Origin: Tatlockia sp. | Lineage (GTDB): Bacteria; Pseudomonadota; Gammaproteobacteria; Legionellales; Legionellaceae | Length of the DNA: 39,931 bases | Assembly (NCBI GenBank): GCA_013697955.1 | Contig: JACCVV010000039.1 | Coordinates: forward strand, 1-39,931 | Reading direction: 5' to 3' | Shown: in pieces, positions 1 to 39,931 of the stretch | How positions within the stretch are numbered: the stretch's first letter is position 1 | How the letters are laid out: each line of letters opens with the position of its first letter | Made by a program: the position numbers and the translations under genes | The notes under the pieces: generated by a model | Seen by the model: the letters and a program-made list of their open reading frames with translations, nothing else | What the model was told of the DNA's origin: nothing | The model's database searches: none

Positions 1-43
1 TGTAGAATTTTTGAGGTAAATATTATCGGGCATATGACCGGTG

Positions 44-447
44 ACCGAATTATCAATGTAACTCATTGATAATTCGGTTGTTTAATGCAGCAGTTTGCTG
101 CGTCACTGGCAGGAAATTGCCAGTGACGCAGCGGACAATGTCCGGGAACTGCACCTCTTTCCAGAGGTAAAATGGAGGTTATTTTTGTCGCAAAATAACC
201 TAATGCTCGTTCATTCCAACCGGAATTCTCATAATTTACTCCTTGCTCTTCTTTGCATAAGAAGAGCAACGGGTTTCTTATTGCCCACATACCCACACTA
301 GAGCTTCGCTAAAGTTGTAGGTTCGCTTTGCTTCGTGATGGATATGTGGACAAAAGAAAGCAATAGTTTATTTAGGGCAATTGCCTAAATAAACTATTGA
401 AAGGAGAGCGGATAATAATTGCTTCTTTCTATTGCCCTAATTATTAT
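44..447. repeat. Dense array of perfect inverted repeats in gene-free DNA
   Basis: The first 520 bases hold no credible gene; the short ORFs read through palindromes. Inverted repeats seen directly: 44-58/64-78 (15 bp, loop taact); 97-111/118-132 (15 bp, loop ggaaat); 132-136/140-144; 153-158/163-168; 176-185/192-201 (10 bp, loop tgtcgc); 213-217/222-226; 243-253/259-269 (11 bp, loop tgcat); 285-291/343-349 (7 bp, long loop); 361-376/384-399 (16 bp, near-perfect 39-nt palindrome); 412-420/439-447 (9 bp). All stems differ in sequence, so this is not one repeat copied many times. It could be a structured RNA, a transfer or replication origin element, or decayed DNA whose quasi-palindromes were perfected by template switching. 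Function unknown. Confidence 0.8.
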
Positions 448-520
448 GCTAAAAATCAAAGTTGCTCGATTTAAAAATAGAGCAGCGACCATCGTTTGCT
501 TAAGCAGGATCAACAAATAT

Positions 521-892
521 ATGAGTCCAACTTTTAATGAATTACTGCCCGAACAAATCCCTTTAATAGATGATGTTCGTGATCTCATTCAAGCCTCTAG
601 ACAACGCGCAGTTTCTGTAATTAATGCCGAGTTAACCCTTCTTTACTGGGAAATTGGTAAGCTTATCAATCTTGAAATAGTAAAAGATAAACGGGCGGAG
701 TATGGAAAGGCAATAATTTCCAAGTTAGCTCATCAATTAACATTAGAATATGGCCGATCGTTTGAAGAAAAAAACTTAAGACGAATGATGCAGTTTGCCA
801 ATCTGTTCCCCGATGAGAAGATTGTCGCCACACTGCGGCGACAATTGAGTTGGTCGCACTTTCGCTTACTGATTCCACGGGTTGACCTATAA
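521..892 (+). pseudogene. N-terminal fragment of YhcG-type (DUF1016) PDDEXK nuclease
   Basis: This 123-residue ORF resembles the DUF1016 N-terminal helical domain of YhcG-like putative nucleases: a segment with 'LLYWEIGKLI', then 'YGKAIISKLAHQL', then 'LRRMMQFANLFPD' and 'LSWSHFRLLIP'. Family members are usually about 340 residues, with a C-terminal PDDEXK nuclease domain. Here the reading frame stops just after 'LLIP', where the family normally continues into the nuclease part, and I see no continuation in any frame downstream. The ATG at 521 was chosen because the conserved N-terminus begins there; the frame is open back to 419 but that part looks unrelated. It is most likely a truncated, inactive gene. 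Confidence 0.7.
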
Positions 893-911
893 AGTAACGC
901 GGAGACATTCA

Positions 912-1028
912 TTGAAAACAAAGGCAATACACACTGCCTTGGAGCAACAAAATGCAGCCTTTCTTTGGTTGCAATCCCAATTTCCAGCCGCTTTTTCATC
1001 AAAAGCGCTGCCCTTAAAGATGGGTTGA
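912..1028 (+). pseudogene. N-terminal fragment of ProQ/FinO-domain RNA-binding protein
   Basis: A short ORF beginning with TTG and preceded by cggag encodes about 38 residues, including 'FLWLQSQFPAAFSS' and 'ALPLKMG'. This is the start of a ProQ/FinO RNA-chaperone domain, which typically reads WL...FP.AF....PLKIGI. The frame ends in TGA exactly where the family would continue (after 'PLKMG'). The DNA beyond codes for nothing ProQ-like apart from a possible 'VDD' three codons later. ProQ/FinO proteins are normally over 100 residues, so this is a remnant. It lies 19 bp after the YhcG fragment, and both genes are broken, which points to a decayed insertion zone. Assignment rests on a short match. 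Confidence 0.5.
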
Positions 1029-1200
1029 AAGGTAGATGATGTCGGCCGGATTAAAATAAATCACTAAAATAATAGAAAGTGGTCGAGTAACCGCGATAAA
1101 TTACATATTAGGTGGGAGTGTTTAAATAACTGTGTCAGTTCACTTTTCTAAATTAAAAACTCAGTACGAGCTGCAAAAACCTAAGCTTACTTCTATCGTT

Positions 1201-1596
1201 CTATTGAGCAATGGAAAATTGTATACTAAATTCATCAAAAAGAGCTTTTGGTATCAATGGGGTTCTTCCTCTATGAGGCTTGTTATTTTCAACTAATTGA
1301 ACTAATCCGTATTGCTCCATTTTTCTTAGTGTTCTCAAGATGTTGTTAGCTTTTCGCTTATGTCCTGTAAGCTCCTCCAGTTCAGATACAGACTGAGGTT
1401 TCTGCTCAATAATTAATTTTAGTAATTGTTGATTTTCTTCGGAAAGAACATTTGCTAGCGATTTCATGGAAGTAAACCAAATTTTCGGCTCATTATTTTG
1501 AGGCCGATATTTTCCCTTAGCTATAGCAATTGTTCTTTCTTTGTATTGCTCCAGTGGCATTATGCCAATGTAGGCTTTTTTGTGTACTTTACTCAT
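1201..1596 (-). CDS. TumA-type HTH antitoxin (HVO_A0114-like)
   Basis: This 131-residue protein carries a winged-helix/MarR-like DNA-binding domain at about residues 50-110: 'SVSELEELTGHKRKANNILR' followed by a wing with 'GLVQLVENN'. It matches the class of DNA-binding antitoxins that pair with TumE (DUF6516) toxins. Its start overlaps the stop of the upstream toxin gene by 8 bp and has a strong ribosome-binding site (gggagg, 4 bp before ATG), so the two are translationally coupled. It is expected to neutralise the toxin and repress the shared promoter upstream of the toxin gene. The pairing supports the call; the family is inferred from pattern only. Confidence 0.7.
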   Translation of the reverse strand: MSKVHKKAYIGIMPLEQYKERTIAIAKGKYRPQNNEPKIWFTSMKSLANVLSEENQQLLKLIIEQKPQSVSELEELTGHKRKANNILRTLRKMEQYGLVQLVENNKPHRGRTPLIPKALFDEFSIQFSIAQ

Positions 1597-1960
1597 AGGT
1601 CCTCCCTTTAAGGGCTATAACACGCTTATCTACTTCATTCCAGAAATCCTCAAGAAGCTTTCCAGCATTTATATATTGATAGGGTCTACCTTGGTCATTT
1701 TGGTCAAAGTGCCAGTGATCATAAGTCCTTACGGGTGCAACTCCCCTCTTTGCGCCAAATTGAATTTCATGAGAATTATCAAATCCCATAATTCTTTTAT
1801 TGTGCTTATTATGTAGAGTTAAAGAATAACGTACCCCCTGCGCCCTACTTGATACCCGTTTTATGTCAAATTTGACCCATAATCCCAATGACTCATCTAT
1901 TATAATGCGATCGCCATCAAGCATTAATAAGTTTTCAAGACTATGATCTATATCTTTCAT
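1589..1960 (-). CDS. TumE-like toxin (DUF6516) of a toxin-antitoxin pair
   Basis: This 123-residue protein opens with 'LLMLDGDRIIIDESLGLWVKF' split over residues 11-32 and ends with a conserved-looking histidine stretch 'TYDHWHFD' plus 'LLEDFWNEVDK'. That layout, with the antitoxin HTH gene overlapping downstream, is typical of the TumE family of putative toxins. The biochemical target of TumE proteins is not something I can read from sequence. The gene is toxin-first, which is the less common order for toxin-antitoxin operons but usual for this family. Its promoter and a palindromic operator lie immediately upstream (see 1961-1994). It may stabilise the element. Confidence 0.65.
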   Translation of the reverse strand: MKDIDHSLENLLMLDGDRIIIDESLGLWVKFDIKRVSSRAQGVRYSLTLHNKHNKRIMGFDNSHEIQFGAKRGVAPVRTYDHWHFDQNDQGRPYQYINAGKLLEDFWNEVDKRVIALKGRTYE

Positions 1961-1994
1961 TCTTTAATTATATCATCAAGTGATATGTTTGCAA
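1961..1994 (-). promoter_or_regulatory. Putative tumE promoter with internal palindromic operator
   Basis: On the minus strand a TTGCAA box (1989-1994) is separated by 16 bp from a perfect TATAAT box (1967-1972). The -10 box ends only 6 bp before the ATG at 1960, so transcription would begin at or next to the start codon and give a leaderless message. An inverted repeat, ATATCA-5-TGATAT (1970-1986), covers the spacer and the -10 box and is a natural operator for the antitoxin. Confidence 0.55.
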
Positions 1995-2028
1995 ATAAAC
2001 TTGAAGACAAGGAAGAGATGTGGACTCC

Positions 2029-2203
2029 AATGGTATGGAAAACCTACGCTAAGCTGGAATCCATCTAAATTATTGAATAAAATTGACCATAAAGGTCTAT
2101 TTTGTCCTTAATTACATAAATTGCATTAGACTTGAAGGAAGAAAGTTTATTACTTATTGATATGTAACACATTTTTATCTTAGCGTAGGTTTTCCATACC
2201 ATT
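2029..2203. mobile_element. MITE-like element with 25-bp perfect terminal inverted repeats
   Basis: The left end (2029-2053, beginning AATGGTATGGAAAACC) and right end (2179-2203) are perfect reverse complements over 25 bp and enclose 125 bp of AT-rich DNA with no ORF. The heptamer GGACTCC occurs in direct orientation on both outer sides (2022-2028 and 2204-2210), which is what a target-site duplication would leave. Because GGACTCC is nearly self-complementary, the inverted repeat can also be read as 31 of 32 bp. It is a non-autonomous element; I could not assign a parent insertion-sequence family. It sits 35 bp upstream of the tumE promoter. The remaining gene-free DNA between it and 2529 shows no other clear structure. 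Confidence 0.75.
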
Positions 2204-2529
2204 GGACTCCGAACCCCGTTACAAGAACGAAACTATTCGACTTAGATGATGGAATTTAAACTATTTAAACTAGTATTCCCCGCGGGTTGCCGTGGTTTCT
2301 TAGTAGTAAAATTTGAATTAATTCTGTTTATATAAATCCATGTTGCAGAGTTCAAAAAATGATTAACTAGCTTTAGCAGAATAGTGGGTTTCTAGGAAAT
2401 TTAGGTGATCCAACCGACAAGATGAAAAAATATGATACAATACTGTGCACATTTTCAGCATTCAACGCCGCTCAATACGGCATGAAATGTGGTGAGAATA
2501 TAAATTTTGACGGTTAAGAGGAGAAAAGC

Positions 2530-2787
2530 ATGTATGATCCGCGTGAAGCCAATAAACTTTATTTGACCTTATTAAAAGAAAAAGGGTTAACGGCAGCCAT
2601 TCAAAGCACTGTCTACGTAGTGATAATGTATTTTTTTAATTTGTATTTTAACCATATAAAGATACCTTCCCTGCCAATTGTTATTGTATTTCTTACCGGT
2701 TGTTGTTATTACACTTGGAAACCGAAGCTTATTCGATTTTTAAGAGGTAAATTGCGTGGCGAGGAATTTAGGGATAAAGCAGATTAA
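2530..2787 (+). CDS. Small two-helix membrane protein, unknown function
   Basis: This 85-residue protein has a good ribosome-binding site (aagaggag, 7 bp before ATG). Two hydrophobic stretches at about residues 22-37 and 47-62 suggest a helical hairpin in the inner membrane, followed by a basic tail ('KPKLIRFLRGKLRG'). No family is recognised. It stands alone on the plus strand between the MITE-like element and the antitoxin-like gene. A possible -10 (TACAAT) lies near 2436, inside a 31-codon ORF (2422-2517) that could be a leader peptide but has no convincing ribosome-binding site. Confidence 0.55.
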   Translation: MYDPREANKLYLTLLKEKGLTAAIQSTVYVVIMYFFNLYFNHIKIPSLPIVIVFLTGCCYYTWKPKLIRFLRGKLRGEEFRDKAD

Positions 2788-2947
2788 ATCACATCCTGGC
2801 TAATGCTAACGGGAATAACTATCTTTGAATTATTCTTTATTTACAAATCAGCTATTCACAGTAACAAACCTTTGTAGCTTTCAATTGCATAAAATCCAAA
2901 GCGTGGTATATCTATGGTAAAAATGTGGAAATAATGGAGCGAGATTC

Positions 2948-3352
2948 ATGAAAGCTGAAAGTAGCCATACGGTTTCATCTCAACTATTTAGAACAGTTCC
3001 CACAGAAGATTTTTTTCATTTGTTCAAAAAAGGTGTGGTTGATGGTCACAAAGTGGTTAATTTATTAAAATATAAAAAAGCAGATGTTGCTGCTGCAGCT
3101 AATGTGCCGCTCAGCTCTGTTCGCTATGAACCCCACAAAATGCCCTCAGAACTTAAAGAACGCCTTACAGAATGGGCTACAGCCATCAATTTAGTGGAAG
3201 GTTTTTTTAAGGATCAGGATAAAACACTCCTTTGGTTCACCATTTCAAATCCTCTTTTGGGTGAAATGTCACCGAGAGATATGATTCGAGTAGGACGTTT
3301 TAGAAAATTATTAAATTTTATACAAACAGCCTTAGATGAAAACCGAAAATAA
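2948..3352 (+). CDS. Orphan Xre/MbcA/ParS-type antitoxin
   Basis: The 134-residue product has an N-terminal helical region with 'DGHKVVNLLKYKKADVAAAA' and a C-terminal DUF2384-type segment containing 'NPLLGEMSPRDMIRVGRF', close to the toxin-binding domain of Xre/MbcA/ParS antitoxins (usual motif NP.L.G..P.D.L..G). These proteins normally precede a RES-domain (NAD-degrading) toxin. No RES toxin follows here; only a 45-codon ORF and then minus-strand genes. A ribosome-binding site (tggag) lies 8 bp before the ATG. It may be a solitary regulator, an anti-toxin decoy, or the survivor of a lost pair. Confidence 0.65.
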   Translation: MKAESSHTVSSQLFRTVPTEDFFHLFKKGVVDGHKVVNLLKYKKADVAAAANVPLSSVRYEPHKMPSELKERLTEWATAINLVEGFFKDQDKTLLWFTISNPLLGEMSPRDMIRVGRFRKLLNFIQTALDENRK

Positions 3353-3371
3353 ATAATAAGAACCCTCGCTC

Positions 3372-3509
3372 ATGGCAAATCAAAACAGACCGCCAAATAA
3401 AAAAACAAGTATTTCTATTCCCTACCTGCTTGAATTAGATACAGTGAAAGGGATACATGCTGCAAAAAAAGCAACGCAAGATTTGCTAAAATTCAAGTGG
3501 GATCATTAG
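3372..3509 (+). CDS. Tiny ORF downstream of the antitoxin-like gene
   Basis: This ORF encodes 45 residues (starting MANQNRPPNKKTSIS, ending FKWDH) and begins 19 bp after the antitoxin-like gene on the same strand. The sequence is basic and hydrophilic at the start, then helical. There is no clear ribosome-binding site. It does not resemble a RES toxin. It may be a real small protein co-transcribed with the antitoxin, or the remnant of a partner gene. No family is recognised. Confidence 0.3.
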   Translation: MANQNRPPNKKTSISIPYLLELDTVKGIHAAKKATQDLLKFKWDH

Positions 3510-3574
3510 GCATAAATGGGGCTAATTCGCCCCTTAAAAATCTGATATCACATCTTCTAATTCACAATTTAATA

Positions 3575-3796
3575 TCAATCATTATAAAGTTCAGACTCAA
3601 GATAAAGCGGCATTTCACGAGGCGGCCTCAGGAAAGGCGCTTCATGACAAAATTTAGGTTTACCGTCATGTTCAAAAGCCGTTACACCGCAGCGAGGGTA
3701 CTTAGAGCACACCCACCAAACCGCTTGATTTTTCTGCTCCCTTAGCATTGTTGAGTTACAATCAGTACATAAAAGTTGTTCTTGTGCCTCATTCAT
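3575..3796 (-). CDS. Free-standing topoisomerase-type C4 zinc ribbon protein
   Basis: This 73-residue protein has four cysteines in the pattern C10-x2-C13-x16-C30-x5-C36, with the 'CSKYPRC' signature of the zf-C4_Topoisom domain that usually sits at the C-terminus of type IA topoisomerases. A strong ribosome-binding site (ggagg, 7 bp before ATG) lies inside the 3' end of the upstream gene, which it overlaps by 8 bp. The TopB of this element (6627-8489) ends without any such finger, so the domain may act in trans on single-stranded DNA. That link is inference; small zinc ribbons can also bind RNA or proteins. Confidence 0.65.
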   Translation of the reverse strand: MNEAQEQLLCTDCNSTMLREQKNQAVWWVCSKYPRCGVTAFEHDGKPKFCHEAPFLRPPREMPLYLESELYND

Positions 3797-4400
3797 TTTT
3801 TTTCCTCCAGTTATAAGTTATTTGAATTTTTGGTTTTTCTCTAACGAGATATGAGCCTAAACAAACCAACAGGTGTATGCCTAAAAGTAAAATCAATGAG
3901 GAATAAAATAAATCTGTCCCACTATAGGCAAACACTTTAGCTGCACGGGGAATCACATTAGGAAGCATTAAAAAAAATGTTAGAATTATCGCAAATCCGT
4001 GGGTGTAATACCGATGATTTTTATTAAGTAATAAGGCAAAAACAGAAAATAAAAGCCCGATCCCCCAACCATACAGGGTAGAAAAAAGCACAAAAAAAGG
4101 CCACCAGCCTCTTGCATCAACATTATTACCCTCAAAGAGTAAGGAGGCAAAAACCGCAAAAAGAAAGGCATAATTAATAACAAAGAGATCGCGTTGAAAA
4201 TTATCTTTTCTTGATTCTGGTTTCCGCTTACTTAATTGACCAGTCAGTTGTTCTGACCAAACGAGAAACAAGGCAATAATAGGAAGCGTACAGGCTATTC
4301 CTTCCTTCCAGTTAGAAAGCGGTGAGCCATATTCCATTATACAAACGGCTGGGAGATAAACCCCAATCAGTGCTTTTGAGTAACGATTTAATAAATGCAT
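3789..4400 (-). CDS. Polytopic inner-membrane protein, unknown
   Basis: This 203-residue protein has about five to six hydrophobic segments (roughly residues 8-24, 34-50, 72-90, 98-122, 132-150, 160-185) and a basic C-terminal tail with 'YNWRKKNE'. The ribosome-binding site is aagga, 7 bp before ATG. It begins 11 bp after the beta-barrel gene and overlaps the zinc-ribbon gene, so it belongs to the 6509-3575 operon. I do not recognise a family. Its neighbours are envelope proteins, which suggests a role at the cell surface or in membrane organisation. Confidence 0.6.
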   Translation of the reverse strand: MHLLNRYSKALIGVYLPAVCIMEYGSPLSNWKEGIACTLPIIALFLVWSEQLTGQLSKRKPESRKDNFQRDLFVINYAFLFAVFASLLFEGNNVDARGWWPFFVLFSTLYGWGIGLLFSVFALLLNKNHRYYTHGFAIILTFFLMLPNVIPRAAKVFAYSGTDLFYSSLILLLGIHLLVCLGSYLVREKPKIQITYNWRKKNE

Positions 4401-4411
4401 TCTATTTTCCT

Positions 4412-5041
4412 TCAGAAATTATACGAGACACCAATCATGACTGCCTTTTGTTCAGGGAGATTACAAAGCACACCAGTCCCTGATTCAGCATCCACGGTGA
4501 GCTTAGGCTGTTTACCCCAAATGCGTTGATAACCTAAATTGATGGTTGCATGTTCATTGATTTGATAACCTATACCGAGCTGAATTTCAGGTGAAAACCC
4601 TGCTAAATGATTTACTGACAAGCGGTCTAACTGAAGCTTGCGATAAGTCCCCCCGCCTTTAAGCCAGGTAATTACCGGAGTGCCTGGGAAGGGTTTTGTT
4701 TTTAAGCTAATCAATACATCAAGCAAGGGTTTCATTTCTGCTTCAATGGGAAGCCCACCTAATAGCTCTATAGACTCTTCAGGCAGGACAAGATGCATTC
4801 TGTTCCCACTTTGAATGCCAGCCTCAAGCCCTGCTTGCCAATAAGGAGTAATGATAAGCCCACGCCCTAAACTTAAACGCCCCACAGCCGTATGATTTTC
4901 CTGTTTGCTAATGCCTGAAAAAGAGGTCACACCAAAGGCTGCGTCCACAGTCCAAGGGGCCTTATTTATCGGATTATCTGCATAGGATAAAGGTGATAGG
5001 GTTAGTAGGAAAAGTATTCGAGTAATTATGATTTGTTTCAT
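4412..5041 (-). CDS. Putative outer-membrane beta-barrel protein
   Basis: The product is 209 residues with a signal peptide (residues 1 to about 21, ending 'LTLSPLSYA'). The mature part shows alternating hydrophobic strands with glycines: 'VDAAFGVTSFSG', 'GRLSLGRGLIITPYWQAGLE', 'PEIQLGIGYQINEHATINLGYQRIWG', and a terminal strand 'KAVMIGVSYNF'. A C-terminal phenylalanine after alternating residues is the outer-membrane insertion signal recognised by the BAM machinery. This fits a small 8-stranded barrel similar to OmpA/OmpX or LbtU-like proteins. Function unknown; it sits between two secreted Lcl-domain proteins and a membrane protein. Confidence 0.65.
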   Translation of the reverse strand: MKQIIITRILFLLTLSPLSYADNPINKAPWTVDAAFGVTSFSGISKQENHTAVGRLSLGRGLIITPYWQAGLEAGIQSGNRMHLVLPEESIELLGGLPIEAEMKPLLDVLISLKTKPFPGTPVITWLKGGGTYRKLQLDRLSVNHLAGFSPEIQLGIGYQINEHATINLGYQRIWGKQPKLTVDAESGTGVLCNLPEQKAVMIGVSYNF

Positions 5042-5072
5042 TTGTTTCGCCTTTAATTTTTGGTTCGTCTAG

Positions 5073-5789
5073 TTAAAACTGGCTGATGGCCCGCACGCGA
5101 CCGACCGTGTTTGATTTTGAACTGGCATTAATGTCACCAGTCCCAAAATGGACTAGCCAGGCATTGGCAACACTGGCTTCTGTTGAACTCCAATAAAAGT
5201 CAGGTGCAAAGGCAGATAACCCTGTTTGATACAGATTTTTATACAGCAGCTGCAGTTCAAAGGCCGCGGGTAGATACCAGCCACCGTAACAAATTTGCTC
5301 CGGACTCACAGGGGTAATACAAGGGGTTAGGCCATCTTCCATGACTTGGAAATTAGACGCCAAGAGCGCTGCAAAAACGCCTTTTTGGTTGTCAATCGTT
5401 TGCTGGGCAATGATAAGGCGGGTGTTGGTAATACCAGCCCCAATTCCATCACCGCGCGCATTCGTTACTTTATTGCCAGAGGCCCCATTTCGCCATTGAA
5501 TGCCTTCTCCATTCATATCGACCTTAGAGGCAATCAAGCCGTGTTGCCCATTTGCATCCACGTAAAACACTAAACCACCATGATATTCATCCCCAATTTT
5601 ATGTATAAGACTGGTGATTTGATTTTGTAATTTTTTATCATTCTCTCCCAATAGAAAAATCTTTCCCTTTGCTTCCTCAACCCTAGTGTCAAGATCTCTA
5701 ACATTTCTCCAGATGTCGCCATAGGGATCTTCTGCATGAACGGTACAATTGAAACAAAGAAATAGCAGGAACATTGATATTATTTTCAT
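5073..5789 (-). CDS. Secreted DUF1566 (Lcl C-terminal-like) protein, paralogue 2
   Basis: This 238-residue protein begins with a signal peptide (to about residue 19, 'NCTVHA'), has a short helical/coiled-coil segment (about 25-65), and then a DUF1566 domain: 'GGLVFYVDANGQHGLIAS', 'WRNGASGNKV', 'CYGGWYLPAAFELQLLYKNL', 'YWSSTEAS', ending 'GRVRAISQF'. The same domain forms the C-terminus of the Legionella collagen-like adhesin Lcl, where it takes part in glycosaminoglycan binding and trimerisation. No collagen repeats are present here. It is clearly paralogous to the next gene upstream (5802-6509). A surface-adhesion or recipient-contact role is plausible but inferred. Confidence 0.75.
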   Translation of the reverse strand: MKIISMFLLFLCFNCTVHAEDPYGDIWRNVRDLDTRVEEAKGKIFLLGENDKKLQNQITSLIHKIGDEYHGGLVFYVDANGQHGLIASKVDMNGEGIQWRNGASGNKVTNARGDGIGAGITNTRLIIAQQTIDNQKGVFAALLASNFQVMEDGLTPCITPVSPEQICYGGWYLPAAFELQLLYKNLYQTGLSAFAPDFYWSSTEASVANAWLVHFGTGDINASSKSNTVGRVRAISQF

Positions 5790-5801
5790 GGTTTACTCTC
5801 T

Positions 5802-6509
5802 TTAAAAGGCATGGATAGCGCGAACGCTTGCAGAAGTTGATTTTTCACTGACTTGTACTTCACCACTACTAAAATCAACCAGCCAAGCTTCAGTCATTGA
5901 GGCTTCGGTCGAACTCCAGTAAGCGATATTAGACAAGGCATGTTTAAGGTTTTTGTGCAGCAGGAGAAGCTCCTGAACGGAGGGGAGATACCACCCTCCA
6001 TAACAGAGCGAATCGGCTGTGATGGGTTCGGCACAGGGTGTTTTTCCATCGGCTGAAATTTGATAATTGGCAGCGCTTAACGCTGCAAAGCGCCCTTCTT
6101 GCTCGTCAATGGTTTGCTCTGCAACAATAAGGCGGGTGTTGGTTTCTCCTGCACCAATACCAAAGGCTCTGGCATTAACAGTGCGATCACCGCCCTCGCC
6201 ATTTCGCCAACCTATCGCTGGCTCTACATCATTAAGCGATACCATAAGACCATGCTGCTTGCTGTTATCGACATAAAAAATAATTCCACCTTGGAAAACC
6301 TCTCCAATTTGATGGGTTACAAGGGGTAGTTGATTAATGGAACTGGTTAATCCTTCAAAGCGTAAGTTAAATTGGGAAAGAAGTTCACTGCGTAAAGTCG
6401 CGATTTTCCCATCCACGTAAGCCGTGGATGCGGGATTGGTAGCGCTGGATGCAGAATTAGCGAAGGCAACCAGGGCAAGGCCCATTGCCAGATAATGTTT
6501 TGCGGTCAT
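5802..6509 (-). CDS. Secreted DUF1566 (Lcl C-terminal-like) protein, paralogue 1
   Basis: The product is 235 residues with a signal peptide (cleavage near 'FANSASSA'), a coiled-coil-like stretch (about residues 30-62), and a DUF1566 domain with 'GEVFQGGIIFYVDNSKQHGL', 'IGWRNGEGGDRTVNARAFG', 'CYGGWYLPSVQELLLLHKNL' and 'AYWSSTEASMTEAWLVDF'. The domain order matches 5073-5789, and the two genes are 12 bp apart, so they arose by tandem duplication followed by divergence. Ribosome-binding site gagga lies 9 bp before ATG. The gene follows topB by about 117 bp on the same strand and may start its own transcript. Proposed role: envelope or extracellular adhesin carried by the ICE. Confidence 0.75.
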   Translation of the reverse strand: MTAKHYLAMGLALVAFANSASSATNPASTAYVDGKIATLRSELLSQFNLRFEGLTSSINQLPLVTHQIGEVFQGGIIFYVDNSKQHGLMVSLNDVEPAIGWRNGEGGDRTVNARAFGIGAGETNTRLIVAEQTIDEQEGRFAALSAANYQISADGKTPCAEPITADSLCYGGWYLPSVQELLLLHKNLKHALSNIAYWSSTEASMTEAWLVDFSSGEVQVSEKSTSASVRAIHAF

Positions 6510-6626
6510 TGTTAAAATTCCTCGTGGTATAAGTGTTCATTTTTCATCCTTAAGTGAGTTGTGCTAATGGTGTCCATGGTTGGTTTTGAAAGGCGTTAAG
6601 TAAAATCTGCCGATTGCGATAGGTTC

Positions 6627-8489
6627 TTACTTTCTTAGAGCCTCCAATTCATTCCCTTTTTTAGTCTTAAGCGCTTGCTGCTTTAATTGGTCGAGCATGC
6701 CCTCTAAGGCATCACATTGGTCATCCAGAAAATCGCCCATTTCGCTTTGGCCGTTAGCAATTGCATCAAGCACTTGCTCCCAAAGAGCCGTGGTTGCCGG
6801 GTTTGAAATGGAGGGAGGTAATAATTGAATCAGCTCACGCCCCTTCGCGGTTGAAATCAATTGCTTTCCCTGGCGTTTGATGTAGCTGCGATTAACTAAC
6901 GTTTCAAGGATATTGGCTCTGGTCGCCTCCGTACCAATGCCAGCGGTTTCTTTTAAGATTTTTTTTAATTGCGGATCATCGATGTAATTGGCAATCGATT
7001 TCATGGCGGTAATCAAAGTACCCTCGGTAAAGCGGGCAGCAGGTTTTGACTTTCGGCTATCCACACAAGCTTCCTTAAGGCTTAAGGGTTCACCGTCTTT
7101 TAAAGCAGGAATATCACTTGTCTCATCTGAGTGTTCTTCTAACGCCTCATCCAATCCTACAATGGCCTCTTTCCACCCAGGCACTAGTGGTGTATTGCAC
7201 CCGCCCTTAAATTGATGACTGCCAGCTGAGACAAGCACTTGTCGCTGTAAATAAACATAATCGCCTAGAAATTGCGCAAGGTAATGGGCGCGAATGACCG
7301 CATAAAGTTGGCGCTCCTGCTCACTCATTGCCGCTAAATCAACTCGCTTGTTTTTTGTCGGAATAATGCCATGATGCGCTGTGATTTTTTTATCATTCCA
7401 GGCTTTGGACTTGAAATTAACATTGCATTTAGCAATCAAAGGAGCGATGCCATTATCAATGGCTTTTAAGCTTAATAAAATCTCGGAAACGTCTGCAAAC
7501 TGGCTTTCTGGCAGATAACCACAATCCGTTCGTGGGTAGCTCGTGGCCTTGTATTTTTCATAAAGCGCTTGTGCTGTTTCAAGCGTTTCTTTGGCACTAA
7601 AACCAAATTGAGCGGAGGCTATTTTTTGAAGGGTGGATAAGGATAAGCAAAGCGGTGCTGAGGTTGACTTCTTAGCCTCGCTAAATTGGATCACCTTTCC
7701 TGAGCTAGTTTCAATGTCCTTAGCAATTTCTTCCAGCACTGATTTATTGGCACATCGTCCTTCTGGGTCTTTTAGCTCATCCGGTAATTCGAAGGTCGTC
7801 CAAAAGGATTCCTTACGCAGACTTTGCCAGTTGGCTTTTAAGACAAAAAAATCGCAGGATTTGAAGTTCTCAATGGTTAAATCCCTATCAACGATGAGTT
7901 TAAGGGTTGGCGTTTGCACGCGCCCTACTGACAAAACCCCCTGCCCCGCTACTCCGTATAATGAGCTGACAGCCATTGTTAAATTCATGCCCATAAGCCA
8001 ATCAGCACGTTGACGACTTTGGCCCGCCCGATACAGGGGTTCAGTGGAGTGGCCAGGACGAATCTCATTTAAGGCTTTTTTAATTGACGCCTCATCAAGA
8101 GCCGAAAGCCACAAGCGCAAAACTTCACCCTGATAGTTAAAATAATCAAGAATTTCTCGCCCAATTACATCCCCTTCCCTATCCGCATCCGTTGCAATAA
8201 CCACTGTTTTTGCTTTCTTTAATAACTGACCAATGGCTTTTAGTTGTTTTTTTGTTTTCTCCTGCGGGACTAAATTCCAGGTTTTAGGAATGACAGGGAG
8301 CACCTGCATGCGCCAGGGCTTTAAATTGGGACAATAGCTCTCAGGTGGTGCAAGCTCTAACAAATGACCAACACACCAGGTCACTACCAATTGACACCCC
8401 TCAAAACAATGCTCGGCTCGTTTTAAATTGCCCAATACTGCGGCAATGTCTTTGGCTTGCGAGGGTTTTTCACAAAGAAATAATTTCAT
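6627..8489 (-). CDS. topB: DNA topoisomerase III
   Basis: This 620-residue type IA topoisomerase relaxes or decatenates DNA by a single-strand passage reaction. It starts 'MKLFLCEKPSQAKDIAAVLG', with the catalytic Glu at position 7. The Toprim acidic triad is in 'VVIATDADREGDVIGREIL', 'LSVGRVQTPTL' marks the gate domain, and the active-site Tyr (about residue 318) is in 'SYPRTDCGYLP'. E. coli TopB is about 650 residues; this one stops after 'LKTKKGNELEALRK' and has no C-terminal zinc finger. TopB genes are a standard part of GI-type ICEs next to the TIGR03761 gene, as here (44 bp gap). It presumably resolves the transferred or replicating element. Confidence 0.95.
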   Translation of the reverse strand: MKLFLCEKPSQAKDIAAVLGNLKRAEHCFEGCQLVVTWCVGHLLELAPPESYCPNLKPWRMQVLPVIPKTWNLVPQEKTKKQLKAIGQLLKKAKTVVIATDADREGDVIGREILDYFNYQGEVLRLWLSALDEASIKKALNEIRPGHSTEPLYRAGQSRQRADWLMGMNLTMAVSSLYGVAGQGVLSVGRVQTPTLKLIVDRDLTIENFKSCDFFVLKANWQSLRKESFWTTFELPDELKDPEGRCANKSVLEEIAKDIETSSGKVIQFSEAKKSTSAPLCLSLSTLQKIASAQFGFSAKETLETAQALYEKYKATSYPRTDCGYLPESQFADVSEILLSLKAIDNGIAPLIAKCNVNFKSKAWNDKKITAHHGIIPTKNKRVDLAAMSEQERQLYAVIRAHYLAQFLGDYVYLQRQVLVSAGSHQFKGGCNTPLVPGWKEAIVGLDEALEEHSDETSDIPALKDGEPLSLKEACVDSRKSKPAARFTEGTLITAMKSIANYIDDPQLKKILKETAGIGTEATRANILETLVNRSYIKRQGKQLISTAKGRELIQLLPPSISNPATTALWEQVLDAIANGQSEMGDFLDDQCDALEGMLDQLKQQALKTKKGNELEALRK

Positions 8490-8533
8490 AATTTAGAGTC
8501 CTGAATTGAATAAAATAGGTATTAATTGAAAAG

Positions 8534-9259
8534 TCATGCGCATGGTAAAATCACTTCTGCGTCATTTGCCTTGCTGACTTGCAATGCCTTTATTTTTTTC
8601 TTTAATCGATACAACAGAGGCTGGCGGATTTTCTCCTCTAAACGCTGTGCTAAATTTGAGGTCATGGCCCGATAAAGGGCGATGTAATCGATTTCACCGG
8701 CAAGATTGGCAATCAGCTGATAGGACTCCTTATTATCAATAACATCCTCAAAGGTAACGGCAGGAAGTGTGTTAATTTTTATCAATTGAATCTGACTTAA
8801 CAAGCGATTGATTGATTTAAAAGTGCGTCTTAAATTTGCAAAATAATCATTATCCTGGCTAAAGCAGCCCGCAAAGCGCAGTATTTTAAGGGTGGAAATC
8901 AAGCGGTCATGGACTGCAAAAAGCTCGACTAAATCAGCTGCAAGGCTTGAATCAAAAGCCACTTTAGGCTCAAAGCGCGTTGAATGATTAAAGGCCATTC
9001 CCTTTAAATGTTTTTTCTTCTCCAAAAGCCCCTCAAATTTATCAATCTCATCAAAGCACTGAGTGGTCAGTTTATGAATGGCCTCTTGAATGCCTTGCAA
9101 AGCCAAGAGGGAATAGGCTTGATTTAACTGACAACGCCTAAGTAGGGCGTTTATTTTCTGCATGAGAGCCTCATAAAAAAGCAGTTGATTGTCTAGTTTG
9201 CGGGTAAAGAGGCGATTAACTTCCGCGTTGGCTAGGGTCAGTTTGATAGTTGTTGTCAT
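8534..9259 (-). CDS. TIGR03761/AcaB-like ICE protein (tentative)
   Basis: This 241-residue, mostly helical protein overlaps the traD stop by 4 bp (ATGA), so it is translated with traD. It contains 'LVELFAVHDRLISTLKILRF' and a long helical C-terminus with basic residues ('RQPLLYRLKKKIK'). In PFGI-1-type elements the gene preceding topB encodes the TIGR03761 (DUF1845/AcaB-like) protein, and this gene occupies exactly that place; the hydrophobic pattern agrees, but I see no diagnostic motif. The role of the family is poorly known. Treat as an ICE-conserved protein by position. Confidence 0.5.
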   Translation of the reverse strand: MTTTIKLTLANAEVNRLFTRKLDNQLLFYEALMQKINALLRRCQLNQAYSLLALQGIQEAIHKLTTQCFDEIDKFEGLLEKKKHLKGMAFNHSTRFEPKVAFDSSLAADLVELFAVHDRLISTLKILRFAGCFSQDNDYFANLRRTFKSINRLLSQIQLIKINTLPAVTFEDVIDNKESYQLIANLAGEIDYIALYRAMTSNLAQRLEEKIRQPLLYRLKKKIKALQVSKANDAEVILPCA

Positions 9260-11784
9260 GGGGTTTTTCCTTTTAAGATTGGAGTTGAATGGGTCGTTAA
9301 AAAAGGCGCGTTAAGCGCACAAGGCAAGACTTCCATGATTTGGCCCTGTCGCTCAATGTGGTAAGGATTCAATGAGGCATGCGCCTCGTTTAAAGCCTGT
9401 TCTAAAATGTCGGTTGCAAGACCTGAGCGGCTTTGGTATTTGGCTAGCACTTCAGGCAATACAAAAACAAGTGTCTCGCCAAATTGACTGGAATCAGAGA
9501 CAACAAGTTGCTGTTCTTCCAGTGAAAATTGTTTATTGCCTGACTCAATTCGTTTTTCTAACCAGCTGACAAAATCAGATAAACAATCGGGGTTAATTCC
9601 ACTTGATGCAGCCGCTGACTCAGAAGGTGGAACTGCAGAAGGGTGAATGGTTTGCGGGCTTTCCATTGCCAGAGCGCTTGCATAGGAACCCGCATCGTTT
9701 ATTTCAAAAACTGAATTACTACCCGTTACCAGGGGTGATAGTGGTGCGGAAAAGGTTTCAACCCCCTCTAAAGGGGTTGTGCTCATCTCCCCAGCCTCTT
9801 TCAATTGATTTATTTCCCGAATCACTTTCTTAATGTCTTTGGGCGCTAAGTTGTCGTTTAAGGGCAGCGGTATGCGTACCTTATAAAGCTCCCCACCATT
9901 CACAAGCACAAAAGCCTGGCCTTTAGGCAACGAGGTAATGTCGTTAACTTCAAGCATGTCGATGGCGTTTTTTTGAACCCGGTCTTCATTGGAGGTATTA
10001 AAATAGACCCCATCAGCTCCGTGTGGCGTATCAGAAGCCACCGAAACTTCGGTGTGACTGACCACATCCACTTTGGGTAATACCCTCACCAGCAAATTAG
10101 CCGTTTCCTCATTTTCCACGCGAAGAATAATCAAGGTATTTAAATTGCCTTTCGTTACTTCTGCCATGGCTTTTGAACCAAGGGCTACTTCGAGGTCTTG
10201 TTTGGTTTGAGCATAAGCACTGACTTGAAAGCCAGCCCCTCCGGCTTTATTAAGAATTTTAACGAATGAATCCTGGATAATTTCTGATAGTTCATCACAG
10301 TGGATATTGAGCCGATAGTTGGCATTGGATTCTTTATAAATTTTTCCAGCTGTTGAGACTAAATCAGATAAAAATGCTTTGCCTACGGCTTGTGCGATAT
10401 TGGGATTGGTTAAGCTATCCAAGCCTATATAAACCACGCGCTTTTCTTTAATTGTTGTCATTAACTCAATGGCGCAATCTGAGTCTTTAAACGAAAAAAT
10501 GTGAGAGGCATTGCTTTTGTTAATCTCTGATAAAACAGGACCTACTGAGGCTGTGATTTTGTCGTAATAGGTTTTATCCATGATGGCTGCGTCATATAAA
10601 TCAATGATCACCTGGTCATGAAGTTGCTCCACCTGCCCTGCTGCAATGGTGTCAGCTATGTATTGTTTTAAATACTTGATAACCGCTTTGGCTCTATCCA
10701 TTGCCGGATAGGGATTGCCGTACTTATCCACCCGCGCATCATTATCAGCAATAATTGCAGCTACTTTTTGCTGATAAGCGGGAAGTCTCTCTGGCAAAAT
10801 CGTATCCGCATAACCCACCAGGAGCTGATCCATGCGAGTAATGTAAAAGGCAATTGATTTATAAGTTATGGCTTGCTTCATCTCCTCAAGACAAATCGCC
10901 ACAATGTTGACGTATTTCCATGCAAAGGCTGCAAATTGCTTGCCCTCTCCTTCCGCAGCAATCGCATCAGTAATGCGGGTGGCAACCTCAGATACCTGGT
11001 CAAAGTTTTTAAGCGGATTATAGTGGGCTGAAAGCTCTGGAAACCCTAAATGCACCACCCGAAAATCAGCTAGCCGTCCCGCTGCATTGCAAGCAGAGTA
11101 CATATCACGTACCAACTCAAGATCCCCTTTTGGGTCAACCACTATCAATGCATCGCCATTTCGGATGTCTTGATTAATAAGAATTGAGGCAAGCCGTGTT
11201 TTACCAACACGTGTCGTGCCCACCACAAAGGTATGGCCAACCCGTACCGATTGCGGGATATAGATGGGCTTATCTTCATCCCCTACCCCATGCAGATAGG
11301 GTTTACCGCCTACATCGGGTAAGGGACGAAAGGGATTTAAGGCGGAATTTGTATTGAGTAATTTAACAAGTGCTAAGTGTTCTCGACCCTTGGCATAAGA
11401 CCTCACGGCTCGATAACTTTTGGAACGCTGCATAAACCGCTCATTAATGACTTGCTTCACTTGTTTTAAGCGCTGAGTGTGGCGTGGCAACCAGAGAAAA
11501 CCGCGTCCCACATAAAGCCATTGTTTAGACAGTGGAACCTCAATTGTCGACATAGCAAAATAAGGCATGGTAATAAGGCGTCTGTGATAGCGTTTAATAC
11601 GAAAAACCTGCATGAGCCGATAAGCACCAAAACAGCCTAAGCTGCAGGTCGCATAAAGACCCATTTCGTTAGTGAGCAATAAAAAATGCGGTGAAGCAAA
11701 GGCTAAGGTTGCCAAAGAAAATAAGGTGATGCCTGAATAGAGTTCAGTGGCTTCTCGCAGTAAATTTTCAACAGGGAATTTCAT
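9256..11784 (-). CDS. traD: Conjugative coupling ATPase TraD (VirD4 type)
   Basis: This 842-residue inner-membrane ATPase brings the relaxase-DNA complex to the T4SS. Two N-terminal transmembrane helices (about residues 18-58) precede the motor domain. Walker A is 'VVGTTRVGKTRLAS' (Lys near residue 195), followed by 'GDALIVVDPKGDLEL'; Walker B is 'LNIHCDELSEI' (about 496). Further matches include 'GGAGFQVSAYAQTKQDLEVA'. The C-terminal 180 residues are low in complexity (Ser/Ala/Pro rich) and then helical, probably the relaxosome-binding tail. In PFGI-1-type elements traD usually lies before the TIGR03747 gene; here it follows traG at the distal end of the block. Confidence 0.92.
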   Translation of the reverse strand: MKFPVENLLREATELYSGITLFSLATLAFASPHFLLLTNEMGLYATCSLGCFGAYRLMQVFRIKRYHRRLITMPYFAMSTIEVPLSKQWLYVGRGFLWLPRHTQRLKQVKQVINERFMQRSKSYRAVRSYAKGREHLALVKLLNTNSALNPFRPLPDVGGKPYLHGVGDEDKPIYIPQSVRVGHTFVVGTTRVGKTRLASILINQDIRNGDALIVVDPKGDLELVRDMYSACNAAGRLADFRVVHLGFPELSAHYNPLKNFDQVSEVATRITDAIAAEGEGKQFAAFAWKYVNIVAICLEEMKQAITYKSIAFYITRMDQLLVGYADTILPERLPAYQQKVAAIIADNDARVDKYGNPYPAMDRAKAVIKYLKQYIADTIAAGQVEQLHDQVIIDLYDAAIMDKTYYDKITASVGPVLSEINKSNASHIFSFKDSDCAIELMTTIKEKRVVYIGLDSLTNPNIAQAVGKAFLSDLVSTAGKIYKESNANYRLNIHCDELSEIIQDSFVKILNKAGGAGFQVSAYAQTKQDLEVALGSKAMAEVTKGNLNTLIILRVENEETANLLVRVLPKVDVVSHTEVSVASDTPHGADGVYFNTSNEDRVQKNAIDMLEVNDITSLPKGQAFVLVNGGELYKVRIPLPLNDNLAPKDIKKVIREINQLKEAGEMSTTPLEGVETFSAPLSPLVTGSNSVFEINDAGSYASALAMESPQTIHPSAVPPSESAAASSGINPDCLSDFVSWLEKRIESGNKQFSLEEQQLVVSDSSQFGETLVFVLPEVLAKYQSRSGLATDILEQALNEAHASLNPYHIERQGQIMEVLPCALNAPFLTTHSTPILKGKTP

Positions 11785-11787
11785 GGG

Positions 11788-12120
11788 TTACCTCAGCCAG
11801 ATTAAGCATTCAAAAAGAACTAAAATGCCGACTAAATAAAATCGCATTTGAGTGGCTTTAATGAGTTGTTGTGGTTCAGGTGGGATTGCCTGGCGACTTG
11901 CTAACCACGCGACAAGCTTTGGCCAAAGAACAATAAGAGCCATATAAAACAAACTATGGCCAATGAGGAAAACGTTTTTGAACTGATTAAAAAAATCCTG
12001 CCAATGACGAATGGACTCACTATTGTTAAGCAGTAACGAAACAACAATGACCGCTAAGATGGCTAGCATAACCAGTTGAAATAATGCTATAATTGTAGGT
12101 TTAAAGACCTTTTTTAACAT
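11788..12120 (-). CDS. Small three-helix membrane protein of the transfer operon
   Basis: The 110-residue product has three hydrophobic segments (about residues 8-30, 48-68 and 90-108) and a polar loop 'RQAIPPEPQQLIKATQMR'. It ends 3 bp before the traD start, so it is very likely co-translated with traD. It may help assemble the coupling protein, as small membrane partners do in other conjugation systems, but no family is recognised. Its start codon is only 14 bp from the start of an oppositely oriented small ORF (12135-12335). Confidence 0.65.
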   Translation of the reverse strand: MLKKVFKPTIIALFQLVMLAILAVIVVSLLLNNSESIRHWQDFFNQFKNVFLIGHSLFYMALIVLWPKLVAWLASRQAIPPEPQQLIKATQMRFYLVGILVLFECLIWLR

Positions 12121-12134
12121 AGGGATAACTCCGC

Positions 12135-12335
12135 ATGGATACAGCTGTTAAAATTGGCAAGGGTTTGCTGAAGTTGACTTGGTTTTTGGTGAAAACAGCA
12201 GCGCAGCTGGCTATTGCTGTTAACACTCCAAGCAAAAAAAGAAAAGCGCCTCATTGTGCTCCTTTTATGGCTCAGGAACTTTTTGACAAAGAAGAGATAA
12301 CCTATGAAGAGTTTCATGAGGCCCTTGAGCCTTGA
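12135..12335 (+). CDS. Small plus-strand ORF inside the minus-strand transfer operon
   Basis: This 66-residue ORF is oriented against all its neighbours and fills the only gap (12121-12352) between traG and the small membrane gene. It has an amphipathic/hydrophobic N-terminal helix ('LLKLTWFLVKTAAQLAIAV'), a basic patch ('SKKRK') and a C-terminal 'AQELFDKEEITYEEFHEALE' that looks like a SHOCT-type short helical domain. Codon choice and composition are protein-like. The ribosome-binding site is weak. A minus-strand ORF (12114-12356) also spans the gap with tidy overlaps but has an implausible composition. Moderate support only. Confidence 0.45.
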   Translation: MDTAVKIGKGLLKLTWFLVKTAAQLAIAVNTPSKKRKAPHCAPFMAQELFDKEEITYEEFHEALEP

Positions 12336-12352
12336 CCATAAAGCACTTATCA

Positions 12353-13927
12353 TCATAGCCGACCCCCTGACACCACTTTGACTCCAGCCTTTGCTGTATG
12401 CATGCCAGATTGTGCTGATTCCTTTGCTGCGTTATCTGCTGTTGACATAAGTGCGCCCAGGCTCGCCCCACCCTCACCGCCAAAATGGCTGGATAACTTA
12501 AGCAACAACAAAGGGGCTATAAAATAAATCAGTAAAGCAATGTTACGAATGGACGCCACCACCTCGCTGTCTCCAAGCGCATCAACTGCCGCCGTTTCTA
12601 AAAAAGAGGCGTAATGCCAAATGCATTGAATAAAAATACTCATGAAATAAAGCGCACAAAGGCTGCCCAACGCACGAGGACTGTAGCCGCTTAATGCCAG
12701 TACAATGATGGTAAATACAATGAGGAAGAAGTAAAAAAACGCGTGCATAACCGGCAGGGTTTGCATAATGGCTTCACGTTTTAAGGGCGTAATAGTCCAG
12801 GATTTAACCGACTGACCTATATTGACAAGGCTTCTGGAAACAAAGGTTCCGGCATCATTATTGGTAGGATTGATTAATGCTTCAGCACTTTTAACCTGCA
12901 TGTCTTTGCTATCGTGAAGCAAGACTTTGGCAATGTAGTCATCAGATGTTAAATTCGAATTCCAACCCAGTTTATGCTTTACCTGGTAGGCAAAGACTCG
13001 TTCAGCAACATTCTTTGAACCAATATGGTCTTCAAAATAACCAGCCTTTTTAGTGGTATTAACCAAATCTTTTTGAAGTTTAGTCCACCATTGACTGCAG
13101 GTGGGATAGCCATCTGCAGGGCGATGGTCTTTAAGCGTTTTATCCGTTTGCTCAGCACTTGTAAAGTTAGGGTTGGGGTAGCTTTCATAAGGAAAGCCCG
13201 CCACCGGTTCGCGGGCGCGTAATTTGGAGTAATAAAGCGTCTTAAAGGTTTTTGAGCCTAACCAGGTTAAATCCTCTTCACCACCGTGGTGTTTTAAAAT
13301 ATCAGCTACTTTCGTTTTATTGGCATCGGTAAGTGTTTCATTTAAATAGGTTGTGCGTGCTTCTAAAAAACATTGACGATGAAATTGCAGGGCTTGTTTT
13401 CGAAGGTCGGTTGGAATGTAGGTTGAGATTAAATCCCCCTGAATGGCTTGCAGACTGTCACTACAACCTGTGACCTTCATGAGTCCATAGGTAAGACTTG
13501 ATGAAAAATTCTGGATAAGGGAAAAACCAAGTGGAATTTTAATCTTATCAGTTAAGACATCGGCAAAAGTTTCATCATAGGTGGTTCCGGTATCCTTAAG
13601 CGTGGACTCTTTTATCGTTTCACTCTTTTTAAAGGTGCACAGCGGTTTAAATTTCAAACCCTTTTGCTCGAAATTAACGCAAGGATAAACAAAGATTGCG
13701 CAAATTAAAAAAGTCACGGCAAGCTCATAGAGAAAGTGATTAAGCGCATGTTCTGCTGCATGATGGGTGGAACCCGCAGGAGCCAGCACTTTTTTTAAAT
13801 AGCGAAAGCAGACCATTAAAAAGCCTAGGTACAAAATGCCGGTTTGCCATAAGGCATCAAAGAGCACTTCATATTGTTGCCAGCCTAAATAGGTGGTGTA
13901 GAGAGAAAGGGGAGAAAAAACAACCAT
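12353..13927 (-). CDS. traG: TraG N-terminal family mating-pair membrane protein
   Basis: This 524-residue protein matches the TraG_N family, which acts in mating-pair formation and stabilisation in F-like and GI-type systems. It starts 'MVVFSPLSLYTTYLGWQQYE' and has transmembrane helices near residues 28-45, 70-90, 385-410, 415-435 and 455-480. Between them lies a large periplasmic section with several cysteines ('VTGCSDSLQ', 'HRQCFLEA', 'YPTCSQWW'). The C-terminus carries small-residue and Ala/Gly-rich motifs ('GGEGGASLGALMSTADNA'). It lacks the long periplasmic C-terminal domain of F TraG, as is normal for ICE versions. It is 3 bp from the next gene upstream. Confidence 0.85.
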   Translation of the reverse strand: MVVFSPLSLYTTYLGWQQYEVLFDALWQTGILYLGFLMVCFRYLKKVLAPAGSTHHAAEHALNHFLYELAVTFLICAIFVYPCVNFEQKGLKFKPLCTFKKSETIKESTLKDTGTTYDETFADVLTDKIKIPLGFSLIQNFSSSLTYGLMKVTGCSDSLQAIQGDLISTYIPTDLRKQALQFHRQCFLEARTTYLNETLTDANKTKVADILKHHGGEEDLTWLGSKTFKTLYYSKLRAREPVAGFPYESYPNPNFTSAEQTDKTLKDHRPADGYPTCSQWWTKLQKDLVNTTKKAGYFEDHIGSKNVAERVFAYQVKHKLGWNSNLTSDDYIAKVLLHDSKDMQVKSAEALINPTNNDAGTFVSRSLVNIGQSVKSWTITPLKREAIMQTLPVMHAFFYFFLIVFTIIVLALSGYSPRALGSLCALYFMSIFIQCIWHYASFLETAAVDALGDSEVVASIRNIALLIYFIAPLLLLKLSSHFGGEGGASLGALMSTADNAAKESAQSGMHTAKAGVKVVSGGRL

Positions 13928-13930
13928 GAC

Positions 13931-15319
13931 TTAACCCCCCTTCTTTTCAGAACTACGATAGATAGCTCCGTTTTTAATTAACGCTTTCTCATGCTCATCA
14001 GACGGCAGGCTTTTTGCTAGCTCATGGGTTCTTAAATCCATAATGAGACTTAAGGTATCAGTCATCATTTTTTTACGGACTTCCGATTCAAAGGCCAGCC
14101 CATGAATGTCTTTATCCAATTCGCTTATCGCACGCTGAACCATCTTTTGAGCGGGCTTTAAATTTTGTACCTCCTGGATTTGTAAACCGGCTTGCATAAG
14201 ACGGCGCATCGCCATTGCTTCCTCCATTAAATTTTGAAGGGCAATCTCTTCGGATAGTTTGGAAACGGTCAGTATTTGCTGTTCACGAGGCATACGCACA
14301 ATGGCTGTGATGATGTCTTCAGTAATTAAGACATTGCCTGCTGAAATTTTTCGCAATTCTGCTTCCAAGGGATTCTTTTTCTCAATTAATTGCCATAAAA
14401 AACCGGCAACATTAGTCACACAGGTAGTTGAGCTTGCGATTTTGGGACAGCTTTGCAACAAAGGAGAAAGGCCAATGCCTGCACTAATCCCTTTAGAGCT
14501 GGCATCATTCTTCGCACTGACTTGCAAGTCGCCCAACACCAAAACCGCCCAATCACCGGCTTTTTCAGGTGTCGACCAAAAACGCACAAAAGATGACGCG
14601 TTAGCAGCCTCAAGTGAGGGCTGGCTTTTATTATCCAGGTTACGTGAGGGCTTTAATAACAGGTTATACCCTGCAATCACTACATCGTTAATGATCCGAA
14701 TCGGGTTTTGTTTGGTCCCACCCGCATTCCCATTCGTTCGACCCACCCAGGGAATGCCGTATTCATCGCCCTTAGTAGCAATGACTTTGGAGTCATGGAT
14801 AATATCCACCGATTGTTTGTTCTTGGCACGAGTTGCTGCCTCTATCCAGCCCTGGCTATCGGATACCGATAACATGGAGTTAATCGGTGAGTTGCCTTCA
14901 TCCAGTGCTTTTTTAACTTCCTGGCAATCTTTCGCTTTCAAGGAAAATTCATTGAGCAAACTAAAGGTGTTATTTTGTAGCATGTTGTAAAGGGGTGGCA
15001 TGGAGGTTTGTAATTTATACAAGGGGTAACCAATCACACCGCCTTTTAAATTGTCAATAATCTCTGTGGGCATTCCCATAACACTGTCTTTTAATCCATT
15101 AAGGGAATTAGTCAGGGAAAGAACTGGATTAAACAGATTACAATTAAGTAGGCCACTGGTATTTATGCGCCCGCCAAGCGTTACGGTATGATCTTGATTC
15201 ACCGGCGGGATGAATACATCTGAAGCCCCTCCTAATTGATAATAATACTCCGATTGGGTGGGTAAGATGGATGCATTTACCGCAGGGATTAAGAGCATTA
15301 ACAGCATAATTTTTTTCAT
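13931..15319 (-). CDS. TIGR03755 family ICE protein (TraH-like position)
   Basis: This 462-residue secreted protein has a signal peptide (residues 1-16, 'LLIPAVNA'). The mature start 'SEYYYQLGGASDVFIPPVN' is typical of TIGR03755 proteins, as is 'CNLFNPVLSLTNSLNGLKDS' with a following segment reading 'PLYKLQTSMPPLYNMLQNN'. Several cysteines in the middle ('LLQSCPKIASSTTCVTNV') may form disulfides. The C-terminal third is helical. In GI-type systems it sits between TIGR03756 and TraG, as here, and is thought to act in mating-pair formation in the periplasm, like TraH of F. No enzymatic motif is seen. Confidence 0.8.
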   Translation of the reverse strand: MKKIMLLMLLIPAVNASILPTQSEYYYQLGGASDVFIPPVNQDHTVTLGGRINTSGLLNCNLFNPVLSLTNSLNGLKDSVMGMPTEIIDNLKGGVIGYPLYKLQTSMPPLYNMLQNNTFSLLNEFSLKAKDCQEVKKALDEGNSPINSMLSVSDSQGWIEAATRAKNKQSVDIIHDSKVIATKGDEYGIPWVGRTNGNAGGTKQNPIRIINDVVIAGYNLLLKPSRNLDNKSQPSLEAANASSFVRFWSTPEKAGDWAVLVLGDLQVSAKNDASSKGISAGIGLSPLLQSCPKIASSTTCVTNVAGFLWQLIEKKNPLEAELRKISAGNVLITEDIITAIVRMPREQQILTVSKLSEEIALQNLMEEAMAMRRLMQAGLQIQEVQNLKPAQKMVQRAISELDKDIHGLAFESEVRKKMMTDTLSLIMDLRTHELAKSLPSDEHEKALIKNGAIYRSSEKKGG

Positions 15320-15328
15320 AAGAAATTC

Positions 15329-16357
15329 CTATCGTTTTTGAGGTTCGCCAACTGGGGGGGTACTTAAAAGCAGTGTGCCTTTTTGTTGGATACAACCACG
15401 GTATTTACGCCAAATTACAAAGACATAGTTGCCATTGCCCTTGATGTCATCGGCTTCTCCAAAATCATCAGGATTGCCTGGCTTGATATTGCGATTTTCT
15501 GGATAGACTTCCTGCCAAATCACTTTTTCTTCTTCAGGATCAAAAATGACATTGGCAATCACACAATTAGGACCACAGACATTAGAGGTGCCTTGCCTGA
15601 TATGAAGGCTTTTTTTATTAGTGACAATGTCTGCTGCATGCATGGCTGCAACCACAGACGCCCTGAAACGTGAGGGCTGGGTCACACGCATTAAGCGCGG
15701 AAATTCAGGACCCCAGCTGTGGGTATTGGTTCCGATTTCATGATTGATTAACAACTGTGGATGCGTGGCCATATAGGCAAGCTCACCTGTTTCCATTCGA
15801 TCAGAGACTGCATCGGCATGACTTGAATAATAAGGCTTACCAAAGGTGGTTTCCGGTTTATGGGTGACTTCTTGTAACTGAAAAAGGGAGGGAGGACTGC
15901 CAATCACATGAACCACGCGACTTATGTCATCATTTAAATGCGGCCCATAGACCTGTACGCTAGCGCCGCCATAATCAAAAGGCATCCCCATCGCTGATTC
16001 AAACACCTTCTGATACCCCGCCATTACCACTGCATTCTCAAAAAGCCCCCCTGCCTCAACCCAAGGGTTTTCGCCAGGATTGTTGGATACAGTCACCACC
16101 AAGTCAGGCACAAATTGCTCAACGGCAAGCCCTTCTGTAGGTTTAAGCAAGCCCTTGCTTAGCCAGGTACAAGCCCCTATTATCTTGTACTTGCTATTTT
16201 CAAATGTTTTTTCAACCACGCGCTTGGCAAGCGTAAACGTATTAAGTGGATGAGGTGGCTTGGTACTTTCCATGTCAGCAGCCAATGGCCCTGAAAGGGC
16301 TACGCTTAAGAAAAAAACCAATCCTTTGTTCGTAGCGATAGCTTGTTTAGTCTTCAT
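15329..16357 (-). CDS. TIGR03756 family ICE protein (TraU-like)
   Basis: The protein is about 342 residues from the ATG at 16357, chosen because a signal peptide (to 'LSVALSGPLAA') follows it and the frame's earlier start (16435) lies deep in the ATPase gene. It overlaps that gene by 11 bp. Conserved features include 'QVYGPHLNDDISRVVHVIG', 'HSWGPEFPRLMRVTQPSRFR' and a cysteine cluster 'SNVCGPNCVIANVIFDPEEE'. These mark the TraU-like TIGR03756 family, a periplasmic protein needed for pilus assembly or DNA transfer. The neighbouring TIGR03757 and DsbC-like genes commonly found beside it are not present here. Confidence 0.82.
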   Translation of the reverse strand: MKTKQAIATNKGLVFFLSVALSGPLAADMESTKPPHPLNTFTLAKRVVEKTFENSKYKIIGACTWLSKGLLKPTEGLAVEQFVPDLVVTVSNNPGENPWVEAGGLFENAVVMAGYQKVFESAMGMPFDYGGASVQVYGPHLNDDISRVVHVIGSPPSLFQLQEVTHKPETTFGKPYYSSHADAVSDRMETGELAYMATHPQLLINHEIGTNTHSWGPEFPRLMRVTQPSRFRASVVAAMHAADIVTNKKSLHIRQGTSNVCGPNCVIANVIFDPEEEKVIWQEVYPENRNIKPGNPDDFGEADDIKGNGNYVFVIWRKYRGCIQQKGTLLLSTPPVGEPQKR

Positions 16358-19142
16358 AAAAGCAATCCTCCGCAATGGTGTTGGCTTTCTTATTTTCCAG
16401 TCGCTCTGCCACAATTTCAGCCGCTTTAAGGACATCGTATTGCTCCTCTAAGGCATGGCGTTCTGCTTTTTCAGACTTTTCATTCAGTAAAAGAGCGAGC
16501 AGGTAGCGCGGAGGAATGACTCGAAACAAGCCCTCGTAGCGAGAACCTAACAACACAGCTTCCGCAAAAAGGCCTTTTTGAGAATCAATATCGCGAATCA
16601 GGGATATTTGCTGAGGCGTTAATTGCTTGAATTTTTGAACATCCGAAAGTTCTTTCTCATCAAGCCCTAGCAAAATCCAGGTTTCAATCAGAGATAAAAT
16701 TTTCATCGCCATTTCACAATTCATGTCGGTCACGTTCTGGGTGCTCGGAACAAGCCATAACCCTAATTTGCGGGCTACTTTGGCAATGAGTAATGCAGAG
16801 GTCACTACTGCAGGAATTTTAAATTGGATGTGCGATTCATCAAGAAAAAGAAAAATTGGGCGATTATCATTCTGGGTCGCTTCAGCCATTGCCAGAATTC
16901 GCGGCAAAAGCGATACCATCACTAGTGCTAACTTCCCCTTGTCATCTCTAATGGCTGAGATATCGACATGGAAAATATCAAAATCCCCCAAAGGCTCAGT
17001 CGGCACATTAAAAAAACGTGATTTAGCACTGTTGATAACATAGCTTTTTAAACGGTCATGAAAATCTAAAATCCGCCTTTTTTTATTCTCTACTGTCTCA
17101 AGCAGAAGCCGGCGGGCAAAGGCTGCAAGCACATGCTCGGTGAGCATTTGGGGAATACCCTCTTGAAAGGAGGTGATGATGGCATCCGATAGGACTTCAA
17201 TTAACAAAGTTTCATCAGCCAAGGTAAACGCTTCTTCTTCCTTCTCATTGGCCTCTGTCAGCATGGTTCGAAGGGCTAAGGAAAGTTCAGCTAAATAAGA
17301 GCGCGACTCCTCGTCACAGGCTTGCTCTTTAATGCTGGCAGGTTCATGCAAACAGGCTTTCATTTGCATCATTTTTTCTGCCAGTAAAGTGGCCTTTTCA
17401 ATGCTTAAATTTTCAGAAATTTCAGGAATGGCTTCATAGGCTTCGCAAAAGGGATTTAAGGGAACGGCTTTACTCTTTTGGTTCGATAAGAGCAGTTGCT
17501 TTGTTACCTTCCCCATCTTTCGGCAATGAATAAGAATGCGGTCAAAGGTATTGCCCATCTCAAACAAAATAATGCGGGCATTTTTTGTCGCCATTAACGA
17601 ATTAATAACCCAACCAATCGTAACGGATTTTCCAGAACCGGAGTTGGCAAACAAGGCCATGTGAGAATTCTGGGTTATGAAATCCGGGTGAAGCGGGTCA
17701 AACAGGACAGGCTCGCCTAAGCGGTTAAAAAAAGTAAGGCAAGGCAGGTGCTTAGCGCCCTGGTTTCGACCATAGACAGGAAGAAGGGCTGCTAATTCGG
17801 AGGCATACATCAAGCGGTCATAGCAGAGATTTTTCTTAGCAAATGCCGGCACGAAATTAAAAGGCAGGCCATTTAAATAGCTATTTAAGGGATGTAAATC
17901 AAAGGTAGAAGCAATCAAGGGCATTTTGGCTTCAAGAAAGAGATTTCGCAGGTCTTTTTCAATTTGGACCAGGGCCTTTGAATCCTCACCCCGGTAGTAA
18001 ATGGCTTGATTGACCCAGAACAGCCGGTTGCCACAAGCCAATTCATCGCGTGCGGTTTTAATGTCATTCCTGACTTCCGAGGGCTTTAGGCTAGTGCCAA
18101 TAACGCCTTTTTCAATGCGCAAAAGATGGGCATCCAGTGCCTCATCGCTATCAAAGGTCACTTGAATGGTATACATCGCACCTTCCGGCAATTTATCAAT
18201 CAGGGCATAACGATGCTTAGGGTTGGCCTGGGGTCTTTCCCGTGAAATAAGCCCTATTTCTGGTGCTTCTTTTAAGCCATCAACGTATAAAACACGATGA
18301 TGCATGAGATCAAACAAAAACCCGTTCTCATCACTTTGGGGATTGTTAAAAAAAATAGCCTGGGATAGGTTAAAGCCTGCCGGTTTATTGTCTTTAGGGT
18401 AGGGGAAGGTTTTTAATAAGGTCGAAAGACTGCCATTGGTTAATTCAGGTCTGGGGTTAAACCAGCTCACCAGCCAATGATAATACGCCTTGCCGGTTAA
18501 GCGCTTTAAGGTTAACCCTGGTGATATGAGTTTAGCCCTGATTTGGGCAATGACTTCTTCATGCTCTGCAATGGCAAGTTCTTTTGTTGTTTTAATCGTT
18601 TGATATGAACGATAAAACAACACCCGAATTCGCCTCCACCTGCCACGGAAAGGAGCGCCTGTTTTATGGTCGTGAAACAACCCTTCTGGCCTTGCCATTT
18701 TGTTAAATAAATCACCGAGCCTTGCCAGGTAGTCTTGGGTAAATTCACTGTCCAAAATGTCTGAGCGAATGGAGTTGGCAAGGTGGGTTAACACGGGCTT
18801 TAAGGAGTAATCATCCTGAACATAAATCTGCATCACCCAGGGGTCGTCTTTGTGCAAGGGCACGACCGTTGCAAAGGTGTCTCGCACTTTATTAAAAACG
18901 GCATTCAAATACTCCTCTGAGGCCGCCTCTGCCGCAATTGCACCTAATTCAAAGCCTGAGCCAACACTCACCCCATCATTTAGCAAAAACAAATTGCTCT
19001 CATCATTAAAATCAACAAAAGCGAGCTGCTCAGGAAAGGAGGGGCCTGATGGTTTGTATCGAGCTTTTACCGCTTTCATTTTGACAGGCTGAGCACTGGC
19101 CTCGCCTACTAGCCAATCCGTAATTTTTTTAGCAAACCCCAT
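16347..19142 (-). CDS. traC: VirB4/TraC-type T4SS ATPase (TIGR03744)
   Basis: This 931-residue ATPase powers pilus assembly and substrate transport at the inner membrane. The Walker A motif 'FANSGSGKSVTIGWVINSL' has its Lys near residue 505, Walker B is 'RPIFLFLDESHIQF' (about 764), and 'KLGLWLVPSTQNVTDM' is the usual VirB4 motif after it. The N-terminal half contains the TraC-like region ('LAFVDFNDESNLFLLNDGVSVGSGFEL' split around residues 38-64). The size is typical of TIGR03744. It starts 14 bp after the lipoprotein gene and overlaps the TraU-like gene, so it is inside the operon. Confidence 0.92.
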   Translation of the reverse strand: MGFAKKITDWLVGEASAQPVKMKAVKARYKPSGPSFPEQLAFVDFNDESNLFLLNDGVSVGSGFELGAIAAEAASEEYLNAVFNKVRDTFATVVPLHKDDPWVMQIYVQDDYSLKPVLTHLANSIRSDILDSEFTQDYLARLGDLFNKMARPEGLFHDHKTGAPFRGRWRRIRVLFYRSYQTIKTTKELAIAEHEEVIAQIRAKLISPGLTLKRLTGKAYYHWLVSWFNPRPELTNGSLSTLLKTFPYPKDNKPAGFNLSQAIFFNNPQSDENGFLFDLMHHRVLYVDGLKEAPEIGLISRERPQANPKHRYALIDKLPEGAMYTIQVTFDSDEALDAHLLRIEKGVIGTSLKPSEVRNDIKTARDELACGNRLFWVNQAIYYRGEDSKALVQIEKDLRNLFLEAKMPLIASTFDLHPLNSYLNGLPFNFVPAFAKKNLCYDRLMYASELAALLPVYGRNQGAKHLPCLTFFNRLGEPVLFDPLHPDFITQNSHMALFANSGSGKSVTIGWVINSLMATKNARIILFEMGNTFDRILIHCRKMGKVTKQLLLSNQKSKAVPLNPFCEAYEAIPEISENLSIEKATLLAEKMMQMKACLHEPASIKEQACDEESRSYLAELSLALRTMLTEANEKEEEAFTLADETLLIEVLSDAIITSFQEGIPQMLTEHVLAAFARRLLLETVENKKRRILDFHDRLKSYVINSAKSRFFNVPTEPLGDFDIFHVDISAIRDDKGKLALVMVSLLPRILAMAEATQNDNRPIFLFLDESHIQFKIPAVVTSALLIAKVARKLGLWLVPSTQNVTDMNCEMAMKILSLIETWILLGLDEKELSDVQKFKQLTPQQISLIRDIDSQKGLFAEAVLLGSRYEGLFRVIPPRYLLALLLNEKSEKAERHALEEQYDVLKAAEIVAERLENKKANTIAEDCFYED

Positions 19143-19156
19143 GACACATCACCTTA

Positions 19157-19558
19157 TTAGTACCGTTCATTCGCTAAAGCAAACTGGTTTTGTTTATAAA
19201 GAAAGAACTCAGTGGTATAGCCTGGCTTCACCAGCTGCTCATCACCAATTAAGGCCACATGCGGGTAGATAAAAATCGGCACAGTGGGGTTGTCCAGCGG
19301 CTTAAAGAGCGCTTTGGTTTCATTCTCTGCCGTTCGGGTGTAACCCGCATAACCGGATTTCTTCACTTCAGTGGTTTTGATGCGATAACGCGGTGCTTCC
19401 CAACTTTTAGCTGACTCATCAATGGAGCCTTGATAAAGCTGACTCACGGTAAGACCCTGCTCAGGCACAAAGCCTGAGGCCACAGAGCGTGAACAACTGC
19501 CAAGTGCAATGGTGCTAGCGCAGACTAAAATCATGGGTATAACGTTGTAAATGTGCAT
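19157..19558 (-). CDS. TraV-like conjugal transfer lipoprotein (TIGR03751)
   Basis: From the ATG at 19558 the product has 133 residues and a lipoprotein signal with lipobox L-G-S-C, the modified Cys being residue 22. I chose this start because it has a ribosome-binding site (gggagg) and gives a proper signal sequence; a TTG 33 bp upstream would bury the signal. It overlaps the traB-like gene by 44 bp. 'GLTVSQLYQGSIDESAKSWE' and 'PIFIYPHVALIGDEQLVKPG' fit the TIGR03751 family, the VirB7/TraV-like outer-membrane lipoprotein of the core complex that binds the TraK and TraB homologues encoded upstream. Confidence 0.8.
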   Translation of the reverse strand: MHIYNVIPMILVCASTIALGSCSRSVASGFVPEQGLTVSQLYQGSIDESAKSWEAPRYRIKTTEVKKSGYAGYTRTAENETKALFKPLDNPTVPIFIYPHVALIGDEQLVKPGYTTEFFLYKQNQFALANERY

Positions 19559-20903
19559 AATCCAATAACCTCCCTTCAGGTTGTTTATCAAGTGAAATAG
19601 TTTGAGTTAAATGAAGTGACATTCGGGTTGGACACCAACCCTTGCCGGCGCCGCTTTGGCATTTAAAAGAGGCCGGTACAAAGACCATGTCAAAGCTGCC
19701 CTGGATTCGTTTTTCCAGCCAATCCGAGGCTTTTGCAGCCCCTGAAGCCAGCGCATTTCCACCGGCAAATTTGCCAAAGGAACCCGTAGGAAGCGCGGCC
19801 CCGCCATTCGGTCCTGCAAAATAGGACATTTGCCATTGTGAAATGGCGCTACCCACGCCCTCCAAGCCCCCTGCTCCCATCATGGCGGCTAACACCCGTG
19901 GCGCATTGGTAAAATACTGGCCATGAATACAAGGGTTACCGTAAGCGGTGGTTAAATAGCCCAAACTCTCGTTATTGACTAAATCAGCAGTGCCTTGCAT
20001 CTGCTCATGCCCCACCACCACAAAGTGACCGTCCTGAAAGGTGAATAAAACCGAGGTGACATAAGCCCTGACACAGGAAATATTATCGAGAAAAGAGCCT
20101 ACCCCAATGGCATACCCATTGACCTTCATCCCAGAGATATCAGGCGGCAAGGCCACGCCATTGGATGCCATCAGCTGGCCCCGATTGATAATGGCTGTAA
20201 AGGGAAACAAAGGCTGCATGAGCTTGCCATCATTCGGAACCTCGCCTATTAGAGCGGATAAGAGGGTGGTATTGCCTAAATCAGCGCCTGCCGGAATGGT
20301 GTAATAAGGAATGCCTTTTTCTTTGTCTTTCAAAGACGCCAAAGACGTGCTTTTTTTAGAAGGCTTTCTTACCAGTGGACGAATTTTTTTATTCAGTGCT
20401 TGCCAATAAGCCAGCTCCTGCTCTGATAGCTTTCTTTTAATTAGTAAGGCATCAATGTCTTTGATGGGCGACAATAACGACTTTGCATTTGAGGCCACAT
20501 CCCCCAGCGGGTAATTGGTTGATGGAGTGCCCGCCTCTTCGCGCCTCTCTTTTAGCTGACTTAGCTCTTTTTTAAGGGTTTCAATGCTTGCCACTAATTC
20601 AGGGGAGGCTTCTTGCTTAATGATTACCCCGCCCTTTTCTTTGGAAATCGTTAAGGTGGCGATTTTTTCCGCCATGCGCTTAGTGTTAGATTCGCTGAGT
20701 CGTATTTTTTTCTCACTTTCGATAAGGCGTGCTGAGACATCGCGAAGATTGTCATTAAACTGACTGGCAACGGCTGCATTAACATTATTGGGGTCTTGGG
20801 TTTGAGGCTCTTTGGTCGCACTCGGTCCGCTGTTTAACAACACTGCAGTCACCACAGCGACAACGACTCCTGATAACACTTTGATACCTAAGTTCGCCTT
20901 CAT
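19515..20903 (-). CDS. TraB/VirB10-like core-complex protein (TIGR03752)
   Basis: This 462-residue protein has a single N-terminal transmembrane helix (about 7-26), a coiled-coil periplasmic stretch (about 45-130, with 'SIETLKKELSQLKERREEAG'), and a C-terminal beta domain. The domain includes 'IPYYTIPAGADLGNTTLLSA', 'NRGQLMASNGVALPPDISGM' and 'CVRAYVTSVLFTFQDGHFVV'. This is the TIGR03752 family, the VirB10/TraB component that spans both membranes and transmits energy from the ATPases to the outer-membrane core. It overlaps the TraK-like gene by 4 bp upstream and the lipoprotein gene downstream. Confidence 0.85.
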   Translation of the reverse strand: MKANLGIKVLSGVVVAVVTAVLLNSGPSATKEPQTQDPNNVNAAVASQFNDNLRDVSARLIESEKKIRLSESNTKRMAEKIATLTISKEKGGVIIKQEASPELVASIETLKKELSQLKERREEAGTPSTNYPLGDVASNAKSLLSPIKDIDALLIKRKLSEQELAYWQALNKKIRPLVRKPSKKSTSLASLKDKEKGIPYYTIPAGADLGNTTLLSALIGEVPNDGKLMQPLFPFTAIINRGQLMASNGVALPPDISGMKVNGYAIGVGSFLDNISCVRAYVTSVLFTFQDGHFVVVGHEQMQGTADLVNNESLGYLTTAYGNPCIHGQYFTNAPRVLAAMMGAGGLEGVGSAISQWQMSYFAGPNGGAALPTGSFGKFAGGNALASGAAKASDWLEKRIQGSFDMVFVPASFKCQSGAGKGWCPTRMSLHLTQTISLDKQPEGRLLDYAHLQRYTHDFSLR

Positions 20904-21736
20904 CGTACAAACCCCTGTGAATCGTTTAAGGCTTCACCAAAGGGCTTATCAGAGGTTAAGAAAACAGTGGTGGTGTCGTTTTTTCCACGGGGGCCTAATG
21001 TATTGGTGGGAAAAAAACTGGCCGTTTGCCAATTGCCAAGTATGCTTGCGTGAGCAAGCGCTGCTTTTCGATTAAGATTGGCATTAGGTTCCACAATAAC
21101 TTCTTTGTTAAGCAGGTTTTTTAATTCCACAGCCGTGACATACACATCAGCGCCCTTCCATGAGACAAGCGGCCTTGCCATCACAGATGCCCCTGAAACC
21201 AGAGTAACGGTGCGATGGGTGAGCATTGGCGTTCTTGATACCCCTTCTGGATTCACTAATAATCGTGCCGGGGAATAAAGCGATTGAATTGCAAAGCGCG
21301 TTAGGGAAACGGGATTAATGCCTGGATTTAAAGGAGCGGCACTTGCCTCTGCAGACTCTTTTTCATCGGCTTGAGCTACTTCAGGATTTTCTATCACCAC
21401 TTCAATGGGGGTTGCATCCGCTGCTTCTTCTGCAGCAGTCAGCATCAACACAATCGTCTCCCCTTCCGGCATCAGCTGCACCACCAGGCGTTTAGAAAAA
21501 TAAGCTTCGTGGGCATTGATATAGAGGGCATCTTGAATTTTCATAACGCCTGTTTTTGCATCCAATTCTGAATCCACAATGGAGATAGCTTGTGGAAAGC
21601 GTATTAGGCGCTCCTGGTTTAAAGGCAGCATGATGCGAATGGGGGTTTTATCCCAAACCACGTGTTGTGCATCCTTTGCATTCACCCATTGGGTTGTGAA
21701 AATTAATAAAACAATAAACCACTTTTTAAAGTGCAT
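20900..21736 (-). CDS. TraK/VirB9-like protein (TIGR03749)
   Basis: This 278-residue periplasmic protein has a signal peptide (to about residue 20, 'TTQWVNA'). The mature N-terminus 'VVWDKTPIRIMLPLNQERLI' and 'DALYINAHEAYFSKRLVVQL' match the TIGR03749 family, the ICE equivalent of TraK/VirB9. The C-terminal part has 'MARPLVSWKGADVYVTAVEL' and 'ILGNWQTASFFPTNTLGPRG', typical of the beta-sandwich domain that contacts the outer-membrane ring. An acidic, Ala-rich linker (about 120-140) separates the halves. It overlaps the flanking genes by 4 and 11 bp. Confidence 0.83.
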   Translation of the reverse strand: MHFKKWFIVLLIFTTQWVNAKDAQHVVWDKTPIRIMLPLNQERLIRFPQAISIVDSELDAKTGVMKIQDALYINAHEAYFSKRLVVQLMPEGETIVLMLTAAEEAADATPIEVVIENPEVAQADEKESAEASAAPLNPGINPVSLTRFAIQSLYSPARLLVNPEGVSRTPMLTHRTVTLVSGASVMARPLVSWKGADVYVTAVELKNLLNKEVIVEPNANLNRKAALAHASILGNWQTASFFPTNTLGPRGKNDTTTVFLTSDKPFGEALNDSQGFVR

Positions 21737-22385
21737 TTTTTTCTCCTGATAAATCCTGACTTAATAAATCTTCTACGAGAAATTCGGGCTGGGTATAACC
21801 ATCCAGTGCTAGTTGATAAGGGTTTAAAAGCCTGGATAGCGTTACTTTCACCACCCTAAGGTGGTAATCAACCACTTTGTCTGCAATCACCATCGTGCTT
21901 TTATTCGTTAAGCGCTGGGTAATGCGAAGAACGATATGAACCTCCCACACGCCCTTACCTATCCGTTTGATATCGCCTGGCTCTAAAAACCGATAAAGAC
22001 TTGCAACCTGGACGCGGTTAAAGAGTTGGGCATCTTGAAACACCGTTAAGGTGTCTTTCAGCAGCTTCTGGTGGCGGGAGGTAAAGTAGTAGTGATAATG
22101 AGTGAGGTTGTTAGCAAACTCATCCTTGCCTGATTTTGACCAGGTGTTTAAGGTGGGAATAAGGGACGCTACAAAACCATGCACGTATTCATCAGGAACC
22201 TCAGACGCCGTCATCAATCCGCCATTGCTGCTCATTGCAGGAGACAGCCAAAATTCCATTTTCTTTGGCGCTTCAATTAAGGCAAAGACTAAACTCGCAA
22301 TAAAAAGAATTAACACGGCAATGGCGACCAGAAGCAGCCGGTTCATTTGATTTAGGCCATCTATTTTTTTCCAATAATCAAACAT
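21726..22385 (-). CDS. TraE/VirB8-like protein (TIGR03746)
   Basis: This 219-residue bitopic protein has one transmembrane helix (about residues 17-37) and a periplasmic domain with 'SEVPDEYVHGFVASLIPTLN' and 'ASLYRFLEPGDIKRIGKGVW'. It ends with 'VVDYHLRVVKVTLSRLLNPY' followed by 'QLALDGY', the signature end of TIGR03746 proteins. VirB8-type proteins organise the inner-membrane complex and contact the core. It overlaps the next gene in both directions (11 and 8 bp), so translation is coupled across this part of the operon. Confidence 0.82.
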   Translation of the reverse strand: MFDYWKKIDGLNQMNRLLLVAIAVLILFIASLVFALIEAPKKMEFWLSPAMSSNGGLMTASEVPDEYVHGFVASLIPTLNTWSKSGKDEFANNLTHYHYYFTSRHQKLLKDTLTVFQDAQLFNRVQVASLYRFLEPGDIKRIGKGVWEVHIVLRITQRLTNKSTMVIADKVVDYHLRVVKVTLSRLLNPYQLALDGYTQPEFLVEDLLSQDLSGEKNAL

Positions 22386-22734
22386 GGGTTCTCCTTCGAG
22401 TTTTGTGCCAGCGGCCAGAGTAGGTAAGATAGGGGTTTTTAATAAGGCCCCATGACGCTAAGCGCAGCGTGGTGATTTTCATTAAGTGGCCATAGGGTTT
22501 GCCCGCTTTTAAGCGCGCAATGGGTTTAGGCATTAAAGCCACAGAGACAATAAAGCCTGTTAAAAGTCCTAAACAGCCAAAGGCAACAGTAAAACCGGTT
22601 AAAAGACCTGCGACTATAAATAAAAGCGTAATGCTTGTTGTGGTAACTAAAACAAGCAGACTTAACTCACGCAGACTTAAGCCCCGAAACGCTGGGAAAT
22701 CGTGTGATAAATGACGACTGGATGGTGCTGGCAT
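22378..22734 (-). CDS. TIGR03750 family conjugal transfer membrane protein
   Basis: The product has 118 residues and two adjacent transmembrane helices (about 28-48 and 52-70, 'GLLTGFIVSVALMPKPIARLK'). The N-terminus 'FPAFRGLSLRELSLLVLV' fits TIGR03750, in which a short cytoplasmic start is followed by a membrane hairpin. By position, between TIGR03745 and TIGR03746, it is the TraL/VirB3-like component in this type of T4SS. The C-terminus 'YSGRWHKTRRRTHV' is strongly basic and probably cytoplasmic. Confidence 0.72.
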   Translation of the reverse strand: MPAPSSRHLSHDFPAFRGLSLRELSLLVLVTTTSITLLFIVAGLLTGFTVAFGCLGLLTGFIVSVALMPKPIARLKAGKPYGHLMKITTLRLASWGLIKNPYLTYSGRWHKTRRRTHV

Positions 22735-22743
22735 GCGCTACTC

Positions 22744-23121
22744 CTAGGGTTTGTAACCAATGAGAACCGCATAACCGGCATAGCCTGCTGCAATGCAGAC
22801 CACAAGTTGGATAATGCCCATAATTAGAAAGGATGAAAAATCAGTCAGGGAGCCTTCGTTTTTCTTAGCAAGTTCTACCCCATGATTGATAGTCTTCATA
22901 AACTGCACAAACATCACAATGCAGCCTAAAAAAAGCAGCATGCCTCCGCCATTTTTGACCATTGTTGCGAGCTTTTGCATGGCATTGCCTTCTGTAATAT
23001 TGATAGTGCTGTCAATTTTGGGAAAGGGATTGGAGTCAGCGAAGAGCGCCGGGGCGTAATTGAAGCTTAAGTAGGCGAGGCTTAGGCGTTTTGTCAATTG
23101 TGAAAGAGATTTACTAATCAT
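22744..23121 (-). CDS. TIGR03745 family membrane protein (VirB2-like position)
   Basis: This 125-residue protein has a signal-like N-terminus (residues 1 to about 30, ending 'APALFA'), then 'SNPFPKIDSTINITEGNAMQ', and two transmembrane helices (about 60-80 and 98-120) around a short polar loop 'NHGVELAKKNEGSLTDFS'. Size and layout match TIGR03745. Two small hydrophobic proteins in a row (this and 23136-23384) are typical of the GI-type system and have been considered candidates for the pilin-like subunit, though that is not shown by this sequence. Confidence 0.75.
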   Translation of the reverse strand: MISKSLSQLTKRLSLAYLSFNYAPALFADSNPFPKIDSTINITEGNAMQKLATMVKNGGGMLLFLGCIVMFVQFMKTINHGVELAKKNEGSLTDFSSFLIMGIIQLVVCIAAGYAGYAVLIGYKP

Positions 23122-23135
23122 CGTATCGTTTTCCT

Positions 23136-23384
23136 TTAGGTTGTTAAAACTGCCATCGTTATAACGAAGGCAATTACAAGGCGAGCAGCGCGCGAGGCAA
23201 GGCGCTCCATAAATCCCTCCGTTTCTTTTTGCTCAGCACTTAGAAAAAGACTAAGCGTCCACATCATCGCGATAATCAAACACATCACCGCTGCAAAGCG
23301 GATAAAGTAAGAAAAGCTCAATACCGTTATTCCGCCTGCATCCTGAAAGGCCTGGGAAAATTGGGTGGCAATGGTCTTTGGCAT
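23136..23384 (-). CDS. TIGR03758 family small membrane protein
   Basis: The product is 82 residues. 'AFQDAGGITVLSFSYFIRFA' followed by a hydrophobic helix (about 25-45) and a second one at the end ('VIAFVITMAVLTT') match TIGR03758, in which a short soluble N-terminus precedes a membrane hairpin. It lies 3 bp before the RAQPRD-like gene in operon order and 14 bp after the TIGR03745 gene. A pilin or inner-membrane channel role is possible but unproven. Confidence 0.75.
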   Translation of the reverse strand: MPKTIATQFSQAFQDAGGITVLSFSYFIRFAAVMCLIIAMMWTLSLFLSAEQKETEGFMERLASRAARLVIAFVITMAVLTT

Positions 23385-23386
23385 GG

Positions 23387-23713
23387 CTACTTCCCTACAA
23401 AATCAAGGGCTAATGGCTTTACCGTCTTTGGCTCAATGGCAGGCTTATTAATATAGGCAATCAAGGCATTGCGAATGGCTAGCAAATCATCGCGAACACC
23501 AGGATGAGATAAACCATCCTGCCCCTCAAACGAGTCGATGTGCAGCTTAATTCGACTGGTTGGCAATACCTCATCTTTCGCTTCATCAAGGAGAGGGAAA
23601 ACGGCATTAATCTGATTAATTACACGCACCAGCGTGCTGTTAAGTGCCACTTCCTCGGCACTTGCAAGGCTTGTTGCCATTACCAAAAAAAGACCCATCA
23701 TTAGTTGTTTCAT
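23387..23713 (-). CDS. RAQPRD-family-like secreted ICE protein (motif lost)
   Basis: This 108-residue protein has a signal peptide (to about residue 19, 'ATSLASA') and a helical mature part. It occupies the place of the RAQPRD family (TIGR01690) between TIGR03747 and TIGR03758. Conserved-type features are the pairing 'RIKLHIDSFEG' and 'VRDDLLAIRNALIAYIN'. The hexapeptide RAQPRD that names the family is replaced by a divergent 'KPAIEPK'. It is therefore a divergent member called mainly by position, helical layout and signal peptide. Function of the family is unknown, though it is part of the transfer gene set. Confidence 0.65.
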   Translation of the reverse strand: MKQLMMGLFLVMATSLASAEEVALNSTLVRVINQINAVFPLLDEAKDEVLPTSRIKLHIDSFEGQDGLSHPGVRDDLLAIRNALIAYINKPAIEPKTVKPLALDFVGK

Positions 23714-23721
23714 GGTTGCTC

Positions 23722-24465
23722 CTATAAATATTTTTTAAATCGACTGGCAGACATAGACACCACCACACTCAAAAGTACGCTTATTCCAATAAAGAGGATG
23801 GATGGGTGCAGTGGAATGGGCAGTGAAAGCCATAGGCCTAAAGCCAGCAGCAATAGTTTGCGAGCAATAGGGATTGATTTATGAAAGACATACGTTGATT
23901 CACGGCCTAAGGAGGCGGTGCGTATTGCCCGCTGGTTTAGGCCATCTACAAGTCCTGCCAGTATGCTTAAAGCAAACAAAGGCAGGGCTGCCAATAAAAT
24001 AGCGAACTTAATGAGCAGTATTTGCAGCGATTTGCCTAGTAAAAACCAGCCTTCTGAAAGTCGTTGTTTCAAATCATCAATAAGGGTTGCAAACTCGCCA
24101 TTCTCAACAAGGTCAGACTCTCCAAAAATCGAGTGCCATGATTTAGCGCTAAAGGTTTTCAAATTCGCTTGTGATTGCTGGGTTTTAAGCAGCCAAGGCT
24201 GGGTGAGTTCTTGCATTTTAGGAAAGAGGCGCTCCTTTACCGAGTGCGAAAAAGAAGCCTCCTCAAACTCACTAAACACAGACGATTGCAGAAAAGCCAA
24301 ACGCGAAAGGCGAGCTGCCGCCTCTTCAAAACTTAAAGTTACCCAAAGAAAGACTGCAAAGCCAACTAACACCAGAGAGCCTACACAAGTCAGGCAAAAG
24401 GCTGTCAGCACCCCTTGTCTAAGAAGGGATGGCCGTGATTTGATGTGGGCTTGGCTTGATTTCAT
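23722..24465 (-). CDS. TIGR03747 family ICE membrane protein
   Basis: The 247-residue product has an N-terminal transmembrane helix (about 19-42), a soluble region, and three hydrophobic segments near the C-terminus. 'ILAGLVDGLNQRAIRTASLG' followed by 'RESTYVFHKSIPIARKLLL' and 'LWLSLPIPLHPSILFIGISV' match TIGR03747 closely (known pattern: AGLVDGL.QR..R...GRES..VYH). It is an integral inner-membrane protein of the transfer apparatus with no assigned activity. Upstream lies a 76-bp gap, the largest within this part of the operon. Confidence 0.85.
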   Translation of the reverse strand: MKSSQAHIKSRPSLLRQGVLTAFCLTCVGSLVLVGFAVFLWVTLSFEEAAARLSRLAFLQSSVFSEFEEASFSHSVKERLFPKMQELTQPWLLKTQQSQANLKTFSAKSWHSIFGESDLVENGEFATLIDDLKQRLSEGWFLLGKSLQILLIKFAILLAALPLFALSILAGLVDGLNQRAIRTASLGRESTYVFHKSIPIARKLLLLALGLWLSLPIPLHPSILFIGISVLLSVVVSMSASRFKKYL

Positions 24466-24541
24466 GGCTATCCCTCCCCTCTTTCAACGCTAAAGAGAGG
24501 GCATGCATTTGAGCCTAACGATAAGTGCCAAAAAGCCGCCA

Positions 24542-25378
24542 TTAGAAAGCCCCCAAATCAACGACTCTGGAATGGCCGGCGCGCGCAAGCAGCAACAAGG
24601 GTGTGGTTTTCTTTTTTAGTTTTAGGCCATCAAACTGCAGGTCGCCATGATTTAAGGTAATTTGCCCGCTTAAAACGAGCTGCTTTGGAATTTGATGCTG
24701 GTTTGCAAAACGTTGAACATCCACATCATCAGTGCTTAAAAACAAGAGGTGTAGGTGCGCGCTCGCTGTCGTATTAATGGCTTCAATCAAACTGAGCAAG
24801 ATGGTTTGCAAAGCCTCATCGCCCTTGATAAACAAATACAAATTGTCATTGGCATTTAAAATAACAGGCTTATAAGCAGCTGGCGCATAAAGGGCTGGGT
24901 CAAAGTCTTCGCCCACCACAGGCACGTTTTTAAAAAGCTCGTTATAGGCTTTATAAAAGGCATTCGTCCAGGCAATGTTTTTCCCTGCTTTCTGGGCTTC
25001 CTGGGTTGCTGCTAATTCTGCTAAATGATTGCGCTCCGAATCGTTTCGCGCATTAAGGCCTAAGATATCAACAGGCGAGAGGTTAAGCCCTTTGTAATAG
25101 AGGCCAGAGCGGTTTTGCATGAGCTGGGTAAAACGGGTTTCTTCCTCTTCTGATAATCCCCAAACCTTAGCCTCATGCAATTGCTTTTCAGTCAATGGTG
25201 CTACTTTGTTTGTAGCAACCAAGTCATCCTCATTCACTAAAAGCCCTGTGCGTGCCAGTGTTTTATCAGTGAGCGCTAAAGCGCCTAGTCCCTGGGTTGT
25301 AAGCCCTGGGATAGTTAAGTGGGCCGCGCATTGAGCGCTTAACAGTAAACAAGTAGCGAGCAGCGTGAGTCTATGCAT
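24542..25378 (-). CDS. TIGR03759 family ICE protein
   Basis: This 278-residue protein has a signal peptide (to about residue 19, 'LLLSAQCAA'). The central region reads 'KVWGLSEEEETRFTQLMQNR', 'LSPVDILGLNARNDSERNHL' and 'AELAATQEAQKAGKNIAWTN', the hallmark of TIGR03759 (WGL..EE..RY..LM.....SP.....LGI.AR.D.ER). The C-terminal part is a compact alpha/beta domain with 'LHLLFLSTDDVDVQRFANQH', resembling a thioredoxin-type fold in outline. In related elements a lytic transglycosylase gene normally follows; it is absent here. Confidence 0.85.
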   Translation of the reverse strand: MHRLTLLATCLLLSAQCAAHLTIPGLTTQGLGALALTDKTLARTGLLVNEDDLVATNKVAPLTEKQLHEAKVWGLSEEEETRFTQLMQNRSGLYYKGLNLSPVDILGLNARNDSERNHLAELAATQEAQKAGKNIAWTNAFYKAYNELFKNVPVVGEDFDPALYAPAAYKPVILNANDNLYLFIKGDEALQTILLSLIEAINTTASAHLHLLFLSTDDVDVQRFANQHQIPKQLVLSGQITLNHGDLQFDGLKLKKKTTPLLLLARAGHSRVVDLGAF

Positions 25379-25595
25379 GGCGAGACTCGCTTAGGTTTTT
25401 AAGTTCCACACCATCAAGCCATACCAGCTTTTCTGCGGGCTTAGTTTGTCGTGCACGCACAACCTGGGCTTTTTGCTGACTTTGGGTCGGCTGCAACAGG
25501 GACTGCTTCGCGACCTGGTTTTGATGCATCTGCTTTTGATGATGTGACCCGATGCCGGACAGAACAAAAAAGGCCGCAATTAGGATATAAATCAT
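25371..25595 (-). CDS. Small bitopic membrane protein of the transfer operon
   Basis: The 74-residue product has one N-terminal hydrophobic helix ('MIYILIAAFFVLSGIGS') and a Gln/Lys-rich tail that ends 'LVWLDGVELKNLSESRHA'. Its stop overlaps the start of the TIGR03759 gene by 8 bp and it begins 10 bp after the previous gene, so it is an integral part of the operon. An alternative frame (25391-25579) is a shadow. I do not recognise a family; position suggests an accessory inner-membrane factor. Confidence 0.55.
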   Translation of the reverse strand: MIYILIAAFFVLSGIGSHHQKQMHQNQVAKQSLLQPTQSQQKAQVVRARQTKPAEKLVWLDGVELKNLSESRHA

Positions 25596-25605
25596 GGGCT
25601 ACTCC

Positions 25606-26268
25606 TTATCCTATATGCTCGTGAGTCAGTAGAACGCGTTCTTTGTTAGCGTTTTCAAGCTCCACATGCTGCTTTGAGTAATCAAGACGAACGATTTTCC
25701 AGCCAGCAAGGGAGTCGCCCTTCTCTAAGGGAACGGTTTTAAAATCATAGCTAATGCTTGCGACAGGGACTTGTTGAATGGAATCCACACTGACAATCTT
25801 AAAAGGCAGACTCTCAGCTTTTAAGTATTTAAGGGGCGCTTTTGCTAAACCCAAATGGCTCACGACCTCTTTGATAGAGTCTAATTGACTACTTAGGGTA
25901 GATTCTGTGTGATTCATTGTTTGAGTCAGTGTCTGGTTAAGGGATTCAGAGTCAACCGATTTTAGTTTTTCGATACGTCTGGTAAGTTGATTAATCTGGT
26001 CTGCAATAGTAGTCAAATCCGTTTTAGGGGTAGGTTTATTAACAACTTCTTGCAAACCGCTTATCAGGGTTTGTAAGGTATTTAAACGAGCCACCACCAA
26101 GGTTGTATTTTTATCCTCTTGACCCTTAGAGGCTGTATCGACTTTGGATAAATTTAAGGCTATCAAAGTGCTTGCAATAGCCGTTAAACCTAAGACAGCA
26201 CCAAAAATTGCTTTGGATTGGTGTATACGAAAGAAATCCTTATAGCGCAAAAGGGCTAGATTTTTCAT
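25606..26268 (-). CDS. Bitopic coiled-coil membrane protein of the transfer operon
   Basis: This 220-residue protein has a cytoplasmic basic start ('RYKDFFRIHQSK'), a transmembrane helix (about residues 21-41) and a periplasmic coiled coil (about 45-135, with 'LTTIADQINQLTRRIEKLKS'). The C-terminal domain (about 150-220) is short and strand-rich, with 'SLAGWKIVRLDYSKQHVELE' and 'RVLLTHEHIG'. This last portion resembles small beta domains found in pilus-assembly or secretion linkers (PilP-like), but that is only a structural impression. It overlaps the PilL gene by 4 bp. Confidence 0.6.
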   Translation of the reverse strand: MKNLALLRYKDFFRIHQSKAIFGAVLGLTAIASTLIALNLSKVDTASKGQEDKNTTLVVARLNTLQTLISGLQEVVNKPTPKTDLTTIADQINQLTRRIEKLKSVDSESLNQTLTQTMNHTESTLSSQLDSIKEVVSHLGLAKAPLKYLKAESLPFKIVSVDSIQQVPVASISYDFKTVPLEKGDSLAGWKIVRLDYSKQHVELENANKERVLLTHEHIG

Positions 26269-26726
26269 GCTTTAGTTCCTTTGGATTGGGTTAGTAGTTG
26301 GGCGTATTGGGCTTTGAGTTTGAAACTTACCTTGCGATGCAGTGGGTCTTGCAGTAATGAAAAAACTTGCTGCCCTACTAATACTTCAAGGCCGTCCTGA
26401 ACGGTCAGTGGGCCTAAGTTGCGCACCACTTGCGGAAGCGGTTGTTGCAAGACTTCTTTAAGAGGCTGTGGCAGGTTCGCATCCTCTGCGAGTGTGAAAC
26501 CAGAGTATTGCAACCAAAAGGACAATGCCTCGCCCACCGTGTGGATTTGTTGGGGGAAATGAATTTGTTGTACAGTTAATAAGGGATTAACCTGAGAGGC
26601 CAAAGGCTTATTGTCAACCGTGGCGTAGCGGTTAATTTGGGTGACATTGGCAGCCATTACCGAGGTGGAAAATGCGACCACCACTAAGCCAATCTGCACA
26701 CTTTTTACTACTTTTTCTACTTTCAC
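26265..26726 (-). CDS. pilL: PilL N-terminal domain protein (TIGR03748/TcpQ-like)
   Basis: The product has 153 residues with a signal peptide (to about residue 25). The mature part contains 'QIHTVGEALSFWLQYSGFTL', 'LPQPLKEVLQQPLPQVVRNL' and 'GPLTVQDGLEVLVGQQVFSL', which is the PilL N-terminal domain found at the start of ICE transfer regions (TIGR03748). It is related to TcpQ/STN-like domains that bind peptidoglycan or secretin. It is the first gene of the T4SS block after the regulators and the TraT-like gene. It is shorter than PilL of other elements but contains the whole domain. Confidence 0.8.
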   Translation of the reverse strand: MKVEKVVKSVQIGLVVVAFSTSVMAANVTQINRYATVDNKPLASQVNPLLTVQQIHFPQQIHTVGEALSFWLQYSGFTLAEDANLPQPLKEVLQQPLPQVVRNLGPLTVQDGLEVLVGQQVFSLLQDPLHRKVSFKLKAQYAQLLTQSKGTKA

Positions 26727-26793
26727 GGTAAAGCTCTCCTGGCAGACATTAAAAATGCCTGCAATTTAATCAATTAAGTTGTTTGAGAAATTC

Positions 26794-27546
26794 TTAAAAA
26801 ATGCCGGACAACGTCTTTATTAACCCTTGCTCTAAAGCAGGTCTCGCTTGTGCAAAGGACAGATTGACCCTGTCAGCATTTGAAACAATCCGGGTTCGAT
26901 AACGTTGATAGTGCGACTCCTTTGTTGAGGTTTGGTAAGACGCTGAAGAATTGCCATTGGCAAGGGCGGCACTAAACTGCTCATGAACTCTAACGCCTGC
27001 GCCAACCCGCTCTGATAATTGTAAATCCGTAATCATTGTATAATTTACAGCCTTAACCAGGGAGTCCGCAGCAAGACCAATAAGACCGCCGGCAATACCA
27101 CCTGCAAGGGCTGTCGTGCCATTGCCACTTAGCGCACCAAAAGCCGCTCCAGTTCCTGCCCCTGCAAGGGCTGAACCATAGCCGCCGCCTAGTGCACTTT
27201 GACTTGCTGATTTACTCATCTTGCCGACTTTAAGAATATTGGCCTGGAGAAGATAGTGTGCTCTAGCAGGATTATTAACTACTTGATAACCCCGTTGTTC
27301 CAAAGCACTCTTTAGTCCCTTATCAATGCTAAATTGCTCTTGGGAGGTATTTTTTACAGACAGGTAAATCGTTTTTTGATTAGAGGATACGGGATCTAGA
27401 AAAATGGTTTGGCTTAGTCTGGTATCTGATTCCAAAGTACGATGCTCAATAGCAGTTTGAGTTGCAGCGCAACTTGCAAGAAGAACCACAGCCCCTGCAG
27501 CTGCTGTGGTTTGAAACGTTTGTTTTATTGTTGTTATTGGTTTCAT
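26794..27546 (-). CDS. traT: TraT-like surface-exclusion / serum-resistance lipoprotein
   Basis: This 250-residue lipoprotein has lipobox L-A-S-C (Cys26). The order of motifs follows F-plasmid TraT along its length: 'HRTLESDTRLSQTIFLDPVS', 'LSVKNTSQEQF', 'GYQVVNNPARAHYLLQANIL', the Gly/Ala-rich central hairpin (about residues 118-160), 'VNYTMITDLQLSERVGAGVR', 'YQRYRTRIVSNADRVNLSF'. TraT lies in the outer membrane, blocks mating between identical donors and can protect against complement. It sits between the regulators and pilL, so it would be expressed with the transfer genes. Its presence in a GI-type element is notable. Confidence 0.9.
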   Translation of the reverse strand: MKPITTIKQTFQTTAAAGAVVLLASCAATQTAIEHRTLESDTRLSQTIFLDPVSSNQKTIYLSVKNTSQEQFSIDKGLKSALEQRGYQVVNNPARAHYLLQANILKVGKMSKSASQSALGGGYGSALAGAGTGAAFGALSGNGTTALAGGIAGGLIGLAADSLVKAVNYTMITDLQLSERVGAGVRVHEQFSAALANGNSSASYQTSTKESHYQRYRTRIVSNADRVNLSFAQARPALEQGLIKTLSGIF

Positions 27547-27551
27547 TCTCG

Positions 27552-27971
27552 TTAATCCTTTATTAGTAAGTTTTTTAAAGCAACGCGCTCTATAAGGGTC
27601 AAGTCACCCTTAAGTCTTACCAAATCGCCAATAAAAGGGGCTACCTTGGGCGCTAAATAGCTACAACGCTCTGGATTTGCTCGCACTTTCTCTAACTCCA
27701 TTTTTGCCTCATTCAATGACAGTTGGGCATAGTGGATTTTTTGGTGTTCAATCTGACCAGCTGCCACATGCACATGAGAGGAAGCGATAAATACCTCTCC
27801 AGAACAGTTATGCGCTTTGCTTTGTTGGGCAAATTCTTTAATATTTCTGGCACTGCGTTCACACTCACGGGCAATCTCGTGTAAATCAGGGGTTATGGCT
27901 GCAAAGGAGACGGCTGGGATTAAAAACCCCGCAAAGAGCAGTGGTAATGTAGCGTTTAAGAATGGTTTCAT
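27552..27971 (-). CDS. Secreted protein of unknown function, lvr/tra junction
   Basis: This 139-residue protein has a signal peptide (cleavage near 'FLIPAVSFA') and a helical mature part with three cysteines ('RECERSARN', 'AHNCSGEVF', 'PERCSYLAP') and several histidines. It lies 9 bp after the csrA-like gene and 5 bp before the traT-like gene, so it is in one transcriptional unit with both. No family is recognised. A periplasmic role in transfer is suggested only by position. Confidence 0.6.
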   Translation of the reverse strand: MKPFLNATLPLLFAGFLIPAVSFAAITPDLHEIARECERSARNIKEFAQQSKAHNCSGEVFIASSHVHVAAGQIEHQKIHYAQLSLNEAKMELEKVRANPERCSYLAPKVAPFIGDLVRLKGDLTLIERVALKNLLIKD

Positions 27972-27980
27972 TAGTTGTCC

Positions 27981-28205
27981 TTAATGGGATTGAACTGGTT
28001 TTGCATTAGTAGTCGATAACGACATCTTATCGCTTTGATTTTGTTCCGTTTGAATACGTTGGTAGATTTCGTCTCGATGGACTGACACCTCTTTTGGTGC
28101 ATTAATACCTAAACGCACCTGATTTCCTTTTACACCCAAAATAGTGATATCAACGTCATCACCAACAATGATTGCTTCACCTATTCGTCTTGTTAAAATT
28201 AACAT
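27981..28205 (-). CDS. lvrC: CsrA paralogue of the ICE (LvrC/CsrT)
   Basis: The 74-residue product is nearly identical in its core to CsrA, a dimeric RNA-binding translational regulator that recognises GGA motifs. It begins '[20 protein letters not shown]' and continues '[20 protein letters not shown]', then '[11 protein letters not shown]'. RNA-contact residues L4 and R44 are retained. A Ser/Thr/Asn-rich tail of about 15 residues follows, unlike the short tail of chromosomal CsrA. Legionella ICEs are known to carry such csrA-like genes (lvrC/csrT) next to lvrA and lvrB. Here the gene ends the lvr cluster and directly precedes the transfer genes, whose messages are the likely targets. Confidence 0.95.
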
Positions 28206-28229
28206 GTTCAGTTTTCCTTATGGTTTTGA

Positions 28230-28430
28230 TTAATGAGTCGTTTGGGTAAATTGTTCTTTTTGAATTTCATACAGCAAATAATCACAGGCTTGAAACGCTT
28301 TTGCAGAAGTGAGATTCAAGGACTGGTCTAGGTTTTCCTGATAACAAAGGGCTAAGTTTTGCGCGCAATCCCACAGTAAATCCAATAACTCTTCCCTGTT
28401 AAACGTTTTAATTTGCGCCATTGCATTCAT
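28230..28430 (-). CDS. lvrB: LvrB-like small protein
   Basis: This 66-residue, probably all-helical protein begins at an ATG that overlaps the lvrA stop (ATGA), with aggag 7 bp upstream. It contains 'EELLDLLWDCAQNLALCYQE' and 'SAKAFQACDYLLYEIQKEQF'. I name it from its position between lvrA and the csrA-like gene, the order known from Legionella lvr clusters, and its size fits LvrB. No DNA-binding motif is obvious. It may act with its neighbours as a regulator or replication accessory. Confidence 0.7.
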   Translation of the reverse strand: MNAMAQIKTFNREELLDLLWDCAQNLALCYQENLDQSLNLTSAKAFQACDYLLYEIQKEQFTQTTH

Positions 28431-29119
28431 AGTAAAGCTCCTAGTTTTAGTTTCATTTGTTGTAAATAGTGGTTAGCTACTTCCTTACTGGCAGGCTTTG
28501 GCATCTTTACCAGCCCTTTTGCTTCCGGTAATTCATGACCTTGCTTAATTAAATCGCAGACCTGCTCATAAGCCTTTTTAAAGAGGGTGAACGTTTCCTG
28601 TTCTGACTCTCTTTCCCAAAAATCCACTGGCAGCTTCGTTGCAATTAATCTTATGACTTGATGGCTGAAATGGGGACGTGTGGAGTAAGCGGAATTTTTA
28701 ATTTCCTGATAGGCATTCTTTATTGAGGGCAACTTCAAATCCTCATAAAAAGCTAGGCACAGTGCTCTAAACTGAATGGAGTTAGGTGGAAACTCACTAA
28801 ACTCACCTGTCTTTGCAGCAGTCTTTTTCATTCGCTCTAAACCACTCTTCAATGCGATTGGAGTAAGGTCGCTTAAGTTTTCAAGCCAGGTTCCACCCGT
28901 CTCACTATCTGAAACTCCCCACTTCTTAATAAAAAGCGGTCCATAAATGCGCGTCAATTGATCCCATAACCACTCAATATGATGAACCCCTACCTTCGTG
29001 GTTGTAGGTTTCACCCCTGACTGGGAAGAGGGCATCAGGTGAGATTGGGTTGGGATTATGTTTGCGCACTGTTTCCAGGGCTGCTTCGTAAGAATTGTCT
29101 TTAGGGGATGAACGCTCAT
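28427..29119 (-). CDS. lvrA: LvrA-like protein (phage replication protein P-like)
   Basis: I place the start at the ATG at 29119, which has an excellent ribosome-binding site (aaggag, 8 bp); the frame is open to 29191 but those codons look non-native. The 230-residue product has 'EWLWDQLTRIYGPLFIKKWG', 'LKSGLERMKKTAAKTGEFSE' and 'FPPNSIQFRALCLAFYEDLK', resembling replication protein P-like/helicase-loader domains of phages. It overlaps lvrR by 146 bp in another frame, so its ribosome-binding site lies inside lvrR. Position and order match Legionella lvrA. The biochemical role is inferred. Confidence 0.75.
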   Translation of the reverse strand: MSVHPLKTILTKQPWKQCANIIPTQSHLMPSSQSGVKPTTTKVGVHHIEWLWDQLTRIYGPLFIKKWGVSDSETGGTWLENLSDLTPIALKSGLERMKKTAAKTGEFSEFPPNSIQFRALCLAFYEDLKLPSIKNAYQEIKNSAYSTRPHFSHQVIRLIATKLPVDFWERESEQETFTLFKKAYEQVCDLIKQGHELPEAKGLVKMPKPASKEVANHYLQQMKLKLGALL

Positions 29120-29939
29120 TGTTTCTACTCCTTGCGAATTGTGTGTAGTGTTGTTTTTGCTGCTGTTTATGATGTAAATAATCGTTTGCACGCTCTAACC
29201 ACATCAAAAATACGGGGTTAAAGTCTTCCCACTGGTAGTTGTTTTCCAGGTTGTAGCTAATGAATTTTTGAATTTCTTCCGGGTCTTGGGCTTGAGTGAA
29301 GCCTCGACTTAATGCCAGAGCGATGCTATCCTGGCTGGGCTTAAAATCAGGCGATATCGGTTGTTTTCGAGCAGCAGACTCATCGCCCTGTGGTGTTAGT
29401 TTGTTAAGTTTGTTAGTTATATAAATATTCTTTACAGGGGTTTTTCCGTTCATCCCTGCGGACACCTTCGTGATGTCAACCTCCTCAAAGTACAGGTCTG
29501 ATTCAGAGCTAAGGTCAGGTGATATAAGGCTTTTATCCTCTTTTTCTGTGATCAATGCCCTTTCCATAACCCCGTACACTTCTTTTGGCACGCAAAAATA
29601 GGCGTAAATTTGTGGCATATTTATGAACTGAACTTTTAACTTCTGCCCTACGCTAATTAGCTTGAAATCATTAGGGCAGCTTTTTTGGATTGTTCTTAAA
29701 TAGGAACGGATAGTTTCAATTTTAGGAATACCAGCGCCTTTTCGACCCGGGGCGTGATCGACTGCCATTAATATAGCAAGATCACGAGAGGAAAGGTCTT
29801 CAACGATGCCTGTCGCTGGATCAGCTCTGGTAATTAATAGCTGGATTAATTTGCTAGAGGTATAGGGTAAGCCTTGAAAGGAGTGCTCTATCGCTTCTCT
29901 TGCCCTATTATATTGTTTGATGTCTTCCACGATTAGCAC
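28974..29939 (-). CDS. lvrR: LvrR-like replication/regulatory protein with DnaT-like C-terminus
   Basis: From a GTG at 29939 (aaagg 4 bp before it) the product has 321 residues. The N-terminal part (about 1-120) looks like a winged-helix DNA-binding domain ('LSSRDLAILMAVDH', 'IETIRSYLRTIQKSC'). A disordered middle follows, then 'FKPSQDSIALALSRGF' and 'YNLENNYQWEDFNPVFLMWL', which is the pattern of the DnaT primosome domain. The tail is Arg/Ser/Asn-rich. This layout is typical of phage or plasmid replication initiator-like proteins. As the first gene of the lvr cluster it corresponds in position to Legionella lvrR; identity with the described regulator is likely but not proven. Confidence 0.65.
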   Translation of the reverse strand: MLIVEDIKQYNRAREAIEHSFQGLPYTSSKLIQLLITRADPATGIVEDLSSRDLAILMAVDHAPGRKGAGIPKIETIRSYLRTIQKSCPNDFKLISVGQKLKVQFINMPQIYAYFCVPKEVYGVMERALITEKEDKSLISPDLSSESDLYFEEVDITKVSAGMNGKTPVKNIYITNKLNKLTPQGDESAARKQPISPDFKPSQDSIALALSRGFTQAQDPEEIQKFISYNLENNYQWEDFNPVFLMWLERANDYLHHKQQQKQHYTQFARSRNNERSSPKDNSYEAALETVRKHNPNPISPDALFPVRGETYNHEGRGSSY

Positions 29940-30325
29940 TAGCCTTTGTAGTATGTTTATAAATGTAAACTATAACACTTTATATTTATAAACTATAGTA
30001 CTTTATTTTTATCATATGTCAATATTTATGAATCTCTAGTTTGTAATCCGATTGGAAAGAAATTTCTCATTATTAATAAGGGGAAAATTTAATTTTCGCC
30101 GTCCACAATATGTTGGCAGGGATCAGTGATATATTTTTATGCTTGAAATCCAAGCATAATGTAATTGAGTGTTGGCATAGAATTTTTTACAATTTTTACC
30201 TGCCAGCAATTATTTATGGATTCCAGATTTTTCTGAGATACTAACGATGTAGTAAATATTGATATTATTAACAATATGCTTTATTTTTATAAACAAAATA
30301 CTTTTTTATTAATGTAGAGAAATTA
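29940..30325. promoter_or_regulatory. Divergent control region between lvrR and the double-HTH repressor gene
   Basis: This AT-rich 386-bp stretch has no gene. On the minus strand TTGACA (30017-30022) and TACTAT (29995-30000), 16 bp apart, form a likely lvrR promoter. Other contents are the tandem 23-bp repeats listed separately, a hairpin with 8-bp arms (30138-30145/30151-30158, loop aaatc), and a weak plus-strand promoter candidate TTATTA-17-TATAAA (30265-30293) in front of the repressor gene. The latter overlaps a sequence similar to the repeats (about 30281-30311). No terminator is seen. Confidence 0.5.
29967..30012. repeat. Two exactly adjacent 23-bp direct repeats over the lvrR promoter
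   Basis: 29967-29989 and 29990-30012 are head-to-tail copies (core AAACTATA..ACTTTAT) differing at 3 of 23 positions. The second copy covers the putative -10 box of the lvrR promoter and the first lies at the expected transcription start. A diverged third copy (AAACAAAATACTTT) begins at 30291, just upstream of the repressor gene. They look like operators for a repressor; iterons are an alternative. Confidence 0.7.
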
Positions 30326-30706
30326 GTGTCCATCGAAAGTCCAAGTGATCAAATAAAACAAAAAATAAAAGAAACTGGAATTAAACAAGTCCACCTTGCT
30401 AAAAAGCTAGGAATTTCTCCACAACATCTCAATACTATTCTTTCCAAAAATCAAGAAAATAGCCAATATATGCCTAAGATAGCTGAAATTTTGGGTTTGG
30501 AACAACCAAATGTAGAGAAATTAGTGTCCATCGAAAGTCCAAGTGATCAAATAAAACAAAAAATAAAAGAAACTGGAATTAAACAAGTCCATCTTGCCAA
30601 AAAGCTAGGAATTTCCCCACAACATCTCAATGAGATTCTTTCTAAGAATCAAGATAACAGCCAATATATCCCTAAATTAGCTAAAATTTTGGGTTTTGAA
30701 CAACCT
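30311..30706 (+). repeat. 198-bp tandem in-frame duplication
   Basis: Copy 1 (30311-30508) and copy 2 (from 30509) start with the same 'aatgtagagaaattagtgtc' and run in parallel for about 195 bp, with a modest number of substitutions, mostly in the second half. The duplicated unit includes the ribosome-binding region and GTG start of the gene, so in copy 2 that leader is translated as the linker between the two HTH domains. Confidence 0.9.
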
Positions 30707-31123
30707 ATCGTTGAATTAGATAATATAAAAAATATCCCCATCCTCTCTGAACCGTATCTAAAATTCTTGTCAGAGGGATCAATTTCATTTGAAGATCTAA
30801 ACCACATTGTTTTTAAATCATGGCCATCAATAATTAAAGAAGATTATTATTTTTTTGGGTATGAACTTAGGGAAAATTTAAATTCTGAAATAATTAAAAA
30901 CGATTTATTAATTTTTAGCACTTATATACCGTGTGATATAACAAGGAAAATTGGCATCGCCTTTATAAATGACATGATGTTGATTTTTACTGGTAAACTA
31001 AAATATAATCAAAAAATCATAGTCATTTATAATGAACATAAAAGCTTTGAATTTAAAATCGGAGATCAACTGCTAGGAACTGCAGTTTATTTAGAAAGAA
31101 ATATAGAAAAATGGACAAAATGA
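30326..31123 (+). CDS. Repressor-like protein with two tandem Xre HTH domains and a degenerate S24-type tail
   Basis: This 265-residue protein starts with GTG. Residues 1-66 and 67-132 are two copies of one Xre helix-turn-helix ('IKQVHLAKKLGISPQHLN' in each). At the DNA level the unit is an exact 198-bp head-to-tail duplication with later point changes. The remainder (about 140-265) has the outline of a LexA/CI S24 domain ('FFGYELREN', 'KNDLLIFSTYIPCD', 'IGDQLLGTAVYLE'), but the catalytic Ser-Lys pair seems missing, so no RecA-driven self-cleavage is expected. It is divergent from lvrR and probably controls that promoter. The ATGA overlap with the next gene implies coupling. Confidence 0.75.
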   Translation: MSIESPSDQIKQKIKETGIKQVHLAKKLGISPQHLNTILSKNQENSQYMPKIAEILGLEQPNVEKLVSIESPSDQIKQKIKETGIKQVHLAKKLGISPQHLNEILSKNQDNSQYIPKLAKILGFEQPIVELDNIKNIPILSEPYLKFLSEGSISFEDLNHIVFKSWPSIIKEDYYFFGYELRENLNSEIIKNDLLIFSTYIPCDITRKIGIAFINDMMLIFTGKLKYNQKIIVIYNEHKSFEFKIGDQLLGTAVYLERNIEKWTK

Positions 31124-31317
31124 CAACTAAAAATATTAAAAATGTGCCTCATGATCTTTTACCAATAATACGAGATATTAGTGATCAGATAACGCTCTTA
31201 CGCAATGTAAAAAGTGCTAATGATTACAAAAAATTACTTGACGCTGCTAAAAACAATGTGTTTTTAGTGGAGCAATATTTACTCAATTTAGACAAAGAAG
31301 CTCAAGAACAAAAATAA
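31120..31317 (+). CDS. Small helical protein coupled to the double-HTH repressor
   Basis: I choose the ATG at 31120, which overlaps the repressor stop as ATGA; an earlier in-frame ATG at 31111 would add three residues. The 65-residue product is hydrophilic and helical, with 'LLPIIRDISDQITLLRNVKS' and 'DAAKNNVFLVEQYLLNLDKE'. No family is recognised. Coupling to the repressor suggests an anti-repressor or cofactor, as in phage immunity loci, but that is inference. Confidence 0.6.
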   Translation: MTTKNIKNVPHDLLPIIRDISDQITLLRNVKSANDYKKLLDAAKNNVFLVEQYLLNLDKEAQEQK

Positions 31318-31396
31318 CCTAAGATTTAAAAATTTAGAGAAGAGTAGTTACCTAAAACTGAGCTGAGGTGAATCAACTTTATTATGATTTGATTGT

Positions 31397-33688
31397 TTAA
31401 ATAAGGGGAAATCTTTTTTCAATTATCTTAGTAATCCAAGGTTTCTCAGTGCTTTTTATATCAAAATTAATTGCTCCAGTAGCAATGTAAATTTCCTTAA
31501 AACCTAAATCATAAATATCTTTTGCATAATCAATACCACTTTTTTCTTCACCCAAATCCAAATCAATATAAATAGGAATATTTCTATTAAATTGATCAAC
31601 ATTCATAATAAATTCATTAACCTTATTGTAAGTAATAATCTTTAAATTTTTAGCTTCAGCAAATAACTCCCAAGATTGAGTATTTCTTCGATCATCATCA
31701 ATAAAAATAAAGTTAATTTGTTTTTCTAAGGTCTTACACTTTGAATTCCACAGTTTGAAAAATGGAACTAAATCTTTAGGCAAAATCTTAAAGCCTTTAT
31801 GAATGGTTTCTTTCATTATTGTTGGATCATACAAATGACTTGTTACCAATATTTTAATCGCATCCATTGGAGAATTTTCTAAAATATGAAGACCATTTTT
31901 ATTTTCATCAAAAAATTCGTAATCACAAAAAATGACTAATTTTTTATTTTTAACATTTTTAACAAAAGTTATAGCCTCTTCTGCCTTATAAATATGTATG
32001 CGCTCAACGTCATGAATTTCTCGGAACATTTCATCCCATACATCATGTACTGATTTACTATCATCAATAATTACGAGTAGTTCATCACTTCGGATTTGAA
32101 ATTCATTTATACACCAGAAAGGAGTTTCACAAGGAGGAAGAGAAATATTAACTGTTGTTCCTTTGCCTTCGATGGATGTTATGTCAAATGCCCCACCAAC
32201 TTGCTGAACAAATTTAATTGCATGAGGCAAACCTAAATTGGTTTTCATTTTATCATTCTTAATATCAAGAGAAATCACTTGGATAAAATCTGAACTCATA
32301 CCCCTTCCATTATCTTTAACAGAGATTAAGGAGCCAGCTAAATTAACCTCAATACATATTTCTACTATTCCACTTTTTGGTAAAATAGCATTGACCGCAT
32401 TATTGATAATATTTGATAACATTCTTTTAAGATTTATCGAATTAAGATAAACCAAACTGAAAACATCGTTTGGACTGAAAGTTAATTCAAATTCGATATT
32501 CTGTTTTGCATACTCTAAACGCTTTTCAGATAAAATTTCTTGGATGCAAGAATAAAGAAATACATAACTATTTTCGACTTCACAGCCATTTTCACTTTTA
32601 TTCTTATATTTAGAGAGCAAACTCCAAGCAATGTCATCTAATCTTCTTATAGCCCTTTTTCCAAAAAAACGCTCAGATTCATCTAATTTTTTTTCGATTA
32701 AACGAAAAAAAGATTCAACTGCTAATAATGGAGACCTCATATCATGTGCTACTTGAGCTAGGTTTTTTCCAAGTTCAATCTCAATTTTGTGATCTTGATA
32801 TTCTTCAATTTCCTGAGCAAGGTATTTTAGTTCTTTAATATATTCATTTTTTAATGTCATATTATTTTTTAGGTTCTTTTCTATTTCTTTAACAGGATTT
32901 GCAATGTATCGGTTTGTTAATAGTTTAATTAATCTTTGCGTTATGAACAAACCAATAGTTGAAATAATAGAAATTATGATAGCAGGAATAAATAATTGAT
33001 ATATGCCTGGTGATGTATGTTTTATGGAAATTAATTCTTTTGCAGAATTGATTAGAGAAAAAGAACCAAATTTTTTGGACACAAATGGGTTAAAATTATC
33101 ACAATTAAAATTTTTATCATTACAATATTTGATATTGGAATTAATTTTTGAAAGATGTTTTAGATAAGAATTTTTTGACATAAAAATAACTATTTTTGCA
33201 TAGCAATTCCCAAACTGGTTATTAATTTCCCCATTCAAATAACAAAGATCAAGACTTACATAAAATAATGATTTATTATTTCCAATATTCAAAATTGGAT
33301 CACTTTCATTTTTATAAACTTTTATTCCAGAAATAATATCATTATCAATGAATCTATTAAAAAGATGCATCATACTAAAAGTATTTAATTTTCTACTATA
33401 CTCTCCTTCGTGAATATAACTTACAAAATCTTGATTATTCACAATTATACTGAGTTTTTCTGAAATATTGAATTGTAATATTGAGTTAGCATTAATAAGT
33501 AACTCTCTACTATCATTTTCTGATTTTTCTTCAAATTTATGATAACTAATAAACATAGCAATAAAACTTGTACATAATCCAAAAAGTATCAAAAACGTGA
33601 TTAGACCATTTATGGCTCTTTTATAAGAGTCAAGATCATTAATTTTCGTGATAAATAAAAAAAACTTTTTGATATTATTTTGTCTCAT
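31397..33688 (-). CDS. Membrane hybrid histidine kinase with two C-terminal receiver domains
   Basis: This 763-residue protein has transmembrane helices at about 28-48 and 235-257 enclosing a periplasmic sensor domain. The H-box is 'LAQVAHDMRSPLLAVESF' (His near 315), and the ATPase domain has the N-box 'NIINNAVNAI', 'VKDNGRGMSS' and 'GKGTTVNISLP'. Two receiver-like domains follow. The first (about 539-650) has 'VIIDDSKSV', 'VIFCDYEFFD', 'LVTSH' and 'KILPK'; the second (about 660-763) has 'FIFIDDDRR', 'IYIDLDLGEE', 'IYIATG'. Phospho-acceptor Asp residues seem present in both. No DNA-binding output domain or partner regulator is seen nearby. It is 3 bp from the binding-protein gene and presumably senses its ligand-bound form. 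Confidence 0.85.
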   Translation of the reverse strand: MRQNNIKKFFLFITKINDLDSYKRAINGLITFLILFGLCTSFIAMFISYHKFEEKSENDSRELLINANSILQFNISEKLSIIVNNQDFVSYIHEGEYSRKLNTFSMMHLFNRFIDNDIISGIKVYKNESDPILNIGNNKSLFYVSLDLCYLNGEINNQFGNCYAKIVIFMSKNSYLKHLSKINSNIKYCNDKNFNCDNFNPFVSKKFGSFSLINSAKELISIKHTSPGIYQLFIPAIIISIISTIGLFITQRLIKLLTNRYIANPVKEIEKNLKNNMTLKNEYIKELKYLAQEIEEYQDHKIEIELGKNLAQVAHDMRSPLLAVESFFRLIEKKLDESERFFGKRAIRRLDDIAWSLLSKYKNKSENGCEVENSYVFLYSCIQEILSEKRLEYAKQNIEFELTFSPNDVFSLVYLNSINLKRMLSNIINNAVNAILPKSGIVEICIEVNLAGSLISVKDNGRGMSSDFIQVISLDIKNDKMKTNLGLPHAIKFVQQVGGAFDITSIEGKGTTVNISLPPCETPFWCINEFQIRSDELLVIIDDSKSVHDVWDEMFREIHDVERIHIYKAEEAITFVKNVKNKKLVIFCDYEFFDENKNGLHILENSPMDAIKILVTSHLYDPTIMKETIHKGFKILPKDLVPFFKLWNSKCKTLEKQINFIFIDDDRRNTQSWELFAEAKNLKIITYNKVNEFIMNVDQFNRNIPIYIDLDLGEEKSGIDYAKDIYDLGFKEIYIATGAINFDIKSTEKPWITKIIEKRFPLI

Positions 33689-33691
33689 ACA

Positions 33692-34768
33692 TTAATTTGC
33701 ACTATCTTTGCTGATTTGAAGCTTAATTTTATTCCAGTTATCATTATAATCTTTCTCGAAATTTTCCACTGGTTGGATCATACGCAATTGGGGAAGTGTT
33801 TTTTTGGTTGTTTCATATAATTCCAAATATGACTTATCATTAATATGATTTTTAAAATATGGAGAAAAATAATAAGTATTATTTTCAAAATATTTTAAGG
33901 TAGATTGATTTTGCAGTACGTTTGCAACACAACTAGTTTCAGCAGTATCTTTCATTTGAACAATTAAATCCGTACAAATAGAGCTGGCATTTGACGGGAT
34001 AATAAATTTATACGGTTTCCCAGTCTTTTTAATATAGAGTAAGGCATCACCAGACCAAATATAGCTAAGAGCAAATTTTTTACTGTCATAAATTTTATTA
34101 AAATCACTAGTAATGTATACTTTAGACTTTTGGGTCATACTTTTTAAATTTTTATAAGTCAATGATACAGTTTCATCATTGTTTTTTTTAATATTATTAT
34201 CATTAGTGTGCCCAATTGTTAATAAATTACCAATCTCTCCTGAGTCATCAACTAAAATTACATTGTTATCCTTAGCAGATTTGAAGATATCCCTCATTGT
34301 TTCATTAGGAGTAATATTTATTAACTCAGGATTATACATAAAACCTACTATGGCATGCGTAAAAAAGGCCGTATTATGTGTATAATTATGCGTCAAATAA
34401 TATTTTTTAAAATATGGATAATAATCATCCGATGATTTCCAGAGATTACTATTTACAATATTCGGAAGCTGGTTTTTTATGGTTCCATAAATCATATTAC
34501 TAAAAATCATGACATCATAATAATCTTTTTGCTTATGAAATGTATGTAAGAATTCTGCATTAGTATAATACGAATCATGAGAAAATTTTACATTACATTG
34601 CCTCTCCACTGCGTTTTTAATTTTCGGATCTTCTAAAAATCCATAAAATGCTATTACATTAACAATTTTTTTAGGATTTAGATCTATGCTTTTAGAAGCT
34701 AAGACATGGTTTGTTAATATTAAACTAATAAATATTATTAAATCTTTCTTCATATTTAATCTAATCAT
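33692..34768 (-). CDS. PotD-like periplasmic solute-binding protein
   Basis: The 358-residue product has a signal peptide (about residues 6-24, 'ISLILTNHVLA') and the plan of a PotD/spermidine-putrescine-type binding protein: 'KKIVNVIAFYGFLEDPKIKN' near the N-terminus, 'DYYDVMIFSNM', 'AIVGFMYNPELI', and 'FALSYIWSGDALLYIKKTG' in the second lobe. There are two paired cysteines late in the chain. No ABC permease or ATPase genes follow, so it is more likely a sensor than a transporter subunit. Its ATG overlaps the hydrolase stop by 4 bp (ATGA); a second ATG 15 bp on (34753) could be used. The ligand cannot be read from sequence. Confidence 0.8.
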   Translation of the reverse strand: MIRLNMKKDLIIFISLILTNHVLASKSIDLNPKKIVNVIAFYGFLEDPKIKNAVERQCNVKFSHDSYYTNAEFLHTFHKQKDYYDVMIFSNMIYGTIKNQLPNIVNSNLWKSSDDYYPYFKKYYLTHNYTHNTAFFTHAIVGFMYNPELINITPNETMRDIFKSAKDNNVILVDDSGEIGNLLTIGHTNDNNIKKNNDETVSLTYKNLKSMTQKSKVYITSDFNKIYDSKKFALSYIWSGDALLYIKKTGKPYKFIIPSNASSICTDLIVQMKDTAETSCVANVLQNQSTLKYFENNTYYFSPYFKNHINDKSYLELYETTKKTLPQLRMIQPVENFEKDYNDNWNKIKLQISKDSAN

Positions 34769-35379
34769 TGTGTATCTTTATTTAGATCTGTTATTAAGTC
34801 TTTTGTATTTTGTATAGATGCAAATCCGAATGACAAATTTTTCAAAGTAGATAAATGTAAATCTTCATTTAAAGTAGCCGTTGCATCACTGATAAAAAAA
34901 ACTCGATATCCATGCATAAAAGCATCTCTTGCTGTTGTTTCACAGCAACAATTAGCCATAACGCCAACAACAATAACATCTTGAATATTATGCCCTTTAA
35001 GTAGGTTATCTAAATCAGTTTTGAAAAAGGCACTATATTGGTTTTTATCGATAATGGTTTTTCCGGTCGTATCAAATCCATCTATCATTTTCCATCCATC
35101 ACTTCCATATTCTATTTTATCACCACCCCACCAATCTACCATGGGTTTTGAAATTTCAGAGCTATCATTATGCCGTACATAAATAATTTTCACCCCTGCC
35201 TTTTCAGATGCTTCAATAATAGATTTAACATTACTTAATTGTTTATCGCTTATTAAATTTAAATCAGTTAGAAAAACATTCTGCATTTCTATAACAAGCA
35301 AAGCTGAACTCTTTGAATTTATGACGAATTTATGAGTATTGTATTCATCTATTTTTTCTAAATTAATTGTATAATTCAT
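34765..35379 (-). CDS. Isochorismatase/nicotinamidase-family cysteine hydrolase
   Basis: This 204-residue cytoplasmic protein has the isochorismatase fold: 'SALLVIEMQNVFLTDLNLIS', 'VKIIYVRHNDSS', 'IIDKNQYSAFFKTDLDNLLK', and 'VVGVMANCCCETTARDAFMH' with 'GYRVFFISDATAT'. The catalytic Lys and Cys are present. The first catalytic residue, normally Asp in an IDMQ motif, is Glu here ('IEMQ'). Family members hydrolyse amides or vinyl ethers such as nicotinamide, carbamoyl compounds or isochorismate. It is the first gene of the cassette; the two following genes overlap or adjoin it. It could make, destroy or modify the sensed ligand. Confidence 0.85.
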   Translation of the reverse strand: MNYTINLEKIDEYNTHKFVINSKSSALLVIEMQNVFLTDLNLISDKQLSNVKSIIEASEKAGVKIIYVRHNDSSEISKPMVDWWGGDKIEYGSDGWKMIDGFDTTGKTIIDKNQYSAFFKTDLDNLLKGHNIQDVIVVGVMANCCCETTARDAFMHGYRVFFISDATATLNEDLHLSTLKNLSFGFASIQNTKDLITDLNKDTQ

Positions 35380-35456
35380 ATATATTCCAATTTATTTTTT
35401 TTTTGATTGATTAAGGCTAATTTTATGGCAAGCATTTTTCAAGTTGCTATACTCCA

Positions 35457-35933
35457 TCAATTTTCCATGCTCATCACAGAATCAAAGAAAGATTTATCTC
35501 CAAGGCTCAACCTTATTGATACCGCTTTTCTAATTAATCCCGTCCTAACGTCTTTCATTAAGGGATTCGTAAGTTTTATTTTTATTTCTAATTCTAAAAT
35601 TTTTTCTTTGGTTTCTGGAGTAAAAAACACTTGAGTTGCATTTTCTAAAGGACTTTGATTCAACCCTTCATTGATGTCATCAATCAATTCTGCATAATCC
35701 AGATCCCTTAAATAGTCCGCCCATTTTATATCAGAACAAGTATATAGATAGTATTTTACAGCATCTTCTATTAAAGCACTTTGTTTCCCTCTACCTTCAT
35801 AATCTTTTTCAGATTGTTTCTTGAGCTTATCGCGAAGATCTGTCGGGAATCGAATGCAAACTAACCACTTCTCTTTTTTTTCAGGTGCTTTAAATATAAT
35901 TTTCCTAACTTTTCGTTTTGTTTCTACATTCAT
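35457..35933 (-). CDS. Ribbon-helix-helix-like protein next to parAB
   Basis: The 158-residue product has a basic start ('KRKVRKIIFKAPEKKEKW') and then 'VCIRFPTDLRDKLKKQSEKD' followed by 'KQSALIEDAVKYYL', the strand-helix-helix pattern of ribbon-helix-helix (MetJ/Arc) DNA-binding proteins. The C-terminal half is helical with 'RTGLIRKAVSIRLSLGDKSF', which may be a second, similar unit. It lies 57 bp beyond parB on the same strand. A role in partition control or copy-number regulation is plausible. Not a recognised named family. Confidence 0.6.
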   Translation of the reverse strand: MNVETKRKVRKIIFKAPEKKEKWLVCIRFPTDLRDKLKKQSEKDYEGRGKQSALIEDAVKYYLYTCSDIKWADYLRDLDYAELIDDINEGLNQSPLENATQVFFTPETKEKILELEIKIKLTNPLMKDVRTGLIRKAVSIRLSLGDKSFFDSVMSMEN

Positions 35934-35990
35934 TTACATGCCCTAAAGTTAAATCAAAATAATCTAAATTGGACTAATTATTATTATTTA

Positions 35991-37136
35991 TCATGAGGTT
36001 ACAGAATCATCGACCCAGGTCGACGACTTGGCTAGCTCTAAGAGTCTATTTAATACTTTTTCCAATCCATGAAAAGGTGAGTCTTCAATATAATTTACTT
36101 TTAATTCAGGTATGGATCTAAATAAAAATTCCTGAAGTAATTTAGAATCTATTTCCTTATTAACTTTAAAAATAGCGGTCCTTTTTACTGCCCCACCATT
36201 TCTTCCTCTAGCCTTTTTATTATCTTTTGTAATCTCTTTAATTTTTGATTTACCAGTTAAAATAGTTTCTACTTCGTCCTCAATTTTATGATAAGGCTTA
36301 CTAATCCAAGTTCTTATCCATTTGAATGAAACATAATTATCTTCAACTAATTGCAACATTGATGGAGGGAAAAGACCCTCATTCAATGCTAGACGCTTAA
36401 GAGCACTAGCTATATCTTCATTTAGTCCTATAATAGAACTTAACTCTTTACTAGTTATATTCATGCAATCATCAGCTTTTAAAAGTTCTTTTACAATTTT
36501 ATAGTTCTGTCCAACAGATAGTCCTTTGCGAAGGTTATTTTCTGATAATTGACGTCTCAATTTCCTATGTTTAACCTTCAATCGAGCTAACATAGTTTCA
36601 TCGGTAATTTCGATACAAGTTACTGTTTTCACCCCAGCTAAGATCCCTGCTAGCCTACGCTGGTGTCCTTCTAAAACTACATAACCATATTCAAGTTTAG
36701 AATTTATAAAATATTCAGGATCATTATTTATATCAGTCAAAAATATTTCAATTGGTTCAATTAAACCATCATTTCGAATTGAATATGCAAGACTTCTTAA
36801 AAACTCATAATGCTCTTCAAGATCAGATGATATCCCTTCTCCAAGTTGACTAAAAGTTGGAATTATATAATTGCCATCCGCATCATATCGACATAGGTTA
36901 TTATCTGTGTTTGTAAATAAATATTTTTGTAACCAAGTATCATCTATTTGATCTCCGGGCCTAGGATTGCTTGGATCAGGAATTAACGTAAAGGGACTAT
37001 GTTCAACTAGCTGTTTTCCTCTAGTAAGTTTTATGTCAGCTGTAATAGCTGCTCTCGTAATTGTACTGGGCTTTGAATTTTTGCTGGCCATCAAATTTAG
37101 AGGTTTAGAATTTAGCCTTGCCTTTTTAACAGTCAT
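35991..37136 (-). CDS. parB: ParB-family partition protein
   Basis: This 381-residue protein has a disordered basic N-terminus and then the ParB/sulfiredoxin-like domain: 'LIPDPSNPRPG', 'NDGLIEPIEIF' and 'YGYVVLEGHQRRLAGILAGV' (the position of the usual GERR nucleotide-binding motif). A helical DNA-binding region follows ('ENNLRKGLSVGQNYKIVKEL', 'ITSKELSSIIGLNEDIASAL'). It has a large insertion between the first two motifs (about residues 60-95) compared with chromosomal ParB. It ends up 5 bp from parA. Typically loads at parS and slides as a CTP-dependent clamp; the palindromes near 38118 are candidate sites. Confidence 0.88.
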   Translation of the reverse strand: MTVKKARLNSKPLNLMASKNSKPSTITRAAITADIKLTRGKQLVEHSPFTLIPDPSNPRPGDQIDDTWLQKYLFTNTDNNLCRYDADGNYIIPTFSQLGEGISSDLEEHYEFLRSLAYSIRNDGLIEPIEIFLTDINNDPEYFINSKLEYGYVVLEGHQRRLAGILAGVKTVTCIEITDETMLARLKVKHRKLRRQLSENNLRKGLSVGQNYKIVKELLKADDCMNITSKELSSIIGLNEDIASALKRLALNEGLFPPSMLQLVEDNYVSFKWIRTWISKPYHKIEDEVETILTGKSKIKEITKDNKKARGRNGGAVKRTAIFKVNKEIDSKLLQEFLFRSIPELKVNYIEDSPFHGLEKVLNRLLELAKSSTWVDDSVTS

Positions 37137-37141
37137 GATAG

Positions 37142-38044
37142 TTACTCTCCCAAACCAATAGCCTTATACATAAACTCACCTAGAGCAGCTGCTTCAAGCG
37201 CAAAACGATCATCATCCCTAAGCTCAGTGTAAGGAGCTGTTATAGGTGCCTGATCTTCATCAATATCAACAGCTCTCGGTGAGTCATGAACTTCTACTGA
37301 TTCAATTAATAATGAATTTAGGATTGGATTTGACTTAATTGTTTCTATTATTCGATTCTGTGGACCACGTTTATTGTAATCAACCTTATTTCTTAATAAC
37401 CCAACAATTTTAGCTTGATTATTTGCAGGTCTATATACATTTTGCCTATTGACCAGATCTACCATACCAGCTAAACCTTGTAACGATTTATTACTTAATT
37501 CTAAGGGAATTAATACATGTGTAGCTGCCCTAATTGCACCTTGGGTTAAAGGGCCTTTAGCTGGAGGAGTATCTATCAAAACTAGATCGTAGCCACAATC
37601 TATAAACTCATCCATGTTAAAAAAATCATAGGGACGTTTTACAATTTCATCAAGTGAATTTGAATATTCAAAAGCTTCAATATCGCGTATTAAAGAAGCA
37701 TCACTAGGAAATATATCTAGATTATCCAAATCGGTTGGGTAGGGAATGACTGGGTTTTCAGTCCACATATCTAGCGCTGAAGATTTACCATTCCATCCAT
37801 CATCCTCTGGATTTGATGGATCATAATCTGGATGAATTGGAGGTTTATAACTAGACATATCACGCATACGCGTGTCTTTTAAAAATCTATATGACATATT
37901 CCCCTGAGGATCAAAATCAACAACAAGTACTTTCGTTTCTTTTTTAAAAGCAATATAAGTTGATATTAATTGGCTAATTAAACTTTTACCTACGCCTCCC
38001 TTATTATTTGCAACAACTAAAATTTTAGGTTTATTTTTAGCCAT
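37142..38044 (-). CDS. parA: ParA-family partition ATPase
   Basis: The 300-residue product has the deviant Walker A 'NNKGGVGKSLISQLIST' (Lys20), 'VLVVDFDPQGNMSYRFL', and 'DLVLIDTPPAKGPLTQGA'. This is a ParA/Soj ATPase that positions element copies with ParB. A hydrophilic insertion (about residues 57-95, with 'HPDYDPSNPEDDGWNGKSSA') separates the switch I region from the rest and resembles the winged insertions of plasmid ParA (RepA-like) proteins in place. Ribosome-binding site agaggga lies 5 bp before ATG. An inverted repeat 74-94 bp upstream (38118-38138) is a likely autoregulatory or parS site. Confidence 0.92.
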   Translation of the reverse strand: MAKNKPKILVVANNKGGVGKSLISQLISTYIAFKKETKVLVVDFDPQGNMSYRFLKDTRMRDMSSYKPPIHPDYDPSNPEDDGWNGKSSALDMWTENPVIPYPTDLDNLDIFPSDASLIRDIEAFEYSNSLDEIVKRPYDFFNMDEFIDCGYDLVLIDTPPAKGPLTQGAIRAATHVLIPLELSNKSLQGLAGMVDLVNRQNVYRPANNQAKIVGLLRNKVDYNKRGPQNRIIETIKSNPILNSLLIESVEVHDSPRAVDIDEDQAPITAPYTELRDDDRFALEAAALGEFMYKAIGLGE

Positions 38045-38117
38045 TTATATCCCTCTGAGAATTATATTAATCGAATTTAACAAAACTTTAACCGAAATCA
38101 CTTCTATAATCAACCTT

Positions 38118-38138
38118 TACTCAATACTGTATTGAGTA
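38118..38138. repeat. Perfect 10-bp-arm palindrome, candidate parS/operator
   Basis: TACTCAATAC and its reverse complement GTATTGAGTA flank a single T. The same half-site recurs at 38330-38339 next to the rightward -35 box, and an imperfect pair AATAC-4-GTATTAAGT lies at 38308-38325. The positions suit a ParB or RHH binding site controlling both parA and the rightward gene. Confidence 0.65.
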
Positions 38139-38339
38139 TTTATTTTGTCTTATGTGAATATCATAAACTCAATTAAGAAAAAACCTGCAGCTACTAATAT
38201 TAAAATTATTTATCGGGCTAAAACTCTGCACCAACAATGAAATACTTTTTTTATTTTAAATTAACAAAATAAATAATTTCATTGATCTATTAAGAAATTG
38301 GATCAACAATACCTTTGTATTAAGTCATCGTATTGAGTA

Positions 38340-38368
38340 TTGACATCGCAATTTCAGATCGTTTATAA
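38340..38368 (+). promoter_or_regulatory. Putative rightward promoter
   Basis: TTGACA at 38340-38345 and TTATAA at 38363-38368 are 17 bp apart. The -35 box abuts the GTATTGAGTA half-site, and the -10 box is inside a GATC-flanked near-palindrome (38357-38374). It would drive a leader of about 350 nt before the primase-type gene at 38725. Confidence 0.5.
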
Positions 38369-38543
38369 ATGATCGTTAAGAAAATATTATATTTACAAGA
38401 ATATTTTTGCGATAGAAGGAAATAATGAATGGTAAAGAATCTTAACTAATAGAGCCATAAGCATCCGGTACAAAATGACGTCATGAAGTTACTTGTTATA
38501 AAATTTTTTGAAGGAATAATTTTCATGTATTAAATCGGGAGGA

Positions 38544-38575
38544 ATTTAGGAAGAGTCGGCAAACTCTTCCTAAAT
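38544..38575. other. 13-bp stem-loop in the primase leader
   Basis: ATTTAGGAAGAGT (38544-38556) pairs perfectly with 38563-38575 around the loop cggcaa. No T-run follows on either strand, so it is not a standard intrinsic terminator. It lies in the expected leader of the rightward transcript and could regulate translation or be a protein site. Confidence 0.5.
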
Positions 38576-38724
38576 AAAAACAAAACTTAGCTCGGAATAA
38601 AGCTAAACACCAAAAAATATCAGGAATTCAAAGCTCCAATTGGTATTCTTTGGCTCATACACTGATTATTTTAGCTTTGTTCCCTAAAAACATCAATATG
38701 TATATTGGTGAAAGGGATTCTTTT

Positions 38725-39931
38725 ATGGAAATTAATAACAAGAACTCGCCAAAGCGAGTCATTGCTCTCTCCTTCATTGACTGGGCAAAAGAAAACAATC
38801 AATTGATTGTCTCTCAACTCATTGATGCAGGGATTGCCTTCCTCAACGAACAATCTGAGAATTTAAAACAACCTGTCTTTCGCCTGGAGTTAGATAACCG
38901 CTGGCATTACATTGATAAGCCTACTAAAAAACAAAGCTATCGTGCATCCCTTCACAGCGATAGTGACGGCGTGCCTTACCTGGCTTTAACCTATTTTACC
39001 TTTCGCCACGGCAGCTACTCTGAAAAATTCAACAGCAAACAGGTTTTAAAAGACCTTTGGATGCAGGAGAGGGCAGGGCGGCCAATCGCTAAAGCACCTG
39101 CAAAGCCCTCTAATAAACCACTAGTTGAAAACGCTAAACCACCCATCATGCACATTGATTGGGTGGCTACTGATTTAGCCCATTGGCAATCAATGCAACC
39201 CATTGGGATAAGCCATTACTTAAAACGAAAAGGGCTTAATGACTTCGTTATTCCAGGTCTTCGCTTTGCTAAGAATCAAGTCGCTGTTGCTATTATCAAC
39301 ACCAACAATGACTTTCAAGGGCTACAGCGCATTTTCAACGATGGTCAAAAACGCTTTACCAAAGGATTGGCTAAAAAAGGTCACTTTGCTGTTATCGGTA
39401 GCGATAGTCTCCCTCAAAAGCCAACCACAATCCATGTCTGCGAAGGAGTGGCAACAGCTGCAACTATCCATCAGGCAACAGGAGAAATTGTCTTTTCAGC
39501 ACTCGATGCCTTTAACTTACTTCCCGTTTGTAAAGCCTTAAAACGCCATTATCCTAAAATACCTATTATCATTTGGGCCGATAACGATTGGCAAAAAGCC
39601 AATCAAACTACAAAGTTTGGACAGGTTATCGGCAATACAGGGCTTATTCAAGCCAACCGTACGGCCTTTAAACTGCGAAATGCCCGCGTTGCAACACCCG
39701 ATTTTTCATCCTTTGAGCCTGAAGACATTAAAGGTGCTACCGACTTTAACGATCTCTATCAATTAAGTGGCCTTGAGTCTCTTTCTAATGTTATTCCACA
39801 GCAACCTGATATCGCTCTAGCCTTATGCCTTGAACTGCGCCACTACCAAAAACTGGCGCATGGCGTTCTTTCGCCTGCTCAATTTAGTGAAGGACTAAAG
39901 GAGAACTACAATAGTCGCTATCTTCCAAGTG
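38725..39931 (+). CDS. Toprim (primase-type) replication protein, cut by window end
   Basis: An open frame of 402 codons runs off the end of the window. The ATG at 38725 has aaaggga 7 bp upstream; an in-frame ATG at 38698 is less well placed. The middle contains 'TIHVCEGVATAATIHQATGE' and 'IPIIIWADNDWQKANQTTKF', with the Toprim Glu and Asp-x-Asp positions, and 'GATDFNDLYQLSGLESL', as in Toprim_3-type primases of plasmids and phages. The N-terminal 130 residues resemble zinc-free primase accessory domains ('WHYIDKPTKKQSYRASLHSD'). A helicase domain often follows in this family. It is the only long plus-strand gene right of the cassette and probably starts a replication operon. Confidence 0.8.
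   Translation, partial: MEINNKNSPKRVIALSFIDWAKENNQLIVSQLIDAGIAFLNEQSENLKQPVFRLELDNRWHYIDKPTKKQSYRASLHSDSDGVPYLALTYFTFRHGSYSEKFNSKQVLKDLWMQERAGRPIAKAPAKPSNKPLVENAKPPIMHIDWVATDLAHWQSMQPIGISHYLKRKGLNDFVIPGLRFAKNQVAVAIINTNNDFQGLQRIFNDGQKRFTKGLAKKGHFAVIGSDSLPQKPTTIHVCEGVATAATIHQATGEIVFSALDAFNLLPVCKALKRHYPKIPIIIWADNDWQKANQTTKFGQVIGNTGLIQANRTAFKLRNARVATPDFSSFEPEDIKGATDFNDLYQLSGLESLSNVIPQQPDIALALCLELRHYQKLAHGVLSPAQFSEGLKENYNSRYLPS

What the first reader, a model, noticed from the sequence alone, without database searches (positions are those of the whole stretch)
31397..35379. Three-gene sensory cassette: cysteine hydrolase, PotD-like binding protein, hybrid kinase with two receivers
The genes overlap or adjoin (ATGA and 3-bp gap) and are much more AT-rich than the transfer genes, so they form one acquired module. 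There is no ABC transporter, so the binding protein likely feeds the kinase, comparable to NspS with MbaA or LuxP with LuxQ. The hydrolase may act on the same ligand, and the output route is unknown because no regulator is encoded nearby. This is the best candidate in the window for an undescribed system.
Basis: partly seen in the sequence, partly recalled or inferred. Interest (0 to 1): 0.8.

Follow-up and report, generated by a model that had tools for sequence, protein, structure and literature searches.

The report
Mobile binding-protein-coupled sensor kinase module
A conjugative element in a Legionella-like bacterium carries a small chemical-sensing unit (an enzyme, a periplasmic binding protein and a matching sensor kinase) whose binding-protein/kinase core recurs as a pair in distant bacteria, so it looks like a real signalling family that we did not find described.

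Summary
The three genes are real and at the stated coordinates. Their core, a PotD-fold binding protein (SBP) directly upstream of a histidine kinase (HK) with one specific periplasmic sensor domain, recurs in 18 loci: Legionellales, four other gammaproteobacterial families, the order of Endozoicomonas, and Bdellovibrionota. No PotABC transporter lies in the flanks that were held. A search with the sensor domain alone found four new loci, and all four have the SBP next door. The sensor model resembles dCache-type domains, LuxQ among them. "The binding protein feeds the kinase" is therefore supported, not shown. A regulator is nearby: a convergent helix-turn-helix gene found in 3 of 143 Legionellales genomes, each time beside this cassette. 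The hydrolase is separable: 5 of 7 close homologues precede the SBP, 2 do not, and the catalytic Asp is Glu in 7 of 7. In relatives the pair lies near LqsR-type or other response regulators, and near methyltransferase or ABM enzymes, which recalls quorum-sensing loci. The cassette sits beside at least two, probably three, kinds of conjugation genes. Ligand, phosphotransfer and output are untested. Verdict: new variant of a known kind (SBP-coupled two-component sensing).

The parts
34765..35379 (-). Isochorismatase-fold cysteine hydrolase (204 aa; no signal peptide seen by eye); E31-K112-C145 where the family has Asp-Lys-Cys
   Evidence: Pfam PF00857 1.1e-38; homologues 73-89%; E31 in 7 of 7 close homologues against D in 13 of 13 weaker Legionellales matches that had loci, of 17 listed. 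The triad is recalled
33692..34768 (-). Periplasmic solute-binding protein, PotD-like (358 aa; signal peptide judged by eye)
31397..33688 (-). Hybrid histidine kinase (763 aa): hydrophobic segments 29-47 and 232-250, sensor between them, H315, HATPase, REC1 (D589), REC2 (D709)
32981..33547 (-). Periplasmic sensor domain used as query (HK residues 48-236); C149 and C162 in 16 of 18, C189 and C196 in 15 of 18 members (pairing as disulfides inferred)
   Evidence: alignment A7, counts, model pLDDT 84.8, structural neighbours
30326..31123 (+). Convergent helix-turn-helix regulator (265 aa; 201 aa in relatives), linked to the cassette
   Evidence: HTH_3 2.4e-9; matches in 3 of 143 Legionellales genomes, 3 of 3 convergent to the cassette HK

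Best explanation
The core is a binding-protein-coupled two-component sensor. A small molecule, most likely amine-bearing, is bound in the periplasm by the PotD-like SBP (inferred from fold and retained pocket residues). The SBP docks on the kinase's sensor domain and switches autophosphorylation at H315 (inferred from gene pairing, parallel divergence and a sensor fold like LuxQ's). Phosphate passes to D589 in REC1 and D709 in REC2 and then to an unlinked Hpt or response regulator (inferred; in relatives LqsR-type, NarL-type or other regulators lie in the locus). In this lineage the cassette travels with a convergent HTH regulator, the likeliest local output or counter-regulator (linkage shown, action inferred). 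The hydrolase is an optional accessory that may clear or trim the ligand (weakest step). The unit is carried as cargo by different conjugative elements.
Against: PMC11113362 (abstract and passages): in Pseudomonas aeruginosa, PF13416 SBPs encoded near AgtS and AruS did not bind those kinases, so neighbourhood does not prove coupling. The LuxQ match is near the level that a common arrangement can reach, and other sensor domains score higher. L124 and L125 lack the conserved cysteines, and my local rescan did not report L125's sensor. Part of the Mantel signal is shared ancestry; and the trees disagree on L021, which joins L122/L123 in the HK tree (82/92) but the window clade in the SBP tree (91/92), while the shared L022+L125 join is of long branches. 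No receiver-type regulator gene was found in the window or the related elements, so the output is open.
Confidence: 0.72

Rival explanations
1. Self-signal (quorum-like) circuit: an enzyme of the locus makes or destroys the signal and the SBP-HK reads it; on a conjugative element this would report donor density or neighbours.
For: A small-molecule enzyme is in the run of genes in 9 of 18 loci: hydrolase in window, L018, L019, L020; SAM-methyltransferase-like protein in L028, L072, L075 (directly upstream) and L124 (two genes downstream of the HK); ABM monooxygenase in L021. LqsR-type regulators lie directly downstream in L122 and about 2 and 5 kb away in L123 and L021 (6sy9 hits 4.4e-62, 1.6e-36, 3e-35). 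In Ralstonia, PhcB is a methyltransferase that makes the quorum signal, PhcS a sensor kinase, and LqsR-family PhcX is coded beside the operon (PMC10653808, passages).
Against: Nine of 18 loci lack such an enzyme in the run (L071 has a convergent carbon-nitrogen hydrolase instead). The methyltransferase was not shown to be PhcB-like and also occurs without the pair. The hydrolase has an altered catalytic residue and occurs without the pair. No export or synthesis route is known.
Confidence: 0.25
2. Sensor of outside amines (polyamine, GABA-like or others from hosts or decaying cells), with the hydrolase as unrelated cargo.
For: Positions aligned with PotD D168, E171, W229, D257 are kept: 175 is D in 13 and E in 6 of 23 (N in 4), 178 is E in 21, 238 is W in 23, 267 is D in 21 and E in 2 (PotD numbering and roles recalled). 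Hydrolase alone, beside an amidase-family gene and a different ParA-type gene, in L104. Two to five tandem, diverged SBPs for one HK in four Bdellovibrionota loci suggest several ligands.
Against: PotD E36 and W255 are not kept: 43 is G in 18 of 23, 265 has no W in 23, so polyamines themselves are not assured. No ligand data.
Confidence: 0.45
3. Remnant of an uptake system: the SBP is a leftover or decoy and the HK senses something else.
For: SBP belongs to the PotD superfamily; SBPs coded near kinases need not bind them (PMC11113362, passages).
Against: No PotABC in the held flanks, order SBP then HK in two phyla, parallel divergence, SBP dN/dS 0.096.
Confidence: 0.1

Closest known systems
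LuxP-LuxQ (Vibrio AI-2 receptor)
   Different: SBP is PotD-like (LuxP is recalled as a sugar-binding type); two receivers; no LuxU or LuxO was sought; sensor carries family-specific cysteines
NspS-MbaA (Vibrio cholerae, Sinorhizobium; polyamine sensing)
   Same: A polyamine-binding SBP used for signalling through a membrane partner (starts of abstracts in a listing)
   Different: MbaA modulates c-di-GMP (GGDEF-EAL recalled); here the partner is a histidine kinase
Lqs / Phc quorum sensing and the LqsR family (LqsR, PhcX)
   Same: LqsR-type regulators in the loci of three relatives; a methyltransferase in the locus of four relatives, as PhcB is in Phc (passages)
   Different: No LqsA seen; LqsS has six TM helices (PMC3376566, passages), these HKs have two or, in L124, three hydrophobic segments around a periplasmic domain; no LqsR-type gene in the window
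AgtS/AgtB, PA0602 and AruS/PA4985 (Pseudomonas)
   Same: PF13416 SBPs for GABA or 5-aminovalerate coded near HKs (PMC11113362, passages)
   Different: There agtABCD codes an ABC transporter and no SBP-kinase binding was found; here no PotABC is linked

Membership tests
PotD-type SBP (PF13416 / polyamine-binding proteins) | PotD-like fold | tested here: met
PotD-type SBP (PF13416 / polyamine-binding proteins) | Score above the Pfam gathering cut-off | tested here: not met
   25.9 bits against 27
PotD-type SBP (PF13416 / polyamine-binding proteins) | Partner PotA, PotB, PotC genes | tested here: not met
   tblastn: none in the held flanks of 18 loci except an ATPase match to a C39 exporter in L021; flanks are short in L019, L028, L030, L124
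LuxPQ-type SBP-coupled HK | LuxQ-like periplasmic sensor domain | tested here: inconclusive
LuxPQ-type SBP-coupled HK | Physical SBP-sensor complex | not testable with these tools
   no complex prediction is offered
NspS-MbaA | GGDEF/EAL output partner (recalled) | tested here: not met
   partner matches HATPase_c, with HisKA and receiver motifs; no GGDEF or EAL match
Lqs system | LqsR-family response regulator in the locus | tested here: not met
   no hit among window ORFs, L018, L019, L020 or their fetched flanks; present in relatives L021, L122, L123
Lqs system | Six-TM LqsS-type sensor | tested here: not met
   two hydrophobic segments in the window HK
Isochorismatase-like cysteine hydrolases (PF00857) | Pfam domain above cut-off | tested here: met
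   133.5 bits against 27
Isochorismatase-like cysteine hydrolases (PF00857) | Asp-Lys-Cys catalytic triad (recalled) | tested here: not met
   Glu31-Lys112-Cys145 in 7 of 7

The most novel reading that the evidence does not exclude
A signalling family not described before, in which one kinase reads one or a bank of dedicated binding proteins for a molecule made or trimmed by an enzyme of the same locus. Legionella-type conjugative elements have captured it, with an HTH regulator, as a portable chemical-communication unit that tunes the element or feeds a second input into an LqsR-type quorum circuit.
Probability: 0.2. Interest if true: 0.85.

Novelty: new variant of a known kind. Interest (0 to 1): 0.62.

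Why it matters
Gene neighbourhood is a poor guide to which SBP-kinase pairs are real (PMC11113362, passages). Here is a family with constant pairing in two phyla, parallel divergence, a sensor fold like LuxQ's and natural experiments: two to five diverged SBPs for one kinase, exchanged enzymes, exchanged response regulators. That makes the recognition between binding protein and kinase, and the ligand, testable. Carriage by different conjugative elements would make it a portable sensor, and LqsR-type partners in relatives point to another input into a known quorum circuit.

Tried and rejected
Composition as proof of a module: rejected. PotABC remnant: not favoured. NspS-MbaA membership: rejected for lack of GGDEF/EAL. 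An obligate role of the hydrolase: not kept. A response regulator inside the element: no hit in the window, L018, L019, L020 or the fetched flanks L129-L132 with a profile of eight regulators or of the three LqsR-type ones; the same profiles do not hit the window HK's own receivers, so their reach is limited. Plasmid collection and viral contigs gave no relatives. Promoter and terminator scans gave no more than shuffles (22 against a mean of 31.8; 0 against 1.4). Folds not listed are not excluded.

Hydrolase comparison: of the 13 weaker relatives aligned, all have D at position 31 and K at 112, but only 2 have C at 145 (10 A, 1 T as aligned), so most are distant and the comparison is loose. 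Transporter control: seven loci of weaker-matching SBPs were fetched with flanks, and six carry PotABC, but three of those six (L024, L077, L079) supplied the queries; of the other four, L076, L078 and L080 have it and L081 does not. Other weak matches were not tested this way.

Literature: no paper on this pairing was seen (0 papers; 12 of 21 listed; 12 of 12; 2 of 2; 8 of 52 listed; 1 of 1). These cover open PMC text only. 6sy9 was not found by name in the library (10 of 19 listed).

Foldseek 'pdb' could not be started; only the VIA-align second look was obtained. ORF starts in fetched loci are mechanical. HK reading frames are short in L019 (688 aa) and L030 (597 aa), both near contig ends.
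Full report
What is there. It carries F-type transfer genes (matches to TraC_F_IV, TraG_N, a TrwB/TraG-D-type coupling protein, TraT) and partition genes.

Conservation of the triple. The SBP protein matched 12 of 92 genomes, own included. The close ones (78-81 %) are G015, G048 and G024, and all three have hydrolase, SBP and HK in the same order. A fourth, G144 (L106; contig length as in L026), has hydrolase and SBP up to the contig end. In 143 Legionellales genomes the SBP alignment matched 9. Six carry the strong family (E 2.5e-76 or better): G000, G015 (two copies), G024, G048, G052, G144. The other three (G002, G159, G177) and a second match in G052 are a short fragment or weak matches.

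The pair beyond Legionellales. A scan of named contigs found relatives in Endozoicomonas, Fluviispira and Spirobacillus (8 loci in all). The Fluviispira phylum gave 7 of 58 genomes at E 1e-8, five strong and two weak. The order of Endozoicomonas gave 10 of 390, two strong and eight weak. Every strong SBP or SBP array whose downstream side is held lies directly upstream of an HK with the same sensor domain. The sensor domain alone, which knows nothing of the SBP, hit 4 of 133 Legionellales genomes (5 domains, all beside the SBP; G048 and G144 are not among the matches, and the 133 were drawn from a larger group) and 5 of 369 Gammaproteobacteria. The four new ones all have the SBP directly upstream (profile E 1e-79, 9.8e-84, 7.2e-58, 2.8e-47). 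My local rescan did not report the L125 sensor, although one search gave it 9.6e-8. In all, 18 loci have SBP then HK, gap -34 to +79 bp: six Legionellales, two of the Endozoicomonas order, six Bdellovibrionota and four other gammaproteobacterial families. SBP and sensor distances correlate (Mantel r 0.918 for all 18; 0.886 for 16 without L019 and L074; 0.684 for 13 also without L018, L020 and L071; p 1e-4 each). Both trees hold L022+L125 (long branches), the four Legionella-type cassette copies and the Spirobacillus pair; they differ on L021.

No transporter. tblastn of PotA, PotB and PotC found no uptake transporter in the held flanks of the 18 loci. The one ATPase match, in L021, is a C39-peptidase exporter. 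Flanks are short for L019, L028, L030 and L124. As a control, seven loci of weaker-matching SBPs were searched: six carry PotABC, three of which supplied the queries; L081 does not.

Kinase. H315, N430 and G461 are kept in 18 of 18. The window copy has both receivers (D542, D543, D589, S617, K638; D664, D665, D709). Across the 18, D589 is present in 14 and absent by gap in 4, D709 is D in 10. HKs without one or both receivers (L021, L028, L075, L122) have separate regulators in the locus, but so do L022, L123, L124 and L125, which keep receiver regions.

Regulators. A helix-turn-helix gene lies convergent to the HK at 30326-31123. It matches 3 of 143 Legionellales genomes, each time convergent to this cassette's HK (window, L018, L020). 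In the two other genomes with hydrolase and SBP the contig ends before that position (L019, L106). In relatives, response regulators share the locus. Those of L122 (directly downstream), L123 (about 2 kb away, divergent) and L021 (about 5 kb away) match the solved response regulator 6sy9 over nearly the whole length (4.4e-62, 1.6e-36, 3e-35). I recall 6sy9 as Legionella LqsR. Its aspartate at chain position 128 would be LqsR D108 with a 20-residue tag (tag assumed), and the receiver at about 80-160 fits PMC3376566 (passages). L124's regulator does not match it. L028 and L075 have regulators with a receiver and a weak LuxR/sigma-type HTH, 42 % identical to each other. L022 and L125 have other receiver proteins.

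Enzymes. Enzymes in the same run of genes vary: the hydrolase (window, L018, L019, L020), a SAM-methyltransferase-like protein (L028, L075, L072 directly upstream, 34-42 % identical; L124 two genes downstream of the HK, profile 3.6e-50; weak Methyltransf_25 and daptide_MTase matches), or an ABM-domain protein (L021). That is 9 of 18 loci; the other nine lack one in the run, though L071 has a convergent carbon-nitrogen hydrolase. The methyltransferase also occurs without the pair: of 5 of 381 genomes, two are the known loci, one lies in two pieces with no SBP or HK nearby, and two are weak. The hydrolase has 7 close homologues in 143 genomes; five precede the SBP and two do not. One of the two (L104) is followed by an amidase-family gene and lies downstream of another ParA-type gene; the other genome (G002) also holds a 44-residue SBP fragment on another contig. 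The catalytic Asp is Glu in 7 of 7, against Asp in 13 of 13 weaker relatives aligned, of 17 listed; only 2 of those 13 show Cys at the catalytic Cys position. The hydrolase's role is therefore open.

Banks of receptors. Spirobacillus (L030) has five tandem SBPs before one HK and a related genome (L071) has four. The four matching positions are 86, 88, 88 and 97 % identical, while paralogues within L030 are 26-41 % identical. L073 and L074 have two each. One kinase may read several ligands.

Mobility. The cassette is beside F-type transfer genes in the window, VirB3/VirB4-type genes in L018, and T2SSE and TrbE/VirB4-type genes in L020, whose order I read as Trb (order recalled). So at least two, probably three, kinds of conjugation genes. 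In L106 it lies beside what look like chromosomal genes (judged by eye). L018 shares the ParA-ParB-158 aa-cassette-HTH-replication block with the window; L020 shares only cassette and HTH.

Known work. NspS-MbaA, LuxPQ and the Pseudomonas AgtS/AruS neighbourhoods are the nearest described cases (listings; passages). The last is a warning: SBPs coded near those kinases did not bind them. Searches showed no description of this family in the held open-access library.

Verdict. A real family of probable SBP-coupled kinases that I did not find described: new variant of a known kind. Coupling is well supported but not shown. The ligand, the enzyme's role and the output are inferred.

Noticed in passing
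30311-30705: 198-bp tandem duplication (2.0 copies, 92% matches) that doubles the DNA-binding region of the HTH gene; relatives L018 and L020 have one copy.
   Followed up: partly
1201-1960: Adjacent genes matching an HVO_A0114-type HTH protein and the toxin family TumE, a likely toxin-antitoxin pair.
   Followed up: no
L030:7891-12933 and L071:5524-9769: Five and four tandem, diverged SBP genes before one kinase; four positions are orthologous between the two genomes.
   Followed up: yes
L021:2031-2993, L122:4875-5897, L123:10918-11919: Response regulators matching solved structure 6sy9 (recalled as LqsR) in the same loci as the SBP-HK pair.
   Followed up: partly
L104:82-1617: The same hydrolase (89%) without SBP or HK, followed by an Amidase-family gene, with a different ParA-type gene upstream.
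   Followed up: partly
L021:11835-14914: C39-peptidase ABC exporter and HlyD-type gene upstream of the ABM-SBP-HK genes in L. nautarum, a possible peptide export pair.
   Followed up: no
L071:12039-12917: Carbon-nitrogen hydrolase gene whose 3' end overlaps the 3' end of the HK on the other strand.
   Followed up: no
L018:15972-16607: LuxR-type HTH protein (GerE 3.3e-14) between the replication genes and the VirB genes of the related element.
   Followed up: no
38650-39930: ORF running off the contig end with a weak Toprim_3 match; a 37% identical relative lies in the L131 stretch of the G024 element.
   Followed up: no
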